Shown here: piece after piece, positions 1-64,000 of the stretch
How positions within the stretch are numbered: position 1 is the first letter of the stretch
How the letters are laid out: the number at the start of each line of letters is the position of its first letter
NCBI GenBank assembly: GCA_030041455.1
Contig: JASHNV010000058.1
Coordinates: forward strand, 1 to 64,000
Source: Spirochaetia bacterium
Lineage (GTDB): Bacteria; Spirochaetota; Spirochaetia; DAHUYW01
Direction of reading: 5' to 3'
DNA length: 64,000 nucleotides
Program-made: the position numbers and the translations under genes
The notes under the pieces: generated by a model
What the model was told of the DNA's origin: nothing
Database searches by the model: none
What the model saw: the letters and a program-made list of their open reading frames with translations, nothing else

Positions 1-379
1 GACACCAACATCTACATCATCAATAACCGTCTGCAATCGGTCGTGGAACGTATTCAGTCGCTTCCGATCGAGACGATCGGTATCTCCACACGGTGAAAGT
101 GGCCGAACTGGAGTTTGGCGCTGCAAAGAGTCTTCGGCCTGAGCAAAGCAGAAATGCACTCGTTGGGTTCCTCACCCTTTTCGGATCGTGGAATTTGGCC
201 AGATGGCCGCACATGAGTATGGGCGACTCAGAGCGGCGCTTGAACGAGAGAGCCAATTGATCGGACCCATGGATTTGCTCATAGCCGCTCATGCATTGGC
301 CGAGGGTGCGGCACTCGTCACAAACAACGAAAAAGAATTCCGACACGTGCCGCGATTGACGCTAGAGAATTGGGTTTAG
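1..379 (+). pseudogene. VapC-like PIN-domain toxin, frameshifted and cut by the window edge
   Basis: Three reading frames together give one PIN-domain ribonuclease. Frame 1 opens with DTNIYIINN, the usual first acidic motif of VapC, and stops at TGA 94-96. Frame 3 continues from about base 90 with VAELEFGAAKSLRPEQ. Frame 2 resumes near 172 with PFRIVEFGQMAAHEYGRLRA and ends with IGPMDLLIAAHALAEG and ALVTNNEKEF, the second half of the acidic site, stopping at 377-379. PIN toxins cleave RNA and pair with a small antitoxin, which would lie upstream of the window. Two frameshifts make this a pseudogene, unless the assembly carries indel errors. The family call is secure; the loss of function is likely. 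Confidence 0.75.
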
Positions 380-905
380 CCGCATACGGTTCGTCGCATG
401 ACATTTCGACGGCGTCCCGTGCTGAGTCGTATTCGTCCGGCCTCCTGCATGTGAAACCGCCGGCCCTGGAGGGACCCTTCCGCTACCTTGACCGCCAGAC
501 TTCCGCCGCCGGCGCTCTCAGCCCGTTATCCTCCGACGGCGCCAAGGCCGATGCCCGCCGTTCCGCCGAGGGTATGCCGCGCTCAGTAGACAGCGTCCAC
601 TGCCGCCCGATCATCGCCGGCGCGAGGTCGTCGATTCCTCGGACCTCGTCGCTGAGAGCCTCGCCGGACGTCTACCAAGATCAGCCGATCAGCGCGGGTG
701 CATGACGTTCCGCGCTGATCGGCGACCAAGCGCACTTCACCTGGCGAACGCGAGGCGACGACTCTCGGCAAACGGAGGAAACCAGACCGCGACAAATCTC
801 TACGGCTCCCCGTGAAATCGGGTCCACCTTGAAGACATGGCAGGATGAAGACGTATAGGGGGTACGAAGACGAGCGATGGATCGTTGGAGAACGGGCAGC
901 GATCG
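380..905. other. No gene recognised; one perfect inverted repeat
   Basis: Six-frame reading gives only arginine-, serine- and proline-rich translations with no family resemblance. The one structural feature is a perfect 13-base inverted repeat, 685-697 against 710-722, with a 12-base loop. It lacks a T-tract and is not a convincing intrinsic terminator. The stretch lies between a toxin pseudogene and transposase remnants and probably belongs to the same decayed region. Confidence 0.5.
685..722. repeat. 13-bp perfect inverted repeat (hairpin)
   Basis: The arms CCGATCAGCGCGG (685-697) and CCGCGCTGATCGG (710-722) are exact reverse complements around GTGCATGACGTT. There is no oligo-T on either side. 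It could be a repetitive extragenic palindrome or the end of a lost element; no second copy was noticed in the window. Confidence 0.6.
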
Positions 906-1094
906 ACCACGAAGCGGAAGGCGGCGTTGGTGCTTGAGTCTGCCGAAGGGCGAGACCGGCGTGGGGAGGCAGCGCGGCACCATGGGCTGACGATGGCGGA
1001 GATCGAGGAGCGGAAGGACCGACTCCAGCTCGGAGCGGAGAACGCATTGCGCGCTCGTCCGAAGAACGAGGAAGCGCTAATGGATGAGCACATC
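906..1094 (+). pseudogene. IS3-type transposase OrfA (helix-turn-helix) fragment
   Basis: The translation TTKRKAALVLES, then AARHHGLTMAEIEERKDR, then LGAENALRARPKNEEALMDE follows the typical OrfA pattern of IS3-like elements: a TKRKAE..VL start, an A.xHGL..AEIE.WKD helix-turn-helix and an EAL(K)DEQI zipper start. Intact OrfA begins at a Met just before the TKRK block; here the preceding residues do not fit, and after DEHI the frame runs into unrelated sequence at the junction with a second transposase remnant. No OrfB catalytic domain or terminal inverted repeats are visible. Confidence 0.55.
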
Positions 1095-1328
1095 ACGATG
1101 GCCTCGCGCGAACGCTGCTCACGTCGCCTCGATGAGGATGTCCCCTCCCAGGAGCCGTAGACCATCAGCGCCGTCATCATCCGCGGCGAATACGGCCGCT
1201 CCCCCGATGATCCTTCCGCCGAAGTTTCGCCTCGATCGCCCTAGGTCAACCTCCTCCACCACCTCGAGGACACAGTACACCAGGTGGTCCTTCGGCAACC
1301 ATTCCTTCGGTGACGGGGAAGCAGGCAT
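1090..1328 (-). pseudogene. IS1182/IS5-type DDE transposase N-terminal fragment, frameshifted
   Basis: On the minus strand the translation begins MPASPSPKEWLPKDHLVYCV and continues LEVVEEVDLG, then shifts frame through AIEAKLRRKDHRGSG to PYSPRMMTALMVYGS and SSRRREQ. This is the N-terminal (DUF772-like) signature of IS1182-type transposases: EWLPEDHL..FV, VVEELDLS.IEAK and YSPRMM.ALLVYGY..G..SSRRIE. At least two frameshifts separate the pieces, and the catalytic DDE part is absent. It abuts the OrfA fragment near 1090, so one element may have inserted into the other. Its junk extension overlaps nothing functional. Confidence 0.6.
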
Positions 1329-1437
1329 GGATAGCTCGGAGCCCATCGTCGGTAGCTCTTCTCTGCCACGACCCAGCAGATCGGATTCTCTTCTCTTTCT
1401 CCATCCCTCCCGAAGAAAATCTACTTCCTACGATCTC

Positions 1438-4400
1438 CTAGAAGGAGAGCTTGCCTTCGATCCCGAAGGTGAGGCCGAACAGGTAGCTCGTCTCGTCGAC
1501 CGCGATCTCGTTCGTCTGGATCCCGAATCCGAGCGTCGCGGCGATCTTCCCGTATTTCGTGAAGACGAGCGCGCTCTCGTGGGTCGCCGTGAGCTGAAAG
1601 GAGTTGACGATCACGTCCGGCTCGCTTGCGATCGTGAGCGACTCGGTGTGCTCGAGGTACATTCCCTTCTGAATCTGCGCCGGAAAGCCCGGAACGAGAA
1701 AGGTCGGGGAGACCGAGCTGTGCCAGACGAACGAGGAGACGAGGTTATCGGAGAAGCCCACGATGGTTCCCCAGGCGTAGGTGAGCCGGTTATCGAAGGA
1801 AAGCTGCGCCTTTTGGTCGCCGTAGAACGTGAGCGTGTTCTCGACGAAGGCGCTGCCCTGGTCGCCGATCTCCGAGCTCTGGATGCTGTCCTTGACGTCG
1901 ACGGTTTCCGAGAGCTCCTCGGTGTTGTAGAAGGGAAACAGGTGGTAGACGCCCTGCCGTCCGAACAGGTTGAGCGCGTCGGTGCGGACGTCCACCTCCC
2001 AGGACAGGGTGTCGTTCACGGTATCGGCCTGCCGCTCGAGCGCGCGCTCAAGCGACACCATGAGGTAGGAAGGCACGAAGAGGTCGCTGAGATGCGAGCC
2101 GGGCGTCCGGTTGGCCTGGAGCGAAAGCTCCGGCGTGTAGGAGGCGGCGAGAAGCCCGTTCGTCTCGTTCGTGAAATTCACGTTCGTCGCGTTGTCGAAG
2201 AGCTCGACGAGGGGAATGGCAGTCGCGGCGACCGGCATCGTGGCGAGCCCCGCGCCGTACGAGGACAGGTCGTCGGTGAGAGCGACGTCGTCCGGGGTGT
2301 AGAGCGTCGTTCCGACGGCGCGCGAGTAGACGGGAGCGAGCTGGAAGGCGAGCGGACCGCCGCTTCCGATCGTGATGGGAAGCGAGAGCGACGTCGTGCC
2401 CGTGTTCGCCTGATAGCGAGCGTCGGAGACGGAGCTGTCGTAGCTCGCCTGCTGCTTGATCTCGGCCCCGATGCCTTTGCCCTGCCAGAGAAGGTCGACG
2501 GTCGCGTTGCCGATCCTCTCCTCGAGAGGATCCGAGTAGAGCCCGAGCAGCTGGAAGCTGTCCGCCCAGTTCGCGAAGTAGTCGGCCGAGTAGGGGTTGA
2601 AGGTCGCGACGGTGTTCTGGAGCTCGGTCGTCACGTTGAGCGAGACGGGCGCGTGGAGCTGCGAGTTCAGCGTTCCGTTCCATACCTGGCTGAGGCCGCC
2701 CGCGAGCGTGGAGGAGGTGTCGGTAAAATTGATGCTCGCCACCGATGGGAGCACGAGCGCCGCCGTGGTCCCGTGGGCGAAGCTGATGCCCGAGGTCGGC
2801 AGAGCCACGGAGGCCGGGCTCGAAACGGGGGTCGTGGTCTCGGCGCCGCCCGCGACGCTCGCGAGAGCCCCCGCCTGCGGGGCGTTGCCCGCGCCGCTTT
2901 CCGCGACGCTCTGCGTATAGGTGTCGCCGAAGGTGACGAGCCCGAGGGGCACCCTCACCGAGTGTCCCCCGGAGATGGTGGTGTAGTCGGAGGTCCAGTC
3001 GTAGCCGAAAGAGCCCGAAAAGTTCACGAAGGCAAGGTCGGCGCCGACCTGGGTCGACGTCGAAGCGGTCGGCACGTCCTGAGAGCTCGTGAAGCCGCTC
3101 GCGAAGCCTGCGCCGCTCGCCGCCGCCTGCTCGTGAATCGTGAGGTTCGAGACGAGGGGGACGCCTCGCGCCGAGAAGAGCACGCCGGGTCGCGAGTAGT
3201 CGACCTTCAGATCAGCGCCGAAGGCCGCCTGGATGACGGAGTTCTCGAAGTGAACTTCGTCGATGTAGAACGTTCCCGCGCCCGCGCCCGAGACCGTCAT
3301 CGTCATCGTCGCGAGCTGGGAGGCGCCCGAGTCGACGGTGACGGTCGCTCCTCCGATCGCGGCGCCGTCCTCGAGCAGCTGATTTCCGAGGAGGTCGATG
3401 CTGTACTTGTGCCAGACTCCCGGCGAGCCGGGGGTGAACGTCAGGTGGATTCCGAGCTTCACGGAGTCGACGAGGTTGATGGCGAGCGCCTCGGAGACGC
3501 CCGCCGGCTGCAGGAGATAGAAACAGAGGTCTTTGTAGTTCCCAGGGGTCACCGGGGGGGGATACCCGGTGAGCGTGACGGCGTCCTGGCTGGTCGTATT
3601 GTTCCAGTTGACTTCCAGGACCTTGTTGATTTGGCCGTCCGGGTGAAAAATGGTGTTCACCTCGGGATAGCGGTCGGTGAGCTGGGCGCCGGGAGGCTGC
3701 GGGTCGCCGACCTCCTCGGCCGATCCGGTCGCCTCCGCGGTCGTCGCGACGTGGAAGGGCGAGCCCGCGAAGGTGATGTTCGTGATGAGGAGCTTTCCCG
3801 AGGCGCTTGAGCCCGCGGAGGCGACGATGATGATGCGAACGAAGCTTGCGGCGGTCAGGAGCGCGCGATCGGAGGCAGTCAGGGGTATGTCGACGGTCTG
3901 CCAGCCCGAGCCCGCGGCCGGGACGCTCAGGGGCTTCGTCACGACGAGGCTCGCGTTTTCCTGGTCGAGGATGCCGTTTCCGTTCATGTCCTCCGAATAG
4001 ACGCTCACCGGCGTGATGCCCGCCGCCGACGTCGGCGTGGTGGTGCTCGTGAAGTTCCCGGTGCCCCCCGACCCCGCGCCCACGCCCGTGAAGGTCGCGA
4101 TTCCGGTGGACGCGCTCGCGGTCGTTGTCGCGGGGGTGTCGAGCTGCCCCTGCCCTGCGCCGCCGCCGACGTAGAGAACCATGGTTCCCTGGTGAAAAGG
4201 GAACTCCATGCTGTTCGTCGACGAGCTCGACTCGAGGATGCCGCTTCCCTCGAGGTCTTCGCTGATCGCTCCGATCTGGATGTAGGCGGTCACCGTCCCG
4301 GAGGTCGCCATGCTGCTCAGCGAGAAGGTGAGGTCGGTCACGTCGGTGAGATCCTGCGGCGCGCTCGGAATCGGGATCTGAGCGCCTACCCAGTTCTGAG

Positions 4401-6510
4401 TCGACGTGAGCGCGTAGTCCATGACCATGACCATGCCGTAGTTCGAGTCCCACACCGGGTAGGGACCGATCCGGGAGCCGTTCGTATACGGGTAGATCTG
4501 GTTCGAGGGGATCGCCCAGTCGATCGATTCGAGCGCCGTGCTCGTGCTTCCGTAGGAGTTGTAGTCCTTGTAGAAGAGCTCGCCGCGCGTCGCTTGCGAG
4601 AAGCTTCCCACCGGATTCCCGAGGGCGGCGTCCTCGCTCAAGGGGGGCGCGCTTGAGGGCAGCTCGTTTTGGTCCGTGATGGACAGCGTCGACCCGCTAT
4701 CTTCCATCCCGAACAGGCGGAACTCGCCCGTCGTGTCGGGACTGGAGAGCGAGAATCCCGTTCGGATTTGCGCCTTGAGATTGGTCGTGGTGTAGTTCAG
4801 CCCCACGCCGATGATCGCCGACCCGGTGGCGGTTCCCTGCACGTCGGTGTAGGCCTGCGTGAAGGCCGCCCACTGAAGCCCCGCGCCGACGTCGAGCCCG
4901 ACGGTCGGCAGCAGGTCGAAGTTCGCGCCGAGCCCGAGCAGGAGATCTCCTCCCTGTCCCTGCGCATCCGTGGTGCGGTAGTTGATGACGATGAGATCGG
5001 TGGCGGCGATATCGACGGTGAACGTGAGGAGGCCGGAGGTATAGTCGACCGAGAACCGGTCCTCTTCCACGCCGTTTCGAAGGACGGAGACCGAGCCCGG
5101 GAGGACGTCGGTGTCGAGCTGGTAGCCGCTCACCGACGAAAGAACCTGAACCAGGATCTCCTGGTCGAGATCGGCGGGCTCGCGGCCCACCCCCGCGCTG
5201 TAGATATCGGGAAAGGTCGCCGCGAACGGGAACCTCGCCGCGATCGACCGGGGGTTCGGCGCCGCCGAGCCGGTGTCCCCCGGAGGCCCGAGGACGGTGA
5301 CCGTGCCGGCGCTCGGGTTCGCCTGCGCGGGGATCGCCACGCCGTTCTCGCTTCCCTTCGGGACGAGGAGCACGTAGATCCTCGGCGAGGTGCCGGAGTA
5401 GCCTTGCGGAAGCGAGTAGGTGTCGCAAGCCTCGAAGGGCGAGAAGACTCCGGGTTGGCTGATGAGGAGCCCCGGGAGCCCGCTCACCGTCACTTGCAGG
5501 CTCGACAGGGCGGTCGTCGTCGTCTGGCCGGGAACGCGGTAGGCGGTGTTCCAGTTGAAGTTCACCGGCGTCCCGTTGGGATCGATCGCGCCGGAGGCGT
5601 CGGTGGGGGGGAGGAACCCCGCGCCGAGGCCGGGCGACCCCACCGGCGAGCCGTTGACCGTGTAGTAGACCACCGCTCGGCCGGGCAGGGTCTTGGTGAA
5701 GAAGACGTACCCCTGCGACGAGGAGATGACCACGTCCGAGGTGGTCGCCGGCCGGTACCAATGGCCGTCGCTCCCCTTGATGGTGCCGGAGCCGTCTTCC
5801 ATGAACACCTGGACGCCGGTCACGTTGGCGTCCGGCAGATAGAAGAACCTCCCGTCGAGGTAGGCGCCGGGATTGGTCTGCTGCTCGGTGAGCTCGGAGT
5901 TCCCGATGAATGTCTTCGTCTGGAAGTTCTCCGGCTCGTAGCGGAGCATGGCCTCGTAGGTCGCCGTGTCGGTCCCGAACCGGGCCGAGATGCCGATCGA
6001 GTTTCGGGGCGCGTCCGGGAACTTCACGAAACCGTACTGTCCCATGTTGGTGTCGGTATTGCCCACGCGCACCGATTGAAGAAACTCTCCTGGCTTGCCG
6101 TTGTAGCCGAGCTCGAAGGTATTGAGGTCGAGGGGCAGGGTCGGGCCCGGGGTCTGGAGCGTCGAGTCGAGGAACGAGGCCTTCAGGAAGTAACGATCGA
6201 GCAGCTGGAGCGACACCGTGAGATCCGGCTGCTGCGTGAAGGCGAACCCCTGCGTCATCGTCGGAAAGGCCGCCGAGGAAAGGGGGCCGATCGGCTCGCC
6301 GGGAGTCGAGTCAAAAGTCCAGCCGAGCGACTCGGTCATTTGCGACTGCCAGGTTCCGGAGAGGAGGAGCTGGACGTCCGGGCTGCCGAGCTGGGTCGCG
6401 AAGACGCTCGGCAGGGCTTCGGTCCCCGGAAGCGGCAGCTCTTGCGCGAGGACGAGAAGGCAAGACGCATGGGCGAGCACCAGGGGAAGTGCGACTTTCC
6501 TCATCCTCAC
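1438..6510 (-). CDS. Giant outer-membrane beta-barrel protein, SprA-like
   Basis: The product is 1690 residues (1688 if ATG 6504 is used). It has an N-terminal signal peptide (MRKVALPLVLAHASCLLVLA, cleavage before QELPLPG) and ends in GIEGKLSF, the terminal-phenylalanine beta-signal of outer-membrane barrels. Near residue 478 VLRNGVEEDRFSVDYTSGLL matches the repeated jelly-roll-like motif of SprA proteins, and near residues 890-920 and 1085-1095 segments ending LLITNITFAG and TFYIDEVHFEN resemble SprA periplasmic strands. SprA is the 36-strand translocon of the type IX secretion system. No other T9SS component is in the window, so a general large porin or adhesin role is possible. The length is below a typical SprA of about 2300. 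Function is inferred. Confidence 0.55.
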   Translation of the reverse strand: MRMRKVALPLVLAHASCLLVLAQELPLPGTEALPSVFATQLGSPDVQLLLSGTWQSQMTESLGWTFDSTPGEPIGPLSSAAFPTMTQGFAFTQQPDLTVSLQLLDRYFLKASFLDSTLQTPGPTLPLDLNTFELGYNGKPGEFLQSVRVGNTDTNMGQYGFVKFPDAPRNSIGISARFGTDTATYEAMLRYEPENFQTKTFIGNSELTEQQTNPGAYLDGRFFYLPDANVTGVQVFMEDGSGTIKGSDGHWYRPATTSDVVISSSQGYVFFTKTLPGRAVVYYTVNGSPVGSPGLGAGFLPPTDASGAIDPNGTPVNFNWNTAYRVPGQTTTTALSSLQVTVSGLPGLLISQPGVFSPFEACDTYSLPQGYSGTSPRIYVLLVPKGSENGVAIPAQANPSAGTVTVLGPPGDTGSAAPNPRSIAARFPFAATFPDIYSAGVGREPADLDQEILVQVLSSVSGYQLDTDVLPGSVSVLRNGVEEDRFSVDYTSGLLTFTVDIAATDLIVINYRTTDAQGQGGDLLLGLGANFDLLPTVGLDVGAGLQWAAFTQAYTDVQGTATGSAIIGVGLNYTTTNLKAQIRTGFSLSSPDTTGEFRLFGMEDSGSTLSITDQNELPSSAPPLSEDAALGNPVGSFSQATRGELFYKDYNSYGSTSTALESIDWAIPSNQIYPYTNGSRIGPYPVWDSNYGMVMVMDYALTSTQNWVGAQIPIPSAPQDLTDVTDLTFSLSSMATSGTVTAYIQIGAISEDLEGSGILESSSSTNSMEFPFHQGTMVLYVGGGAGQGQLDTPATTTASASTGIATFTGVGAGSGGTGNFTSTTTPTSAAGITPVSVYSEDMNGNGILDQENASLVVTKPLSVPAAGSGWQTVDIPLTASDRALLTAASFVRIIIVASAGSSASGKLLITNITFAGSPFHVATTAEATGSAEEVGDPQPPGAQLTDRYPEVNTIFHPDGQINKVLEVNWNNTTSQDAVTLTGYPPPVTPGNYKDLCFYLLQPAGVSEALAINLVDSVKLGIHLTFTPGSPGVWHKYSIDLLGNQLLEDGAAIGGATVTVDSGASQLATMTMTVSGAGAGTFYIDEVHFENSVIQAAFGADLKVDYSRPGVLFSARGVPLVSNLTIHEQAAASGAGFASGFTSSQDVPTASTSTQVGADLAFVNFSGSFGYDWTSDYTTISGGHSVRVPLGLVTFGDTYTQSVAESGAGNAPQAGALASVAGGAETTTPVSSPASVALPTSGISFAHGTTAALVLPSVASINFTDTSSTLAGGLSQVWNGTLNSQLHAPVSLNVTTELQNTVATFNPYSADYFANWADSFQLLGLYSDPLEERIGNATVDLLWQGKGIGAEIKQQASYDSSVSDARYQANTGTTSLSLPITIGSGGPLAFQLAPVYSRAVGTTLYTPDDVALTDDLSSYGAGLATMPVAATAIPLVELFDNATNVNFTNETNGLLAASYTPELSLQANRTPGSHLSDLFVPSYLMVSLERALERQADTVNDTLSWEVDVRTDALNLFGRQGVYHLFPFYNTEELSETVDVKDSIQSSEIGDQGSAFVENTLTFYGDQKAQLSFDNRLTYAWGTIVGFSDNLVSSFVWHSSVSPTFLVPGFPAQIQKGMYLEHTESLTIASEPDVIVNSFQLTATHESALVFTKYGKIAATLGFGIQTNEIAVDETSYLFGLTFGIEGKLSF

Positions 6511-6519
6511 GATTGGGAT

Positions 6520-6548
6520 ATTATTGGAGAAATCCAGTCAGTTGTAAA
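6520..6548 (-). promoter_or_regulatory. Sigma-70 promoter of the giant outer-membrane protein gene
   Basis: Minus strand: TTTACA (6548-6543), 17-base spacer, AATAAT (6525-6520). The predicted start point near 6513 lies only a few bases before GTG 6510 and ATG 6504, which lack a good Shine-Dalgarno sequence, so a leaderless message is possible. Confidence 0.45.
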
Positions 6549-6597
6549 CATTGCCGCTCGCGTGGCGAGATCCGAGCGAGAAAGAGAAGGAAGCGCG

Positions 6598-6885
6598 GTG
6601 GTCGTCTCAATGGTTCAGTTCATCATCGAGTTGCCGGGGATCGGCTCGATCAAGGACAAGCGGCGGGTGGTGAAATCGCTGAAGGACAAGCTCTACCGGC
6701 GCTACAAGCTCGCGGTGTCGGAGGTCGACTTGCAGGATTCCCTCTCGTTCTCGCAAATCGGCGCGGCGTACGTCTCAAACTCGCGCAGCTTCGGCGAGTC
6801 GGTGCTCCAAAAGGCGATGACGCTCGTCGAGAACGAGGTGCCGGGCCGGCTTCACGACATTCAAATTCATTCGGAGCAGTACTGA
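6598..6885 (+). CDS. DUF503 (YlxP-like) family protein
   Basis: This 95-residue protein carries the whole DUF503 fold: a beta strand, then LPGIGSIKDKRRVVKSLKDK, a basic RRYKLAVSEVD segment, and a C-terminal strand ending HDIQIHSEQY. DUF503/YlxP proteins are small ferredoxin-like proteins often found beside ribosome-maturation genes (rbfA, truB); their role is not settled. GTG 6598 is chosen because GAAGGAA at 6586-6592 sits at the right distance; an in-frame ATG at 6610 is an alternative. It diverges from the outer-membrane protein gene across 87 bases and converges on the ComFB gene with 18 bases between stops. Confidence 0.85.
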   Translation: MVVSMVQFIIELPGIGSIKDKRRVVKSLKDKLYRRYKLAVSEVDLQDSLSFSQIGAAYVSNSRSFGESVLQKAMTLVENEVPGRLHDIQIHSEQY

Positions 6886-6903
6886 GGCCAAGGAGCCTCG
6901 AGG

Positions 6904-7629
6904 CTATCCGGTGAGCTCCTCCGACGAGCCGCGGGGGAAGAGCACGAGATTGTCGGTCTTGAAGGCGCGGTGATAGTGGAGCGAGCCCGAGTAGGTCCGC
7001 TCGGAGGTGAGCTCGATCTTGAAGAAGTGGTGGAGCGTCTCGTACTCCTGGGTCGCGATCGAGAGCTCGAAGTCGAAGGTCATCGTTTCTTCAGGCCTCG
7101 TCGCCTGCGCGGGGGAAGGCCAGAAGTAGAAGCTTCCCGCCGTGTGGTCGGAGACCGGGTACGGGTTTTGCCAGTTCCGGTCGATCATCGGCGCGAGTTT
7201 CCCCTCGCGAAGCAGCGCCACCGAGACCCCGCTCACCGGCTCGAAGGTCGCGCCGTTCAGCACTCTTCCCTCGATCACGGGAAAGCTCCAGAGAGGCCCG
7301 TCAGGGAGCGCCGCTTCCGACGCCGCGATCTGTCCGTCGTGCGCGAACTGCGGGCGCATGGTCGCGGAGACCGTCTGGATGCCCCGGTTCACGAGCGCCA
7401 CGAGGTCGGCTGTCGTCTGAAGCTGGTCGCGGTAGTCGGCGAGAAGGTGAGCGAGCCCCCGACCCGAAACGGTGTACTGCGGCGTGAGCCGATTCAGGAC
7501 GTAGCACATGACGTCGAGGCGGCACTGGTGGCACGTGCAGAAGCCCTGCCGTCCGTTCAGCTCCTCCTCGTCGAAGAGATCGTCGACGGTCTTCAAGACG
7601 AGATCCTCGAGAAGGTTATGCACCTTCAC
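6904..7629 (-). CDS. ComFB-family protein with C-terminal beta domain
   Basis: Residues 1-95 match the late-competence ComFB family: MKVHNLLEDLVLKTVDDLF and the cysteine cluster Cys31, Cys33, Cys36 and Cys42, likely a zinc site, followed by LNRLTPQYTVSGRG. Despite the name, the biochemical role of ComFB in DNA uptake is unproven, and in other bacteria ComFB-domain proteins bind cyclic nucleotides. The remaining 140 residues (from about 110) form an uncharacterised beta-rich part beginning VIEGRVLNGATFEPVSGVSV, which resembles a carboxypeptidase regulatory-like fold. The gene lies 16 bases downstream of the YbjN-like gene and is probably cotranscribed with it. Confidence 0.7.
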   Translation of the reverse strand: MKVHNLLEDLVLKTVDDLFDEEELNGRQGFCTCHQCRLDVMCYVLNRLTPQYTVSGRGLAHLLADYRDQLQTTADLVALVNRGIQTVSATMRPQFAHDGQIAASEAALPDGPLWSFPVIEGRVLNGATFEPVSGVSVALLREGKLAPMIDRNWQNPYPVSDHTAGSFYFWPSPAQATRPEETMTFDFELSIATQEYETLHHFFKIELTSERTYSGSLHYHRAFKTDNLVLFPRGSSEELTG

Positions 7630-7645
7630 GCGCGTCCGTCCTCGC

Positions 7646-8077
7646 TCATTCTTTCTCGATCTCGATGAGCTCTTTGAGAGCTTCGATGGACTCCTGGAAG
7701 TCCTTCAGCGTCTCGCGAAGGCTGTAATAGTTCAACCCCGCGAAATAGACCTTCGAGAATATCGAGAAGCTGATGTCGCCGTTCTCCTCTTTCTGGATAT
7801 TGAGGTAGCATCCGTACTCGTAGCAGACCTTCAGCATTTCCTCGAGCTTCTGCTGGACGATCGCGGCGAGCTTGGGAGAGAAGGTGAAGGTGTAGGCGAT
7901 TTCCAGGAACTTATTGTCGCTGTCGATGTAGAATCCGCCCTGGAAGGAATCGCCTTGCTCGAAGCTCGCGGTGTACGTTTCCTCCTGTCGCTCTCCTTCG
8001 AATAGGTCGTAGCCTAACTCCTTGAAAAGAACCCGAACACGGCGTATTCGCTCTTTCATGAGCTTAGAGTACTTCAT
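7646..8077 (-). CDS. YbjN-like small cytoplasmic protein
   Basis: The 143-residue product starts MKYSKLMKERIRRVRVLFKE; ATG 8077 is preferred because GGGGAGAGGGA directly precedes it, whereas the longer frame lacks a site. The alternating pattern, with a strand GGFYIDSDNKFLEIAYTFTF, helix AAIVQQKLEEMLKVCYEYG and a final helix LKDFQESIEALKELIE, resembles the YbjN/type III chaperone-like fold. No catalytic motif is visible and no function can be given. It heads a two-gene unit with the ComFB gene. Confidence 0.55.
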   Translation of the reverse strand: MKYSKLMKERIRRVRVLFKELGYDLFEGERQEETYTASFEQGDSFQGGFYIDSDNKFLEIAYTFTFSPKLAAIVQQKLEEMLKVCYEYGCYLNIQKEENGDISFSIFSKVYFAGLNYYSLRETLKDFQESIEALKELIEIEKE

Positions 8078-8099
8078 TCCCTCTCCCCATCCTCCAGGT

Positions 8100-8128
8100 A
8101 ATGTAGTGCAGAATGCCGATTGATTCAA
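8100..8128 (-). promoter_or_regulatory. Sigma-70 promoter for the YbjN-like/ComFB unit
   Basis: Minus strand: TTGAAT (8128-8123), 17-base spacer, TACATT (8105-8100). The predicted start is near 8093, giving a leader of about 16 bases that contains the purine-rich ribosome site. Confidence 0.55.
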
Positions 8129-8152
8129 GCAAGGTCGATCCGCGCGGCGCTT

Positions 8153-9424
8153 TCAGCGCGTACGGATGAGCTCGTCGGGGTTGCGAACTCTCGGGGCGAC
8201 GTCGGCCGGAAGCATGAGCCGGACCTTTCGGAGGGTCCGGCCGAAGCCCTCGACGACCGGATCGCGGAATACCGAGTCGCTGTCGGAGAAGCGCTCCTCG
8301 CCCGCCGAGGCGACGATCGGCACGAGGACCTCGAAGGAGATCGGCTCGGGAATGTCGATGATGACGCTTTCCGGCGGGACTCGGACGCCGAGCTCCCGCG
8401 AGAGCCTGAGAGCGATGAGGCGCTCCCGCTCGGCTCGCGTGTCGAGATCGAGGAGGCCGCCGTGGACCCCGTCCCCGGGAGCGAATGTTTCCTCCGAGGC
8501 GGTCTTGAGCAGATTCCGCTCGCTCACCCTTCGGATCAGCTCTCCCCCCGGTCCCTTGAGCGCGGAGAATCGGGCGAAGAACTCCACGTCGTCGAGGCCG
8601 TAGAGGGACTCGGGCTTCACGAGGCCCTCGCGAAGATCGAGGTAGACCGCCTTCTTGATCATCGCGGTGGCGACGCGGACGGTCTTGTGCCAATAGACCG
8701 TGCGGTACATGAGGTACTTGGAGAAGAGCACGTTTTCCACTGCCGTGGCGCCCTGGGCGTCCACGGCGATGCCCCAGGTCCGGTGAGGGCGCATGCGGCT
8801 GATGACGAAGTCGGTGTCCTGGACTCCGTAGGGGACGCCACAGAAATAGGCGTCGCGGTTGAGATAGTCGAGCTTGTCGGGATCGAGCACGCCGGAGAGG
8901 ATCCCGCGGAAAAAGGAGACCTCCGCGCCGGCGAGCGGAAGCTGCGTATCGACGATCCCCGCGACGAGCCCGGGATCGACGCCGAGCGCGCTTCGAATGG
9001 TCTCCGAGAGGGGGGAGTCCACGATCTGCTCGGCCGCGAGCCGCTCGTGCTCCTTCAGCGGAAGCTCCTTCAGCGAGTGGGCGAAGGGAAAGTGGCCGAG
9101 ATCGTGCAGCAGCGCCGCGCAAAGAAAGGCCTTCACGCCCTCCACGGACAGATCGACGGAGGGATCGGACCGCAGGAGCGCGATCATGACCCTCCGCGCG
9201 AGGTGGAAGACCCCGAGGCTGTGGCTGAGCCGGGTGTGCGTCGCCCCCGGGTAGACCTGATAGGCCGGACCGAGCTGCTTGATGCCGCCGAGCTTCTGGA
9301 AGGCGCGCTCCCGCACGATTCGCATGAGCTCGGGGGAAAGGTCGATGTTGTGCCACAGCGGATCCCGAATGGGCTCGGTGTAGGCGTTGTGGAGATGATC
9401 GAGGGCCTCCGCGATCGCGCTCAT
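8153..9424 (-). CDS. HD-domain phosphohydrolase (SAMHD1/dGTPase-like)
   Basis: The 423-residue protein has the full metal-binding HD signature: His68 in HTRLSHSLG, His107-Asp108 in LLHDLGHFPFAH, and DPDKLDYLNRDAYFCGVPYG at 181-200, which supplies the last Asp. This arrangement defines the SAMHD1-like HD proteins that hydrolyse deoxynucleoside triphosphates or other phosphoesters. The C-terminal 200 residues include VIIDIPEPISFEVLVPIVAS and are typical of this subfamily. It probably acts in the cytoplasm on nucleotides; the substrate cannot be read from the sequence. The upstream region holds a well-spaced promoter; no strong ribosome site precedes ATG 9424. Confidence 0.85.
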   Translation of the reverse strand: MSAIAEALDHLHNAYTEPIRDPLWHNIDLSPELMRIVRERAFQKLGGIKQLGPAYQVYPGATHTRLSHSLGVFHLARRVMIALLRSDPSVDLSVEGVKAFLCAALLHDLGHFPFAHSLKELPLKEHERLAAEQIVDSPLSETIRSALGVDPGLVAGIVDTQLPLAGAEVSFFRGILSGVLDPDKLDYLNRDAYFCGVPYGVQDTDFVISRMRPHRTWGIAVDAQGATAVENVLFSKYLMYRTVYWHKTVRVATAMIKKAVYLDLREGLVKPESLYGLDDVEFFARFSALKGPGGELIRRVSERNLLKTASEETFAPGDGVHGGLLDLDTRAERERLIALRLSRELGVRVPPESVIIDIPEPISFEVLVPIVASAGEERFSDSDSVFRDPVVEGFGRTLRKVRLMLPADVAPRVRNPDELIRTR

Positions 9425-9465
9425 CGTGCGCCCCGGAGGAGCGCTTGCCGGTCTTCCATCTGACC

Positions 9466-9494
9466 GTTATAGGACCTCGGGAAGCCCGTGTCCA
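9466..9494 (-). promoter_or_regulatory. Promoter of the HD-domain gene, overlapping a divergent promoter
   Basis: Minus strand: TGGACA (9494-9489), 17-base spacer, TATAAC (9471-9466). On the plus strand TTGCCG (9445-9450), 17 bases, TATAGG (9468-9473) shares the same TATA core and could drive the lipoprotein operon. Use of one would hinder the other. Confidence 0.45.
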
Positions 9495-9541
9495 TATCCT
9501 TCCTGCCGAGCGAGCCGCTTCTTTACAGGCAAGGGGTTCAT

Positions 9542-10258
9542 TTGGTAAAACTGTCCATAGTGCGGAGTCATGTGCGTTCGCGGCTTGCCTTCATCATCCT
9601 CCTCGTCGCGGCGGCAGCCGGAGGGTGCTCGCGGCACCCGGCGCCGTCCGGCCAGGCCGGGGCTCCGACGGCCGGTCCGCGGCCGACGCCGCAGACGTTA
9701 GGCGCGCTCCGCCCCTTGACGCTCGGGCCCGTGGCGCGTCAGGGGGGAGCGCTCCCTCAGGCGAGCCTCTTCGTTGCGGCCGCGTCCCTCGCCGGAGACG
9801 CCGCCCTGCTCGCGCTGAGCGCGCCGGCGCCGGTCCTCCCCACCGATTTCGTCATCGGGCCGCTCGAGCCGGAAGGCCGGCCCCAGGCGGAGTCGAGCAG
9901 GGTGGCTGCGGTCATTTCCGCGTTTTTTGCCGCTCTCGCGAAGGGCAAGGTGGAGGTGGGCGTGATAAGCCAGGACCAGCGCGAAATTCTCCTCCACGTG
10001 CTCGACGGTCCGATCGCCGACAAGGACATTCCGCGCAGCGTGCGAATCGGCGCCATTACGATCGACGGCGGCGAGGCGCACGCGAGGATCCGCATGATGT
10101 CCGGCGTCGGAAGGACCGACGGCGCGGTCTATCTCGATCTGGTCAAAAAGAGCTGGCAGATCTCCGATATCCAGGCCGACTTCGGCGCGCTTTCGCGCGA
10201 GTACAAACGGACGTCTCTCTACGAGCCGTCGACCTGGCAATGGATGCTGAACGACTAA
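9542..10258 (+). CDS. Putative lipoprotein with NTF2-like C-terminal domain
   Basis: The start is taken as TTG 9542, six bases after AAGGGG (9531-9536); a GTG at 9560 is possible. The N-terminus is basic and hydrophobic (RLAFIILLVAAAAGGC) with Cys29 as the likely lipidation site, a relaxed spirochaete-type lipobox. A proline-rich linker of about 90 residues follows. The last 115 residues (VAAVISAFFAALAKGKVEVG to WQWMLND) have the helix-then-curved-sheet pattern of NTF2-like proteins, including a strand VYLDLVKKSWQISDIQADFG. No enzyme motif is evident. It is the first gene of a tight operon with the PilZ gene 12 bases downstream. Confidence 0.6.
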   Translation: MVKLSIVRSHVRSRLAFIILLVAAAAGGCSRHPAPSGQAGAPTAGPRPTPQTLGALRPLTLGPVARQGGALPQASLFVAAASLAGDAALLALSAPAPVLPTDFVIGPLEPEGRPQAESSRVAAVISAFFAALAKGKVEVGVISQDQREILLHVLDGPIADKDIPRSVRIGAITIDGGEAHARIRMMSGVGRTDGAVYLDLVKKSWQISDIQADFGALSREYKRTSLYEPSTWQWMLND

Positions 10259-10270
10259 GGAGCGCCGAGC

Positions 10271-11509
10271 ATGGGGACGGGTGTAAGCAGGATTGAGCAG
10301 GAGTTCGTTCTGTCGACTGTCCACGACAAGACGATGCCGGTCAAGGTCCACGCCAATCGCCAGGAGTCCGAGGGCCGAATCGTCTCGCTCAGCGACTCCG
10401 AGATGGTCATCGAGCTCGCCGCGCCGCTCAAGCTGCTCCATGACGAGCGGCTGCGGGTGTTCTTCTCCTATTTTGGCCACGTCATGACGTTCACCACGCG
10501 CGCGCGAAACGTCGAGGACCGCCAGGTCACGGTCGCCTATCCGAAAGGCCTGTACAAGAACCTGCAGCGCAAGTACGAGCGGGTGCTCCCGCCGGTCGGG
10601 ACGAAGGCCTACTTCACGCTGTCGAGCACGAAAGTCGAGCTCAACTTTCCGAAGTCCGAGGAGTACGATCCCGTCGACAAGCCGCAGTTCTCCGACAAGT
10701 TTCGGCCCGAAAGCATCGCGGAGCTTGTCAGGTCCTTCCGCGAGTCGGTCTCGGCGCGCTGCACCGAGAACAGCGTCATGATGTTCCGCGACCGCCAGCC
10801 CTCAGGCTATGAGGAGGAGATCATCGCGAAGACGGCCAAGATGCTGCTCATCACGGGCGCCGAGGGCGGGCTGCCTCTTGGGGACAGCGAGCGCGGCGAG
10901 CGATTCATCACCCGGGAGATGATTGCGAAGGCCGGAAGCGAGATCGGCGCGCCGCAAATCTTTCGCGAGAACTTTGCTGCGCTTCTTCAGCGGAAGCGGA
11001 AGCAGGGCGTCGTCTCCGAGCTCTATTGCCCGATACTCTTTCACGAGTACGTCATCGGCTACGTGTATCTCCTCAGCAAGACCAAGGACTTCGATCAAGA
11101 TCTCGTCGACCACGTACTGCAGTTCTCCCAGGTCCTCGCCTACTCGCTGAAGATCAACAATTATTTCAAGGGGGCCGATGTCGACTCCGAGCGCTATGAG
11201 ACGCAGATCCTCAACCTGAGCGCTTCCGGCATGCTTTTCGCCCACAACTCGGCGAAGCTGAAGGACGGCTTGATGATCTACACGGACGTTCCGGTGGTCC
11301 TCGTCGTGAAGGAAAGGAAAATGGTCATCGGCTCGAGAATCATGAGAAAGTACGAGGACGCGCTCACCTGTTATTTCGGCGTGCAGTTTCTCGAGATTCA
11401 GCCCGAGGACTTTCGCTATCTTTTCGAGCTCGTGTACGGGCGTCCCTTCACGAAGGAGGACGGCGAGCTTTGGGAAGGCGGGACGGCGCCCCCGCCGCTT
11501 GAGCTCTAG
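10271..11509 (+). CDS. PilZ/DUF1577-type protein with central GAF-like region
   Basis: This 412-residue protein has an N-terminal YcgR-like beta domain (VHANRQESEGRIVSLSDSEM), a middle helical-sheet segment about residues 140-300 that resembles a GAF sensor (YCPILFHEYVIGYVYLLSKT), and a C-terminal PilZ domain from about 305 with NLSASGM at 314-320 and CYFGVQFLEI near 375. Canonical PilZ binding of c-di-GMP needs an RxxxR motif before the D/NxSxxG motif; only ERYET precedes it, so binding is uncertain. Related DUF1577/PilZ proteins are common in spirochaetes. The start ATG 10271 follows AAGGAG (10257-10262). The stop is two bases before the next ATG, so translation is coupled. Confidence 0.75.
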   Translation: MGTGVSRIEQEFVLSTVHDKTMPVKVHANRQESEGRIVSLSDSEMVIELAAPLKLLHDERLRVFFSYFGHVMTFTTRARNVEDRQVTVAYPKGLYKNLQRKYERVLPPVGTKAYFTLSSTKVELNFPKSEEYDPVDKPQFSDKFRPESIAELVRSFRESVSARCTENSVMMFRDRQPSGYEEEIIAKTAKMLLITGAEGGLPLGDSERGERFITREMIAKAGSEIGAPQIFRENFAALLQRKRKQGVVSELYCPILFHEYVIGYVYLLSKTKDFDQDLVDHVLQFSQVLAYSLKINNYFKGADVDSERYETQILNLSASGMLFAHNSAKLKDGLMIYTDVPVVLVVKERKMVIGSRIMRKYEDALTCYFGVQFLEIQPEDFRYLFELVYGRPFTKEDGELWEGGTAPPPLEL

Positions 11510-11511
11510 GT

Positions 11512-14430
11512 ATGGTGTACCTGCTTGTCGAGATAAGCGGTCACCGGCAGCTCGCGAAGCTTCGAGGCGGCGTGGTCGCAGGCCTCGTCGAGAGCATTAC
11601 GGGTCTCGTTCGGTACAGCGGCGGGAACGCCGTGGTGGCGGACAAGGGGATGCTGCTGCTCTCCGTCGATCCGGAGGGGAAGACCGCCGAGGCGCAGGCC
11701 GAGCTCGTGTATCGGGTCTACGAGATCCTCCTGCAGCGACGGCGCGAGCTTCAGGGCTTCACCGTGTACGCCGAGGAGTTCGACGACCTCAATCCGGGAC
11801 TGGCGCTCGCGCGCTTGGCGCAGAGCTCGCTCGTCTCCGATCGGACCGATATCCTGCGGATCGGCGACCGCCTCAGATCTCGCTTGGAAGGGCTGCTGAT
11901 CGTGCGGCCGGCCGGAGAGTTCGCCGACGTCCTCGGCCGATCCGAGCGGATGGGGCACTCCTACCGGCTCGTGCACGACTTCCTCGTGCGCGAGCCGGTG
12001 GTCGAGCTTCTGCTTTCCATCCTCACGCCCCTCGTCAACCGCGAGCGGCCTCCCGGGTGGGTTCACGTCTACGGCCTCCCGCTCTGCGGCAAGAGCCAGA
12101 ACGTGAGCGCGGCGCTTCGCAGGCTCGCGGCGGCGGAGGGCAATCCGCCCTGGCTCACGCTCTTCTCCGCCTCCGACGGGCTTCCCTCCGCGGCGCCGTT
12201 TATCGAGAGTCTCCGCCCCGATTTCATGGACCGAGTGCCCGAGTACCTGAAGCCGGCCGAACGGGCGGCCTGGGAGCAGCGAAAGAGCGTCCTCGAGCTC
12301 GAGACGTGCGCGGACCACTTCGAGGAGGACTTCTTCGCCGCCTATTGCCACTACCTGCTCGCCTACATCCGATTCATGGACCGCAAAGGCCTTCCGCCCA
12401 TCGTCGTGTGCGAGCAGTTTCACGCCTTCGGCAGGGGCTCTCACGAGCTCCTCGCGCGCGTAATCGAGAAGTTCCGCGACTTCTCTCCGATCATTCCGAT
12501 CTGCGTCTCCGACTCCCCCGTCGTGCCCGAAGCGCTCGCGGCCGTCCCGCGAAGCGCCGTCGAGATCGCGCCCCTCGGTCTGGAGGAGCTTCGCGAAGCG
12601 CTCGGCGCGCTGCCCGAAGGCGCGGAGGTCGACGCCGAGGACCTGCTTCTCCGTACCGAAGGCAGGCCCCTGTACGCGAGCCACTACGTCTCGTTGTCCG
12701 TCAAAGCGGATCAGAGGGGGGAGCGCATATCGCTCGATCTGCTCCGGCAGATCGAGGAGACCTGCCGCAAGTCGCTCTACGTGCTCTATCTCACCGAGGG
12801 GATTCTCGGCATCGAGGAGGCCCGGCGATTTCTCGGGCGCGAGGGGCTCGTGCCGGAGGTGGTCGAGAGCGCGCTTGGCCGGCTCGTGTCCCTCGGCTTC
12901 GTACGGAAGAGCACCGGTCAGGTCGTCCTTCCGAGCGTCGCCGCGCTCCTTGAGGGAGAGTTCCGTCCCGACGGGCTGCAGGCGAAAGCGGCCGAGTACT
13001 TTTACGGCCAGTGGAAGCAGGGCGCGCTTCGCGGGAGCGAGCGGCTCGTGAGGTTCGTGGCGCTGTGGGGCCGATTCGAGCAGGCGGCCGACCTCTTCTT
13101 CCAGTACGCCACCGAGCTCCTCGATCGGAGCGAGGTCGACCAGGTGCTCGATTACCTGCAGCGCGAGGACGTCTTTCCCACGATGCTCGATCCGGCGCAG
13201 GCGCGAAAGCGCGACTTCTTTCTCGACATCTTGGCGCTTCGCGCCTCCGTTCTCCTCAAGGAGAAGGATCAATCGGAGCTTCGCGTCACGAAGGCGAAAG
13301 AGGAACGCCCGGAGGGCGATTGGGAGCTGAGCCTCTACGAGCTTTCCTGCGCTCAGCACCTGTACGCCGCGCGCGAGATTCGCGCGGCGCTCGACTCGGC
13401 GAAGCGGGCCCTGATCGCCTCCCAGCGGGTCGAGGCACCTCGTCTGGAGTATCGCGCGAACATCGAGATCGGCCTCGCCATGCTCGCGAACACGCGCCTG
13501 GAGGAGGCCGAGGACTACTTTACGATCGCGCGGGAGTCATCGGGGGGAGAGGAGCGCTCCTACGATTCGCTGCGGAGTCTCGGCTTCGAGGCCGTGACCC
13601 ATTTCGACTTCGGCAACTACTCCAAAGCGATTCGAACCGCCGACGCGGCGAGCGAGGTCGCCGTCGCGATCTGCCGGCGGGAGTGGCAGCGCTTTCTGAT
13701 TTTCCTGCGCGGCAGGTGCCACTTCGCCCTGGGGCTGTACGACGAGGCAGCCGGCGCCTTTCAAACGGGCACCTCGCTCTGCCGGGTCTATCCGCACGCC
13801 GCGGCGAGCAGGGTTTTCGAAGCGTGGACCGCGCGAGCGGCCTACTATGCCGGCACACGCCAGGCGTTGAAGACGCTCGAGGAGATGGATCCCAGCGGGG
13901 AAGTGCTCTTCTTCACCGGCGAGATCCGGGCGGGCAACGGAGAGTGGGCGGAGGCGGCGGCTCTTTTCGACCGTGCTCTTCGCGCTCTCGACGACGAGCG
14001 AGAGGCGTACCTGCCGAGCGAGATCGTTTCGTGGCGAAGCGGTTTTGCGGGAATCGAGGACCGCGCCTTTCGAGGCGCCGACGGACACGGGGTTCTCCAT
14101 CACATGGCGCGCGCGATGAAAGCCTACGTCGTTGCGCACCTCGAGGACTCCTCGGAGGGCGTCGCCGAGCTCACGCGGATCACGCGCGAGGACAAGCTCT
14201 CCGACCAAGACCCGAACGAGTCCTTCTACTATTTCCTCCACAGTCAGATACTGCCGGAGGGACAGGGCGACCTGCTCGTGGACCGCCTGACCGTGCTCAA
14301 CAAGGCGCTCAAGCACGCCCAGGAGCGGGCGACGCGGATCGACGAGGTCAAGATGCGCCGCGCCTTTCTTCAATCCAACCGGTGGAACGTCCGGCTTTTC
14401 GCCGACGCGAGAAAGCACAAGCTCGTCTAG
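11512..14430 (+). CDS. Large STAND-like P-loop ATPase with C-terminal TPR array
   Basis: The 972-residue protein starts with a small alpha/beta domain (residues 1-120) containing LVRYSGGNAVVADKGMLLLS, reminiscent of a class III cyclase-like or GTPase fold. A P-loop GLPLCGKSQ follows near residue 188, then Walker-B-like LPPIVVCEQFHAF near 300. This is the layout of signal-transduction STAND ATPases. Residues 480-970 are helical pairs with TPR character, for example LEYRANIEIGLAMLANTRLE and GRCHFALGLYDEAAGAFQTG. The Walker A is atypical and nucleotide use is not assured. Such proteins act as scaffolding switches. Co-transcription with the PilZ gene suggests a shared signalling or surface-related job; the input is unknown. 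Confidence 0.65.
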   Translation: MVYLLVEISGHRQLAKLRGGVVAGLVESITGLVRYSGGNAVVADKGMLLLSVDPEGKTAEAQAELVYRVYEILLQRRRELQGFTVYAEEFDDLNPGLALARLAQSSLVSDRTDILRIGDRLRSRLEGLLIVRPAGEFADVLGRSERMGHSYRLVHDFLVREPVVELLLSILTPLVNRERPPGWVHVYGLPLCGKSQNVSAALRRLAAAEGNPPWLTLFSASDGLPSAAPFIESLRPDFMDRVPEYLKPAERAAWEQRKSVLELETCADHFEEDFFAAYCHYLLAYIRFMDRKGLPPIVVCEQFHAFGRGSHELLARVIEKFRDFSPIIPICVSDSPVVPEALAAVPRSAVEIAPLGLEELREALGALPEGAEVDAEDLLLRTEGRPLYASHYVSLSVKADQRGERISLDLLRQIEETCRKSLYVLYLTEGILGIEEARRFLGREGLVPEVVESALGRLVSLGFVRKSTGQVVLPSVAALLEGEFRPDGLQAKAAEYFYGQWKQGALRGSERLVRFVALWGRFEQAADLFFQYATELLDRSEVDQVLDYLQREDVFPTMLDPAQARKRDFFLDILALRASVLLKEKDQSELRVTKAKEERPEGDWELSLYELSCAQHLYAAREIRAALDSAKRALIASQRVEAPRLEYRANIEIGLAMLANTRLEEAEDYFTIARESSGGEERSYDSLRSLGFEAVTHFDFGNYSKAIRTADAASEVAVAICRREWQRFLIFLRGRCHFALGLYDEAAGAFQTGTSLCRVYPHAAASRVFEAWTARAAYYAGTRQALKTLEEMDPSGEVLFFTGEIRAGNGEWAEAAALFDRALRALDDEREAYLPSEIVSWRSGFAGIEDRAFRGADGHGVLHHMARAMKAYVVAHLEDSSEGVAELTRITREDKLSDQDPNESFYYFLHSQILPEGQGDLLVDRLTVLNKALKHAQERATRIDEVKMRRAFLQSNRWNVRLFADARKHKLV

Positions 14431-14434
14431 GCCA

Positions 14435-14850
14435 CTAGCGCGCTCCGGACGGATCGTAGTCGGGGCGAGCTCGGGAAAGTTCAGCTCGGGGGGCAGGCGG
14501 GCAGGGCGGCCGGAGGAGTTGACCGTCACCCAGGTGACCTCGGCCTCGCAGACAAGCTCTCCGGCTCGGAGCACCCTCTGGCGAAAGACCCCGCCGGTCA
14601 CCCGCCGCTGCGTCGGCGTCGTCTCGATGAGCAGCTCGTCGTCGAGGCTCGACGGAAGTCTGTAGTCGATCGCGATCCGGGAGATGACGACGCCGTAGCC
14701 CTTCTCGCGCATGCCTCGGTAATCGAACCCGATGCCCTTGAGAAACTCCATCCGTGCGTATTCGAGGTAATTGAGGTAGACGGCGTTGTTCACGTGGTTG
14801 TAGCCGTCGCATTCGTAGCCGCGTACGACGTGAGTGCAGGTGAGTGTCAC
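14435..14850 (-). CDS. Acyl-CoA thioesterase (4HBT hotdog fold), no proper stop codon
   Basis: GTG 14850 is chosen because GGAGG sits five bases before it. The protein opens TLTCTHVVRGYECDGYNHVN and carries the 4HBT signature ECDGYNHVNNAVYLNYLEYA (Asp near residue 14), then VVISRIAIDYRLPSSLDDEL and VTGGVFRQRVLR, so it is a YbgC/FadM-type thioesterase hydrolysing acyl-CoA. The domain ends near base 14440 (about 137 residues), normal for the family. The frame does not stop there but runs antisense through the neighbouring ATPase gene to 13537, adding 300 residues of nonsense; a stop in another frame lies at 14435-14437, so a one-base indel near the end is likely. Confidence 0.65.
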
Positions 14851-14961
14851 GCTCGCCTCCGGTCCGGCAGTGTAGCTCGCCCAAGGATGGTTCGGCAAGG
14901 AGACTCGAGCGCCTCCGAGGGGCAGGCTCCCTCGAGGGCCGTCGCGACGGGCTCAAGCGTG

Positions 14962-14991
14962 TTGACAGAACGAGGAAGCACTTGCTATAGT
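14962..14991 (+). promoter_or_regulatory. Consensus sigma-70 promoter of the tRNA gene
   Basis: TTGACA (14962-14967), 18-base spacer, TATAGT (14986-14991). The -35 is perfect and the predicted start near 14998 leaves a 10-base leader before the tRNA at 15008. Confidence 0.75.
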
Positions 14992-15007
14992 GCCGGGTCA
15001 CGTACAG

Positions 15008-15080
15008 GGCGGCGTAGCTCAGTTGGCAGAGCAAACGGCTCATATCCGTTGGGTCAGGGGTTCAACTCCCTTCGCCGCTA
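15008..15080 (+). tRNA. tRNA-Met (anticodon CAU)
   Basis: The 73-base cloverleaf folds completely. The acceptor arm is GGCGGCG against CGCCGCT (15073-15079), with one G-T wobble pair. The D arm is GCTC/GAGC, the anticodon stem AACGG/CCGTT closes the loop CTCATAT, and the T arm is AGGGG/CCCTT with TTCAACT. Discriminator A is 15080; CCA is not encoded. The anticodon CAU fits elongator methionine. The initiator is disfavoured because the first acceptor position can pair, and lysidine-type tRNA-Ile2 cannot be fully excluded without comparison to the other CAU tRNAs of the genome. Confidence 0.9.
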
Positions 15081-15305
15081 ATCGGGTCCATTCGGGCTTC
15101 TTCACCCCCAAGCTCGTGCATCGTTCTCGTTGGATCGGCCCCGGGGCGGCGCGCTCGCACCTCGGGCGTCCGGCTTTCTTCGCGGCCAAGGGCGAGATTG
15201 CCGGAATCAACGGGTGCTCCGACGACGAGGAGGCGAGTCCCCTCTTCCGGTTCGCGAAGTCGGCCGGTCTTTCCTAACGAGGCGGGAGGACCCTTCGGCC
15301 CCTAT
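15081..15305. other. No gene recognised
   Basis: Between the tRNA and the next promoter no frame resembles a known family, and no hairpin with a T-tract is evident. Confidence 0.5.
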
Positions 15306-15335
15306 TTGAAAAAGAGTGCGAGATCCGGGTAGGAT
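15306..15335 (+). promoter_or_regulatory. Possible promoter of the small membrane protein gene
   Basis: TTGAAA (15306-15311), 18-base spacer, TAGGAT (15330-15335). The predicted start near 15342 is three bases before ATG 15345. The AGGA in the -10 could alternatively be a distant ribosome site. Confidence 0.35.
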
Positions 15336-15344
15336 CTGCTCGAC

Positions 15345-15884
15345 ATGAGAAGCTTCGTATGTTCGGTTATCCTCGCGGCCGGGCTTGCCTCCACCGCGAT
15401 CGAGGCAAGCCCCGCGCCGACGCTCCCGCTGAACCTTGCTCCCGCCGACGGACCCGCGTCCGCGGGCAAGCTCTATCACTTCTTCGCCGGCTTCTCCGTG
15501 GGCCTGTTCGCCGCAGCGGGGGTCGACGGCGCCTATTCGGCTCAAACGGTGGCCCAGTACCCGTACCTTCTTCCGCTCGTCGCTCTCACCGCCTCGGAAG
15601 CCGCGGGTATGTCCAAGGAGATTCTCGACTCCACCGGCTTCGGGGACCCTCGCTTCGGCGACGTCCTTATCACCATGTCCGGCGGGCTCGCCGCCGCGGC
15701 GGCCGCGTTCGGGATGGAGTCGACGATGCCGGAAAGCCAGGCGGGCAGGCAGGCGAGCATCGAGTTCTTCGTCGCGGCGGCGACGATTCTCGCGACACCG
15801 GTCATCGTGGGAATGGACCAGGAGATCCGGAGCTATCTCGACCGCCGGAAGGCGGCATCAAAAGAGCGGCGGGAGCACCACTGA
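15345..15884 (+). CDS. Small exported or membrane protein, YfiM/DUF2279-like
   Basis: The 179-residue product starts with a signal peptide (MRSFVCSVILAAGLASTAIE). Then come GKLYHFFAGFSVGLFAAAGV, a second hydrophobic stretch, GMSKEILDSTGFGDPRFGDV, and GGLAAAAAAFGME. The spacing of H..AG, KE..D and D.....GG matches the pattern of YfiM/DUF2279 proteins, predicted inner-membrane or periplasmic proteins of unknown role. Two further hydrophobic segments (about 40-65 and 140-160) suggest membrane association. The C-terminus is charged. Assignment rests on motif spacing only. Confidence 0.55.
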   Translation: MRSFVCSVILAAGLASTAIEASPAPTLPLNLAPADGPASAGKLYHFFAGFSVGLFAAAGVDGAYSAQTVAQYPYLLPLVALTASEAAGMSKEILDSTGFGDPRFGDVLITMSGGLAAAAAAFGMESTMPESQAGRQASIEFFVAAATILATPVIVGMDQEIRSYLDRRKAASKERREHH

Positions 15885-16003
15885 GCCGTTTCCATCGATG
15901 TGGGGAATGGCGGCGGTTCATGCTCGGTAGAGCGGGCCGGAGGTAAGACGACGATCGGGAGACGTTCCGCCGACCGAGGCGTAGGAAACGAGGAGCATCT
16001 TGA

Positions 16004-16573
16004 GTGGCAGGATCATGTGTCGTGCTTACCGGGGCATCGGGCGGAGGAAAGACCACCATCGCTCTCGCCGTCAAGACAATGCGTCCTGACTTCACGGTCT
16101 TGCACTTTGACGCCATTGGGGTTCCGTCAGCGGAAGTCATGGCGACCTTCGGAACAGGTCGCCAGCCAGGCGGGGAGTGGCAACGCGCGATGACCCTGCA
16201 ATGGCTCGAGCGGATTACGCGCTATCTCAAAGCCGGAGACAATGTGCTGTTCGAGGGGCAAATGCGAATTGCATTCATTCTCGAGGGGCTCGCACGCTAC
16301 GAGGTTTCGAACGCACGGATGATCGTCGTGGACTGCGACGATCAAACCCGCACTCGCCGCCTCACGAAAGATCGTCGACAGCCGGAGTTGGCGAACGACG
16401 GCATGATGGGATGGAGCAAGTATCTGCGCCAAGAGGCAATCGAGGCCGGGTGCGATATTCTTGATACCGGCGCTCTTCCATTGGCGGAGAGCGTTCGGCG
16501 AATCGTCGGCTACCTCGGCGGAACAGACCGTGAGCCGACGTTCGGAAGCAATTCCAGAAAAATAGCTGATTGA
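16004..16573 (+). CDS. P-loop nucleotide kinase-like protein
   Basis: The 189-residue product opens with a Walker A motif, VVLTGASGGGKTTIALAVKT, followed by a short phosphate-acceptor-like segment and FEGQMRIAFILEGL near residue 85, then MIVVDCDDQTRTRRLTKDRR, a LID-like arginine-rich segment typical of small kinases. It resembles ATP-binding kinases of the AAA_33/shikimate kinase type; the substrate is unknown. The start is GTG 16004 with GAGGAG at 15989-15994. Amino-acid usage and lower GC than its neighbours hint at recent acquisition. Its 3' end touches a transposase remnant on the other strand. Confidence 0.65.
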   Translation: MAGSCVVLTGASGGGKTTIALAVKTMRPDFTVLHFDAIGVPSAEVMATFGTGRQPGGEWQRAMTLQWLERITRYLKAGDNVLFEGQMRIAFILEGLARYEVSNARMIVVDCDDQTRTRRLTKDRRQPELANDGMMGWSKYLRQEAIEAGCDILDTGALPLAESVRRIVGYLGGTDREPTFGSNSRKIAD

Positions 16574-16658
16574 GATAGAGCTTGAAGAGAACGACCCGGT
16601 CCACGGAGGGCTTTCCTTCCCGCCAGTACATCGGCGTCATGTCCGTTTGGATTTCTGC
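16568..16658 (-). pseudogene. Transposase (DUF772-type) N-terminal remnant
   Basis: The minus-strand translation AEIQTDMTPMYWREGKPSVD continuing RVVLFKLYLNQLF matches the start of IS5/IS1182-type transposases, where (E)GRPSIDPVVLFKLxLL is characteristic. Only about 30 residues survive, with no further match on either side. It is a relic next to the kinase-like gene. Confidence 0.5.
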
Positions 16659-16837
16659 CCCCACATGAGCGCTCGCGGTTTTTTGACGTTCAGCTTTTCC
16701 GCGCTTCGACGCATTGCGGTTGGATAGGTCGGCTTCCTTACAACCCATCCTCCTCATTGTCCGGCAGCCGGGCTCCGCCGGTACGCGAAAAGGCCGTGAT
16801 ATACTGGAGGGCGTTCAGTCCAAAAAAGGAGATCATC

Positions 16838-17227
16838 ATGTCGGTCGAAGAAAACAAGAAGCTTTACCTCCGTTACCAGGCCGCTCTTCGCGCTCCCGAT
16901 ACCCTCGGTGAAGTCCTCGCCTCCGACTTTGTCACCCATGATCTGCCACCGGGCATGACGCTCGCGCAATTTCGGCGCGGAATCAACGTCGCCTTTCCGG
17001 ACCAAACGTGGGAGGTTCTGGATATGGTTGCCGAGGGCGACCGGGTCGCGGGCCGTGTCCGCCAGACTCAGACTCACCTCGGCGTCCTGCAAGGGATTCC
17101 GCCCACCGGGAAGAATTTTGCATTCGAGCTCCTCGAGATCATCCGAGTAGACAACGGCAAGATCGCGGAGCGCTGGGTTCAGTTCGACCGAGAAGGCTTG
17201 ATGCAGCAGCTGAAGCGCCCGCAGTGA
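16838..17227 (+). CDS. SnoaL-like (ester cyclase family) protein
   Basis: The 129-residue protein is a compact NTF2/SnoaL fold: SVEENKKLYLRYQAAL, DFVTHDLPPGMTLAQFRRGI, FPDQTWEVLDMVAEGDRVAG, RVRQTQTHLG, GIPPTGKNFAFELLEIIRVD and GKIAERWVQFDREGLMQQL. This order, including the D.V.HD and GKI.ERW motifs, is typical of the SnoaL-like ester cyclase group, mostly of unknown substrate. ATG 16838 has AAGGAG at 16827-16832. TATACT at 16799-16804 could be its -10, though no good -35 is seen. It stands alone between mobile-element remnants. Confidence 0.75.
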   Translation: MSVEENKKLYLRYQAALRAPDTLGEVLASDFVTHDLPPGMTLAQFRRGINVAFPDQTWEVLDMVAEGDRVAGRVRQTQTHLGVLQGIPPTGKNFAFELLEIIRVDNGKIAERWVQFDREGLMQQLKRPQ

Positions 17228-17644
17228 GGAAAGGCGGCGGTGTTGGCCTCGCGGGCATCCCGACCTTTTGCGAGAACGATCGGCCGACGTCCACGCTATC
17301 GATTCCCGCACGGAGCTTCAGGGCGCGGAAACCGATTCATCGTGCTTCCAAGCCCCATGCGTCTGTCGCCTTGGTGACCGATGCCTCGGCGGAATGTCAT
17401 TTTGCGTCGATCACGATGATCCGCTCGTTCAGCGAAGGTCCGACGCGGTCCCTGGAACGACGCCGCGAGGGAGCGTCGTCTCAAAGAGGTCCCGTCGCGG
17501 CGACGTCGAGCCCGTCGAAGCCCTGCCGCGAATGAAAGTGCCCCCGGGGAAAAGAATGGGAACCCCGGGGGCGGCAAAAGAAGCAGGAAACGCCGATTGC
17601 CAGCGACGGATTCGTCCCCTGCTGCAATAATTTGACGGGCAGCG
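17228..17644. other. No gene recognised; contains a GC-rich hairpin
   Basis: No frame on either strand gives a family match. The inverted repeat GCCCCCGGGG (17540-17549) and CCCCGGGGGC (17563-17572) encloses a 13-base loop; neither side has a T-tract. The region leads into the left copy of the dispersed direct repeat. Confidence 0.45.
17540..17572. repeat. 10-bp perfect inverted repeat
   Basis: The arms GCCCCCGGGG and CCCCGGGGGC are perfect reverse complements around 13 bases. Followed by GGCAAAAG on the plus strand, so it is not a clear terminator. Confidence 0.55.
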
Positions 17645-17705
17645 GGCGGATTAGTTCCCGCAACCATGCTCACGGTCCTCCATGGGTGGCCGCCGGCCGC
17701 TCGCC
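17645..17705 (+). repeat. Left copy of a ~60-bp direct repeat flanking the sugar cluster
   Basis: This 61-base copy matches 29349-29407 in the same orientation, starting GGCGGATTAGTTCCCGC, with 4 substitutions and 2 single-base gaps (about 90% identity). It holds an imperfect palindrome around CATGCTCACGG. The flanks do not match, so the repeat ends are sharp. Confidence 0.75.
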
Positions 17706-18205
17706 CCTTTGCGTTCGATCACCGTCCGGGTCACAATGGCGCGAGCCGTCCGGCCGGAACGTCAGGTTGCGGACCGGGCGGCGGCACGAATACCCAAGCG
17801 GGAGTTGGTTCGATGGCAGAAACGGCGGTATCGCTCGCGGCGAGCGAGCAGTACTTCTACTCGGACGACAAGGGGTGGTTCATCTTCGTCTACGTCACCA
17901 ATGGCAAGGTAACGTCGATCAACCATTGAGCCGCCGGGCCTGGCCACCCTACGCCGTCCCGTTTCGGATCGGGCAGGCTCCCGATTGAGCGGCTCTCGGC
18001 GATCCCCGACTTGCTCGGCGATGTCACGGACGCCGTCCAAAAGGTTCCGACCACCATGAAGATCGACACCGCCAGTGTGTGCCCGATCGACATCACTGAC
18101 TGCTTTTGCCTGCGCCTTCCGCACGGCCTCGATCGGGCCCCGGAGGGAGCGCTCGGCGCCTCTGCGCGGCTTTCGAAGAGAGGTCCCCTCGCGGGGGCCG
18201 TCTCT
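17706..18205 (+). other. No clear gene; a possible 38-codon remnant at 17814-17929
   Basis: The only protein-like stretch is a short frame from ATG 17814 to a stop at 17927-17929, with the segment SEQYFYSDDKGWFIFVYVTN. It may be the tail of a lost gene; no family could be named. The rest shows nothing besides the hairpin that ends at the transketolase stop. Confidence 0.3.
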
Positions 18206-18207
18206 CT
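18177..18207 (-). terminator. Hairpin at the end of the sugar transport/transketolase operon
   Basis: On the minus strand AGAGAG pairs with CTCTCT and an inner CCCC with GGGG around GCGA, starting within the stop codon of the last gene. Only a short TT follows, so it is a weak intrinsic terminator candidate. Confidence 0.4.
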
Positions 18208-19168
18208 ATCCTCGGCGAAATCGTTGCCGGTCGAGGAGCTTCCGAACGGTCGCGGCGATTCCCGGACCGGTAATGCCGTAGTACGAGAAGAGCTCTGCGC
18301 TGCTTCCCGCGGGGACGAACTCGTCGGGGAACCCGATGATGCGCATTGGAACCGCATGTTTCTGCGCAAGCACTTCGGCGACCGCCGAGCCGAGGCCTCC
18401 GTAGACGCTGTGCTCTTCGATGGTCACGACCGCGCCCGTTTCGCGCGCCGCTGTGACGACCGAATCTTCGTCGAGCGGTTTCAACGTCGGCATGTCGAGT
18501 AGCCTCGCGCGAATGCCCGCCGCCGCCAGCTCGCCGACGGCTTGTAGCGCGGGGTAGACGGCTTCCCCGCTCGCGATAAGAGTGCAGTCGCCGCCGCCGC
18601 ACAGCTCGTACGCCTTTCCAAAGGTGAAGGCCGTGAGGTCGTCGGGATAGACCTCGGGCACCGGCCCCCGGCCGATCCTAACATACACCGGACCGACGTG
18701 CTTCGTAAGGAAGCGCGTGACGGCCCGCGTTTGCGCGACGTCGCAGGGCACGATGATCGAAATGTTCGGAATCGCCCGCATGAAAGCGATGTCGTGGAGC
18801 GAGTGGTGCGTGCTCCCGAGCGCTCCGTAGCTGACGCCGCCACTCACGCCGACAATCTTTACGTTGGTGTTGGCGTAGGCGACGTCGTTCTTCACCTGCT
18901 CGATCGCCCTCGCCGAGTAGAACGAAGCCGGACCGCACGCAAAGGGCCGCTTGCCGGATCTCGCGAGCCCCGCCGAAACGCCGACGGTGTTCTGTTCGGC
19001 TATGCCCATCTCCACGAACTGCGCGGGGACCGCCCGCTCGTAGTCCCCGAGCGTTACGGAGCCTTTGGCGTCGGAGGTCACCGCGATGATGGAGGAGTCG
19101 GAAAGCGCCGCCTCGAGCAAAATCTCGGTGAACGCGTGCCTGCAGCTTTTCCCGCCCGCATCGGACAT
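18206..19168 (-). CDS. Transketolase, C-terminal (Pyr/C) subunit
   Basis: The 320-residue protein equals the pyrimidine-binding and C-terminal domains of transketolase. It starts with RHAFTEILLEAAL, has FVEMGIAEQNTVGVSAGLAR with the conserved catalytic Glu that activates thiamine diphosphate, then YGALGSTHHSLHDIAFMRAI, and finishes with a C-terminal domain including TIEEHSVYGGLGSAVAEVLA. It works only with the N-terminal half encoded one base upstream. Split transketolases transfer two-carbon units between sugar phosphates; here the genomic setting suggests a dedicated ketose-phosphate cleavage rather than the general pentose phosphate route. The operon is minus-strand and this is its last gene. 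Confidence 0.9.
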   Translation of the reverse strand: MSDAGGKSCRHAFTEILLEAALSDSSIIAVTSDAKGSVTLGDYERAVPAQFVEMGIAEQNTVGVSAGLARSGKRPFACGPASFYSARAIEQVKNDVAYANTNVKIVGVSGGVSYGALGSTHHSLHDIAFMRAIPNISIIVPCDVAQTRAVTRFLTKHVGPVYVRIGRGPVPEVYPDDLTAFTFGKAYELCGGGDCTLIASGEAVYPALQAVGELAAAGIRARLLDMPTLKPLDEDSVVTAARETGAVVTIEEHSVYGGLGSAVAEVLAQKHAVPMRIIGFPDEFVPAGSSAELFSYYGITGPGIAATVRKLLDRQRFRRG

Positions 19169-19169
19169 C

Positions 19170-20003
19170 TTAGTCGCGATCCTTCAGGGCCTTGTCGAGC
19201 TCACGCTCCGCCAGGTCGAGCTCGTCGGCCGTCGGCGCGCGGTGGTGCCAGTCGGGTTTGTTTTCCATGAACGAAACGCCTTTGCCCTTGACGGTATGTG
19301 CGATAACGAGGTGCGGCCTGCTCGAGTCCTTCGGCAGCCGGTCGAAGAGGCTCACGAGCGCGACCATGTCGTTGCCGTCTACTTCGACGACCTTCCAGCC
19401 AAATGCCGACCATCGATCCTTCAGGGACGCCACGCGCATGACCGCGTCGACCTTGCCGCTGATCTGGAGATTGTTGTTGTCGATTATTCCGACCAAATTG
19501 CCGAGCGCGTGGTGCGACGCCGCCATGGCACCCTCCCAAATGCTCCCCTCCGCCTGCTCGCCGTCGCCCATCAGGACGTAAACGCGGTAAGCCGCGCCGT
19601 CGAGCTTGCCGGCGATCGCCATCCCGACGCCGACCGACAGACCGTGGCCGAGCGCACCGGTCGGGATCTCGACTCCCGGCGCCTTCATCGTCGGATGGCC
19701 ATACAGCCTCGTGTTGAACGTGCCGTAGCCGTCGAGCTCCGGCGGCGGGAAATAACCGGCCTCGGCCAGCACACAGTAGAACCCCTCCACGCTGTGCCCC
19801 TTGCTGAGCACGAATCGATCGCGGAGGCTCCACTGCGGATCCTTCGGATCGTACCTCATCGCGTGAAAGTAAAGGGCGACGAGAATGTCCAGCGACGACA
19901 GCGAACCGCCAGTGTGCCCGCCTCCGGCCTGAAAAATCATCCGAAGCGTCCTCTGCCGCAGCCGAATCGAGAGTCGAACTAGCTCTGGAACGGAGTTACT
20001 CAC
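19170..20003 (-). CDS. Transketolase, N-terminal (TPP-binding) subunit
   Basis: GTG 20003 follows GAGGATACC and gives 277 residues, the usual size for the separate N-terminal subunit; the longer open frame upstream is out-of-family. Motifs include AGGGHTGGSLSSLDIL, the VLSKGHSVEGFYCVLAEAGY histidine region, GALGHGLSVGVGMA, and the thiamine-diphosphate site GDGEQAEGSIWEGA followed by DNNNLQ (GDG-X-NN). The end HTVKGKGVSFMENKPDWHHR is typical. It pairs with the C-terminal half one base downstream. Located directly behind a ribose-type transporter, it probably acts on the phosphorylated form of the imported sugar. Confidence 0.9.
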   Translation of the reverse strand: MSNSVPELVRLSIRLRQRTLRMIFQAGGGHTGGSLSSLDILVALYFHAMRYDPKDPQWSLRDRFVLSKGHSVEGFYCVLAEAGYFPPPELDGYGTFNTRLYGHPTMKAPGVEIPTGALGHGLSVGVGMAIAGKLDGAAYRVYVLMGDGEQAEGSIWEGAMAASHHALGNLVGIIDNNNLQISGKVDAVMRVASLKDRWSAFGWKVVEVDGNDMVALVSLFDRLPKDSSRPHLVIAHTVKGKGVSFMENKPDWHHRAPTADELDLAERELDKALKDRD

Positions 20004-20053
20004 GGTATCCTCGAGGCCGGATGCGCTTTCGCCGCGCATCCGGCGATGAAACG

Positions 20054-21034
20054 TCAGGATCCTGAAAGAACGAAGTTGTTCAGATCGGCGGCGTTGTCCT
20101 TCGTAATGAGGGTGCAGTTCACCGTCTGCTTCTCCGGCTTGCCAGTAGAGCCGGATTTCAGGTATTGGTCGGCCTCGTCTACCGCGTTTATCGAGAGCTG
20201 GACGATCGGCTGGAGCACCGTGGCCTTCATCTGGCCCTTCAAGATCGACGCTGCGGCATCGGGGCTGCCGTCGAGGCCGACGACAATCACGTCGGGCCGA
20301 TTTGCCGCGAGAAGGGCGGCCTCCGCTCCGACGGCCATCGTGTCGTTTCCGCATATCACCCCGTTGATCTCCGGATGTGCCTGAAGAATCGTCTGCATGA
20401 CGCTAAACGCCTGGTTCTGGTCCCAATTGGCGGTCTGCTGGGCGACCATCTTCATGTCCGGGAACTTGTCGAGGATGCTGTGGTACCCCTCGGAGCGCAC
20501 GTGCGCGTTGGTGTCGGAGTCTTTCCCGGTCAACTCGACGTAGTTGCCCTTTTGTCCCATAAGCTGGGCGAAATAGGTCGCGCCGAGCGTCGCGCCCTGA
20601 AAGTTGTTGGACACGATCTGCGCTTTCGCGATTCCCTTCGCGTTGATCTCGCGGTCAACGCAGAACGTCGGAATTCCGGCATTGGCGGCCTTCTGAATGG
20701 CGGCGATCGATGCGTCGGCTCCCGCGTTGTCCAATATGATCGCCGCAGCGTGCCGCGCGATCGCCGTGTCAAAGAGCTGGTTCTGTGTGTCGACGCTGTC
20801 GTTGTGACTTGCCGTCATGGTGTCGTAGCCGAGCCTTTCGGCTTCCGCCTTGGCGGTGTTCATCATTGTCACGAAGAACGGATTGTCGAGCGACGCGGTA
20901 AAGATGGCGATGAGCTTCTTACCGGAAGTGCTCGAACTCGTTTCCTTTGCGCCGTTTGCGAAAACGCTCGTCGAAGCCGCGAACAAGGCGACCGCCGCGA
21001 GCAGAAGCGCAGCTGCAAGCTTTCCTTTTCTCAT
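20054..21034 (-). CDS. Ribose-type (CUT2) sugar ABC transporter substrate-binding protein
   Basis: The 326-residue protein has a cleavable signal peptide ending SVFA-NGAKE. The body follows the periplasmic binding protein type I pattern: LIAIFTASLDNPFFVTMMNT, AIILDNAGADASIAAIQKAA, GIPTFCVDREINAKG, GVICGNDTMAVGAEAAL and VVGLDGSPDAAASI. These are the RbsB-like ligand contacts, with Asp and Arg residues for a pyranose or furanose sugar. It binds the sugar in the periplasm for the adjacent permease and ATPase. GGAGG lies nine bases before ATG 21034. Sugar identity cannot be read from the sequence. Confidence 0.9.
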   Translation of the reverse strand: MRKGKLAAALLLAAVALFAASTSVFANGAKETSSSTSGKKLIAIFTASLDNPFFVTMMNTAKAEAERLGYDTMTASHNDSVDTQNQLFDTAIARHAAAIILDNAGADASIAAIQKAANAGIPTFCVDREINAKGIAKAQIVSNNFQGATLGATYFAQLMGQKGNYVELTGKDSDTNAHVRSEGYHSILDKFPDMKMVAQQTANWDQNQAFSVMQTILQAHPEINGVICGNDTMAVGAEAALLAANRPDVIVVGLDGSPDAAASILKGQMKATVLQPIVQLSINAVDEADQYLKSGSTGKPEKQTVNCTLITKDNAADLNNFVLSGS

Positions 21035-21126
21035 GGTCTCTATCCTCCTCTGGCGAAATTGTGCTGCCTGACCTCGAGCTGCTGTGCGGCCCGGAGGTCG
21101 TTACCGAAAGAATGCGTGAATCGCTA

Positions 21127-22185
21127 TCACCCCCTTTTCTCCTCTTGGATTGCCGCCACCCTCGAGATGTTCTCCTGGAGCTGGTCGATCGCGACGGCTA
21201 CGATAATCACGACGCCTTTGATCACCATCTGCCAGAAGTCCGAGACGCCTACCATGACGAGGCCATCGGCGAGGATACCGATGACGAACGATCCGATGAT
21301 CGTCCCGCCGATCGTCCCCCGGCCGCCCATAAGCGAGGTCCCTCCCAGGACTGCCGCCGCGATTGCATTGAGCTCGTAGGTTTCCCCCGAAGCGGGATTC
21401 GCCGCGATGAGTTGGGAGGTGACGATGAGCCCGCTGAGCGCCGCGAGCGCCCCGGAGATCATGTACACACGAAAGCGGATCCGGCGCACCCTCACGCCGG
21501 AGAGATCCGCCGCCCGTTCGTTGCCGCCTACGGCGTAGACATGACGGCCGAAGGGAGTCCGGTTCGCCACGAAGGCCGCAAGCAGCGCTACCGCCACGAG
21601 TAGCCAGATCGAAACCGGAACGCCGAGGATGTTGCCCTCGCCGAGAAACGGAAATCCGGTGTTGCCGAGGCTCGGTCGTCCGTTGAGGAAGGGAAACGTC
21701 GACCCGTTGTTGCTGAGAAGCGCGAAGCCGCGCGCGACGTAGAGCATTCCGAGGGTCGCGATGAAAGGCGCGACGTTCAGCCGCGTGACGATTACGCCGT
21801 TGACCGCCCCAATCACCGCACCGGCAGCTATCGCGATCACCACGATGAACCACGTGTGGAAGTAAATGACCACGCCGAAGATCGGAAGCGGCATTCCGAC
21901 GTCGATGAGCGCTCCGACGATCATGCCGCACAGCCCGAGGATTGAGCCCACCGAAAGGTCAATCCCTCCCGAAACGATGACGAAGGTCATGCCGATCGCG
22001 AGGAACGCGTTGATCGCGACGTGGCGGGTCATGAGGAGAATGTTCTGTACGGTAAGGAAGGTGTCGGAGAGAAGCGTGAATATGACGATGATGACAAGCA
22101 GGGCTATAACCGTCCTGAAGCGTAGCACGAGCAGCTTAAGGCTTTGGCGCGTCTTCCCGAGCACGCGCTTTTTGGTGTGCTCCAT
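21127..22185 (-). CDS. Ribose-type (CUT2) sugar ABC transporter permease
   Basis: The 352-residue integral membrane protein has around ten hydrophobic helices and the RbsC motifs GMTFVIVSGGIDLSVGS, TLGMLYVARGFALL, AVGGNERAADLSGVRV (the cytoplasmic coupling loop contacting the ATPase) and NAIAAAVLGGTSLMGGRGTI. These place it firmly in the BPD_transp_2 family. It forms the homodimeric channel with the ATPase encoded 12 bases upstream. A 92-base gap separates it from the binding-protein gene downstream, where extra or stabilising RNA structure could raise binding-protein output. Confidence 0.92.
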   Translation of the reverse strand: MEHTKKRVLGKTRQSLKLLVLRFRTVIALLVIIVIFTLLSDTFLTVQNILLMTRHVAINAFLAIGMTFVIVSGGIDLSVGSILGLCGMIVGALIDVGMPLPIFGVVIYFHTWFIVVIAIAAGAVIGAVNGVIVTRLNVAPFIATLGMLYVARGFALLSNNGSTFPFLNGRPSLGNTGFPFLGEGNILGVPVSIWLLVAVALLAAFVANRTPFGRHVYAVGGNERAADLSGVRVRRIRFRVYMISGALAALSGLIVTSQLIAANPASGETYELNAIAAAVLGGTSLMGGRGTIGGTIIGSFVIGILADGLVMVGVSDFWQMVIKGVVIIVAVAIDQLQENISRVAAIQEEKRG

Positions 22186-22197
22186 GATCTGCGCTCC

Positions 22198-23739
22198 TCA
22201 GCCCTCGCCGCTCGAACGAGGTGCGACGCGGTCCCGCGCAGCGGCGGCGACCAGATCCGCTTCCGTATAGGCGCCGCGGCCGAACTCTCCGGTTACCGCA
22301 CCGCCGGCCATGACAATCACCCGGTCGGAGAGGGCGACGATCTCCTTGAGCTCTGAGGAAGCGAACAAGATCCCGATGCCGGTCCGGGCGAGGCCGTTCA
22401 TGATTGCGAAGATCTCGGACTTCGCGTTGACGTCGATGCCGCGGGTCGGCTCGTCCATCAGGAGTACCTTCGGTTTGGTCAACAGCGCCTTCGCGACGAC
22501 GACCTTCTGCTGATTGCCTCCGCTGAGCGCGGTGATCAGCTGGTCGGACGAGGACACGCGGATCGAAAGCTGTCGTATCATGTCGAGGATCTCACTCTTG
22601 CCCGCGTTGCGCGGAAGAATGCCCATGCGCGCGTAGCCGCCGACGCTCGCGAGAATAACGTTGCCGCCGACCGTCAGAGTCTTTACGATTCCGGCGGCCT
22701 GTCGGTCCTCGGGAACGAGAATCAGCCCCCTCGCGATTCGCTCGCCGACGGAAGCGGATTTCGGCAGCGGCGATCCATCAACGACGACATCTCCGCTCGC
22801 GTCCGGGTGAAGTCCGATCACGCATTCCAGGAGCTCGGTTCTGCCCGCACCCATGAGCCCGTACAGGCCGACGATTTCACCGGAGCGCACGAAGAACGAA
22901 GCGCCCTTCACGTGGTGGCCGCCCTCAACGCGCGCGTAGCTCAGACCGAGCACCTCAAGGAGCACCCGCTTCGCCGCGCCGCCCTCTCGCGGCGGCGGCG
23001 CCGAAAGCGACTTCCCCACCATCTTCTCGATGATCCAGTTGACGTCGATGTCGCCGACCGTCGCCTCGGCGCGCATCTTGCCGTCGCGGAGCACCGATAT
23101 GAAGTCTCCGATCTGGAGCACCTCCTCAAGACGGTGCGAAATGTAGACGATCGTGACTCCCTGGGCCTTGAGCTCTCGGACCACCCGAAAGAGGATCGAA
23201 ACCTCGTCAGCCGTCAGCGCGGAGGTCGGCTCGTCCATGATGAGGATCTTCACGTTCTGTGCGAGCGCCTTCGCGATGGCGACGATCTGCTGCGAGCTTA
23301 CGCCGAGGTCGGCGACTTTCTTTTCAGGATCGATGGAATGCTCGAGGCGAGCGAGGAGGCGCTTGGACGCTTCCCTCTGCTTCTTGAAGTTGATGACTCC
23401 ACGCGGGGCGATCTCTCGCGTGAGAAAAATGTTGTCGGAGACCGAAAGGTTTCGGCAAAGATCGAGCTCCTGGTAAATGATCCCGACGCCGTACGACTGC
23501 GCTTCCAGGGGGCTGTGGAACCGCACCGGGTGCCCCTCCATGACCAGCTTCCCCGCGGTGGGCTGCTCGGCGCCCGCGATAATTTTCATGAGCGTCGATT
23601 TCCCCGCGCCGTTCTCTCCGACGAGGACGTTGACTTTCCCTCGGTAGGCGTTGAAATCGACCCCATCGAGGGCCACGGTTCCCGGGAAGACCTTGGTCAC
23701 GCTCACCGCCCGCAAGAGGATCTCCTCGCTCGCGCTCAT
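22198..23739 (-). CDS. Ribose-type (CUT2) sugar ABC transporter ATP-binding protein
   Basis: The 513-residue RbsA-like protein has two fused nucleotide-binding domains. Domain 1 shows Walker A GENGAGKST near residue 40, signature region LGVSSQQIVAIAKALAQ and Walker [12 protein letters not shown]. Domain 2 starts with the typical degenerate GLMGAGRTELLE near 296, then LSGGNQQKVVVAKALLTKPK and VLLMDEPTRGID. It powers uptake through the permease. Its start overlaps the stop of the DUF2291 gene by four bases (ATGA), so the two are translationally coupled. Confidence 0.93.
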   Translation of the reverse strand: MSASEEILLRAVSVTKVFPGTVALDGVDFNAYRGKVNVLVGENGAGKSTLMKIIAGAEQPTAGKLVMEGHPVRFHSPLEAQSYGVGIIYQELDLCRNLSVSDNIFLTREIAPRGVINFKKQREASKRLLARLEHSIDPEKKVADLGVSSQQIVAIAKALAQNVKILIMDEPTSALTADEVSILFRVVRELKAQGVTIVYISHRLEEVLQIGDFISVLRDGKMRAEATVGDIDVNWIIEKMVGKSLSAPPPREGGAAKRVLLEVLGLSYARVEGGHHVKGASFFVRSGEIVGLYGLMGAGRTELLECVIGLHPDASGDVVVDGSPLPKSASVGERIARGLILVPEDRQAAGIVKTLTVGGNVILASVGGYARMGILPRNAGKSEILDMIRQLSIRVSSSDQLITALSGGNQQKVVVAKALLTKPKVLLMDEPTRGIDVNAKSEIFAIMNGLARTGIGILFASSELKEIVALSDRVIVMAGGAVTGEFGRGAYTEADLVAAAARDRVAPRSSGEG

Positions 23740-24422
23740 GACGCAGCCTGAACGACGATGACCGGCGTTATAAGGAGGTCCTTCGCATTTGTGCCGTCGT
23801 AGGTGAACGCCCCCTTGATCGAAACCCGCTTACCGAGGAGCCCTTTCAAATCGAGCTTGGAGAGGACATCGCGCGTAACCCTGGTGTTGAGCTCATCGGA
23901 GACGTCGCCGTACTGCATCTGGTTCGTGAACTGCTCGAAAGTGATGAACCTGACGGCGTCCCGAAGCGCGGTCCCGAGAATGATCGGCCCAATCTGTACC
24001 TTCACCGGCAGGACGCCGCCTCCGAAGGGAGCATCCACGGTGAAAGTTCCGGTGAGGGAGGCGGTGTCTTCCGTCGCGACGGTTCCCGTGAACCGGACGA
24101 GGAAGTTGTAGGCTCCTCCGACGTCGTTGCCGTACCTCTTCGCCGCCGCCGCAGGGCTCGATCGAAGCGCCAAGACGAGGGTAGCCAAGTCGACCGCATC
24201 CCGGTCGACGGTCGGGACCACCTTCGAACTCCATATTCCGTTCACGAATGCGACCTTGTCGAAGGCGACTCCGCCTTCCATGACCGCGGCGAGCGTCGGA
24301 GCCGAATTGATCGGCATGACCGTCGCGACAAACCCGGCGAGCCAGAGGATCACGACGAGCGCGAGCAGCGCGACGGGAACGACGATCCACCGCACCGCGC
24401 TCGGAGCGTCGGTTGGTCTCAT
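23736..24422 (-). CDS. DUF2291 family periplasmic/membrane-anchored protein
   Basis: ATG 24422 gives 228 residues with one N-terminal transmembrane helix (WIVVPVALLALVVILWLAG) and a beta-rich external domain including YNFLVRFTGTVA, IGPIILGTALRDAVRFITFE and GDVSDELNTRV. This pattern is DUF2291, a family often found as the first gene of ribose-type transporter operons with transketolase or kinase genes. Its role is unknown; it may help the transporter or sugar recognition. It is the first gene of the operon, downstream of a consensus promoter, and overlaps the ATPase gene by four bases. Confidence 0.8.
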   Translation of the reverse strand: MRPTDAPSAVRWIVVPVALLALVVILWLAGFVATVMPINSAPTLAAVMEGGVAFDKVAFVNGIWSSKVVPTVDRDAVDLATLVLALRSSPAAAAKRYGNDVGGAYNFLVRFTGTVATEDTASLTGTFTVDAPFGGGVLPVKVQIGPIILGTALRDAVRFITFEQFTNQMQYGDVSDELNTRVTRDVLSKLDLKGLLGKRVSIKGAFTYDGTNAKDLLITPVIVVQAAS

Positions 24423-24443
24423 GCTGTCCACCCCTGAGAGGGG

Positions 24444-24473
24444 ATCATAGACCAGGAATTCCATAATTGTCAA
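24444..24473 (-). promoter_or_regulatory. Promoter of the sugar transporter-transketolase operon
   Basis: Minus strand: TTGACA (24473-24468), 18-base spacer, TATGAT (24449-24444), about 20 bases ahead of ATG 24422. It lies in an AT-rich island unlike the surrounding DNA and faces the deoR promoter. Confidence 0.75.
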
Positions 24474-24478
24474 TAAAA

Positions 24479-24523
24479 ATCGAAATTAAAAGTAAATAAA
24501 TGTGCATTTTGATCGGAATTAAA
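24479..24523. promoter_or_regulatory. Putative DeoR-family operator repeats
   Basis: ATCGAAATTAAA (24479-24490) recurs as ATCGGAATTAAA (24512-24523), 33 bases apart, about three helical turns. On the other strand the first reads TTTAATTTCGAT, containing the TTTCG core seen in operators of several DeoR-family repressors. They lie between the two divergent promoters, as expected for local control by the adjacent deoR gene. Confidence 0.45.
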
Positions 24524-24557
24524 TCTTCTAATATTTACGATTTATTTGCAAATCCTT

Positions 24558-24586
24558 TTGACAGCACGAAATTGGTATGGTACGAT
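24558..24586 (+). promoter_or_regulatory. Promoter of the deoR-isomerase-kinase operon
   Basis: TTGACA (24558-24563), 17-base spacer, TACGAT (24581-24586). The predicted start near 24593 leaves a leader of about 10 bases that overlaps GGAGAGG before ATG 24603. Confidence 0.7.
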
Positions 24587-24602
24587 GGCGTGGAGAGGTG
24601 TC

Positions 24603-25367
24603 ATGCTTGCTGAACAGCGAAGACGAAGAATTCTCGAGCTTATCCAGGAGGAAGGAAGCGCCAGCGTCAAAGCTTTGAGCGAGATTTTCGGCGTGTCGGA
24701 GCCCACGATTCGCCAGGATCTTCAGAAGCTCGAGGCGGAGTCCTTCGTGGTAAAGAGCCACGGCGGCGCGGTCCTGAAGTCGATTCCGCAGCAGGTCGGG
24801 TCGCTGTCGCTGCAGCACACCGAGAACTTGGACAAGAAGGCGGCAATCGGCCGGATGGCCGCCGAGCAGATTGCCGACGGCGACGCCATCATTCTCGATT
24901 CGGGGTCGACGGTCACGGCGGTCGCCAAGAACCTCGTCGGCAAGCGGGGCCTTCGCGTCATCACGAACGCGCTCAACATCGCGCTCACCGTCGGCGCAAA
25001 CCCGACGTTCGAGGTGATGGTCACAGGTGGAGAGTTCAAGCCGCCCACCCTTTCCCTTACCGGCGAGAAGGCGGCCGCCTTCTTCTTGCAGATCCACGTC
25101 GACAAGCTTTTTCTTGCGACCGGTGGGGTTTCGGAGGAGTATGAGCTCACCTACCCCGGCTTGAGCGACATACCGGTCAAGAAAGCGATGATTCGTTCGG
25201 CGGGCGAGGTCTACCTGGTGGCCGACTCGACGAAAATCGGAGTCCACAGCTTCGCCTCGCTCGGCAGCATCGAGCAGGTTCACTACTTCATCACCGATTC
25301 GGGCTTGAAACCCGAGCATCAAGAACGCTTCGAGCGCATGGGGATCAAGGTCCTCATCGCCCACTGA
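24603..25367 (+). CDS. DeoR/GlpR-family transcriptional repressor
   Basis: The 254-residue protein has the DeoR winged helix at residues 5-57 (RRRRILELIQEEGSASVKAL, then SEPTIRQDLQKLEAE and KSHGGAV), and a C-terminal sugar-phosphate sensor domain similar to ribose-5-phosphate isomerase, with IILDSGSTVTAVAKNL, VMVTGGEF, FLATGGVS and LVADSTKIG. Such repressors are released from DNA by a phosphorylated intermediate of the regulated pathway. ATG 24603 is used because GGAGAGG precedes it and family proteins start at the helix-turn-helix. It sits between divergent promoters and likely controls both the transporter operon and its own. Confidence 0.92.
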   Translation: MLAEQRRRRILELIQEEGSASVKALSEIFGVSEPTIRQDLQKLEAESFVVKSHGGAVLKSIPQQVGSLSLQHTENLDKKAAIGRMAAEQIADGDAIILDSGSTVTAVAKNLVGKRGLRVITNALNIALTVGANPTFEVMVTGGEFKPPTLSLTGEKAAAFFLQIHVDKLFLATGGVSEEYELTYPGLSDIPVKKAMIRSAGEVYLVADSTKIGVHSFASLGSIEQVHYFITDSGLKPEHQERFERMGIKVLIAH

Positions 25368-25383
25368 CCCAGGGAGGACGGTC

Positions 25384-26799
25384 GTGCAGGGGAAAACCAC
25401 CTTCGGTGTCATCGTCGGGACGCGCGGTTTCTTCAATCCCGAGCTCGCGCGGGAGGGACGACGGCAGATCGTCGAGCGGCTCGCTGGCCTCGGCTTCGAG
25501 GTCGTCGTGCTGCCAGCTGACGCTACGCCGAGCGGTGCGGTCGAGTCCGCGGAGGACGCGCACAAATGCGCCCGGCTGTTCCGGGAAAACGCGGAGTCGA
25601 TCGACGGGATCATCGTGAGTCTCCCGAACTTCGGCGACGAGATCGGCATCGTCACGTCCCTGAAGGAATCGCGCCTGGAGGTTCCAATCCTCGTGCAGGC
25701 CTGCGACGACGAAGTGGACAAGGTCGATCTCAAGCACCGCAGGGACGCCTTCTGCGGAAAGCTCTCCGTGTGCAACAACCTACACACCTACGGAATACTG
25801 TTCACCAACACATCCCTGCACACCTACCCGATCGAAAGCGCGAGCTTCGACCAAGACGTCGACTTCTTCTCCCGAGTATGCCGGGTGGTGAACGGCCTGC
25901 GGGGGGCCCGCATCGGCGCGATCGGCGCCCGTCCGGCACCCTTCCAGACGATGCGCGTGAGCGAGCGCCTGCTCCAAGCCTCGGGAATTACCGTCGTTCC
26001 CGTCGATCTTTCCGAGATCATTTTTGCCGCCCAACGGCTCGACGACGACGCGGCTGTTGTCACCTCCGCCGTAGAAGAGATCCGAGCCTACGGAAAGATA
26101 CCCGCGCGGATCCCGGTGGAAAGCATCGTCAAGAACGCGAAGCTCTCGGCGGTCATCCGCAACTGGGTGCGGAAAAACGAGCTCGACGCGTTCTCGGTCC
26201 AGTGCTGGAGCTCGGTTCAGCTCAACTACGGTTGCGCGACGTGCACCGTCATGAGCATGCTGGGAGAGGAGCTCATCCCCGGGGCCTGCGAGGTCGACAT
26301 CGCGGGAGCGATCTCCATGTACGCCTTGTCGCTCGCCGCCGGGGTTCCCTCTGCGCTCCTCGACTGGAACAACAACTACGGCGAAGACCGCGACATGTGC
26401 GTCTGCACCCACTGCGGTAACTACCCCAAGGGATTCGTGGGCGGAGAGATAGAGATATCCGAGCTCGACGTCCTCGGAGAGACTCTCGGGCGCGAGAAGA
26501 GCTTTGGAGCGGTCAAGGGCAAAGTACGCTCGGGCGACATGACCTACTTCCGCATGTCCACCGACGACCTGAACGGCAGGATCCGCTCTTACGCCGGCGA
26601 GGGGCAGTTCACCGACGATCCCTTCCCCATGGCCGGCGGGATTGCGGTCTGCAGAGTCCCGCGGCTGCAGGCGCTCATGGACCACCTGTGCACCAGCGGC
26701 TTCGAACACCATACGGCGATGGTGAGGGGACTCCACGCCCGCGCGGTTCACGAGGCGGTCAGCCGCTACCTGCGCTGGGAATGCTACCTCCATCGCTGA
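25384..26799 (+). CDS. FucI/AraA-fold sugar isomerase family protein
   Basis: The 471-residue protein belongs to the L-fucose/L-arabinose isomerase fold. The N-terminal domains show FGVIVGTRGFFNPELA and GIIVSLPNFGDE; the C-terminal part has CWSSVQLNYGCATCTVMSML, ACEVDIAGAISMYAL (acidic metal ligands near residues 302-304) and GFEHHTAMVRG (His near 441). These are the equivalents of the Mn-binding Glu, Asp and His in FucI. It should convert an aldose into a ketose. The natural sugar is unknown; sequence features do not match typical FucI or AraA in detail. GTG 25384 follows GGGAGGAC. The kinase gene begins 16 bases downstream. Confidence 0.75.
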   Translation: MQGKTTFGVIVGTRGFFNPELAREGRRQIVERLAGLGFEVVVLPADATPSGAVESAEDAHKCARLFRENAESIDGIIVSLPNFGDEIGIVTSLKESRLEVPILVQACDDEVDKVDLKHRRDAFCGKLSVCNNLHTYGILFTNTSLHTYPIESASFDQDVDFFSRVCRVVNGLRGARIGAIGARPAPFQTMRVSERLLQASGITVVPVDLSEIIFAAQRLDDDAAVVTSAVEEIRAYGKIPARIPVESIVKNAKLSAVIRNWVRKNELDAFSVQCWSSVQLNYGCATCTVMSMLGEELIPGACEVDIAGAISMYALSLAAGVPSALLDWNNNYGEDRDMCVCTHCGNYPKGFVGGEIEISELDVLGETLGREKSFGAVKGKVRSGDMTYFRMSTDDLNGRIRSYAGEGQFTDDPFPMAGGIAVCRVPRLQALMDHLCTSGFEHHTAMVRGLHARAVHEAVSRYLRWECYLHR

Positions 26800-26815
26800 G
26801 CGGGGCGGCCGATCG

Positions 26816-28342
26816 ATGACCCCGTCCGGCGGAAACGACTTGATCCTCGCGATCGATCAAAGCACGTCGGCCACGAAGGCCGTCGTCTTCGGCCGGACCG
26901 AGGGAATCGTAGTTCAGGCGAGCTTCGAGCACGCTCAACGCTATCCGAAACCCGGCTGGGTCGAGCACGATCCCGAAGAGCTCTATGCGAACGCCATCCG
27001 CGCGGTCGGCCGAGTCTACGGTTTGCTCGGAGCGGCGAAGTCGAGGGTTGCAGCACTATCGATCACGAATCAGCGCGAAACGATTGTCGTGTGGGACCGA
27101 GCCACCGGGAGGCCGGTCTACAACGCCGTCGTCTGGCAATGCCGGCGCGGGGCGGAACTCTGCGCGCGGCTGAAGACGGAGGGGATGGAGGAGGAAACCA
27201 AAGCCGCTACGGGCCTTCCGATTGATCCCTACTACTCCGCGAGCAAGATCCGCTGGGTGCTGGACAACGTCGCCGGGGCTCGGTCGAGCGCCGAGCGCGG
27301 GGAGCTGGCCTTCGGGACGATCGATAGCTGGCTCGTCTGGCGCCTGACGCGCGGGCGCGTCCACGTCACCGATCCCACCAACGCGTCGCGGACAATGCTC
27401 ATGAATCTCGCGGCGCTTTCGTGGGACGAGCGGATGTTCGGCCTCTTCGGCATTCCTATCGGGATGGCTCCCCGCATTGAGCGATCGGATCGCGTGGTCG
27501 GCGCCACGGACGCGGAGGGGACCTTCGACCGACAGCTTCCCATCGCGGGGCTGCTCGGCGACTCTCACGCCGCGTTCTTCGCCCAGCGCTGCTTCGAGCC
27601 CGGGCTCGCCAAGGCCACCTACGGTACCGGCACCTCCGTCATGATGGACGTCGGGGCCAGACCCGTTCCGGCGAGGTTGTCGGTGGTCGCCTCGGTCGGC
27701 TGGGCCATCGAGCGTCGGGTCGACTTCGTGCTCGAGGGCAACATCCATTCCACCGGAGACACCATAAGGTGGCTTCGCGACGGACTCGGTGTGATCGGCA
27801 GCGCGGCCGAGTCGGAGGGCCTTGCGCGGACGCTGGCGACGAACGAGGGCGTCTACCTCGTCCCGGCCTTCTCGGGGCTCGGCGCTCCTTACTGGGACGG
27901 CGAGGCGCGGGCGGCAATCGTGGGAATGTCACGCGGCACGACCCGCGCCCATCTCGCCCGAGCGGCTCTCGAGGCGATCGCTTACCAGGTACGCGATCTC
28001 GTGGAAGCGATGGAGGAGAACGCGAGGACTCGCCTTACCGAGCTCCGCGCGGACGGCGGCGCGACGAGGAACGCGCTCCTCATGCAATTCCAGGCGGACC
28101 TGCTCGACGTGCCGGTGCGGAGCTCGGCGATCGCCGAAGCGTCGGCATTCGGCTCGGCGATGATGGCCGGTCTCGCGGTTGGAGCGTGGAGTCGCCTTTC
28201 CGAGCTTCCGAAGCTGGAGGAGGGCTCTCGCCTGTACGAAAGCACGATGGACGAAGGTACTCGAGCGAGCCTAATCGATGGCTGGCACGCCGCCGTTGCT
28301 CGGACGCTCTCCAACCCCCGGCGCTCGGCGGGCTCCGGTTGA
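26816..28342 (+). CDS. FGGY-family carbohydrate kinase, glycerol-kinase subgroup
   Basis: The 508-residue protein has both FGGY domains: AIDQSTSATKAVVFGRTEG (phosphate loop 1), ITNQRETIVVWDRATGRPVY, FGTIDSWLVWRLT, GLLGDSHAAFFAQRC (the catalytic Asp), TYGTGTSVMMDVG (ATP loop), VYLVPAFSGLGAPYWD and RADGGATRNALLMQFQAD. Similarity is strongest to glycerol kinase, with the Arg-Glu and Tyr contacts kept, but the GDQQ and GTGCF segments of glycerol kinase read GDSH and GTGTS, implying a different, probably larger substrate. With the isomerase upstream and transketolase nearby, it most likely phosphorylates the ketose made by the isomerase. Confidence 0.85.
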   Translation: MTPSGGNDLILAIDQSTSATKAVVFGRTEGIVVQASFEHAQRYPKPGWVEHDPEELYANAIRAVGRVYGLLGAAKSRVAALSITNQRETIVVWDRATGRPVYNAVVWQCRRGAELCARLKTEGMEEETKAATGLPIDPYYSASKIRWVLDNVAGARSSAERGELAFGTIDSWLVWRLTRGRVHVTDPTNASRTMLMNLAALSWDERMFGLFGIPIGMAPRIERSDRVVGATDAEGTFDRQLPIAGLLGDSHAAFFAQRCFEPGLAKATYGTGTSVMMDVGARPVPARLSVVASVGWAIERRVDFVLEGNIHSTGDTIRWLRDGLGVIGSAAESEGLARTLATNEGVYLVPAFSGLGAPYWDGEARAAIVGMSRGTTRAHLARAALEAIAYQVRDLVEAMEENARTRLTELRADGGATRNALLMQFQADLLDVPVRSSAIAEASAFGSAMMAGLAVGAWSRLSELPKLEEGSRLYESTMDEGTRASLIDGWHAAVARTLSNPRRSAGSG

Positions 28343-28487
28343 GGCGCTTCCGGCCGGCAGGAGATCCTCTCCGCCAGGCGCACGGACGGCGGGAGGCTCA
28401 AGGGCCCCGCCGGCTTGAAGGCGCCGGACCGGCGGTGACGGGGCGCGGAAGAACGCGGCGTCGCAGGCGGATGGCAGGAGCTCTGAT

Positions 28488-29240
28488 GCGCTCGCGGCCG
28501 ACGGGACTGTCTACATCTCATCGGGCTAGAGCTGCAACGTCTGCACGGAGCGGAACCCGAGGCTCGCGACGATTCTGCGCTACAACGCCGATGGGAGCGT
28601 CGGAGGGATCTGCGCCTCCGGCCTTCGCAACGCGAGCGGCCTCGCGTTCGACGCCGAGGGAAGGCTGTGGGCAGTCGTCAATCAGCGGGACAACCTCGTC
28701 CCCGACCACACCGACCTTCCGCCCGACGAGCTCGATCTCATCCAGGCCGGGGACAACTACGGATGGCCCTCCTGCTACCCGTTGGGAAACCGGAGACTGC
28801 CCAACCCCGAGTTCCCTCTCGTCTCGTGCATCGGTTTCCCGCCGCCGACCCCCAACTTCCAGGCGCACTCGGCGCCGTCGCAGGCGGTGTTCTACACTGC
28901 GTTGAGCTTCCCGGACCGCTACCGGGGCGCTCTCTTCGTCTCGTTCCACGGCTCGTGGAACCGGGTTCTGCCGACCGGCTACAAAGTGGTGGCGGTGATC
29001 TTCTCGAACGGCGTCTCCGCGGTCACCGAGGATTTCGTCACAGGGTGGCTGACCGACGACTACCGCGTGCTGGAACGCCCCGTCGGGGTCGCGGTCGCTG
29101 CCGACGGCTCCCCGTACGTGAGCGACGACCACGTGTACCTCTTCTATGTCACCTACGGGAGGGGTGACGGAGCCGGACGGAGAGCGCCGGTCGGCTTGCG
29201 GGCCGGAGCGCGCTCGCGAAGACGGCGTTTTTCTTCGTGA
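28488..29240 (+). pseudogene. Truncated PQQ-type glucose/sorbosone dehydrogenase
   Basis: One frame carries the C-terminal half of a sorbosone/aldose dehydrogenase propeller: DGTVYISSG, an amber stop (28527-28529), SCNVCTERNPRLATILRYNA, SGLRNASGLAFDAEGRLW, DELDLIQAGDNYGWPSCYP, AHSAPSQAVFYTALSFPDRY, LFVSFHGSWNR and RPVGVAVAADGSPYVSDD. Intact family members are exported, with about 350-450 residues and the catalytic His in the missing N-terminal half. Here the 5' half is absent, an in-frame stop interrupts the start, and the C-terminus degenerates. It is a dead gene inside the repeat-bounded cluster. Confidence 0.8.
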
Positions 29241-29348
29241 AGGCGATCGACCGCAAGGGAAAGTGGCAGCGTTCCGCGCATCTGCGCCTCACTACTCTCG
29301 CGCCTTCACCCTCCTGCGCCACGCGGCGGCGGTCCCTCGCGCCCAGCT

Positions 29349-29407
29349 GGCGGATTAGTTCCCGCGACCGTGCTCACGGTCCTCGTGGGTGCCGCCGACC
29401 GCTCGCC
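29349..29407 (+). repeat. Right copy of the ~60-bp direct repeat flanking the sugar cluster
   Basis: This 59-base copy aligns with 17645-17705 in direct orientation. It contains a perfect hairpin GACCGTG-CT-CACGGTC (29366-29381). It ends two bases before the -35 box of the following gene. The pair brackets about 11.6 kb. Confidence 0.75.
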
Positions 29408-29408
29408 A

Positions 29409-29438
29409 TTGACGCGGCGTCGCCGCGCCCTGTATGCT
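29409..29438 (+). promoter_or_regulatory. Promoter of the multi-pass membrane protein gene
   Basis: TTGACG (29409-29414), 18-base spacer, TATGCT (29433-29438). GGAGGGGG at 29460-29467 precedes ATG 29469. Confidence 0.6.
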
Positions 29439-29468
29439 TCGAAGCGACGATCCCGCATTGGAGGGGGC

Positions 29469-30242
29469 ATGATTTTTTTTCTCGTCAAGAAGGCCTTTTT
29501 CGACATGTGGGACAACATGATCGCGGTCTTTCTCCTGAACCTCGGCTTCGTTCTTGTCGCGGCGGGTGCCCTCTACGTTCCCTACTTTCTGAGCTTTGAT
29601 CCGGCGCTCGCGATTCCGGGCGGCGCGATCGGGATCCTCCTCCTGAACGTCTACCTTGCGGCGGCGTCGTTCGTCGCGCACGAGATCACGAACTACGCGA
29701 CGCCCTCGTTCAAGGACCTCCAAGCCTATCTGAAATCGGCCTGGAAGGCCGGCCTCACGCTCGGCGTCATCACCTGCGTCCAGATCGGCATCCTCGCGGT
29801 CGCGATGCCCTTTTACCTCCAGCTCGGGGGTCTTCTCGGCATGACCGCGGTCGCCGTGATCTTCTGGATCAGCGTGATCTGGTGGCTAGCGAGCCAATAT
29901 TACTTCCCGATCCGTACCCGTCTGGATTCGGGCATCAGGAAGATCCTCAGGAAGAGCTTCATCGTCTTCTTCGACAACGCCGGCTTTACGATCGCCGTCG
30001 GAATGGGGACCGTCGTCATCCTCGCGCTCTCCGTATTCACCGCGTTCCTGCTCCCGGGCGCGGCGACCGTGCTCATTTGGCACCAGTCGGCGCTGAAGCT
30101 CAGGCTCTTGAAGTACGATTACCTCGAAAAGAATCCCGGTGCGAATCGAAAGGACCTTCCCTGGGACGCGCTGCTCGTCGAGGAAAGCGAGAGAGTAGGT
30201 CACCGCTCCCTGCGGGGGATGATCTTCCCGTGGAAGGACTGA
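29469..30242 (+). CDS. Multi-pass membrane protein of unknown function
   Basis: The 257-residue product begins MIFFLVKKAFFDMWDNMIAV at an ATG just after GGAGGGGG. It has five to six hydrophobic helices (about residues 17-40, 45-70, 95-135, 175-200) with a conserved-looking DMWDN start, an HEITNYATPSF loop and a charged C-terminal tail of 40 residues. The pattern loosely recalls DUF624/YesL-like proteins, which are often beside carbohydrate transporters, but no firm family could be named. It lies 61 bases ahead of an ABC exporter operon and may share transcription or function with it. Confidence 0.6.
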   Translation: MIFFLVKKAFFDMWDNMIAVFLLNLGFVLVAAGALYVPYFLSFDPALAIPGGAIGILLLNVYLAAASFVAHEITNYATPSFKDLQAYLKSAWKAGLTLGVITCVQIGILAVAMPFYLQLGGLLGMTAVAVIFWISVIWWLASQYYFPIRTRLDSGIRKILRKSFIVFFDNAGFTIAVGMGTVVILALSVFTAFLLPGAATVLIWHQSALKLRLLKYDYLEKNPGANRKDLPWDALLVEESERVGHRSLRGMIFPWKD

Positions 30243-30266
30243 CCTCGAAGGGGCGCGCGGCGGGGG

Positions 30267-30295
30267 TTGAGCCCGGCATGGGAAACGGGTATCCT
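30267..30295 (+). promoter_or_regulatory. Promoter of the ABC exporter operon, leaderless arrangement
   Basis: TTGAGC (30267-30272), 17-base spacer, TATCCT (30290-30295). The predicted start near 30302 is two bases before ATG 30304, which has no Shine-Dalgarno, so the message would be leaderless. Confidence 0.5.
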
Positions 30296-30303
30296 CGCAT
30301 CCC

Positions 30304-31278
30304 ATGCACGTCGCGAAGCGCCTCGACCGGCCAGAGCAGGACGCAATCGTCGTCCGGCATCTCTTCAAGCACTACGGTGCCCTCGAAGCCGTCCATGATT
30401 TGAACTTTACCGCGCTCTCGGGCCGGTGCACCGCCTTCCTCGGTCCGAACGGCGCGGGCAAGACCACCACCATCAAGACGCTGTACGGGAAGGCGCGGGC
30501 CGACGCTCGGCCCGACACCGAGATCCGGGTCCTCGGCTTTCGGCTGCCGGCCGAAGAGCTCGAAGTAAAATCGCTGATCGGCCTCGTTCCGCAGGACAAC
30601 AGCCTCGACGAGGAGCTGAACGTCGAGCAAAACCTCGTTATCTACTCCAAGCTCTACGGGATGCCTATGACGGCCGCGAAGCCCCGCATCGCGGAGCTCC
30701 TCGACTTCATGGAGCTCTCCGAGAAGGCGCGGAGCCGGGTCAAGGAATTGTCGGGGGGAATGCAGCGCAGGCTCGTCGTCGCGCGGGCGCTCCTCAACAG
30801 CCCGCGCCTCCTCATCCTCGACGAGCCTACCACGGGGCTCGACCCGCAGGTTCGTCACCTGATTTGGGACAGGCTGCGGGCCCTCATGCGCGACGGCGTG
30901 ACGATTCTGCTCTCGACCCACTACATGGACGAGGCCTATCAGATCGCGAACGAGATTATCATCATGGACAAGGGCAGGCTCGTGCTTCAGGGAGAACCGC
31001 GCGGTCTCCTTGCCGGTCACATCGAGAGCTTCGTGCTCGAAGTGAGCGAGCCGGGTTTGCTTGAGTCGCTGCCGCAAGCGCGGCGCGCCGCGGAGGAGGG
31101 TACGGCCTCCGGGCGGCTGCGCCGAGACCGCACCGCCGAGCGCGTTCTTTTCTACTCGTCGGACCTCGCTTCGATCGAGGCGGTCGCGGGAGGGCTTCCG
31201 ACCGGAAGCCACTTCGCGCGCCAGACGAATCTGGAAGACCTCTTCCTGAAAACGACCGGAAGGAGCCTCAATGAGTAG
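30304..31278 (+). CDS. ABC exporter ATP-binding protein (NatA/DrrA type)
   Basis: The 324-residue protein carries a standard ABC domain: Walker A GPNGAGKTTTIK near residue 48, Q-loop VPQDNSLDEELNVEQN, signature LSGGMQRRLVVARALLNSPR near 148, Walker B LLILDEPTTGLD near 170, and H-loop STHYMDEA. The C-terminal 90 residues resemble the DrrA-type extension. It pairs with the ABC-2 permease whose ATG lies eight bases before this gene's stop. The pair exports an unknown compound such as a drug, lipid or polysaccharide. Confidence 0.92.
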   Translation: MHVAKRLDRPEQDAIVVRHLFKHYGALEAVHDLNFTALSGRCTAFLGPNGAGKTTTIKTLYGKARADARPDTEIRVLGFRLPAEELEVKSLIGLVPQDNSLDEELNVEQNLVIYSKLYGMPMTAAKPRIAELLDFMELSEKARSRVKELSGGMQRRLVVARALLNSPRLLILDEPTTGLDPQVRHLIWDRLRALMRDGVTILLSTHYMDEAYQIANEIIIMDKGRLVLQGEPRGLLAGHIESFVLEVSEPGLLESLPQARRAAEEGTASGRLRRDRTAERVLFYSSDLASIEAVAGGLPTGSHFARQTNLEDLFLKTTGRSLNE

Positions 31279-32083
31279 CTCGATCGAAACGCGACTGATC
31301 TCGCGCGAGCGGGCCGGAGCGGCGCCGAAGCGGGCCGCGCGGATCGGCGCGGTCTGGTACCGGCACATGAGGGTCTATACGAAGAACATCTTCTCGAACT
31401 CGGTTCCCCCGTTCGTCGAGCCGCTTGTTTTCCTTCTCGGCGTGGGGCTCGGGCTGGGCGCCTTCATCACCCGCATGCAGGGAATGCCCTATGTCCGTTT
31501 CCTCGCGACGGGGCTCCTCATGACCACGGCGATGTTCACGAGCGCCTTCGAGATGACCTTCGGCACCTACATTCGCCTCGTATTCGACAAAATTTACGAC
31601 GGTATGCTCGGCGCGCCCCTGACCGTGGGCGACCTCATGCTCGGCGAGATTCTCTGGTGCGGGACCAAGGGCGCTCTCTTTACGGCGAGCGTCATGATCG
31701 TGACGACCGCCTTCGGCGCGCTGTCGTTCGGCTTGGTATGGCTCGCCCCGCTCGTCGGGTTCGCTACCGGCGCCATGTTCGCGGTCCTCGCGCTTCTCGT
31801 GACCACCGTCGTGGACAACATCAACAACTTCAACTTCTTCTTCTCGGGACTGATCTCGCCGATGTTCTTCTTCTCGGGGGTGGTTTTCCCGCTCGGCAAC
31901 CTGCCGGGATGGCTGAGGGTCGTGGCGGAGTTCCTGCCCCTCACGCATCCGGTGCGGCTGGTCCGGGGCATCGACCAGGGCTTGAGTCCGGTGAACGCCT
32001 GGGACGGGGCGTACATCGTCGTCTTCGTTGCCGGGATAGGCGCGCTCGCCGTCGCGAGGATCCGAAAGCGTCTGATCGACTGA
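31271..32083 (+). CDS. ABC-2 type exporter permease (NodJ/DrrB type)
   Basis: The 270-residue protein has six membrane helices with the ABC-2 signature FFFSGLISPMFFFSGVVFPL and LPLTHPVRLVRGIDQG typical of NodJ/DrrB permeases, plus a cytoplasmic N-terminus of about 35 residues. It is translationally coupled to the ATPase by an eight-base overlap (ATG 31271). Together they form a half-exporter pair that would dimerise in the inner membrane. Confidence 0.9.
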   Translation: MSSSIETRLISRERAGAAPKRAARIGAVWYRHMRVYTKNIFSNSVPPFVEPLVFLLGVGLGLGAFITRMQGMPYVRFLATGLLMTTAMFTSAFEMTFGTYIRLVFDKIYDGMLGAPLTVGDLMLGEILWCGTKGALFTASVMIVTTAFGALSFGLVWLAPLVGFATGAMFAVLALLVTTVVDNINNFNFFFSGLISPMFFFSGVVFPLGNLPGWLRVVAEFLPLTHPVRLVRGIDQGLSPVNAWDGAYIVVFVAGIGALAVARIRKRLID

Positions 32084-32132
32084 CCCGGACGGGTGTCTCG
32101 GAGGCTGACGGTAGGCGCGGGAGCGAGGAGAG

Positions 32133-32158
32133 GCGCCGGCCGCGCGGGCGGCCGGCGC
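32133..32158. terminator. GC-rich hairpin between convergent operons
   Basis: The arms GCGCCGGCCGC (32133-32143) and GCGGCCGGCGC (32148-32158) are perfect, with a GCGG loop, between the stop of the exporter permease and the stop of the DUF4340 gene. There is no T-tract, so it may act as a bidirectional RNA stabiliser or weak terminator. Confidence 0.5.
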
Positions 32159-32164
32159 GCAGTG

Positions 32165-33556
32165 CTATTTCAGCAGCCCCGCGGCGGACTGGAACATGGC
32201 GTTCACCTGAGCGCGCGAGATGAGGAGATCGGCGACGCCGTCCCGGAAGGCCGCGAAGAAGTCGCGATTGTACGGCACGAAGTATTCCTGATACTCTCCC
32301 TTACCTTTCGAAAGGCGGAAGGTGACGGTAGTCACGGGGTTGAAAGGAATGAGCGGATTCGGATTCGGCGCGTCGGCGAGGAGGCCGATGACCGACTGGT
32401 AGAACCCCTTGAACTTGCCCTCCTCGATCGTCTTGCCGTCGAGGTAGTAGGTCGTCTGGGTCTGCGCGTTGCCGCTTGCGTCTTTCGCGCCGCCCCGGGT
32501 CCGAACGATCTTCGCCTCGTACTGCGTACCCGGCTCGGAGATCGTGAACCCGTCGACGTCCTCGATGTTCGGTATGAGAAGGAACTTGTCCTCCAGGCCG
32601 AACGCGCTCGCGCCTTGAATGCCGCTCACGTCGGTCTTGTCGATCGTAAAGACCGAGGGCTCCCCCGCAAGCTTTGCGTACTCGGTACCGTCGGGCAGCG
32701 TGTTGCCGAGATCGAGATCGATCTCGTGGGACTTCTTGTCCCTGAGCTCGAACTCGAGAACCGGCGGCTGAAGTCCGTACTTCGCGAGATTTCTCGGACT
32801 ATCGTCAACGAACTTTTGGATCTGGAAGTAGTTAGGATACTGCTCGAAGAGCTTCTCAAAGTTCTCGCTGTCGACGGGTCGGGGAACGGGGTAGGGCTTC
32901 ACGAGCTTCATGGTCGCGAAGGAAACGAACGACATATCATCGCCTTTCACAAGCGGCTCGATCTCGATGTTCCGTCCTCCGCCGACGATTCTCACGTACG
33001 TGAGGCTCTTCGTGTCGACCTGGGGGAGAACCTTGTTCCGGAGTTCGTCGATCGAGGAGAGGAGCGGATCGACGCTGTAGCCGAGGACGGTATAGACGGC
33101 TTTGTCGCCCTCCTTCATCACGTAGTACGCCGACCCCTCGACGGTCTTGTTGCCGATGAGGATGCGGACTTTCGTTCCATCGGAGAGCGAGACTTCCGCC
33201 GTAGCCTGAGGCGGGTCGAGGCCGTATTGGGAGAGGTCGGTCGGGTCGGCGTCGACAAGCCGCTCGGCGTCAAGCTTCGAGAGATTGCCGGCGATATTTC
33301 TCAGCGTAACGCTGTCCCAGTCGAACGGCTGCGGATAGTCGACGGTCCAGCCCGCGCCTTGCTTCGAGAGTCGAATCGTGGTGCCGCCGTGCCTGAGGGT
33401 GACCAGGGTGATCTTGTTTTCGTCGACCTTCGACACCACGATCGTCGGTCCGGACGTCGTCGGCGCCTTCTTCGGAAGCGCCTTCACGACGTAGAAGCCG
33501 ACCACGAGCACGACCAGGACGGCGCCGAATACGATGAGCGAAGTCGAGCGCTTCAC
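32165..33556 (-). CDS. DUF4340 domain protein of the gliding-type ABC cluster
   Basis: GTG 33556 follows AGGAGG with five bases between and gives 463 residues. An N-terminal membrane helix (TSLIVFGAVLVVLVVGFYVV) precedes two tandem DUF4340 repeats, each with a pattern such as DPTDLSQYGLDPPQATAEVS and SPRNLAKYGLQPPVLEFELR. The protein is probably anchored in the inner membrane with its beta domains outside. DUF4340 genes are the regular last member of GldA-GldF-GldG-like ABC operons. Its start overlaps the GldG stop by four bases. Confidence 0.85.
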   Translation of the reverse strand: MKRSTSLIVFGAVLVVLVVGFYVVKALPKKAPTTSGPTIVVSKVDENKITLVTLRHGGTTIRLSKQGAGWTVDYPQPFDWDSVTLRNIAGNLSKLDAERLVDADPTDLSQYGLDPPQATAEVSLSDGTKVRILIGNKTVEGSAYYVMKEGDKAVYTVLGYSVDPLLSSIDELRNKVLPQVDTKSLTYVRIVGGGRNIEIEPLVKGDDMSFVSFATMKLVKPYPVPRPVDSENFEKLFEQYPNYFQIQKFVDDSPRNLAKYGLQPPVLEFELRDKKSHEIDLDLGNTLPDGTEYAKLAGEPSVFTIDKTDVSGIQGASAFGLEDKFLLIPNIEDVDGFTISEPGTQYEAKIVRTRGGAKDASGNAQTQTTYYLDGKTIEEGKFKGFYQSVIGLLADAPNPNPLIPFNPVTTVTFRLSKGKGEYQEYFVPYNRDFFAAFRDGVADLLISRAQVNAMFQSAAGLLK

Positions 33557-34998
33557 AGATGCCTCCTGCGAAGCCAGGTCACGAGACCTACGGCGAGAAT
33601 GACGCCCGGAATGAGAATGACGACGATCGCCATGAACACGTAAATGAGGAGCGCCGACATTTGGAGGGGAAGCTGGTAGAGGCTCTTCGACTCGATGTTG
33701 ATCGAGTTCGGCTGGCTCGTGACCCACTGGACCGCCCCGAGAAAGAACTCGACGTTTCCCTTGATCGTGCCGTAGGGAAAGATGGATCCGAGGAACTGAC
33801 CGCTTCCGCCGACCACGAGCCTGAAGCCTCCGTTGGGCTTGTCGCTCGTCGGTCCCTCCTCGATCGAGTCCGCGAGATTCGCCGGGCCCGGGATATCGCT
33901 TGCGATCCTGGTCGGGACGCCGTTGGAAAGGTCGACCCGCACGAAGGAGTTGCTCGAGCTCGTGAGGAGCGGCTTGATCTCAAGATCGCGCCTTCTCACT
34001 TCGAGCGTCTTCACCGCCATGGATTGCGGCACGATCATGGTGAGATTGCTGCCGGTCACCCCTTTGAGGATGTCGCTCGTGCCGAGAGCCGGGATGATCA
34101 TGAGGGGGTTGCCCACGAAATGGCTCTTGTCGCTCTCGACGACGAGGCCGTATTGAAGCGCCACGCCGAAGCTGGACAGGAGGTCGTTGAAGCCGGAAAG
34201 CGGCTTGTTGGTAAGGTCGAAAAAGAAGAGAGCTCGCCCGTCGTGATTCTCGATGTAGTCGAGGAGCTTCGACTCTTCGTCCTTGGAAAGGTCGAACTTC
34301 GGCGAAAGCACCACGACCGCCGAGGCATCCGAGGGCACCGACGGGTCGGTGAGCAGGTTGAGCGTCTTGATCGCATAGTTGCTTTGCTGAAGCGTCTCGG
34401 CAAGCTGAAGCGTCTCGAGCGTGTCCTCGCCGTCCCCGGTGAGCTCGTAGAGGACCGGAGTCTTCCCGGAGCTCACGTAGGCGAGCGCGCCGGTGATCTT
34501 CTGCTCGGCGGTGAAGCCCATGACCTGAGGCTGGCCCTGCTCGGAGTAGCTGATGTCGTAGAGGTCGTAGGGGTTGAGCACCCGGGTGTAATCGCCCGAC
34601 GTGATGATGAGGCTGCCCTCCGGAATGCCCTTGTTGTTCGCGTTGTATTTCGACACGAGCCCGGGGTTCTTGTCCGGATCGACGTAGACGACGTGAATCT
34701 TGCCGGTAAGTCGCTGGTATTTGGTGAGGACATCGACGACGTCCTGATTCTCTTGACCGGTGCGGTACAGCGCGTAGATCGTGACGTCGCGGGTGAGGCC
34801 CTTCGCGAGGGTCTTCGTCTGGGCCGAAAGGGAGTAGAGCTTGTTGTGGGTCATGTCCGCTTCGGCGGGAATTTGCTGCACGATGAGATTGACGATGACG
34901 AGTCCCACGAGAACCGCCAACGTCACGACGGCCGCATAGCCGCCATAACGTACCTTCTTGCTTTTGAAGATCTCGAGAATGGTATTCATGGTGACCAT
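33553..34998 (-). CDS. GldG-like ABC transporter auxiliary protein
   Basis: The 481-residue protein has one N-terminal and one C-terminal membrane helix around a large external domain of the GldG/ABC_transp_aux type: NKLYSLSAQTKTLAKGLTRD (the classic DxTxxKxYTLS-like start), IHVVYVDPDKNPGLVSKYNA, LYELTGDGEDTLETLQL and VVVLSPKFDLSKDEESKLLD. In flavobacteria GldG is part of an ABC complex needed for gliding; in spirochaetes its job is not known. ATG 34998 is preferred because GGAG lies eight bases before it; an ATG at 34989 is possible. Four bases separate it from the GldF stop. Confidence 0.87.
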   Translation of the reverse strand: MVTMNTILEIFKSKKVRYGGYAAVVTLAVLVGLVIVNLIVQQIPAEADMTHNKLYSLSAQTKTLAKGLTRDVTIYALYRTGQENQDVVDVLTKYQRLTGKIHVVYVDPDKNPGLVSKYNANNKGIPEGSLIITSGDYTRVLNPYDLYDISYSEQGQPQVMGFTAEQKITGALAYVSSGKTPVLYELTGDGEDTLETLQLAETLQQSNYAIKTLNLLTDPSVPSDASAVVVLSPKFDLSKDEESKLLDYIENHDGRALFFFDLTNKPLSGFNDLLSSFGVALQYGLVVESDKSHFVGNPLMIIPALGTSDILKGVTGSNLTMIVPQSMAVKTLEVRRRDLEIKPLLTSSSNSFVRVDLSNGVPTRIASDIPGPANLADSIEEGPTSDKPNGGFRLVVGGSGQFLGSIFPYGTIKGNVEFFLGAVQWVTSQPNSINIESKSLYQLPLQMSALLIYVFMAIVVILIPGVILAVGLVTWLRRRHL

Positions 34999-35002
34999 CT
35001 GG

Positions 35003-35866
35003 TTAGCTCCAACGCCGCTTTTCGATCAGGCGTATTGTCATGAACAGGAAGAACGCGCTGAAGGAGAGATAGTAAACGACCGAATCGAGTTTCAGGAGCC
35101 CGCGAGTGAAGTCCTGATAGCGCTTGAGGAGGGAAAACCAGGCGAGGACGTTCCCGATGAACCCGGTGAAGACCGAGTTGTCGAACAGGACGAGAAGCAC
35201 GATGATGATGGCTCCGAGCAGGACTACCGCGCCTCCCAGATAGAGACTCTTGGTCGAAAAGTAGATCCAGACCGCGACGCCGACGGCGATCGCCGCGGCG
35301 AAAACGAGGCCGGAGGTGGAATCGGTCGGGACGCCGTTCTGTATCGCGTCCATGATCCAGAAGATGAGCAGCGCGGCGAACGTCACGATCGCCGAGACGA
35401 CCTGGTTCTCGGTCGTCGCCGAGACGAAGATGCCGACCGCGATGAAGGAGCAGCCGACGAGCAGGAAGCCGATGTAGCCGCCGATCGTGGCCGACGTGTC
35501 GAGATCGCCGAAGATCGCGATGACGACCGCGTAAAGGATCGTGATCGCCATGGTAACCACGAACACGAAAAGGGCGGCAAGGTATTTCCCGAGGACGATC
35601 TCCGTGATCTTTATCGGGCTCGTGAGCAGGAGCTGGTCGGTCCTCATCCGCATTTCCTCGGTGAGGAGGCGCATCGTGAGGACCGGCACCGCGAGGAGGA
35701 ACATGAAGAGGATGCTCCCGAGGAAGCCGGTGAACTGTGAGCTGAGGGAGACGAGGTTTCCGAAGGCAAAAAGGACGCCGCCCACGAGCAGGAAAAGACT
35801 CATGAAGATGTACCCGGAAGGCGTTTGATAGTAGGCCCGAAGCTCACGTTTGAAGATTGCGAGCAT
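35003..35866 (-). CDS. GldF-like ABC-2 permease
   Basis: The 287-residue protein starts MLAIFKRELRAYYQTPSGYI, a signature of GldF/NosY-type permeases, and has six or more membrane helices, with LTMRLLTEEMRMRTDQLLLT, SPIKITEIVLGKYLAALFVF in the first cytoplasmic loop and an end FLFMTIRLIEKRRWS. It forms the membrane part of an ABC system with GldA and GldG. It lies three bases after the gldA stop and four before gldG, so the operon is tight. Confidence 0.88.
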   Translation of the reverse strand: MLAIFKRELRAYYQTPSGYIFMSLFLLVGGVLFAFGNLVSLSSQFTGFLGSILFMFLLAVPVLTMRLLTEEMRMRTDQLLLTSPIKITEIVLGKYLAALFVFVVTMAITILYAVVIAIFGDLDTSATIGGYIGFLLVGCSFIAVGIFVSATTENQVVSAIVTFAALLIFWIMDAIQNGVPTDSTSGLVFAAAIAVGVAVWIYFSTKSLYLGGAVVLLGAIIIVLLVLFDNSVFTGFIGNVLAWFSLLKRYQDFTRGLLKLDSVVYYLSFSAFFLFMTIRLIEKRRWS

Positions 35867-35869
35867 TTG

Positions 35870-36817
35870 TTAGGATACCTCCTGTTCGGTGGTGGTAAGC
35901 TGGAGGAAAATGTCCTCGAGCGACAGGTCCATGGGCCTCATGATGAGGATGGGATGCCCGGCCTTGCTCATTGCGAGGAAAACCTCCCGGCGAAGATCCT
36001 TCTCCTGCTCGGCCTCGAGCAGCACGTCCACCGCGCTCTCCTCGGTCGATTTCTGAACCTGGACGTCGCGGACGCCGGGAATCGCCTGCAGCGCGGATTT
36101 GACCTCGCGCGCCGGACCGTCGATCCGCAGCGACAGGCGGCTCTTCCCGGAGAGGCGGTGGGAGAGGTTCTTCGGAGTGTCGGTCGCGACGATCTTACCC
36201 CGATTGATGATGAGCACTCGCTCGCAGACGGCGCTCACCTCGGGAAGGATGTGCGAGCTCAGCACGACGGTGTGCTCCTTGCCGAGCGATTTGATGAGGT
36301 TTCGAATCTCGATGATCTCCTTCGGGTCCAAGCCGATCGTAGGCTCATCGAGGATGAGGAGCGGCGGATTGCCGATGAGCGCCTGGGCGAGGCCCACGCG
36401 CTGCTTGAATCCCTTGGAGAGATTCTTGATGAGGCGCTTGCGCACGTCCCCGATCCGCACGACGTCGAGCACCTTCTCGAGGCTCGAGCGGAAATCCGCC
36501 TTCGCAGTGCCCTTAATTTCGCCTACGAAGTTCAAATACTCGATGACCGTCATGTCCGGATAGAGCGGCGGGAGCTCCGGGAGGTAGCCGATCTTTTTCT
36601 TGACCTCTTCCGGGCGCTCGAGCACGTCGAGGCCGTCGACGAAGATCTTCCCGTCGCTCGCCGAAAGGTACCCCGTGATGATGTTCATCGTCGTGGATTT
36701 GCCGGCCCCGTTCGGTCCGAGGAAGCCGAGGATCTCGCCCTTCTCGGTGCTGAAGGTGAGATTGTCAATTGCTACATGCCGGCCGTAGCGCTTGGTCAAA
36801 TTTTCCGCACGTATCAA
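35870..36817 (-). CDS. GldA-like ABC transporter ATP-binding protein
   Basis: The start is TTG 36817, eight bases after AGGAGG. The 315-residue protein has Walker A GPNGAGKSTT near residue 34, Q-loop YLPELPPLYPDMTVIEYL, signature LSKGFKQRVGLAQALIGNPP, Walker B LLILDEPTIGLDPKE and H-loop VVLSSHILPEVS. Residues 215-315 form the C-terminal domain seen in GldA/NosF-type ATPases. It energises the GldF/GldG complex and is the first gene of the four-gene operon that ends with DUF4340. Confidence 0.9.
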   Translation of the reverse strand: MIRAENLTKRYGRHVAIDNLTFSTEKGEILGFLGPNGAGKSTTMNIITGYLSASDGKIFVDGLDVLERPEEVKKKIGYLPELPPLYPDMTVIEYLNFVGEIKGTAKADFRSSLEKVLDVVRIGDVRKRLIKNLSKGFKQRVGLAQALIGNPPLLILDEPTIGLDPKEIIEIRNLIKSLGKEHTVVLSSHILPEVSAVCERVLIINRGKIVATDTPKNLSHRLSGKSRLSLRIDGPAREVKSALQAIPGVRDVQVQKSTEESAVDVLLEAEQEKDLRREVFLAMSKAGHPILIMRPMDLSLEDIFLQLTTTEQEVS

Positions 36818-36850
36818 TCCTTACGCCTCCTGCATTTGGTGATTTCACCC

Positions 36851-36880
36851 AGGATACCCGGAGGCGCTCGGAGGTGTCAA
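36851..36880 (-). promoter_or_regulatory. Promoter of the gldA-gldF-gldG-DUF4340 operon
   Basis: Minus strand: TTGACA (36880-36875), 18-base spacer, TATCCT (36856-36851). The predicted start near 36844 gives a leader of about 27 bases with the AGGAGG ribosome site. Confidence 0.7.
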
Positions 36881-36926
36881 GGCAACTCGATCGTGCGTCG
36901 TGGAGCGAGTCCCGGAATCCGCGCGC

Positions 36927-37424
36927 TCAGGCGTCCGGCCGGGGGACAGCGAGAGCTCCAAGGGCAATCGCCTTCGCCGCCGCTTCGTAGACGCGCTTGA
37001 TCGGGACCTTCGCCTCGCGGGCGAGGCGTCTGCAGTCCTCATACTCCGGCGAGAGCTGGACGGACTCGCCCCGGAAGAAGCCCTCCTTCACGGAGACGCT
37101 TCCCCACTCGGTCTGAACGGCGAAGAAGCGTCGCTCGAGGCGATGCATCGTGACCGGGTAATAGCGCACGCCGAGCGTCGTCGTCTCCCGGAAGACGACT
37201 TCTTTCACCCTATCGAGGAGACCGGCTTCGCAGAGAACCTGAAGCAACGCGCCGGGCCGGTTCTTCTTCATGTAGACCGGCGTGTAGAACGCGTCGTTCA
37301 CGCCGATCTCGAAGAGACGCTCGAGGACATAGCCGAGCAGCGTCGCGGGAGCGTCGTCAAGGTTGACCTCGACCTTCAGCATCCGCTTGTCGACATGCTC
37401 GCCCAGGTCGGAGGCGGGAGCCAT
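36927..37424 (-). CDS. larC2: LarC C-terminal part (nickel insertion, pincer cofactor)
   Basis: The 165-residue frame begins MAPASDLGEHVDKRMLKVEV directly after the amber stop of the N-terminal part and in the same reading frame. Motifs of the LarC C-terminus are present: VNLDDAPATLLGYVLERLFE, AFYTPVYMKKNRPGALLQVL, FRETTTLGVRYYPV and LSPEYEDCRRLAREAKVPIK. LarC is a CTP-dependent nickel-insertion cyclometallase completing the nickel-pincer nucleotide. In Lactobacillus plantarum LarC is also split and joined by programmed frameshifting. Here the break is a single UAG followed at once by AUG, suggesting readthrough, or stop-restart giving two interacting halves. Confidence 0.85.
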   Translation of the reverse strand: MAPASDLGEHVDKRMLKVEVNLDDAPATLLGYVLERLFEIGVNDAFYTPVYMKKNRPGALLQVLCEAGLLDRVKEVVFRETTTLGVRYYPVTMHRLERRFFAVQTEWGSVSVKEGFFRGESVQLSPEYEDCRRLAREAKVPIKRVYEAAAKAIALGALAVPRPDA

Positions 37425-38237
37425 CTACTTCGCGCCCGCGGCCGGGGTACCGAGAACCGCGCGCAGAACGTTCGGGTGGGTCGCGTAGTCCCGGTTTCCG
37501 GCGCCGTAGCCGACGGCTTCGACGGTCATGGAGGGAAGCGGGCCGCGCTCGGAGGCGAACGTGGCGAGGAAGGCGGCTCCGGTCGGCGTGGTGATCTCGC
37601 CCTCCACGGCGCTCGCCCGAATCGGGTAGCTCCTGAGAAGCTCGAGCGTCGCGGGCGCCGGAACCGGATAGAGTCCGTGCATCGTTCGGACCATGCCCGT
37701 CCCTAGGGGCACCGGCGATGCGACGACCCGCTCGATTCGCAGGGCGCCGAGGAGGATCGACGCGCAGACGATGTCGACGATCGAGTCGATCGCGCCGATC
37801 TCGTGGAAATGAACCTGCTCGAGCGGGATTCCGTGGATCTTTGCCTCGGCTTTCCCGAGGGAGGTGAAGACGGCGACCGCCCGCTCGCAGGCGGCATCCT
37901 CCAACCGCGCCGAACGGATGAGCTCGACGATCTCGCCGTACCCGCGAGGCTCGTGATCATGGGGGTGATCATGGGGGTGATGGCGCTCCTCGTGACGGTC
38001 GCGGGACTCCGCTCCTTGAGGCAACTGTCCAGCGGCGGGTCGAACGTCGAACTTCAGCGCGGACACGCCGGTCTTCACCACCCGATCCCAGCCGAGGGAA
38101 TACTCCGAGGAGAGTCCGAGCTTCGCAAGCTCGCGCTCGAGGGCGGCGACATCCGCCCCGAGATCCGCGAGCGCCGCGACGGTCATGTCGCCGCTGATGC
38201 CCGCAAAGCAGTCGAGGTACAGTATTCGCTCACTCAT
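37425..38237 (-). CDS. larC1: LarC N-terminal part (nickel-pincer cofactor cyclometallase)
   Basis: ATG 38237 has GGAG seven bases upstream and gives 270 residues starting MSERILYLDCFAGISGDMTV, the strict LarC opening. A histidine-rich loop (RHHPHDHPHDHEP, about residues 88-100) is a likely nickel-handling segment; its DNA is a tandem GTGATCATGGGG-like repeat. VHFHEIGAIDSIVDIVCASI, PLGTGMVRTMHGLYPVPAPA and EGEITTPTGAAFLATF are the conserved core. The frame ends TAG at 37427-37425 and continues in phase into the C-terminal domain. The ATG lies eight bases before the LarB stop, so the two are coupled. Confidence 0.88.
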   Translation of the reverse strand: MSERILYLDCFAGISGDMTVAALADLGADVAALERELAKLGLSSEYSLGWDRVVKTGVSALKFDVRPAAGQLPQGAESRDRHEERHHPHDHPHDHEPRGYGEIVELIRSARLEDAACERAVAVFTSLGKAEAKIHGIPLEQVHFHEIGAIDSIVDIVCASILLGALRIERVVASPVPLGTGMVRTMHGLYPVPAPATLELLRSYPIRASAVEGEITTPTGAAFLATFASERGPLPSMTVEAVGYGAGNRDYATHPNVLRAVLGTPAAGAK

Positions 38238-39000
38238 CCGCCACTCCGCTTCGCTCAAGGGCGAGCCTGCATATCGAGGCGGCGATATAGCCGCCTCCGA
38301 AGCCGTTGTCGATGTTCACGACGCTGACCCCCGGCGCGCAGGCGTTCAGCATCGTGAGGAGCCCGGCGAGCCCGCCGAAGCTCGCGCCGTAGCCCACGCT
38401 CGTCGGAACCGCGATGACGGGACGGGAGACAAGGCCCGCGACCACTCCGGGAAGCGCGCCCTCCATTCCGGCGACCACCACGGACGCGACGGCGCCCGCC
38501 ACCGTCGGAAGCGACTGGAACAGGCGATGGATTCCCGCGACCCCGACGTCGCGGACTCGAATTGCCCGGTAGCCGAGCGCCTCGACGGTGGCGGCGGCCT
38601 CCTCGGCGACCGGCTGATCGAGGGTGCCCGCGCTCACGATCGCGACGTACTCCTCGCGCCCCCGCGGGGATTCGCCGGATCGAGCCCACGACAGAAGCCT
38701 TCCCGCCTCATGGTAGACGGCGTCGGGAGCGGCCCGCCTGACGTGCGCGGCGGCCTCGGGGGAGACGCGGGTAGCGAGCACCCGGCGGGAGCGCTCCATG
38801 AGGCCCGTGAAAAGCGCAAGGAGCTGCTCGGCCGTCTTGCCCTGGCCGTAGACGACCTCGGCGACTCCGGTCCGGCGCTCGCGGTCGAGGTCGATCTTCG
38901 CGAACTCGAGCTCCTTGACCGGCTGAAGGAGCTTGAGCGCCGCGTCGACGGAAAGCTTCCCGTCGCGCACCTCCGCGAGGATTCGATCGAGCTCGACCAT
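38230..39000 (-). CDS. larB: LarB, pyridinium biscarboxylate mononucleotide synthase
   Basis: ATG 39000 is preferred (GGAGG eight bases before), giving 256 residues; a GTG at 39006 is possible. The N-terminal 100 residues are typical of LarB (LAEVRDGKLSVDAALKLLQ). The C-terminal AIRC/PurE-like domain has VAIVSAGTLDQPVAEEAAAT, VVVAGMEGALPGVVAGLVSR, PVIAVPTSVGYGASFGGLAG and NIDNGFGGGYIAA. LarB carboxylates and hydrolyses nicotinic acid adenine dinucleotide to start the nickel-pincer cofactor pathway. It sits between larE and larC in one minus-strand operon. Confidence 0.93.
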   Translation of the reverse strand: MVELDRILAEVRDGKLSVDAALKLLQPVKELEFAKIDLDRERRTGVAEVVYGQGKTAEQLLALFTGLMERSRRVLATRVSPEAAAHVRRAAPDAVYHEAGRLLSWARSGESPRGREEYVAIVSAGTLDQPVAEEAAATVEALGYRAIRVRDVGVAGIHRLFQSLPTVAGAVASVVVAGMEGALPGVVAGLVSRPVIAVPTSVGYGASFGGLAGLLTMLNACAPGVSVVNIDNGFGGGYIAASICRLALERSGVADE

Positions 39001-39014
39001 CCCCACGTCCTCCG

Positions 39015-39863
39015 CTATTCCAGCGTCCGGTTCATGCTGCCGCTCGCGTAGCCTTCGAGATCGAGCGTCACGAATCGGTAGCCGAGGGAACGGAGCCTGG
39101 CCGACAGGCTCTCCCGGTTCTCGATGATCTTGGCGAAGTCCTCGGGAGCGACCTCCACCCGCGCGATGTCGTTATGCGTCCGCACGCGGACTTGGCTGAT
39201 GCCCAACGCGAGGACAAACGCCTCCGCCTGCTCGATCATGGAAAGTTTCTCCTTTGTGAGATGCTCGCCGAAAGCAACCCGCGACGACAGACAGGCGAGC
39301 GACGGCTTGTCCCAGTTCGGAAGCCCGAGCTCGCGGGCGAGCCTCCGCACCTCGGTCTTCCCGAGAAGCGCCTCCTGGAGGGGACCTCGCGCCCCCTTCT
39401 CGACGGCGGCGCGGATGCCGGGCCGGAAGTCGCCGAGGTCGTCGGTGATCAGTCCGTAGACCACGTGGCCGAGGCCGTGCTCGGCTTGGATCGGCTGAAG
39501 GTGCTCGAAGAGATTACGCCGGCAGAAATAGCAGCGCCCGCGGCCGTTCTCGGCGTACCCGGGGATCGACAGCTCCGAGGTCTCGATGACCCGGTGGCGG
39601 GCGCCGAGCGCGCGCGCAAGCTCGATCGCCGCCTCGCGCTCGCGGGAGGGATAGGTCTCCGAATCGGCGGTCACGGCGAGCACTCGCTCCCGGCCGAGCT
39701 CGTCGAGCGCCACCTTGAGGAGGAGCGTGCTGTCCACGCCTCCCGAGAACGCGACGAGAGCGCTCCGAAGCTCCCTCGTGATGGTTCTCAAACGCTCGTA
39801 CTTCTCTCGAAGAGGAGGCGACGTCTCGGACGGATCGGGCCGCCTCGCACCTATTGCTCGCAC
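39015..39863 (-). CDS. larE: LarE, ATP-dependent sacrificial sulfur transferase
   Basis: GTG 39863 lies eight bases after GGAG and gives 282 residues; an ATG at 39890 is an alternative. The PP-loop SGGVDST spans residues 40-46, GRCYFCRRNLF is at 109-119 and NWDKPSLACLSSR at 183-195, where Cys191 corresponds to the sacrificial cysteine of Lactobacillus LarE. LarE adenylates the cofactor carboxylates and donates sulfur. It is the first gene of larE-larB-larC. The cofactor serves lactate racemase and other LarA-family racemases or epimerases; no larA is in the window. Confidence 0.93.
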   Translation of the reverse strand: MRAIGARRPDPSETSPPLREKYERLRTITRELRSALVAFSGGVDSTLLLKVALDELGRERVLAVTADSETYPSREREAAIELARALGARHRVIETSELSIPGYAENGRGRCYFCRRNLFEHLQPIQAEHGLGHVVYGLITDDLGDFRPGIRAAVEKGARGPLQEALLGKTEVRRLARELGLPNWDKPSLACLSSRVAFGEHLTKEKLSMIEQAEAFVLALGISQVRVRTHNDIARVEVAPEDFAKIIENRESLSARLRSLGYRFVTLDLEGYASGSMNRTLE

Positions 39864-39949
39864 CGAACAATCTCCTTCCCGTGGCTCCAAAGTAATCCAT
39901 TCGCCGTGGAGCGTCTACCGCACGCACGTAGGACGCATGAACTCCTCCC

Positions 39950-40711
39950 GCAGGGTCTCGTGGTCTCGATCTGGCCTTGAAGCTTTCTCGTTGCCGTCCG
40001 GATGCCCGCCTTCTTCACGCGGCGGATCGTCGCGCGCAGGCGCCCGTGAAAACGATGTCGCGAACGGCGCTCCGTTCATGAGTGTCTCCGCATCGGCGCG
40101 ATGGCAGGCGAGCCTACGCCGTCGGCAACGGCGTCCGTCCTTGGCGCTCGTTTGTTCCAGGGAATCGAGAAGCGACCGGGCCTCCTCCGAAAGCCCGGTC
40201 TCGATTCGATCGTGCGGCTCGGTGACCAACGTCGCGACCGGGATCGCGCGGCGGATATACCGTCCGGCGAGGCTGAGGAGATAGCGCCGCGTCGCACGCT
40301 CGGCGAGCGAGCTGATCGAGTCGATCTCTCCTTGAGAGGACTTCGGCTTCTTCGGGAACGATCACGAGCCGGCGCGCCGGCGCCCCGAGGTTCATCGGGT
40401 AGCGCTGGACGCTTCCGCGACAGAACGTGCATTTCTCGCGCAACCGCGAGGCCGGGGGTCGTGATGTCCACCCGTTCTGCTCTGCGCGGAAAAGCTTCCC
40501 GGCGAGGGCGGAGGCCTCCTCCGGAGACAACGCGACGGGGAGCCGCTCGCCTGAAGACGGTTCACCGCTTCGTAGACGTTCGGCCGCGGAATCCTCGACA
40601 CCCTCGCGAGATCGTATCCGTTCGATGTCGTCCTTGCGCGCAACGCCCCTATGCCTGCGCCTCGTACCGAGAAAAGCCGAGCTTGATGAGCTCGTGAATC
40701 GTGTGGCGCAT
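39950..40711 (-). pseudogene. TrmB-family transcriptional regulator, frameshifted
   Basis: From ATG 40711 (GGAGGAGG upstream) the frame reads MRHTIHELIKLGFSRYEAQA and stops at TAG 40651-40649. One base later in another frame it continues GALRARTTSNGYDLARVSRI, then PRPNVYEAVNRLQASG, a typical TrmB helix-turn-helix (LGFS.YEAQ.Y..L, GY.LAK.SGIPR.NVYE...RL). Further pieces such as LSPEEASALAGKLFRAEQN occur in a third frame. TrmB regulators respond to sugars or other small molecules. At least three frameshifts make the gene inactive as sequenced. The 3' limit is approximate. Confidence 0.65.
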
Positions 40712-40851
40712 GTCCCTCCTCCGATCGCGGCAGGTAGTACGCCCACGAGCGGGAGATCGCGAAATCGAGCCTCGGTCACGGGTAGTGCTCGATCCGGGCT
40801 GGGGCAACCCTTCTTCACTTCCGGCGACGGTGATAGAATGCGGTACTTATC

Positions 40852-42060
40852 GTGATTGTCTGGAAGCGAAACCTGTACGCGATCTGGGCGGCCGAGCTTC
40901 TCGCCATAGCGGGGTTCAGCACGTCGATGCCCATCATTCCCTTCTACCTGCAGTCGATGGGCGTGCGCTCGCCCCACCGACTGAACGTGTGGGTCGGGCT
41001 CATCCAGTCGACGGCCTCGATCGCGCTCGGTCTGGTGGCGCCCGTTTGGGGGAGAGTGGCGGATTCCTACGGGAGGCGGCCGATGCTGCTCCGCGCGATG
41101 TTCGGCGGCGCGCTGATCATCGCGCTCATGGGATTCGTGACCAAGCCCTGGCAGCTCCTCGTCCTGCGGATCGTTCAGGGCCTTCTCACGGGCACCGTGA
41201 GCGCCGCGACGGTCCTCGTCGCCTCGACGGTACCCGAAAAGGAGCTCGGCTCCAGCATGGGGCTTCTCCAGAGCGCGGTGTTCGTCGGCGCGTCCCTCGG
41301 GCCGCTGATCGGCGGATTCATCTCCGACTTCGCCGGCAACCGTTTCAATTTCTTCGTCACCTCGCTCATGCTCGTCTCCGCCGGTCTCCTCGTGTTGGGC
41401 TTCGTGCGGGAGGACTTCGTTCCGCGAAAAGCGCCGGGAAGCCCGTTGAAGAATCTCATTCCGAACTTCGCGATCGTGATCGAATCGCGGACGCTCCTCA
41501 CGCTCGTATTCGTCGGGTTCGCCGTCCAGGTCGCCAACTCGATCGTCAATCCGATCCTCCCGCTGTTCATCCAGAAAATCAACTCGGCTCAGGCCTTCGT
41601 CGCCACGACCTCGGGCTTGATCATCGGGCTCGGAGCATTGAGCTCAGCGGTGGCTTCCGTCGTGATCGGGCGGGTGAGCGGGCGGATGGGCTACCAGCGA
41701 GCGGTGGTCATCTGCATCGGGGGCGCATGCCTTCTCTACATTCCGCAGGCCTTCGTGACCACGGCGACCCAGCTTCTCGTCCTGAGAATGCTCGAGGAGT
41801 TTTTTCTCGGAGGGACGATGCCGTCGGTGAACGCTCTCATCGCGCGCAACACCGAGAGGGAGGCCCAAGGATCGGTCTACGGGATCAACACGAGCGTGAG
41901 CTCGGCGGGCGGCGCGCTCGGTCCGGCCCTCGGCGCCTCGGCCGCGATTCTGTTCGGATACTCGGGCCCCTTCCTCGGAACCGCAGGCATGCTCCTCGTC
42001 ACGTCGGTCGCGATCATGACGGTGCTGCGCCGGAGGGGCTCGGGAGCGTCCTCGCGTTGA
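40852..42060 (+). CDS. Major facilitator superfamily transporter
   Basis: The 402-residue protein has twelve hydrophobic helices, motif A GRVADSYGRRPMLLR between helices 2 and 3 near residue 65 and its repeat GRVSGRMGYQRAV near 275. VLRIVQGLLTGTVSAATVLV and QSAVFVGASLGPLIGGFISD fit drug/proton antiporters of the DHA type. It likely exports small molecules using the proton gradient; substrate unknown. The start GTG 40852 comes a dozen bases after a TAGAAT -10-like box (40834-40839) and has no Shine-Dalgarno, another leaderless candidate. Confidence 0.85.
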   Translation: MIVWKRNLYAIWAAELLAIAGFSTSMPIIPFYLQSMGVRSPHRLNVWVGLIQSTASIALGLVAPVWGRVADSYGRRPMLLRAMFGGALIIALMGFVTKPWQLLVLRIVQGLLTGTVSAATVLVASTVPEKELGSSMGLLQSAVFVGASLGPLIGGFISDFAGNRFNFFVTSLMLVSAGLLVLGFVREDFVPRKAPGSPLKNLIPNFAIVIESRTLLTLVFVGFAVQVANSIVNPILPLFIQKINSAQAFVATTSGLIIGLGALSSAVASVVIGRVSGRMGYQRAVVICIGGACLLYIPQAFVTTATQLLVLRMLEEFFLGGTMPSVNALIARNTEREAQGSVYGINTSVSSAGGALGPALGASAAILFGYSGPFLGTAGMLLVTSVAIMTVLRRRGSGASSR

Positions 42061-42084
42061 GCTCCCGGCGGAGCGGAGCTCGCG

Positions 42085-42530
42085 AGCGTTCCTTGACGCC
42101 GATTCCCATCCGGTAGCCTCCGTGAGGGGCGGGGTTCGGCGACGGGCGCCCTCCGGATTCCGCGGCGAAGGCGCCGAATCCGGGCTCCCTGTCGATCGCG
42201 CCCGCTTTCAGCGTCTCCTGAAACGCTCCTTGGCTCATCGCGAGCGCGACGAAGCGCCCCGCGTCGCGCGTCTCGACGCCGTGGAAGACGACCTCCTTCG
42301 AGAAGCGGAACGAGACCCGAGGCGCCCGGACGCCCGCGGGCCGTCTCCGGGTCCCGGGCGAAGAGCTCATGAGAGAGCCGCTCGGGCTCCGCCCCGATCG
42401 AAGCGGGCCGGTCGCAGTCGTAGGTTGCGAAGACGCCCGCGGGAGGAGGGCGCGGCGGAACTCCCGACGGGAGGCTTCAGGCTCCACCCGGTGAAAGGGC
42501 TGCGAGCAGGTGAGGATGTCCGCCACGAGT
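42085..42530 (-). pseudogene. Class I SAM-dependent methyltransferase, decayed
   Basis: Pieces in different minus-strand frames assemble into the C-terminal two thirds of a methyltransferase: ADILTCSQPFHRVEPEASRR, then GVFATYDCDRPASIGAEPER with LSHELFARDPET, then RFSKEVVFHGVETRDAGRFV with ALAMSQGAFQETLKAG, and finally YRMGIGVKE. The family pattern is D(I/L)VTCSQS.HWMEP, GGVFA.YDCDWPP, F.KEVVLHSVE and LALSQG..QTLLK. The glycine-rich SAM motif in the missing N-terminus is not recognisable. At least two frameshifts; inactive. Confidence 0.6.
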
Positions 42531-42633
42531 CGGCGAGGGAAATGCGCGTCAGTCGCCCGAGGCGGGATCGCACGTCGGATCGACGTCGCGGAAGCGCCTG
42601 AATCACGGCGACTCGCGCGGCAAGCACGCCGGC

Positions 42634-42662
42634 TTGAACAGCGAGTCCGTTGTCGGTAGGAT
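42634..42662 (+). promoter_or_regulatory. Promoter of purU
   Basis: TTGAAC (42634-42639), 17-base spacer, TAGGAT (42657-42662), about 18 bases before ATG 42681. Confidence 0.6.
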
Positions 42663-42680
42663 GACAACCACGGACGGGAC

Positions 42681-43559
42681 ATGCCGGAACAAGCCGCCGA
42701 GAGACGCCGCGAGACAGCAATTCTCCTCCTTTCGTGCCGGGACACCCGCGGGATCGTGGCGGAGATCTCGCACTTCATCTTCGCGTATGACGGGAACATC
42801 CTCCACTCCGACCAGCACTTCGACGGGGAGACGCGAACCTTCTTCATGCGCATCGAGTGGGATCTCGAGCTCTTCTCGATTCCGAAGGAGAAAATCGCGG
42901 CCGCCTTCGAGCCCATTGCGGTCAAGTTCGCGATGAGCTGGCGCCTCGAGCTCTCTTCCAAGCGGGCGCGCATCGCGATTTTCGTCTCGGGATTCGATCA
43001 CTGCCTCTACGAGCTTCTGATCCGCAACCGCTCGGGGGAGCTCAACGCCGAGATTCCCCTCATCATCGGCAACCACGAGACCGCCGAGCCGATTGCCCGC
43101 TATTTCGACGTGCCGTTTCATCTCTTCAAGGTGACGGAGGACGGAAAGCGCGAGGCCGAGGCGCGCCAGCTCGCGCTCCTGCGAGAAAACCGGATCGATC
43201 TCGTCGTCCTTGCCCGCTACATGCAGATCCTCGGGGAGGGCTTCGTGTCCGAGTTTCGCGACCGCATCATCAACATCCACCACTCGTTTCTTCCCGCTTT
43301 CGTCGGCGCCCGGCCCTATCACCAGGCGCACTCGCGGGGAGTGAAGATCATCGGGGCGACGAGCCACTACGTCACCGCGGAGCTCGATCAGGGGCCGATC
43401 ATCGAGCAGGACGTCGCGCGCATAACGCACCGCGACTCCGTCGGCGACCTCATCCTCAAGGGGAAAAATCTCGAAAAGCTCGTCCTGTCGCGCGCGGTCA
43501 AGCTCCACCTCGATCACAAGATTCTCGTGTTCGGCAACAAGACCGTGGTGTTTGACTGA
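42681..43559 (+). CDS. purU: Formyltetrahydrofolate deformylase
   Basis: The 292-residue protein has an N-terminal ACT domain (residues 13-90, ILLLSCRDTRGIVAEISHFI) and a C-terminal formyl-transferase domain with IAIFVSGFDHCLYELLIRNR, FVSEFRDRIINIHHSFLPAF and ATSHYVTAELDQGPIIEQDV. The catalytic Asn-His-Asp set is in NIHHS, SHYVT and LDQG. PurU releases formate from 10-formyltetrahydrofolate, feeding PurT and balancing one-carbon pools. Downstream CYTH gene starts 22 bases after its stop. Confidence 0.93.
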   Translation: MPEQAAERRRETAILLLSCRDTRGIVAEISHFIFAYDGNILHSDQHFDGETRTFFMRIEWDLELFSIPKEKIAAAFEPIAVKFAMSWRLELSSKRARIAIFVSGFDHCLYELLIRNRSGELNAEIPLIIGNHETAEPIARYFDVPFHLFKVTEDGKREAEARQLALLRENRIDLVVLARYMQILGEGFVSEFRDRIINIHHSFLPAFVGARPYHQAHSRGVKIIGATSHYVTAELDQGPIIEQDVARITHRDSVGDLILKGKNLEKLVLSRAVKLHLDHKILVFGNKTVVFD

Positions 43560-43581
43560 CGCGGCGGGAAGGAGGACGGCC

Positions 43582-44112
43582 GTGATCGAGGTCGAGGTCA
43601 AGGCGTGGGTCGAGGACCCCGCGGCGCTTGAGCGGGTCCTTTCGGCGCGCTTTCCCTTCGTCGGGACCTTCCGGAAGGAGGACGTGTATTTTCGCCTTCC
43701 CGGCGCGTCGAGCGAGTTCCGACTGCGGCGAGCGGAGGGCGAGTCGGTGGTGACCGCGAAGGAGAAATCGATCGACTCGGGGGTCGAAGTGAACGTGGAA
43801 ACCGAGTTTACGGTCTCCGACGCCGAGGCGTTCGAGCGCTTCGCCCGCGCGATCGGCGCCGAGCCCTTCGTCCGCAAGACGAAGGTGGGGCGAGCCTACG
43901 GCGCGGAGGCGGTCCGCATCGAGCTTTCCGAGGTCGCGCGCCTCGGAACCTTCATCGAGATCGAGAAGCTCATCGACGAGGGGCGCGCCGCGGAGGCCTC
44001 CGCGGCGCGGAGCGAGCTCCTCGACCTCCTCGCGAGCCTCGGCGTCGGTCTCGAGAAGGTCGAGCGCCGCTACTACATCGACATGCTCATGGAGCGGGAT
44101 CGGCGCGGCTGA
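43582..44112 (+). CDS. CYTH-domain protein (class IV adenylate cyclase/thiamine triphosphatase fold)
   Basis: GTG 43582 lies six bases after GGAGG and gives 176 residues starting MIEVEVKAW with the diagnostic ExExK motif at residues 3-7. Strands EDVYFRLPGASSEFRLRRAE, VVTAKEKSIDSGVEVNVETE, FVRKTKVGRAYGAEAVRIEL and GTFIEIEKLID complete the tunnel-shaped CYTH barrel with its Glu, Arg and Lys residues. It is closest to CyaB-like class IV cyclases, but many such proteins are triphosphatases. Substrate is undecided. Confidence 0.88.
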   Translation: MIEVEVKAWVEDPAALERVLSARFPFVGTFRKEDVYFRLPGASSEFRLRRAEGESVVTAKEKSIDSGVEVNVETEFTVSDAEAFERFARAIGAEPFVRKTKVGRAYGAEAVRIELSEVARLGTFIEIEKLIDEGRAAEASAARSELLDLLASLGVGLEKVERRYYIDMLMERDRRG

Positions 44113-44120
44113 AGGCTTCG

Positions 44121-45104
44121 CTACACCGCCAGGTGCATGTCGCGGCCGACGACGGAGAGGGCCTCCTCGCGGTGGGCACGGGCGGCCTCCATGAACCGGT
44201 AGAAGTGGCTCGAGAAGAAGCCCGCCTTCGCGGGGACCGGCTTCCGCCGCGCGAGCTTCGATTTGTACAACACCTCGTCCTTCAGCCACAGAAACTTGTC
44301 GTAACCGCCCTGCGCCGCCTCCTCGTCGGGAATCTCGTCGGTGACGATCGCCTCGGCGATCCACTCGGCGCGGTCGAACGGGGCCATCTCCTCGGCGATC
44401 GTGAGATCGAGGATTCGCTCCTCCTGGCCCGCCGGACCGAGGAGCGACGCGAGGCGGTCGAGAACCGCCTCCGCGTCGTCGAACGGCCTCCGATTAAAGG
44501 CGCACAGATACTTGTAGATCTTCCGCGCCGCCGCGAGGTCGCGGGTCCGGTTGACGACCCGCTGGCGAGCGGGAACGAGGCGAGGATCGGTCCAGATCTC
44601 CGACAGGCGGTCCGGCGCGCGAAGCGCCTGCGCGTGGCCGATCGGCGGTATCACCGAGGCCGTGTCGACGACGTTCCACTCCTCCCGCACGCCGGAGAAG
44701 TTCTGATGCGCCCAGGAATCGGCGTAGGTGTGGAGCGCGACGCCGAGGCGATAGGGATCCCGCGAGCGCAGCGCCGCGATCAGGAGCCGCTTGACGCCCG
44801 GAGAGCCGGGCGTGCAGTTGAGCCGATTCGATCGGCCGTCGAGGCGCTCCGCGTCGGGATAGTCGGGATCGCCGGGAAAGAAATGGAACGGGATGTACAC
44901 GTTCCGCGGAGTTTCGACGTTCCAGAAGCCGAAGTTCTGCGTCGAGATGGTGGTGTACGTGGAGCTGGCGGCGTCGACCGCGTAGGCGACCACGTTGTAG
45001 TCCACGAACTGGGAGGCGTAGGAGATGACGCGCGCCTCCTCGGCCGGAAAACCGGCGCGCCTGCAGAGGTAGTTGAGAATGTAGTAATGGAACTCGATGT
45101 TCAC
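44121..45104 (-). CDS. DUF6765 family protein (zinc-phospholipase C-like fold)
   Basis: The 327-residue protein begins MNIEFHYYILNYLCRRAGFP at GTG 45104 and contains VISYASQFVDYNVV, YIPFHFFPG and LGVALHTYADSWAHQNFSGV. The histidines in EFHYY, IPFHFF and ALHTYADSWAHQNF recall metal-binding residues of phospholipase C/S1 nuclease-like folds, and the family is known as DUF6765 in spirochaetes and some Firmicutes. No signal peptide is visible, so it is probably cytoplasmic. Its start lies 28 bases after the stop of the metallo-beta-lactamase-fold gene, so the two may be cotranscribed. Confidence 0.7.
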   Translation of the reverse strand: MNIEFHYYILNYLCRRAGFPAEEARVISYASQFVDYNVVAYAVDAASSTYTTISTQNFGFWNVETPRNVYIPFHFFPGDPDYPDAERLDGRSNRLNCTPGSPGVKRLLIAALRSRDPYRLGVALHTYADSWAHQNFSGVREEWNVVDTASVIPPIGHAQALRAPDRLSEIWTDPRLVPARQRVVNRTRDLAAARKIYKYLCAFNRRPFDDAEAVLDRLASLLGPAGQEERILDLTIAEEMAPFDRAEWIAEAIVTDEIPDEEAAQGGYDKFLWLKDEVLYKSKLARRKPVPAKAGFFSSHFYRFMEAARAHREEALSVVGRDMHLAV

Positions 45105-45132
45105 GCCCGGGATCCGCGGCGGAGCGCTCCGC

Positions 45133-45981
45133 TCAGCCGAAGATGTAGCTCGTCCATTGCTTCCCGAGCCCCGCGAAGCCGCACTCCGCGACCTTCTTCT
45201 CGTTCGCTTCCCAATTGTCGCCGTAGTGAACGAGGTACATCTTGCGCTTGATTTCCGCCGGATAGGAATTGAGCTCGTCGATGCCGGCGTGAACCCCGCC
45301 GTTGAAGAACTGGCAGTCGTGAAAAATTATCTCCGGCTTGAACAGCTTGTCGAAGGTATAGACGAGATCTTCGTCGAAACGGGTGTCGCTCGTGAACATC
45401 ACCCGGTCGTCGATCATGAGGCCGCAGCTCCAGAAGGAGCTTTGCCACGTGGCGGGATTGTCGGGTATGTGCTTGGTTCGATAGAACTTGATGTTGATCG
45501 ACCCGATGGTCGCCTCGTGCGTCTCGCGCGGCAAGGTCTCAAGCCACACCGGGCGGACGATCTCCCACATGTCGTCGAAGGTCAGCACCTGGCCCGAACG
45601 CTCCTCGTTGAAGGCCGAGCCTCCCCGGAGGGACATCTCCCACAGGAGCGTCTGGTAGGTCGGGTTGATGATGATGCTCGGCTTTTCCCGCCGGACGTAC
45701 CGGTTGAGGAGCATGACCTCCTCGAGACCTCCGATATGGTCGGCGTGGGAGTGCGTGATGAGGAAGGTCCGCAGGTCCGTGACCTGCAGACCGATCTCGT
45801 GGATGGCCTGGGGAGCCTTGGAGCCGAAATCGACCATCACGTGATCTTTTCCCTTGATGACTAGGAGGTTCGTCTGGTAGTTGCGCTTCGTGAAGGCGCT
45901 CCCCACCCCGAGGAAGAAGAGCGTGAGCTTTCCGTCGTTCACGAGGGAAAGTGGAAGCTTCTTAAGCTTGCGAATCTCCAT
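45133..45981 (-). CDS. Metallo-beta-lactamase-fold hydrolase
   Basis: The 282-residue protein has the metal motif HSHADHIGG with His77, His79, Asp81 and His82, preceded by DHVMVDFGSK and followed by a third-ligand region RTKHIPD near 170, FTSDTRF near 195 and EIIFHDCQFFNGG near 215. This looks like the RNase Z/cyclic-phosphodiesterase branch of the superfamily. AGGAG lies six bases before ATG 45981. It acts in the cytoplasm; the substrate could be an RNA end or a cyclic nucleotide, which cannot be decided here. Confidence 0.85.
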   Translation of the reverse strand: MEIRKLKKLPLSLVNDGKLTLFFLGVGSAFTKRNYQTNLLVIKGKDHVMVDFGSKAPQAIHEIGLQVTDLRTFLITHSHADHIGGLEEVMLLNRYVRREKPSIIINPTYQTLLWEMSLRGGSAFNEERSGQVLTFDDMWEIVRPVWLETLPRETHEATIGSINIKFYRTKHIPDNPATWQSSFWSCGLMIDDRVMFTSDTRFDEDLVYTFDKLFKPEIIFHDCQFFNGGVHAGIDELNSYPAEIKRKMYLVHYGDNWEANEKKVAECGFAGLGKQWTSYIFG

Positions 45982-46003
45982 GGATGGCTCCTGCCTACGC
46001 TAA

Positions 46004-46032
46004 AGTATAGTTCATTCTCGACCCGTTTTCGA
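46004..46032 (-). promoter_or_regulatory. Promoter of the metallo-hydrolase gene
   Basis: Minus strand: TCGAAA (46032-46027), 17-base spacer, TATACT (46009-46004), about 22 bases before ATG 45981. Confidence 0.5.
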
Positions 46033-46047
46033 GCCGCCGCAACGACC

Positions 46048-46075
46048 CCGGACCTGAGCCCGGGCTCAGGTCCGG
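46048..46075. terminator. Perfect 28-bp palindrome over the stop codon of the HTH-EIIA gene
   Basis: CCGGACCTGAGCCC (46048-46061) and GGGCTCAGGTCCGG (46062-46075) are exact reverse complements with no loop. The stop codon of the HTH-EIIA gene (46068-46066) lies within it. On the minus strand it is followed by GGGTCGTTGCGG, without a T-tract. Likely an RNA-end structure or a rho-independent-like terminator lacking U; a dimeric protein site is possible. Confidence 0.5.
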
Positions 46076-46758
46076 TCTTCCTCCTGCAGAGCCTGGAGAA
46101 CGGCGTCCTCGTCGCGGGCGGCGAGAATTTTCGCGTTGAGCTTGCGCTCCCCGAGAAGCATGTTGAGCTTCGCCATGACCCGCAGGTGGACGACGTCGCT
46201 GTCGGTGGAGAGGAGGAAGAAGAGCGTGGTCTTCTCGCCGTCGAGCGCGTCGAAGTCGGTTCCCTGGCGGCATACCCCGACCACCAAGACCGGCTGGGAC
46301 GTCCGCGACTCTTTCTGGCGGCGGATGTGGGGGAAAGCAACCCCCCGGCCGAGCGCCGTCGAGATCATGTGCTCCCGCTCCATGAGCTTCGCGAGGAACT
46401 CCTCGCCGTCGGGCACCACGGCCGCCTCCACTAGGGGACGGACGAGCTGGCGGAGAACCTCCTCCTTCGTCCCCGGGGTCACGCTCAACAGGATATGGCG
46501 CTTCTCCGTCAGCCGGGAGAGCGGTACCGGCTCGCGGGTGGCCTCGATCAGCTTGACGAGCTCGCTTTTCGGCGGGCTTTTCATGCGCGCCGCGAGCCAT
46601 TCGTCGATCATGGCGCGCCGAAAGCGCCATTGGCTCGCCACCTTGATGGATGGGATTTCGTCGTTGTGGACCATCCGAAGGACCGTTTTTTCCGCTACCT
46701 TCAGGTAATGCGCCACCTCGGCAAGCGTGAGGAGCTCACGTGACGTATCATTTTCCAT
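46066..46758 (-). CDS. Helix-turn-helix protein fused to a PTS EIIA (fructose/PtsN-type) domain
   Basis: ATG 46758 follows GGAGGAAC. The 230-residue protein has an excisionase-like DNA-binding domain (residues 9-58: LLTLAEVAHYLKVAEKTVLR, SQWRFRRAMIDEWL) and a PTS EIIA type-2 domain (about 85-228). His144 in GRGVAFPHIRR is the expected phosphorylation site and QGTDFDALDGEKTTLFFLLS is characteristic. Such fusions sense phosphorylation by the nitrogen or sugar PTS and bind DNA directly. No EIIB or EIIC gene is near, so it is regulatory, not a transport component. Its 3' end lies in a 28-bp palindrome. Confidence 0.85.
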   Translation of the reverse strand: MENDTSRELLTLAEVAHYLKVAEKTVLRMVHNDEIPSIKVASQWRFRRAMIDEWLAARMKSPPKSELVKLIEATREPVPLSRLTEKRHILLSVTPGTKEEVLRQLVRPLVEAAVVPDGEEFLAKLMEREHMISTALGRGVAFPHIRRQKESRTSQPVLVVGVCRQGTDFDALDGEKTTLFFLLSTDSDVVHLRVMAKLNMLLGERKLNAKILAARDEDAVLQALQEEDRT

Positions 46759-46786
46759 GATGTTCCTCCAACAGCTCGAAAAGTCC

Positions 46787-46814
46787 ATTATAGTCCGTTG
46801 AAGGCCGCGGTCAA
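46787..46814 (-). promoter_or_regulatory. Near-consensus promoter of the HTH-EIIA gene
   Basis: Minus strand: TTGACC (46814-46809), 16-base spacer, TATAAT (46792-46787), the only perfect -10 noticed in the window. The leader is about 22 bases with GGAGGAAC. Confidence 0.75.
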
Positions 46815-46869
46815 GCGTCGCGCGCTGCTCCGGCGACCCGCCGCGGAGCCGGTCCCACTCGGACCCAGG

Positions 46870-47904
46870 CTACTGGCAGAAGAAGCGGAACGTTGTCCGT
46901 TGGTGGTAGCGCTCGCCGGGTCGCAGAATCGTGCTCGGAAACTTGGGCTGATTGACGGCGTCCGGAAAGTCCTCGGTCTCCAGGCAGAAGGCGGAGTGCT
47001 TCGCGAAGCGCTTTCCGCCCCGCCCCTGGATGCCCGTGAGCATGTTCCCCGTGTAGAATTGAATGCCGGGCTGCGTCGTGCGGACCTCAAGGCCGCGTCC
47101 CGAGCCGGGCTCGTAGACGCGAGCCGCCTTCTGCAGGCCGGTTCCGCGCTTTCGGATCGCGAAGCAGTGGTCGTAGCCGCCCGACGACTCGATCTCGCCG
47201 CCGATCGCGGTCTCGGAGCGGAGGTCGAACTTCGTCCCCTCCACCTTGGCGAGCTCTCCGGTGGGAATCAGGTCGGCGTCGACCGGAAGGTACTGCTCGG
47301 CGTAGATGGTGACGCGGTGACCGCGAATATCGCCGGAGCCGGCTCCGCGCAGGTTCCAGTAGGCGTGATTGGTCAAATTGACCGGCGTCGGCTTGTCGGT
47401 GGTCGCCTCGTAGTCGATCTCGAGGACGTCCTGCTCGTCGAGGGTATAGGTGACCCGCGCGTCCAGGGTCCCGGGATAGCCCTCCTCGCCGTCCGGGCTC
47501 ACGTAGGCGAGGCGCACGCCGGCTCGGTCGGGCCGGCTGAAGGGGGAGGCGTCCCACAGCGCGCGGTCGAAGCCCCGCTTGCCGCCGTGAAGGTGGCTCG
47601 GCCCTTCGTTGCAAAACAGCGCGTATTCCTTCCCGTCGAGGACGAATGTCCCTTTTCCGATCCGGTTTGCGTACCGGCCGATCGTCGCGCCGAAGTAGGG
47701 GTGGGCGCCGAGGTAGCCTTCCAGAGCGTCGAAGCCGAGCGTGATCTCCTCGCTTCGATCGTGGGCGTTGGGGGTCTTCACCGACGAGAGCGTCGCTCCG
47801 TAGGTGATGATCTGGATGGTGATTCCGTTGCCGTTCTGAATGGTGTACTGATCCACGCTTCGGCCCTCCGGAATCTTGCCGAACACGCGATGGGAAAGCT
47901 GCAT
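46870..47904 (-). CDS. galM: Aldose 1-epimerase (galactose mutarotase)
   Basis: The 344-residue protein shows the complete GalM pattern: IQIITYGATLSSVKTPN, ATIGRYANRIGKGTFVLDGK, LHGGKRGFDRALWDA, NLTNHAYWNLRG with the catalytic acid His near residue 175, GGYDHCF and FCLETEDFPDAVNQPKFPST with the catalytic base Glu near 308. It interconverts alpha and beta anomers of aldoses in the cytoplasm. A weak -10-like TAGAAT lies upstream between the AAA+ gene stop and ATG 47904, so it may have its own promoter besides readthrough from upstream. Confidence 0.92.
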   Translation of the reverse strand: MQLSHRVFGKIPEGRSVDQYTIQNGNGITIQIITYGATLSSVKTPNAHDRSEEITLGFDALEGYLGAHPYFGATIGRYANRIGKGTFVLDGKEYALFCNEGPSHLHGGKRGFDRALWDASPFSRPDRAGVRLAYVSPDGEEGYPGTLDARVTYTLDEQDVLEIDYEATTDKPTPVNLTNHAYWNLRGAGSGDIRGHRVTIYAEQYLPVDADLIPTGELAKVEGTKFDLRSETAIGGEIESSGGYDHCFAIRKRGTGLQKAARVYEPGSGRGLEVRTTQPGIQFYTGNMLTGIQGRGGKRFAKHSAFCLETEDFPDAVNQPKFPSTILRPGERYHQRTTFRFFCQ

Positions 47905-47931
47905 GTGACACCTCAGTCGAACATTCTATCG

Positions 47932-49683
47932 CTATTCGCGCTCTCCGAGAAGGGTCTTCAGCTCCCGAATCTCATCGATGAGCTTCGCGCGCTCGAGATT
48001 CTGAAACCGTTTCGGCACCATCTCCCGGCTCGTGCATTCGAGGACGGCGACGAGGTTTTGAAGCTCGATCTCGTGCGGATAGGCCGGGGGAACGAAATCC
48101 GCGAAGGTCTCCTCGAGATCGTCGCGGCTGATCGTGACGTGATTGTTCATCGCCGCGTTGAACTTCGCTCGGATGAGGATCGACTCGAGGTCCGCGCCCG
48201 AGCAGTCGAAGCGGAACTTCTTCAGGAGATCCGATACGGCGACGCTTTCCACGCGAAGCCGGAGCTTCTTGACGAGGGTCTGGAAGAGATCCTCGCGATC
48301 GTCGGCGGTCTCGGGGTAGAACAGGGCGAGGTGCTCCTCGGCGCGCCCCTGCCGTTTGAGGTCGATCGGAAGCAGGTCGGGACGGCAGGTGATGAGGAAC
48401 CAGATGATCTTGCCGCGATACTCGGTGTTTCCCATGAAGGAGGTGATCTGCGCGAAGACCCGGTTGCTCGTGCCGGAGTCCCCGTCCTGGTCGCGATCGC
48501 CGAGAAAGGCGTCGGCCTCGTCGATCATCACCCCCACCGGCGCCATCGCCTTGAGGATGCTCAGCGCCTTTTCGAGGTTCGCCTCGGTCACTCCCTGCCA
48601 CTTCGAGCGGAAGTTCCGGAACTTCACGATCGGGATGCCGATCTCTCCGGCGAAGGCGGTCACCATGAAGGACTTGCCGGTCCCGATCGGGCCCGCGATG
48701 AGGTAGCCCATGGGAAGAACGTCGAGTCGGCCCTGCTTGATCGCCCGAGCCGCGCTCTTGAAGCGCTTCTTCACGAAGGAGTGGCCGGAGATCATCGCCA
48801 GGTCGTGCTCCGATTCGATGAACTCGAGCAGCCCTATCGCCTCGTTCTCGATGATCTCCTTCTTTTTCTCGCGGAGGTATTCGAGGCTGATCTGCCGGCC
48901 CTCCTGGAACGACTCGGCGGCGAGCTGATTGAGGTTCATGAGATTCAGCCCGCTCGTAATCTTGGCCATCCGCGACGGGTTGAGCCTCGGCTCGAGAAGG
49001 AGCGAGCCCTCGCGCTCGAGAAACAGGAGGAAGCTTTCCCGCACCTCCTCGTCGGGGATCGGGATGTTGACCTTCACCGTGCTCGGCGAGCGCACGAGCC
49101 GGGGATTGATGTCGGCGAGGTTCTCCGTGAGGAGGATGACCGACACGTCGCCCTGGGTGAAGATCGGATCGTGCGACCACCGGTTTAAGGTCACGAGGTT
49201 GTAGCGGTCCTCCTCCGACAGCCGCGAGACCTCCGTATTCGAGACGATCGTCTCGGCGTAGTCGATGATCAAGACGATGCGCTTCTTCTTCGGCATGTTC
49301 ATGAGGAAGTATTTCTCTAGGAGGTTGAACGCTTTCAGCGGGTCGGACGACAGGAGATCCTCCTGCGGCTCGCCGGGATAGGCCTTCGTCATCATGGCGA
49401 GATATTCCCGCTGCATCTCCTGCGTGCAGAAGTTGATCCCGGAGGAACGGTCGTAGTAGGCGATGATGTCCCGATTTCCGAAGAGCACCTCCGAGATGAA
49501 CTCCTGGATCCGCACGAAGACGAACTCGCCTTCGAGCATCTTGTTCGGGAGAAAGTCCCGAATGTTCCCGTGGATGATGTAGAGATTTGCGGTCTTCGAG
49601 CAGTATTTGTAGGAAAGGTCCTGCGCCCACGAGGGCAGAACCTTGATGAACGGCAAATTTTTGAGAATCAGCTGTTCAGCCAT
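47932..49683 (-). CDS. Tandem AAA+ ATPase, Ycf46-like
   Basis: The 583-residue protein has two parts. The N-terminal region (residues 1-260) is a degenerate P-loop domain with VLIIDYAETIV and SVILLTENLADINPRLVRSP but no Walker A lysine. The C-terminal AAA+ domain has Walker A GPIGTGKSFMVTAFA near 332, a pore-loop KWQGVTE, Walker B VGVMIDEADAFL near 385, sensor 1 FLITCRPDLLP and arginine-finger/sensor 2 segments, ending in a helix bundle. The layout matches Ycf46-type proteins, whose role is poorly defined. AGGGGAGG precedes ATG 49683 and an excellent promoter drives it. Confidence 0.8.
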   Translation of the reverse strand: MAEQLILKNLPFIKVLPSWAQDLSYKYCSKTANLYIIHGNIRDFLPNKMLEGEFVFVRIQEFISEVLFGNRDIIAYYDRSSGINFCTQEMQREYLAMMTKAYPGEPQEDLLSSDPLKAFNLLEKYFLMNMPKKKRIVLIIDYAETIVSNTEVSRLSEEDRYNLVTLNRWSHDPIFTQGDVSVILLTENLADINPRLVRSPSTVKVNIPIPDEEVRESFLLFLEREGSLLLEPRLNPSRMAKITSGLNLMNLNQLAAESFQEGRQISLEYLREKKKEIIENEAIGLLEFIESEHDLAMISGHSFVKKRFKSAARAIKQGRLDVLPMGYLIAGPIGTGKSFMVTAFAGEIGIPIVKFRNFRSKWQGVTEANLEKALSILKAMAPVGVMIDEADAFLGDRDQDGDSGTSNRVFAQITSFMGNTEYRGKIIWFLITCRPDLLPIDLKRQGRAEEHLALFYPETADDREDLFQTLVKKLRLRVESVAVSDLLKKFRFDCSGADLESILIRAKFNAAMNNHVTISRDDLEETFADFVPPAYPHEIELQNLVAVLECTSREMVPKRFQNLERAKLIDEIRELKTLLGERE

Positions 49684-49725
49684 TTCCTCCCCTCCCCTAG
49701 GAAAGACGCCAAACGAACGCGTTCA

Positions 49726-49754
49726 AGTATAGACGCTCGACGGACGGCCGTCAA
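49726..49754 (-). promoter_or_regulatory. Strong promoter of the AAA+ gene
   Basis: Minus strand: TTGACG (49754-49749), 17-base spacer, TATACT (49731-49726), about 42 bases before ATG 49683. It diverges from the rnhA region. Confidence 0.7.
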
Positions 49755-49830
49755 CAAAACCTTCTCGCGGCTGATTGGCGAAGCGGGACGCGAGTGGATG
49801 TCGGACCGCCCTTTCTGGTAGGATGCCGGA

Positions 49831-50277
49831 GTGGATATCATCGTGTATACCGACGGAGGCTGCTCGGGGAATCCCGGACCGGGGGGCTGGGCGTACGTTC
49901 TCGTGGCGGGGGAGGCGAGGAGCGAGCGCTCGGGCGCGGAGCCTTCCACCACGAACAACCGCATGGAGCTCACCGCCGTCATCATGGCGCTCGAGGACCT
50001 CGGCGAACGTCCGGAGGGGGAGGCCGCCCACGTCGAGCTCCACACCGACTCCCGCTACGTCCAGCTCGGCATCACGGAGTGGATCGCGAAGTGGGTCCGC
50101 AACGACTGGAAGACCGCCTCGGGCGAGCCGGTGAAAAACCGCGAGCTCTGGCAGCGCCTCGCCGCGTGCGCCGCGAGGCTCGACGTGAGCTGGCGCTGGG
50201 TCAAGGGCCACGACGGAATCGAGCTCAACGAGCGCTGCGACGCGCTCGTGCGCGGCGCGATCGCCCGCTTGGGGTAG
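49831..50277 (+). CDS. rnhA: Ribonuclease HI
   Basis: The 148-residue protein matches RNase HI length and has all four acidic catalytic residues: Asp8 in [11 protein letters not shown], Glu46 in NNRMELTAV, Asp73 in LHTDSRYVQ and Asp137 in ERCDALV, plus His127 in VKGHDG. It removes RNA from RNA-DNA hybrids. GTG 49831 lies seven bases after TAGGAT (49819-49824), a possible -10, and has no clear ribosome site, so initiation may be leaderless. It diverges from the AAA+ gene. Confidence 0.95.
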
Positions 50278-50347
50278 GCCGCGCCCCGACGCGGGCGAGC
50301 GGGCGTGGCGAGGCGTCCGAACCCCGCGATTCCGGAAGGCCGCCGCC

Positions 50348-50376
50348 TTGGCAAACCCCCGCCTCCATGGTATCTT
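50348..50376 (+). promoter_or_regulatory. Promoter of the HtrA-like protease gene
   Basis: TTGGCA (50348-50353), 17-base spacer, TATCTT (50371-50376). Predicted start near 50383, leader about 13 bases with GGGGGGGAA before ATG 50396. Confidence 0.6.
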
Positions 50377-50395
50377 CCTCAAGCGGGGGGGAACG

Positions 50396-51634
50396 ATGAA
50401 GCTCTACAGCCGCGGACAGGTCGCGGTCATTGCCGCTCTCAGCGCCGTGGGAGCCCTCGTCGCGGGAGGGGCCGTCGTCGTGAGCGTCGATGTCATCGCC
50501 CGCGCTTCGGCGGGAGCGCGGAGCCCGGTCCTCGGCGCCGAACAGCTGTCCCCCGATCTCAAGCTTCAGACGAGCGCGCCCGCGGGGACCCCGTTCGCGG
50601 TCGAGTCCGGGGTCCGGTATGACGACGAAGAGTCGCAGAACATCGCGATCTACCAGAGAGTCAACGCCGCCGTGGTGAATATCTCCACCGAGAACATGGC
50701 GCTCAACTGGTTCCTCGAGCCGGTACCCGAAGGCGGCGGCATCGGCTCGGGCTCGATCATCGACAAGCGGGGATACGTCCTCACCAACTACCACGTCGTT
50801 GCGAAGGCGTACAAGGTGACGGTCACGCTTGCCGACGGGCAGCAGTTCGCCGGGAAGGTGATCGGTTCCGACCCCGAGAGCGACCTTGCCGTCGTCAAGT
50901 TCGACCCCGGGAGCCGTTCCCTCGTGACGGTGCCGCTCGGCACGGCGAAGAACCTGAAGGTCGGCCAGAGGGTTCTCGCGATCGGCAACCCCTTCGGCCT
51001 GAGCCGGACCCTCACGACCGGCATCGTCTCGGGTCTCGGGCGGCCCATTCAGACCGACAACGGCCTCGTGCTGCGCAACATGATCCAGACCGACGCTTCC
51101 ATCAATCCCGGGAACTCAGGGGGTCCGCTCCTCGATTCCCAAGGCCTCATGATCGGCATCAACACCATGATCTATACGCCGTCGGGCGGCTCGGTCGGCA
51201 TCGGGTTCGCGACGCCGGTCGACACCGCGCGGCGAGTGCTTCCCGATCTCATCAAGTTCGGGCTCGTGCGCCGCGGCTGGATCGACCTCATTCCCGTTCA
51301 GCTCGACGGCAACGTCGTGCGCTTCGGGAGGCTCCCCGTGGCGAGAGGTCTCCTGGTCTCGCGGGTCATTCCCGGCGGCAACGCCGAAGCGGCGGGTATC
51401 AGGGGCGGGGATCCCGAGAATCCGGTCCGCTACGGGCAGTCGATCATCTACTTCGGCGGCGACATCATCGTCGCGGTAAACGGGCTCCCGGTCGCGTCCA
51501 TCGGGGACTATTTCACCGCGCTTGAGAGGACCCGTCCCGGCGAGACGGTCCCGGTCGACGTTCTTCGGGACGGACGGCGGCTTTCGCTCTCGGTGACCCT
51601 CGACCACCGACCTACCGGGCTCACGTGGGAATGA
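50396..51634 (+). CDS. HtrA/DegP-type periplasmic serine protease
   Basis: ATG 50396 follows a run of Gs; the longer frame starting at 50348 would begin inside the promoter. The 412-residue protein has an N-terminal signal-anchor (VAVIAALSAVGALVAGGAVV), a trypsin-like domain with His near residue 133 (LTNYHVVAK), Asp near 163 (SDLAVVKFD) and Ser near 241 (NPGNSGGPLLDS), then one PDZ domain (about 310-410) including GGDIIVAVNGLPVASIGDY. It degrades or refolds damaged envelope proteins. uvrB starts 17 bases downstream. Confidence 0.92.
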   Translation: MKLYSRGQVAVIAALSAVGALVAGGAVVVSVDVIARASAGARSPVLGAEQLSPDLKLQTSAPAGTPFAVESGVRYDDEESQNIAIYQRVNAAVVNISTENMALNWFLEPVPEGGGIGSGSIIDKRGYVLTNYHVVAKAYKVTVTLADGQQFAGKVIGSDPESDLAVVKFDPGSRSLVTVPLGTAKNLKVGQRVLAIGNPFGLSRTLTTGIVSGLGRPIQTDNGLVLRNMIQTDASINPGNSGGPLLDSQGLMIGINTMIYTPSGGSVGIGFATPVDTARRVLPDLIKFGLVRRGWIDLIPVQLDGNVVRFGRLPVARGLLVSRVIPGGNAEAAGIRGGDPENPVRYGQSIIYFGGDIIVAVNGLPVASIGDYFTALERTRPGETVPVDVLRDGRRLSLSVTLDHRPTGLTWE

Positions 51635-51651
51635 GCCGCGCTTGAGCCGAC

Positions 51652-53640
<1,989 letters not shown>

Positions 53641-53756
53641 GGGGCGCGGAGTCCCGCGAGCGGGTCAGATCGGCTTGCTCCGGCCGCGAGAGGCACATGA
53701 CAAACGAGCACGGACATGGCGGGGCGCTCGGCGCTCCGCCCGGATCGAGGAGGGAC

Positions 53757-54167
53757 GTGAGACACGGCACGTCTCGGACGGGTGGCCTGAGGCGCGGAGC
53801 GCTCTTCGCGCTCGCGCTCGCCGCGGGGTCGCTCGCGCTCGCCTCGTGCGGCAAGCGCGAGGCCGAGCAGATCAAGCTTCCGGCGACCCCGATCCTGAGC
53901 GCGGAGGAGCAGTGGGGCGTCGTGAACTACGACCACCTCCGCATCCGGGACCACGGCTCCCTCGACGGCAAGGCGCTCCTCACGATTCGCAAAGGGGACG
54001 AGGTCGAGGTCCTCAACCGGGCGCCCGACCTCGTCGCGATCGACGACGTGCAGGGCTACTGGTACTACGTCAATTATCGGGGGCTCCGCGGCTGGGTGTT
54101 CGGCGCCTACCTGGACCTCTACGACTCGAAGCAGAAGGCGGACGACGCGGCGAAGGGGACCGACTGA
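53757..54167 (+). CDS. Lipoprotein with SH3-like domain
   Basis: GTG 53757 has GAGGAGG upstream and gives 136 residues: a signal peptide of the RRGALFALALAAGSLALASC type with lipobox LASC, then a bacterial SH3 (SH3_3) domain: NYDHLRIRDHGSLDGKALLT, IRKGDEVEVLNRAPD, YWYYVNYRGLRGWVFGAYL. Such domains bind cell-wall peptides or scaffold envelope complexes. The gene is followed immediately by the DUF445 gene, whose ATG comes straight after this stop codon. Confidence 0.8.
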   Translation: MRHGTSRTGGLRRGALFALALAAGSLALASCGKREAEQIKLPATPILSAEEQWGVVNYDHLRIRDHGSLDGKALLTIRKGDEVEVLNRAPDLVAIDDVQGYWYYVNYRGLRGWVFGAYLDLYDSKQKADDAAKGTD

Positions 54168-55625
54168 ATGCTCGCCGGGCAGGGTCTTCTCTCCTTGCTT
54201 GCCCCGCCCGTCATCGGAGCCGCGCTCGGGTACTCCGCGAGCGCGCTCGCGCTCCGTCTCGCGCTGAGGCGAGGGCGCTCGGCGCCCGGGAAGCCGAGCG
54301 CCCTCGCCTCAGGACTCGGCGACCTCGTCGCCACCGAGCTCCTCACGACCGAGACGCTCGCCGCCGAGATCCGCTCGGAAGGCTTTCGCGAGCGAACCGT
54401 CTCCGCGGTCGAGGCGATCACCTCCGAGCTGCTGTCCCTTCGCGCCTCCGAGCTTTTCTCCCCCGAGGAGGAGATCCCCGCGGATGCCCCGGGCGCGCGC
54501 TCCGCCGCCCGCGAGCTCCTTTCCTCCGGGAGCGCCTCCTCGGCGCTCGGCGCCCTCGTTCGCGCGTGGGCGGGCGCGGTCTCGCGCATGCCGGTCGAGG
54601 AGCTCGTGCGAAGCGAGGGCGCGAGACGGCTCATCGAGGCGGCGGCGGCCGGCCTCGCTCAGGGGGCCTCCGGGAAGGAGCTTGAGCGCGCGGTGGGCCT
54701 CCTCCTCGACGCGCTCCTCGCCTCGGAGGAGGCCCGAGCCGACCTCTTCTCGGAGCCCGGAATCGAGGAGGCCGCGCGGACCCTCGATGCGATCTATCCG
54801 TCCGTCGTGGACTTCCTCATGGGATGGCTTCGCTCGAGCTCGACCCAGGCGGATCTCGTCGTTCGCGGCAGGCTCCTCGTGCGCGACATTCTCGACCGCC
54901 TGACCGCCCTCCAGCGGATCATCGTCTCGGCGGCGCAGTACGACCGGACCATCGACTCGAACATGCGCGGCATCGTACAGGAGGCCCTTGACCAAATCGA
55001 GGAGGGAGCGCGAGACTCACAGACGCAGGCCCGGCTCGTGGAGGCCGCCCGGCGGGAGCTGCGCTCCCTGCGCTCGAAGAGGGTGGGCGGGGAGGCGGAG
55101 GAGGGTCTGAAGCGCCTGGCCGCTCAGGCGGTATCCGGGGGCATCGCGGCGCTCCGCGGCCCCGAGGCTCGCGGCCGCCTGATCGAGAGTCTGACCGATC
55201 TCGTCGGGGGCGCGGCGGGAGAGACGGTCGGGGGGCTCGTCGAGCGGCTTTTCGGGCTGCAGGCGGGCGGGTTTCCCCGATTCGCCTCGGACCTAGTCTC
55301 CGGGGGCGCGGTGCCCGGCCTGCTCTCGCGCATGCCCGACGTCGCGATCGGGGCGCTTCTCGGGATCGAGGGAGAGCGCAAGCGGCGGATCGACCGCGCG
55401 ATCGCGGCGGCTCTCATCGGCGCGGCCGGCGCGATGGCGCCGGACCTTTTCGCGTCGGTCGACGTGCGCGCGACGGTCGTCTCGAAGATCGACGGGCTGA
55501 AGCCCGGCGAGCTCGAGGGCTTCATGCTCGGCGCCCTGAAGGGGTGGCTTGACGCCGCGGCGCTGTTCGGCGGAGCGCTCGGCTTTGTGATCGGAGCGGT
55601 CGCCGATCTCATCCATTTCCTGTGA
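54168..55625 (+). CDS. DUF445-family membrane protein
   Basis: The 485-residue protein has one N-terminal membrane helix (LLAPPVIGAALGYSASALAL) and a C-terminal pair (LDAAALFGGALGFVIGAVAD) with a long alanine- and leucine-rich helical middle. The ending VDVRATVVSKIDGLKPGELE with GFMLGALKGWLDAAALFGGA matches the DUF445/YheB family, whose members sit in the membrane with a large cytoplasmic helical domain; no biochemical role is known. It abuts the lipoprotein gene and lies 24 bases before the GGDEF gene. Confidence 0.75.
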   Translation: MLAGQGLLSLLAPPVIGAALGYSASALALRLALRRGRSAPGKPSALASGLGDLVATELLTTETLAAEIRSEGFRERTVSAVEAITSELLSLRASELFSPEEEIPADAPGARSAARELLSSGSASSALGALVRAWAGAVSRMPVEELVRSEGARRLIEAAAAGLAQGASGKELERAVGLLLDALLASEEARADLFSEPGIEEAARTLDAIYPSVVDFLMGWLRSSSTQADLVVRGRLLVRDILDRLTALQRIIVSAAQYDRTIDSNMRGIVQEALDQIEEGARDSQTQARLVEAARRELRSLRSKRVGGEAEEGLKRLAAQAVSGGIAALRGPEARGRLIESLTDLVGGAAGETVGGLVERLFGLQAGGFPRFASDLVSGGAVPGLLSRMPDVAIGALLGIEGERKRRIDRAIAAALIGAAGAMAPDLFASVDVRATVVSKIDGLKPGELEGFMLGALKGWLDAAALFGGALGFVIGAVADLIHFL

Positions 55626-55649
55626 TCGCTTTCCGGGAGGGGAACGAGC

Positions 55650-56672
55650 ATGGAGAGCGTACGGATCCTGGCGGTCGCCCGGAGCCTATCCCGCCTGAAG
55701 CGACTTCGCTCGAGCGCGGCCGAGGAGGGCTTCGAGCTCCTCACGGCGCGCTCGGGGAGCGAAGCGCTCGCCATCGTGGAGACCGGGCAGATCGACCTGC
55801 TCCTCCTTGAGGACGCGCTTCCCGGCGCCCTCACGGTCGTCGCCGCGCATCGCGCGAAGCGCGGGAGCGAGCCGCATCAGATCGTCGCGCTCACGCCGGG
55901 GCTCGCCCGAGGCGGCTTTCGCGGGAACATCCCGTACGACGACTTCTTCGCCGCGTTCGCCTCGACGGGGGAGCGAAAGGCGAGGATCCGATCGGCGGTC
56001 GATCGCCTGCGCCGCCAGCGCGAGCTCGCGCGCGAGCGGGACCATTTTCGCGCCGCGATCCACGACGAGCGCGAGCAGTCCGCTCGACTCCTCGACCGGC
56101 ACCTGCATCTCGTGAAGGCCTTCCGCGCCATGGAGGGCATCAACGAGGAGCTTGAGCGGAGCAACAAGCGCCTTGAGAAGATCGCCCGCTACGACATGCT
56201 CTCGGGACTGCTGAACCGGTCGAGCCTCTTCGCCGCGATGGACATCGAGATCGAGCGCGCGGTGAGAAACGGCGCCCCGCTCGGCGGATTCATGACCGAT
56301 ATCGACCATTTCAAGAGCATCAACGACAACTTCGGCCATCCGTACGGCGACGAGGTCATCCGCCAGATCGGCAATCGGTTGAAGCTCGCGATGAGGACCT
56401 ACGACTCCGCCGGCAGGTACGGAGGCGAGGAGTTCTTCATCATTCTGCCGAACACCACGATCGACCAGGCGCGCATGATCGCCGAGCGCTTTCGCGAGAG
56501 TCTCGACCGCGCTCCGGTGGTCCTCGGCGACGACACGGTGAAGGTGACCGCGTCGCTCGGCGTCGCCGAATACCGGGTAGGGGCGAATCGGGAGGAGTGG
56601 GTACGCTCCGCCGACCGCGCGATGTACAGCGCGAAGCAGGAGGGACGGAACCGGACCGTCGTCGAGGCCTAG
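55650..56672 (+). CDS. Diguanylate cyclase with degenerate receiver-like domain
   Basis: The 340-residue protein starts with a response-regulator-like fold (residues 1-115: VRILAVARSLSRLKRL, TGQIDLLLLEDALPG) that lacks the acidic pocket, then a coiled coil (about 125-190) and a GGDEF domain with RYGGEEFFIILPNT near residue 257. The active-site GGEEF and the RxxD inhibitory site five residues upstream (RTYDSAGRYGG) are both intact, so it should make c-di-GMP and be product-inhibited. GGAGG lies before ATG 55650. It converges on phoR with a four-base CTAG overlap of stops. Confidence 0.92.
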   Translation: MESVRILAVARSLSRLKRLRSSAAEEGFELLTARSGSEALAIVETGQIDLLLLEDALPGALTVVAAHRAKRGSEPHQIVALTPGLARGGFRGNIPYDDFFAAFASTGERKARIRSAVDRLRRQRELARERDHFRAAIHDEREQSARLLDRHLHLVKAFRAMEGINEELERSNKRLEKIARYDMLSGLLNRSSLFAAMDIEIERAVRNGAPLGGFMTDIDHFKSINDNFGHPYGDEVIRQIGNRLKLAMRTYDSAGRYGGEEFFIILPNTTIDQARMIAERFRESLDRAPVVLGDDTVKVTASLGVAEYRVGANREEWVRSADRAMYSAKQEGRNRTVVEA

Positions 56673-58123
56673 GCTTTGAGCGCGCGGCCCGCAGGCCGCG
56701 GCGGCTTCTCCGCGGGCAGTTGCGGATTCGGGAGCCTCATCGTGAAGGTGCTTCCGGAGCCCACCTCGCTCGTCACGAAAACCTCGCCCCGGTGGGAGAG
56801 GGTTATGTGCTTGACGATCGCGAGGCCGAGCCCCGTTCCCCCGAGATCGCGGCTTCGCGCCTTCTCCACGCGGTAGAAGCGCTCGAAGACCCGGGGCAGG
56901 TCCTTCTGCGGAATGCCGATGCCGTGGTCCGCGACGACGATCTCGACCGTCTCGGTCTCCCCGCCGGCCGAACAGCTTTCCGCCGAGACCCTCACGGTCG
57001 TGTTTTCGCCGCTGTACTTCACCGCGTTGTCGACGAGGTTGACGACGGCCTGCTCGATGAGGACCGGGTTCCCGACGAGCGTCAGGGACTCGTCGCAATC
57101 GACCTCGACGCGAACGGCGCGCTTCTCCGCCTTGTCCGAGCAGACTCCGACCGCGTCCATGAGGGTCTCGCGCACGTTGAAGCGGCTGAACTCGAGCGGC
57201 TCGCCGTCGGTCTGCTCGAGGCGCGAGAGACTGAGGAGGTCCTCGATGATGGCGTGAAGCCGCTCGGACTGCTTCGCGAGGATCCCGAGAAAGCGGCGGG
57301 CGGTCGGCGGATCGTCGATCGCGCCGTCGCGGAGCGTCTCGATGAAGCCCTTGATCGAGGTGACGGGGGTCATGAGCTCGTGGGAGACGTTGGCGACGAA
57401 GTCCCGCCTGATGCTCTCGAGGCTTCTCAGCTTCGTGACGTCGTTGAGCACGAGCACGACCCTGTCGACGTTGCTCTCGTCCGAGTCGCTCAAGTCGCGG
57501 CGGAGCACGGTTCCGTGCACCTGGAGGAAGCGCCTCTCCTTTCCCGCGAGCGTGATGCTCGCTTCCCGGGGCTGCCGGCTCGACAGGGTCTCCTGCGCGA
57601 AGTTGAAGAGGTCGGTGTTGCGGATCACCTCGAGGAGCGGCCGCCGCTTGGCCTCGGCCGGCGCCATCTCGGTGAGGCGCGACGCCGCGGGATTCACCTC
57701 GATGATCTCCATGTCGGTGTCGAGGACGATGACCGCCTCGACCATGCCGGAGAGGATCGCCTTCTGCTCGTTGCGCTGTCTCTCGAGGACCTCGAGGCGT
57801 TTCTTCAAGCTGTCCGCCATGAGCTCGAGCGCCCGAAAGAGCTCGCCGAACGCGTAGGCCTCTCCGATCGGCGGGGTGAAGTCGAGGTTCCCCGCGGCGA
57901 GCTTCTCCGCCATCTCGCGGAGCGTCTCGACCGGCCTCTGCTCGCGGAGCAGCAGCCGGTAGACGAGCGCGCCTGAGCCCGCGACGACCAGAGCCCAGAG
58001 CGCGGCGAAGAGGAGGCCGGAGGGGTGGGCTCCCCGGAGGAACAGGATCGCGAGGAGCCCGGTCAGCACCGCGTCGGAGGCGACGACCAGCAAGAGCGGA
58101 AGGAAGGCCCGGCGCAGGCGCAT
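56669..58123 (-). CDS. phoR: Phosphate-regulon sensor histidine kinase
   Basis: The 484-residue protein has two N-terminal membrane helices (residues 8-30 and 38-58), a HAMP-like linker, a PAS domain (about 117-225, VEAVIVLDTDMEIIEVNPAA), the HisKA H-box FVANVSHELMTPVTSIKGF with His near 246, and an HATPase with N-box NLVDNAVKYSGEN, G1 DHGIGIPQKDL and G2 GGTGLGLAIVKH. This is the PhoR arrangement. It senses phosphate status through PhoU and the Pst transporter. It lies 13 bases downstream of phoB. Confidence 0.92.
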   Translation of the reverse strand: MRLRRAFLPLLLVVASDAVLTGLLAILFLRGAHPSGLLFAALWALVVAGSGALVYRLLLREQRPVETLREMAEKLAAGNLDFTPPIGEAYAFGELFRALELMADSLKKRLEVLERQRNEQKAILSGMVEAVIVLDTDMEIIEVNPAASRLTEMAPAEAKRRPLLEVIRNTDLFNFAQETLSSRQPREASITLAGKERRFLQVHGTVLRRDLSDSDESNVDRVVLVLNDVTKLRSLESIRRDFVANVSHELMTPVTSIKGFIETLRDGAIDDPPTARRFLGILAKQSERLHAIIEDLLSLSRLEQTDGEPLEFSRFNVRETLMDAVGVCSDKAEKRAVRVEVDCDESLTLVGNPVLIEQAVVNLVDNAVKYSGENTTVRVSAESCSAGGETETVEIVVADHGIGIPQKDLPRVFERFYRVEKARSRDLGGTGLGLAIVKHITLSHRGEVFVTSEVGSGSTFTMRLPNPQLPAEKPPRPAGRALKA

Positions 58124-58136
58124 CGGTGTGCTCAGG

Positions 58137-58832
58137 CTACTCCTCCTGCATTCGGTATCCGATTCCCCGCACCGTCTCGATGTACCGTCCCTCTTTTCCG
58201 AGCTTCTTGCGGATCCCGAGAATCTGGACGTCCACCGAGCGCTCCGTCACGGGGTAGTCGGCTCCCTTCACCGCCGCGATGATCTGGTTGCGCGAGAAGA
58301 CCCACCCGGGGTTCCGCGACAGGTACTCGAGGATGCCGAACTCCGAGACCGAGAGCGCGACCGGCTTCCCCGAGCAGGTGACCTCGTGGCGGGTGACGTC
58401 GATCTCGATCGCGTGGATGCGGATCCTCGATCGCTCCCCCGAGGACTCGGCGCGCTGCCTGCCCCGGCGGAGGACCGCCCGCACGCGCGCGATGAGGACC
58501 TTCGGGCTGAAGGGCTTCGCGATGTAGTCGTCGGCGCCGGTCTCAAGGCCCGCGATGATGTCGCTGTCCTCGGTTTTCGCCGTCACCATGAGAATCGGAG
58601 TCTCCCTCGTGCGGGCGTCCTGCTTGAGGCGGCGGCAGACGTCGAGCCCGTCGACGCCGGGAAGCATGAGGTCGAGCACGATCAAGTCGGGGCCCTTGGC
58701 GGCCGCCTCCCGCAGCGCCTCCTCGCCGGTCAGGGCTACGAGCGTCCGGTAGCCCTCCTTCTTGAGGTTGAAGTCGATGAGCTCGAGAATATCGCGCTCG
58801 TCGTCAACTATGAGAATCGTTTCCTTCGGCAT
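58137..58832 (-). CDS. phoB: Phosphate-regulon response regulator, OmpR family
   Basis: The 231-residue protein has a receiver domain with acidic residues DDERD (10-14), phospho-acceptor Asp54 in LIVLDLMLPGVDGL and Lys near 104 in DDYIAKPFSP, and a C-terminal winged helix (about 130-230) with HEVTCSGKPVALSVSEFGIL, VFSRNQIIAAVKGAD and RSVDVQILGIRKKLG. Phosphorylated PhoB binds Pho boxes and activates phosphate uptake genes. It overlaps the end of phoU by 29 bases. Confidence 0.95.
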   Translation of the reverse strand: MPKETILIVDDERDILELIDFNLKKEGYRTLVALTGEEALREAAAKGPDLIVLDLMLPGVDGLDVCRRLKQDARTRETPILMVTAKTEDSDIIAGLETGADDYIAKPFSPKVLIARVRAVLRRGRQRAESSGERSRIRIHAIEIDVTRHEVTCSGKPVALSVSEFGILEYLSRNPGWVFSRNQIIAAVKGADYPVTERSVDVQILGIRKKLGKEGRYIETVRGIGYRMQEE

Positions 58833-59517
58833 CGCTTTCTTCGCTGTAGTATCCGATTCGGTTCAGCTCGACGTGGCGACCCGTGTTGCTGTAGACGATC
58901 CACTCGCTGATGTTCGTGACGTGGTCGCCGAGCCGCTCGAGAAAGCGGCTGATGAACAGAAAGCTCGTCGACTGCTTCACGTAGCGGGAGTCGGCCTTCA
59001 GGTAGCCCCATATCTCGGTCATCACGTCGTGGTGGAGCTTGTCGAGGGAGGCGTCCATCTTCGCGGTCTCGATCGCGAGATCGGCGTCGCTGTTGATGAA
59101 GGCGGTAAGCACGTCGTGGATCATCTTGATCACGATCTCGCTCATCTTGGGGATGTCGATGAGCGGCTTCATGTAGACTTCCTCGGAGAGCCTGATTGCC
59201 GCTTTCGCGATGTGCACGGCGTGATCGCCCATGCGCTCGAGCTGCGTGACGATCTTCAGCGCGGTGATGATATGGCGCAGGTCGCTCGCCACCGGCTGCT
59301 CGGTGGCGATGAGGATCGTGCAGCGGTCCTCGATGTCGATCTCCTTCTGGTTGATCGCCTCGTCGTCGTCGACGATTTTCTTCGCGAGCTCGATATCCTG
59401 GTCGATGAGGCAGGAGATGGACTTGCCGATCGCCTCCTCGACGAGCGTGCCCATCTTGAGTATCTCCTGATTCAACGCCTTGAGACTCTCGCTGAAGTGT
59501 ATGCGCGGTACGGCCAC
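58804..59517 (-). CDS. phoU: Phosphate transport system regulator PhoU
   Basis: The 237-residue all-helical protein shows both PhoU repeats with their metal-binding patterns: IKSISCLIDQDIELAKKIVD-like helices with EAINQKEIDIEDRCTILIAT, then LERMGDHAVHIAKAAIRL and RFLERLGDHVTNISEWIVY (the E...D and ERxGDH signatures). PhoU connects the Pst transporter to PhoR, restraining kinase activity when phosphate is plentiful. It lies 21 bases downstream of pstB and partly overlaps phoB. Confidence 0.95.
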   Translation of the reverse strand: MAVPRIHFSESLKALNQEILKMGTLVEEAIGKSISCLIDQDIELAKKIVDDDEAINQKEIDIEDRCTILIATEQPVASDLRHIITALKIVTQLERMGDHAVHIAKAAIRLSEEVYMKPLIDIPKMSEIVIKMIHDVLTAFINSDADLAIETAKMDASLDKLHHDVMTEIWGYLKADSRYVKQSTSFLFISRFLERLGDHVTNISEWIVYSNTGRHVELNRIGYYSEESDAEGNDSHS

Positions 59518-59538
59518 TTTTCCCCCCCGTTACGGCTC

Positions 59539-60291
59539 TCAGCCGAACTTCCCGGAGATATACGCTTCGGTTCGCGGATTGGTCGGCTTAAAGAATATCT
59601 GCTGCGTCGAGCCGGTCTCCTCGACCACGCCGTCGAGGAAGAACGCGGTGTGGTCGGAGATGCGTCCGGCCTGCTGCATGTTGTGGGTGACGATGACGAT
59701 GGTGTAGCGGTTTTTCATCTCGTAGATGAGGTCCTCGATGCGCGCGGTGGAGATCGGGTCGAGCGCGGAGGTCGGCTCGTCCATCAGCACGACGTCCGGC
59801 TCGACCGCGAGGACCCTAGCGATGCACAGCCGCTGCTGCTGCCCGCCTGAGATGCCGAGCGCCGGCTTGTTCAAGCGATCCTTGATCTCGTCCCAAAGCG
59901 CGGCCGCCCGAAGGCTCCTTTCGACGATCTCGTCGATTTCGCGCCGTCTCTTCACGCCGTGGATTCGCGGGCCGTAGGCGACGTTGTCGTAGACGGTCAT
60001 CGGAAACGGGTTCGGCTTCTGGAAAACCATCCCCACCCGCCTTCGCAGCTCGATCTCGTCGTAGCCGTTGTAGACGTTCTTTCCGTCGTAGAGGATGGTC
60101 CCCGTCGTGACGACCCCCTCGATGATGTCGTTCATGCGGTTGAGGGCGCGCAGGAACGTGGATTTCCCGCACCCGGAGGGGCCGATCAGCGCGGTCACCC
60201 GCTTCGACTCGATGTTGAGCGATATCGATTTGAGCGCGTGCATCGCGCCGTAGAAGACGTTCAAGTCCTGCACTTGAAGCTTATAGTCCAT
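59539..60291 (-). CDS. pstB: Phosphate ABC transporter ATP-binding protein
   Basis: ATG 60291 follows GGGAG and gives 250 residues, the usual PstB length. Motifs: [20 protein letters not shown], Walker [20 protein letters not shown] near 37, Q-loop [20 protein letters not shown], signature [20 protein letters not shown], Walker [16 protein letters not shown] and H-loop VTHNMQQA. PstB powers high-affinity phosphate uptake, but pstS, pstC and pstA are not next to it; they must lie elsewhere. It opens the pstB-phoU-phoB-phoR operon behind a promoter with a possible Pho box. Confidence 0.95.
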
Positions 60292-60322
60292 CGCAACTCC
60301 CGGAATCCCGCAGCAAGCCGTC

Positions 60323-60352
60323 ATTGTAACTGCCCCGAAGGTAGTTGGTAAA
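60323..60352 (-). promoter_or_regulatory. Promoter of pstB-phoU-phoB-phoR
   Basis: Minus strand: TTTACC (60352-60347), 18-base spacer, TACAAT (60328-60323), about 25 bases before ATG 60291. Confidence 0.6.
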
Positions 60353-60353
60353 G

Positions 60354-60369
60354 TGTGACGCGGTTGTGA
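60354..60369 (-). promoter_or_regulatory. Possible Pho box (PhoB-binding direct repeat)
   Basis: On the coding (minus) strand TCACA occurs at 60369-60365 and again at 60358-60354, exactly 11 bases apart, next to the -35 box. PhoB sites are 11-base direct repeats at this position. The match to the enterobacterial consensus is weak, so the assignment rests on spacing and location. Confidence 0.4.
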
Positions 60370-60415
60370 GCGGCAGATGAGTTTTCCGTTAAACGGCTCC
60401 AGGGAGCGATCCCGG

Positions 60416-61225
60416 TCAGGCGCCCGAATACCGCGCCATTCTGCGGAACCAGCCGTAGAGCGCCTCGATGCGGTAGTCGAACGAGTCGCGGATCATCCCC
60501 TCCATGCCGAGATACGTCAGGACCTTGACCACGACGCAGCCGTAGAACAGGAGCGAGCCGCGATAGGGCATCACGACGAGCTGCAGCTGCATGTCTCCGG
60601 GCCGCACCACCGGAACGAGGAGGAGCTTCAGGAGCGTCTCGCTCGTCATCGACATCGCGATCGTCCGCTCGGACGCCCGATAGCGGACCTCGGCGACGAA
60701 GGGCCCGAACGTCGAGTCGTCCTGGCGGATGTAGATCGTGCTGTCGGCGGGGGGATCGGCGACGAGCGGATCGGCGACCCGTCTGAGATCGTTCTCGCCC
60801 GCGACGACGTAGGAGTCGCGGAAGAGCACCCGCTTCCGGCCGAAGAGCGTCGAGTAGTAGCGGACGCCCTTGAGCGTGCTGATCGAGCGGAGCACGTTGT
60901 ACCACGCGGTCAGCCGCGCGCGGTCGTTCCCGGGCGGTAGCGGCGCGATGAAGACCGTCTCCACGCCGATCGTGTAGGGAAGCGAGGTCATCGAGGCGAG
61001 AATGGCGCCGCTCAGGGGCGATTGCGGGAGGAGCCGGGGGGACTCGACGCTCGTGAAGAAGCGCGTGACGCTTCCCTCGCGCAGGAGCGTCGCGGAATCC
61101 GCATCGGACATGGCCGGAATGATCTGCTCGAGGTCGGAGGCGCTGAGCGCGCCTGCGGCGGGGATCCCGGCGGCGAGGAGGAGCGCGAAGATTGAACAAA
61201 GCCGATGCGTCGTGGTATGGTTCAT
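60416..61225 (-). CDS. Exported protein of unknown function (possibly DUF6675)
   Basis: ATG 61225 gives 269 residues with a signal peptide ([19 protein letters not shown]). The mature part has [60 protein letters not shown] and a C-terminal region ending [17 protein letters not shown]. It resembles a spirochaete-restricted family annotated as DUF6675 as far as I can tell; no function is known. The frame upstream of the signal peptide (to 61669) overlaps murG on the other strand and is not expected to be real. The gene diverges from murG across 37 bases. Confidence 0.6.
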
Positions 61226-61262
61226 CCTACTAAAGATAGCACCTTTCCGTTCAAGAGGCACA

Positions 61263-62372
61263 ATGCGCAAGGTCGTGCTGTTTACCGGCGGGGGTTCGGG
61301 CGGCCACGTTTTTCCCGGCGTGGCGGTGATCGAGAAGCTTCGCAGATCGGATCCGTCGCTCGACATTCGCTGGATCGGCTCGCGCTCTCCGCTTGAACAG
61401 GACATCGTTCGCAGGTTCGCGATCCCCTTCTTGTCGATCCCGTCCGGGAAGCTCAGGCGGTACCTCTCGCCGCGGAACGTCGTCGACCTGTTCAAGATCG
61501 CCGCCGGCGTGGTGAAATCGCTCTCGATCCTCTCGCGGGTCAAGCCGCGGCTCCTGTTCTCGAAGGGCGGCTTCGTGAGCGTGCCTCCGGTCCTCGCCGC
61601 CCGGCTGCTCGGAGTGCCGGTCGTGAGCCACGAGTCCGACTTCGACCCGGGCCTCGCGACGCGCATCAACTCGCGCTTCTCCGCGGCGATCTGCGTCGCC
61701 TACGAGGAGACGAGGAGCTCCTTCCCCGAGGCGCTCCGGTCGCGGGTCGTGGTCACCGGCAATCCGGTCCGCTCCGAGATCTTCGCGGGAGACCGCGCTC
61801 ACGGCCGCGCGCTTCTCGGCGTGCCCGACCGGATGCCGGTGGTCTTGGTTCTCGGCGGCAGCCAGGGCTCGCAGGAGGTGAACGGCCTCGCCGAGGAGGC
61901 CGCCGAGCTCCTGCGGGGGAGCGTCTTCGTGGCCCACCAGACCGGGCGCGCGGATTTCAGGCAGTCGCATCGGGAAAACTACGTGACGGCGGACTTCTTC
62001 GCCGACTCCTATCCCGACGTGCTCGCCGCCGCCGACGTCGTCGTCTGCAGGTCCGGCGCGGGCACGCTCTGGGAGCTCTCGGCGCTCGGCAAGCCGTCGG
62101 TCCTCATCCCGCTCGGCAGAGCCTCGTCGCGAGGCGACCAGCTCAGGAACGCCGATCACTACCGGCGGATCGGCGCGGCGGTCGTGCTCGAACCCGGGCG
62201 CGCCGGGGCGAAGGCGCTCGTCGAGGCGATCGCCTCCATGCTCGCCGATCCCGAGAGGCTTCGGTCGATGGGGCAGGCGGCCGCCTCGGTGATGCGCTCG
62301 GACGCCTCCGAGACGATCGCCGATCTCATCAGGGCGCGCATTGGAGCGGTCCATGCCGATAACTCCGCTTGA
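61263..62372 (+). CDS. murG: UDP-GlcNAc:undecaprenyl-pyrophosphoryl-muramyl-pentapeptide GlcNAc transferase
   Basis: The 369-residue protein has the MurG glycine loops GGGSGGHVFPG (residues 9-19) and LGGSQGSQEVNGL near 200, LFSKGGFVSVPPVLAARLLG, VSHESDFDPGLATRINSRF, CRSGAGTLWELSALGKPSVL and IPLGRASSRGDQLRNADHYR, the UDP-GlcNAc-binding region. MurG makes lipid II at the inner face of the membrane. AGAGG precedes ATG 61263. Its end overlaps cvpA by 20 bases. Confidence 0.95.
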   Translation: MRKVVLFTGGGSGGHVFPGVAVIEKLRRSDPSLDIRWIGSRSPLEQDIVRRFAIPFLSIPSGKLRRYLSPRNVVDLFKIAAGVVKSLSILSRVKPRLLFSKGGFVSVPPVLAARLLGVPVVSHESDFDPGLATRINSRFSAAICVAYEETRSSFPEALRSRVVVTGNPVRSEIFAGDRAHGRALLGVPDRMPVVLVLGGSQGSQEVNGLAEEAAELLRGSVFVAHQTGRADFRQSHRENYVTADFFADSYPDVLAAADVVVCRSGAGTLWELSALGKPSVLIPLGRASSRGDQLRNADHYRRIGAAVVLEPGRAGAKALVEAIASMLADPERLRSMGQAAASVMRSDASETIADLIRARIGAVHADNSA

Positions 62373-62844
62373 CCTGTTCTTCATCGCGCTCGTGGGCGTC
62401 GCGACGCTGCGCTGCACGGTCCGCGGCTTCGTCGCCGAGATCATGTCGGTCGCGGCGGTGGCGGTGGGAATCGGAGCGGGGCTGCTTCTCTCAGGCTCCG
62501 TCTCCGGGCTCATCGCGCGGCGCTTCGGCGACTCGCCGTGGAACGGAGTCATCGCGTTTCTCGCGCTCTTCCTCGCGGGATACCTCGTCGTGAAGCTCCT
62601 CGCAGGCGCGATCAACCGCGCGATCGAGGCGGTCTCCCTCGGCAGCCTCGACCGGGCGCTCGGCTTCTTTCTCGGTCTCGCCGAGGGGCTTCTCGCGGCG
62701 GCCGTCGTGGTATTCGTGCTCGAGATCCAGCCCTTTTTCAACGTCTCAGACGCGCTGAAAGCGAGCCGGTTCGCGACCGAGATGACTAGGCTCCTTCCTG
62801 CGGTGCCGTTCCTCCACGAACGGCCGGCCGACCCCCGTGTTTGA
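62353..62844 (+). CDS. CvpA-family membrane protein
   Basis: ATG 62353 follows GGAG (six bases). The 163-residue protein has four membrane helices: LDLFFIALVGVATL, AEIMSVAAVAVGIGAGLLLS, WNGVIAFLALFLAGYLVVKL and FFLGLAEGLLAAAVVVFVLE, with the conserved R(G)F..E start and RALGFFLGLAEG. CvpA was named for colicin V production; family members support envelope stability. It overlaps murG upstream and holB downstream. Confidence 0.88.
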   Translation: MPITPLDLFFIALVGVATLRCTVRGFVAEIMSVAAVAVGIGAGLLLSGSVSGLIARRFGDSPWNGVIAFLALFLAGYLVVKLLAGAINRAIEAVSLGSLDRALGFFLGLAEGLLAAAVVVFVLEIQPFFNVSDALKASRFATEMTRLLPAVPFLHERPADPRV

Positions 62845-64000
62845 GAACATCATCGGCCAGGACCGGCTCGTCGAGCGGCTGCGCGGCGAGATCGCGGAAG
62901 GCGCGCTCCCGCGCGCGCTCCTTTTCCACGGCGAGGCGTACCGCGGCAAGATGAGCGCGGCGCTCGAGCTCGCGAGGGCGCTCACGTGCCTCGAGCGCGA
63001 CGCGCTCTGGAGCTGCCGGTGCAGGTCGTGCGAGATGCAGCGCCTCCTCGTCCACCCCTATACCCTGCTCCTCGGCTCCCGCTACTTTTCCGAGGAGATC
63101 GCGGCCGCCGCCGACGCGCTTTCGAGGACCCGCCGGGAGCCCGCGCAGTTCCTCTACGCGCGCTCGGTGCGAAAGCTCCTCCGCCGCTTCGACCCCGTGC
63201 TCTGGGAGCGGAACGAGGGCGAGCTCAAGGGGGTGCGGGGCGCGATCGAGGAGGCCGAAGACCTCCTCGCGGGGCTTCTGCCCGGGCGCCTCCTGCCGGG
63301 GGAGGGCGAGCTAAAGACGACGCTCGGCAGGTGCGCCGAGCTCTGCGAGAAGATCGCCCGCGCGGTCTCAAGCGGCATCTCGATCGACCAGATTCGGCGA
63401 GCCACGTTCTGGGCGCGCTCGACGAGCGGGGGATCGAACAAGGTGATCATCCTCGAGGCGGTCGACCGAACGCTCGAAGGCGCGCGCAACGCGCTCCTGA
63501 AGGCGATCGAGGAGCCGCCCGAGGGCGCCTTCTTCGTGCTCGTCACCACGCGAAAGAGCGCGATCGCCCCGACGATCCTCTCGCGCCTGCGGGCCTACCA
63601 TTTCCCCGCCCGGGGCGAAGCCGAGGAGCGCGGGGTCCTCGAAAAGATCTTTCGCGAGCCTGAGGGCTTCCGCGGAAGCCTCAAGGAGTACTTCCAGTCC
63701 CGCGGCGGTCCGAAGGCCGGCTCTCTCCGCGCCGCGGCGGCGAGCTTCCTCGGCTCCGTCCTCCGGACGGAGCCGGGATCGAGGCCCGACGAGGAGCTCC
63801 TCGCGGCGCTTTCGGGGCAGACGGAGCTCAGGGGCTTCCTCGAAGAGCTCACCCTGGAGCTCCGCGGAGCGCTCGGCGGCGGGGCGGGAGCTCCCCCGGC
63901 CGGTCTCGGGAGAATCGAGCGCTGGGCGCGGCTCGTGAGGCAGGCGGCCGCCCAGGGCGAGTCCTACAATCAGAGCCCGAGTCTCCTCGTCGAGAGCCTG
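62837..64000 (+). CDS. holB: DNA polymerase III delta-prime subunit, truncated by window end
   Basis: The frame from GTG 62837 runs open to the last base (388 codons) and overlaps the cvpA stop by eight bases. It starts MFENIIGQDRLVERLRGEIA and has the clamp-loader layout: GEAYRGKMSAALELARALTC, where the P-loop lacks Ser/Thr after Lys as in many delta-prime subunits, a zinc module CRCRSC near residue 57-62, GSNKVIILEAVDRTLEGARN, ALLKAIEEPPEGAFFVLVTT and the sensor/arginine-finger region APTILSRLRAYHFP. Delta-prime is the structural member of the clamp loader. The C-terminus lies beyond the window. Confidence 0.9.
   Translation, partial: MFENIIGQDRLVERLRGEIAEGALPRALLFHGEAYRGKMSAALELARALTCLERDALWSCRCRSCEMQRLLVHPYTLLLGSRYFSEEIAAAADALSRTRREPAQFLYARSVRKLLRRFDPVLWERNEGELKGVRGAIEEAEDLLAGLLPGRLLPGEGELKTTLGRCAELCEKIARAVSSGISIDQIRRATFWARSTSGGSNKVIILEAVDRTLEGARNALLKAIEEPPEGAFFVLVTTRKSAIAPTILSRLRAYHFPARGEAEERGVLEKIFREPEGFRGSLKEYFQSRGGPKAGSLRAAAASFLGSVLRTEPGSRPDEELLAALSGQTELRGFLEELTLELRGALGGGAGAPPAGLGRIERWARLVRQAAAQGESYNQSPSLLVESL

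What the first reader, a model, noticed from the sequence alone, without database searches (positions are those of the whole stretch)
9542..14430. Lipoprotein - PilZ/GAF - STAND/TPR ATPase operon
Three genes with 12- and 2-base spacing link an envelope lipoprotein, a protein with a PilZ domain and atypical c-di-GMP motif, and a 972-residue ATPase with a TPR scaffold. The combination looks like a signalling relay from a second messenger to a large multiprotein switch, and I cannot match it to a described system. A diguanylate cyclase exists elsewhere in the window (55650-56672).
Basis: inference. Interest (0 to 1): 0.5.

Follow-up and report, generated by a model that had tools for sequence, protein, structure and literature searches.

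The report
Spirochaete c-di-GMP receptor gene trio
Three tightly packed genes, found in the same order across many spirochaete bacteria, link an exported protein, a sensor for the bacterial signal molecule c-di-GMP and a large scaffold protein whose energy-using site has decayed in most relatives; the last two were found only in species that have flagella, so the set may help control swimming.

Summary
The trio is real and at the stated coordinates (12- and 2-base gaps). It belongs to a conserved locus of class Spirochaetia. The middle gene is a YcgR^GAZ (DUF1577) c-di-GMP receptor. Its motif is canonical (RKYER and NLSASG), split by a GAF-like insert, not atypical. Both motifs are kept in 74 of 77 relatives, and one Leptospira homologue binds c-di-GMP in vitro (PMC11800159). 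The first gene encodes an exported NTF2-fold protein, a lipoprotein here. The third has a STAND-TPR fold, but its P-loop is intact only in the window protein (0 of 34 relatives), so "ATPase" does not describe the family. In other lineages an Rsb-type partner switch (SpoIIE, STAS, HATPase) lies between genes 2 and 3; this genome carries such an operon elsewhere. The exported gene precedes the receptor in 71 of 76 loci, and the TPR gene follows it in 41 of 61. The TPR gene occurs in 37 of 49 FliG-positive genomes and 0 of 11 FliG-negative ones; the receptor in 25 of 49 and 0 of 11. I favour a c-di-GMP-responsive motility module. The linkage to motility and all protein contacts are inferred. No searched paper describes the locus.

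The parts
9531..9536 (+). AAGGGG, likely ribosome-binding site for the TTG start at 9542
   Evidence: sequence read directly
9542..10258 (+). exported NTF2-like lipoprotein, 238 aa; signal and lipobox AAGGC (Cys 29); ordered domain about residues 100-220
   Evidence: AF2 core pLDDT 97-98; Foldseek top hits mostly NTF2-like folds; family kept upstream of the receptor in 71 of 76 loci
10271..11509 (+). YcgR^GAZ (DUF1577) c-di-GMP receptor, 412 aa
   Evidence: PF07238 E 1.9e-10, PF07614 25.8 bits vs cut-off 25; PilZ in 22 of 22 and DUF1577 in 13 of 22 family members
10568..10582 (+). RxxxR motif (RKYER, residues 100-104)
   Evidence: R100 and R104 invariant in 22 sequences; 74 of 77 relatives
10583..11212 (+). 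region between the two c-di-GMP motifs, holding the GAF-like (GAZ) insertion
   Evidence: DUF1577 match 81-280 and weak GAF match 233-291; architecture described in PMC11800159
11213..11230 (+). [D/N]xSxxG motif (NLSASG, residues 315-320)
   Evidence: 76 of 77 relatives
11512..14430 (+). STAND-like P-loop / TPR protein, 972 aa, no signal sequence
   Evidence: AF2 pLDDT 88.6, pTM 0.79; best PDB match STAND sensor PH0952 (6mfv), E 8e-13; AAA_16 and TPR
12073..12096 (+). Walker A GLPLCGKS (residues 188-195), intact here, degenerate in relatives
   Evidence: 0 of 34 relatives have GxxxxGK[ST]
13258..14427 (+). TPR superhelix, the conserved core of the family (about residues 583-972)
   Evidence: Pfam TPR matches; invariant columns all C-terminal; helices in AF2 model
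8153..9424 (-). HD + HD_assoc_2 protein, divergently transcribed conserved neighbour (not HD-GYP by Pfam)
   Evidence: kept upstream in 64 of 72 loci
6904..7629 (-). ComFB-domain protein, conserved neighbour
   Evidence: kept in 53 of 61 loci

Best explanation
The locus is a conserved c-di-GMP-responsive regulatory module of Spirochaetia, most likely acting on motility. Step 1 (well supported by homology): the YcgR^GAZ protein binds c-di-GMP through RxxxR and NxSxxG and changes its PilZN/PilZ arrangement. Step 2 (inferred): the bound form docks on the co-encoded STAND-derived TPR protein, which works mainly as a scaffold or adaptor; nucleotide switching is possible in this organism but lost in most relatives. 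Step 3 (inferred): this changes access of the receptor to the flagellar motor, or feeds the Rsb-type partner switch encoded between the two genes in many relatives and on contig C53 here. Step 4 (inferred): the exported NTF2-fold protein is an envelope-side sensor or anchor for the same pathway, on the side of the membrane where spirochaete flagella lie.
For: Order and strand kept: exported protein upstream of the receptor in 71 of 76 loci, median gap 10 bases; TPR protein downstream in 41 of 61, median gap 27 bases where directly adjacent. c-di-GMP motifs intact in 74 of 77, and homologue LIC_11920 binds c-di-GMP at 60-300 nM (PMC11800159). TPR family in 37 of 49 FliG-positive and 0 of 11 FliG-negative genomes (P 4e-6; by family 23 of 29 vs 0 of 4, P 0.005); receptor 25 of 49 vs 0 of 11, P 0.0016. 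All 17 class genomes with a strong receptor hit in the phylum sample also have a strong TPR hit, including several where the two genes are far apart or on different contigs. Partner-switch genes sit between receptor and TPR genes in several families.
Against: No flagellar gene was identified at the locus, and the published survey finds flagellar genes rare near YcgR^GAZ (PMC11800159). By single-protein search the TPR protein persists without the receptor in 13 of 60 relatives, and it does so in a 1.14-Mb genome that looks like Treponema pallidum. Termite-gut Treponema keep the receptor pair without a TPR gene next to it, and three of the 60 relatives have the receptor without a detected TPR gene. 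The FliG association rests on four FliG-negative families and could reflect genome reduction. Divergent homologues of the exported protein were detected in three FliG-negative genomes. No contact was tested.
Confidence: 0.45

Rival explanations
1. Conserved neighbourhood, not one pathway: the genes stay together because this chromosome segment is rarely rearranged; the receptor works alone as a YcgR-type motor brake and its neighbours do other jobs.
For: Neighbours with no obvious signalling role are also retained: HD protein 64 of 72, ComFB 53 of 61, plus DUF503, TtcA, ion channel, thioesterase and aconitase genes. Receptor and TPR genes occur apart in several lineages.
Against: The three are on one strand, usually with gaps of 1-99 bases where adjacent (exported gene to receptor median 10), while several neighbours vary (TtcA 18 of 53, cl5 34 of 58). 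Exported-protein and TPR genes stay adjacent where the receptor is missing (L106, L224). All 17 receptor-bearing class genomes in the phylum sample have the TPR gene even when unlinked.
Confidence: 0.25
2. Signalling to transcription or adhesion instead of the motor: the receptor and TPR protein feed the Rsb-type partner switch (SpoIIE phosphatase, STAS antagonist, HATPase kinase), which releases a sigma factor or another target; the link to flagella is indirect.
For: SpoIIE-STAS-HATPase, or a HATPase plus single-domain PilZ pair, is inserted between the two genes in many relatives. The window genome carries a SpoIIE-STAS-HATPase operon with a strong match to the same HATPase family (283 bits) on another contig.
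Against: In this genome the module is not at the locus, and no sigma factor was identified among the conserved neighbours. Insertion in convergent orientation could be incidental.
Confidence: 0.2
3. The third gene is a STAND immune or stress sensor, unrelated to c-di-GMP, in which the P-loop and TPR detect a ligand or phage protein.
For: Closest solved folds are STAND proteins: PH0952 first, the phage sensor Avs3 second. Walker A is intact in the window protein.
Against: No PADLOC match. Conserved position across the class instead of a patchy defence-island distribution. P-loop degenerate in all 34 relatives examined. Absent from FliG-negative genomes.
Confidence: 0.05

Closest known systems
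YcgR^GAZ family (DUF1577), e.g. Leptospira interrogans LIC_11920 (PMC11800159)
   Same: PilZ domain with a GAF-like insert between RxxxR and [D/N]xSxxG; confined to spirochaetes; c-di-GMP binding shown for the homologue
   Different: The cited papers name no conserved partner gene (PMC12943098: genomic context uninformative; PMC11800159: flagellar genes rare nearby). Here the gene sits in a conserved operon-like set with an exported NTF2-like protein and a STAND-TPR protein
YcgR / MotI / FlgZ flagellar brakes
   Same: PilZN-PilZ c-di-GMP receptor class; motif set; receptor found only in FliG-positive genomes in the sample
   Different: GAZ insertion; co-encoded scaffold and exported protein; contact with FliG or MotA not shown
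STAND NTPases with TPR sensors (PH0952, MalT, AfsR)
   Same: P-loop domain followed by a TPR superhelix; Foldseek and profile matches to PH0952, profile match to AfsR, MalT-type TPR match in 6 of 26
   Different: Extra N-terminal alpha/beta domain; Walker A lost in most members; no DNA-binding output domain recognised; linked to a PilZ receptor
RsbU-RsbV-RsbW partner switches
   Same: SpoIIE phosphatase, STAS and HATPase genes interleaved with the locus in relatives
   Different: Encoded elsewhere in this genome; target unknown; a HATPase-PilZ pair is an additional variant
Treponema denticola TDE0214 and Borrelia PlzA
   Same: Spirochaete PilZ c-di-GMP receptors whose loss alters motility (PMC10519070, PMC11800159)
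   Different: Not tested here for homology beyond the PilZ domain; no linked NTF2-like or STAND-TPR gene known to me

Membership tests
YcgR^GAZ (DUF1577) | C-terminal PilZ domain | tested here: met
   PF07238 E 1.9e-10
[quoted passage not shown]
   residues 100-104 and 315-320; key residues invariant in A2
YcgR^GAZ (DUF1577) | DUF1577 match over the PilZN plus GAF-like region | tested here: met
   25.8 bits vs cut-off 25, residues 81-280; 13 of 22 family members. Narrow margin
YcgR^GAZ (DUF1577) | c-di-GMP binding | not testable with these tools
   shown for LIC_11920 only (PMC11800159)
STAND NTPase | STAND fold: P-loop domain followed by a helical repeat superstructure | tested here: met
   AF2 model pLDDT 88.6, Foldseek PH0952 E 8e-13, TMt 0.65
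STAND NTPase | functional Walker A / nucleotide switch | tested here: inconclusive
   GLPLCGKS intact in the window protein but absent in 34 of 34 relatives; activity not testable
NTF2-like fold proteins | alpha-helices packed on a curved beta sheet | tested here: met
   AF2 core pLDDT 97-98; most top Foldseek hits are NTF2-like, though only two have E below 1e-3
Bacterial lipoproteins | signal sequence with lipobox Cys | tested here: met
   LVAAAAGGC in the window; some termite-gut Treponema homologues have a Sec-type signal without lipobox
Rsb-type partner switch | SpoIIE, STAS and HATPase genes at the locus | tested here: not met
   absent at this locus; present between receptor and TPR genes in relatives and on contig C53 of this genome
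Anti-phage defence systems | match to a PADLOC model | tested here: not met
   no hit for the three proteins

The most novel reading that the evidence does not exclude
A previously undescribed spirochaete signalling complex in which c-di-GMP bound to YcgR^GAZ controls periplasmic flagella through a STAND-derived pseudo-ATPase TPR scaffold, with an exported NTF2-fold protein reporting from the envelope and an Rsb-type partner switch as a second input or output.
Probability: 0.25. Interest if true: 0.75.

Novelty: new variant of a known kind. Interest (0 to 1): 0.5.

Why it matters
YcgR^GAZ proteins are an expanded c-di-GMP receptor family of spirochaetes whose partners are unknown, and published analyses found genomic context uninformative in Leptospira. 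This locus names specific candidate partners that are conserved across a class of bacteria, and connects c-di-GMP sensing with partner switching. If the flagellar link holds, it would help explain how bacteria with internal flagella tune swimming. It also shows a STAND protein family in which the nucleotide switch has mostly been lost while the scaffold is kept.

Tried and rejected
N-terminal domain of the TPR protein as a class III cyclase or GGDEF remnant: the predicted topology fits that superfamily, but hhalign gave only E about 0.02-0.03 to each (single comparison, probability about 1%), and the four cyclase proteins examined (three from this genome, one from its same-genus relative) have other architectures; left undecided. 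A genome-contig scan with the TPR alignment failed for lack of conserved stretches, so the receptor alignment was used. Promoter scan found no sigma-70-like site and terminator hits at chance level. A defence role was checked with PADLOC and dropped. The window's diguanylate cyclase was dropped as evidence because the genome has 16 GGDEF matches. NCBIfam gave no match for the three proteins. The PDB sequence search with the lipoprotein profile gave only weak hits, over the signal and linker region.

Full report
Observation. The three ORFs are real: 9542-10258, 10271-11509 and 11512-14430, all on the + strand, with 12 and 2 bases between them. The first starts with TTG five bases after AAGGGG and encodes a signal sequence ending in a lipobox (LVAAAAGGC). 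The second has a PilZ domain (Pfam E 1.9e-10), a DUF1577 match just above its cut-off, and a weak GAF match; the third has AAA_16 and TPR matches.

Middle gene. [quoted passage not shown]). The window protein fits: RKYER at 100-104 and NLSASG at 315-320 lie on either side of the insert. Both motifs are found in 74 of 77 full-length relatives. The homologue LIC_11920 binds c-di-GMP at 60-300 nM, and mutation of the two arginines abolishes binding (PMC11800159). That paper found flagellar genes rare near this subfamily, and a second paper found genomic context uninformative in Leptospira (PMC12943098).

First gene. A 41-sequence alignment gave an AlphaFold2 model with a core of pLDDT 97-98. Foldseek's top hits are mostly NTF2-like folds, including the RsgI9 NTF2 domain and the YbjP lipoprotein, but only two reach E below 1e-3. 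In some termite-gut Treponema the homologue appears to lack the lipobox but keeps a Sec-type signal (read by pattern and by eye), so export is conserved more widely than lipidation.

Third gene. The AlphaFold2 model (pLDDT 88.6, pTM 0.79) matches the STAND protein PH0952 best (E 8e-13, TMt 0.65). Conservation is concentrated in the C-terminal TPR part. The window protein has Walker A GLPLCGKS, but none of 34 relatives has GxxxxGK[ST] in the N-terminal region, only 6 of 34 aligned sequences (window included) keep even a G..G[KR] pattern, and AAA_16 is detected in 4 of 26. The family is better called a STAND-derived TPR protein than an ATPase. The N-terminal 145 residues form an alpha/beta domain whose strand order resembles nucleotidyl cyclases or GGDEF; profile comparison could not decide.

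Conservation. Single-protein searches of 60 relatives found the TPR, receptor and exported proteins in 35, 25 and 25 genomes. In 80 named loci the exported gene is upstream of the receptor in 71 of 76 with enough contig, the TPR gene is downstream on the same strand in 41 of 61, and the HD gene is upstream in 64 of 72. Median gaps are 10 and 27 bases. The order is HD (divergent), exported protein, receptor, TPR. Because HD and ComFB genes are retained almost as well, synteny alone does not prove one pathway. Two further points do argue for association: in the phylum sample all 17 class genomes with a strong receptor hit also have a strong TPR hit, even where the genes are unlinked, and exported-protein and TPR genes are adjacent where the receptor is missing (L106, L224). 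In the separate sample of 60 relatives the rule is looser: 22 of 25 receptor-bearing genomes have the TPR gene.

Partner switch. In several families a convergent block lies between receptor and TPR genes: HATPase plus single-domain PilZ, or SpoIIE-GAF phosphatase, STAS and HATPase, or both. In the window genome that block is absent from the locus, but a SpoIIE-STAS-HATPase operon with a strong match to the same HATPase family (283 bits) lies on contig C53.

Flagella. FliG is absent from 11 of 60 relatives. The TPR family (profile search, counting only matches with E below 1e-28; presence lists were compiled by hand from the printed tables) is in 37 of 49 FliG-positive and 0 of 11 FliG-negative genomes (Fisher P 4e-6; 23 of 29 vs 0 of 4 by family, P 0.005). 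The receptor, by single-sequence search, is in 25 of 49 vs 0 of 11 (P 0.0016). Weak hits to the exported protein exist in three FliG-negative genomes. Genomes within a family are not independent, and assembly gaps affect some absences. The association suggests a motility role but does not prove it.

What is shown and what is inferred. Shown by tools: gene structure, family membership of the receptor, folds of the other two at model level, conserved order, P-loop decay, co-distribution with FliG. Taken from a paper: c-di-GMP binding by a homologue. Inferred: binding by this protein, any contact among the products, a motility output, and the role of the exported protein.

Counting notes. Loci were scored from six-frame open reading frames with HMMs built from the first 41 loci, so divergent exported proteins may be missed; two of the five loci scored as lacking it (L193, L197) show an upstream ORF that looks exported. 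The 80-locus set was capped and was found with receptor patterns, so it cannot say how often the TPR gene occurs without the receptor; the genome searches address that.

Noticed in passing
window 13537-14898 (-): The thioesterase-like ORF downstream (its relatives are about 135 aa) stays open for about 890 bases antisense into the TPR gene, so its normal stop seems to be missing or its frame shifted.
   Followed up: no
window 6904-9424 (-): Divergent block HD/HD_assoc_2, a 160-aa protein without a convincing family, and ComFB is conserved almost as well as the trio; its function and link to the trio are unknown.
   Followed up: partly
L085, L089, L101, L119 (between receptor and TPR genes): A HATPase next to a single-domain PilZ protein forms a recurring pair, possibly a c-di-GMP-controlled anti-sigma-type kinase.
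   Followed up: partly
L229:677-3266 (-), contig C53 of the window genome: A complete SpoIIE-STAS-HATPase operon with a strong match to the HATPase family of the block inserted at the locus in relatives.
   Followed up: partly
L214 (G111, contig of 1,139,633 bases): A genome whose size suggests Treponema pallidum encodes the TPR protein (864-aa open frame) but no detected YcgR^GAZ gene.
   Followed up: partly
window 1438-6510 (-): A 1690-aa protein with a likely signal sequence, with homologues beside the locus in 9 of 41 loci compared; not identified.
   Followed up: no
window 16004-16573 (+): A 189-aa P-loop kinase-like protein with a sub-threshold zeta-toxin match.
   Followed up: no
L131, L133, L134 and others: An aconitase gene is repeatedly inserted between the HD gene and the exported-protein gene.
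   Followed up: no
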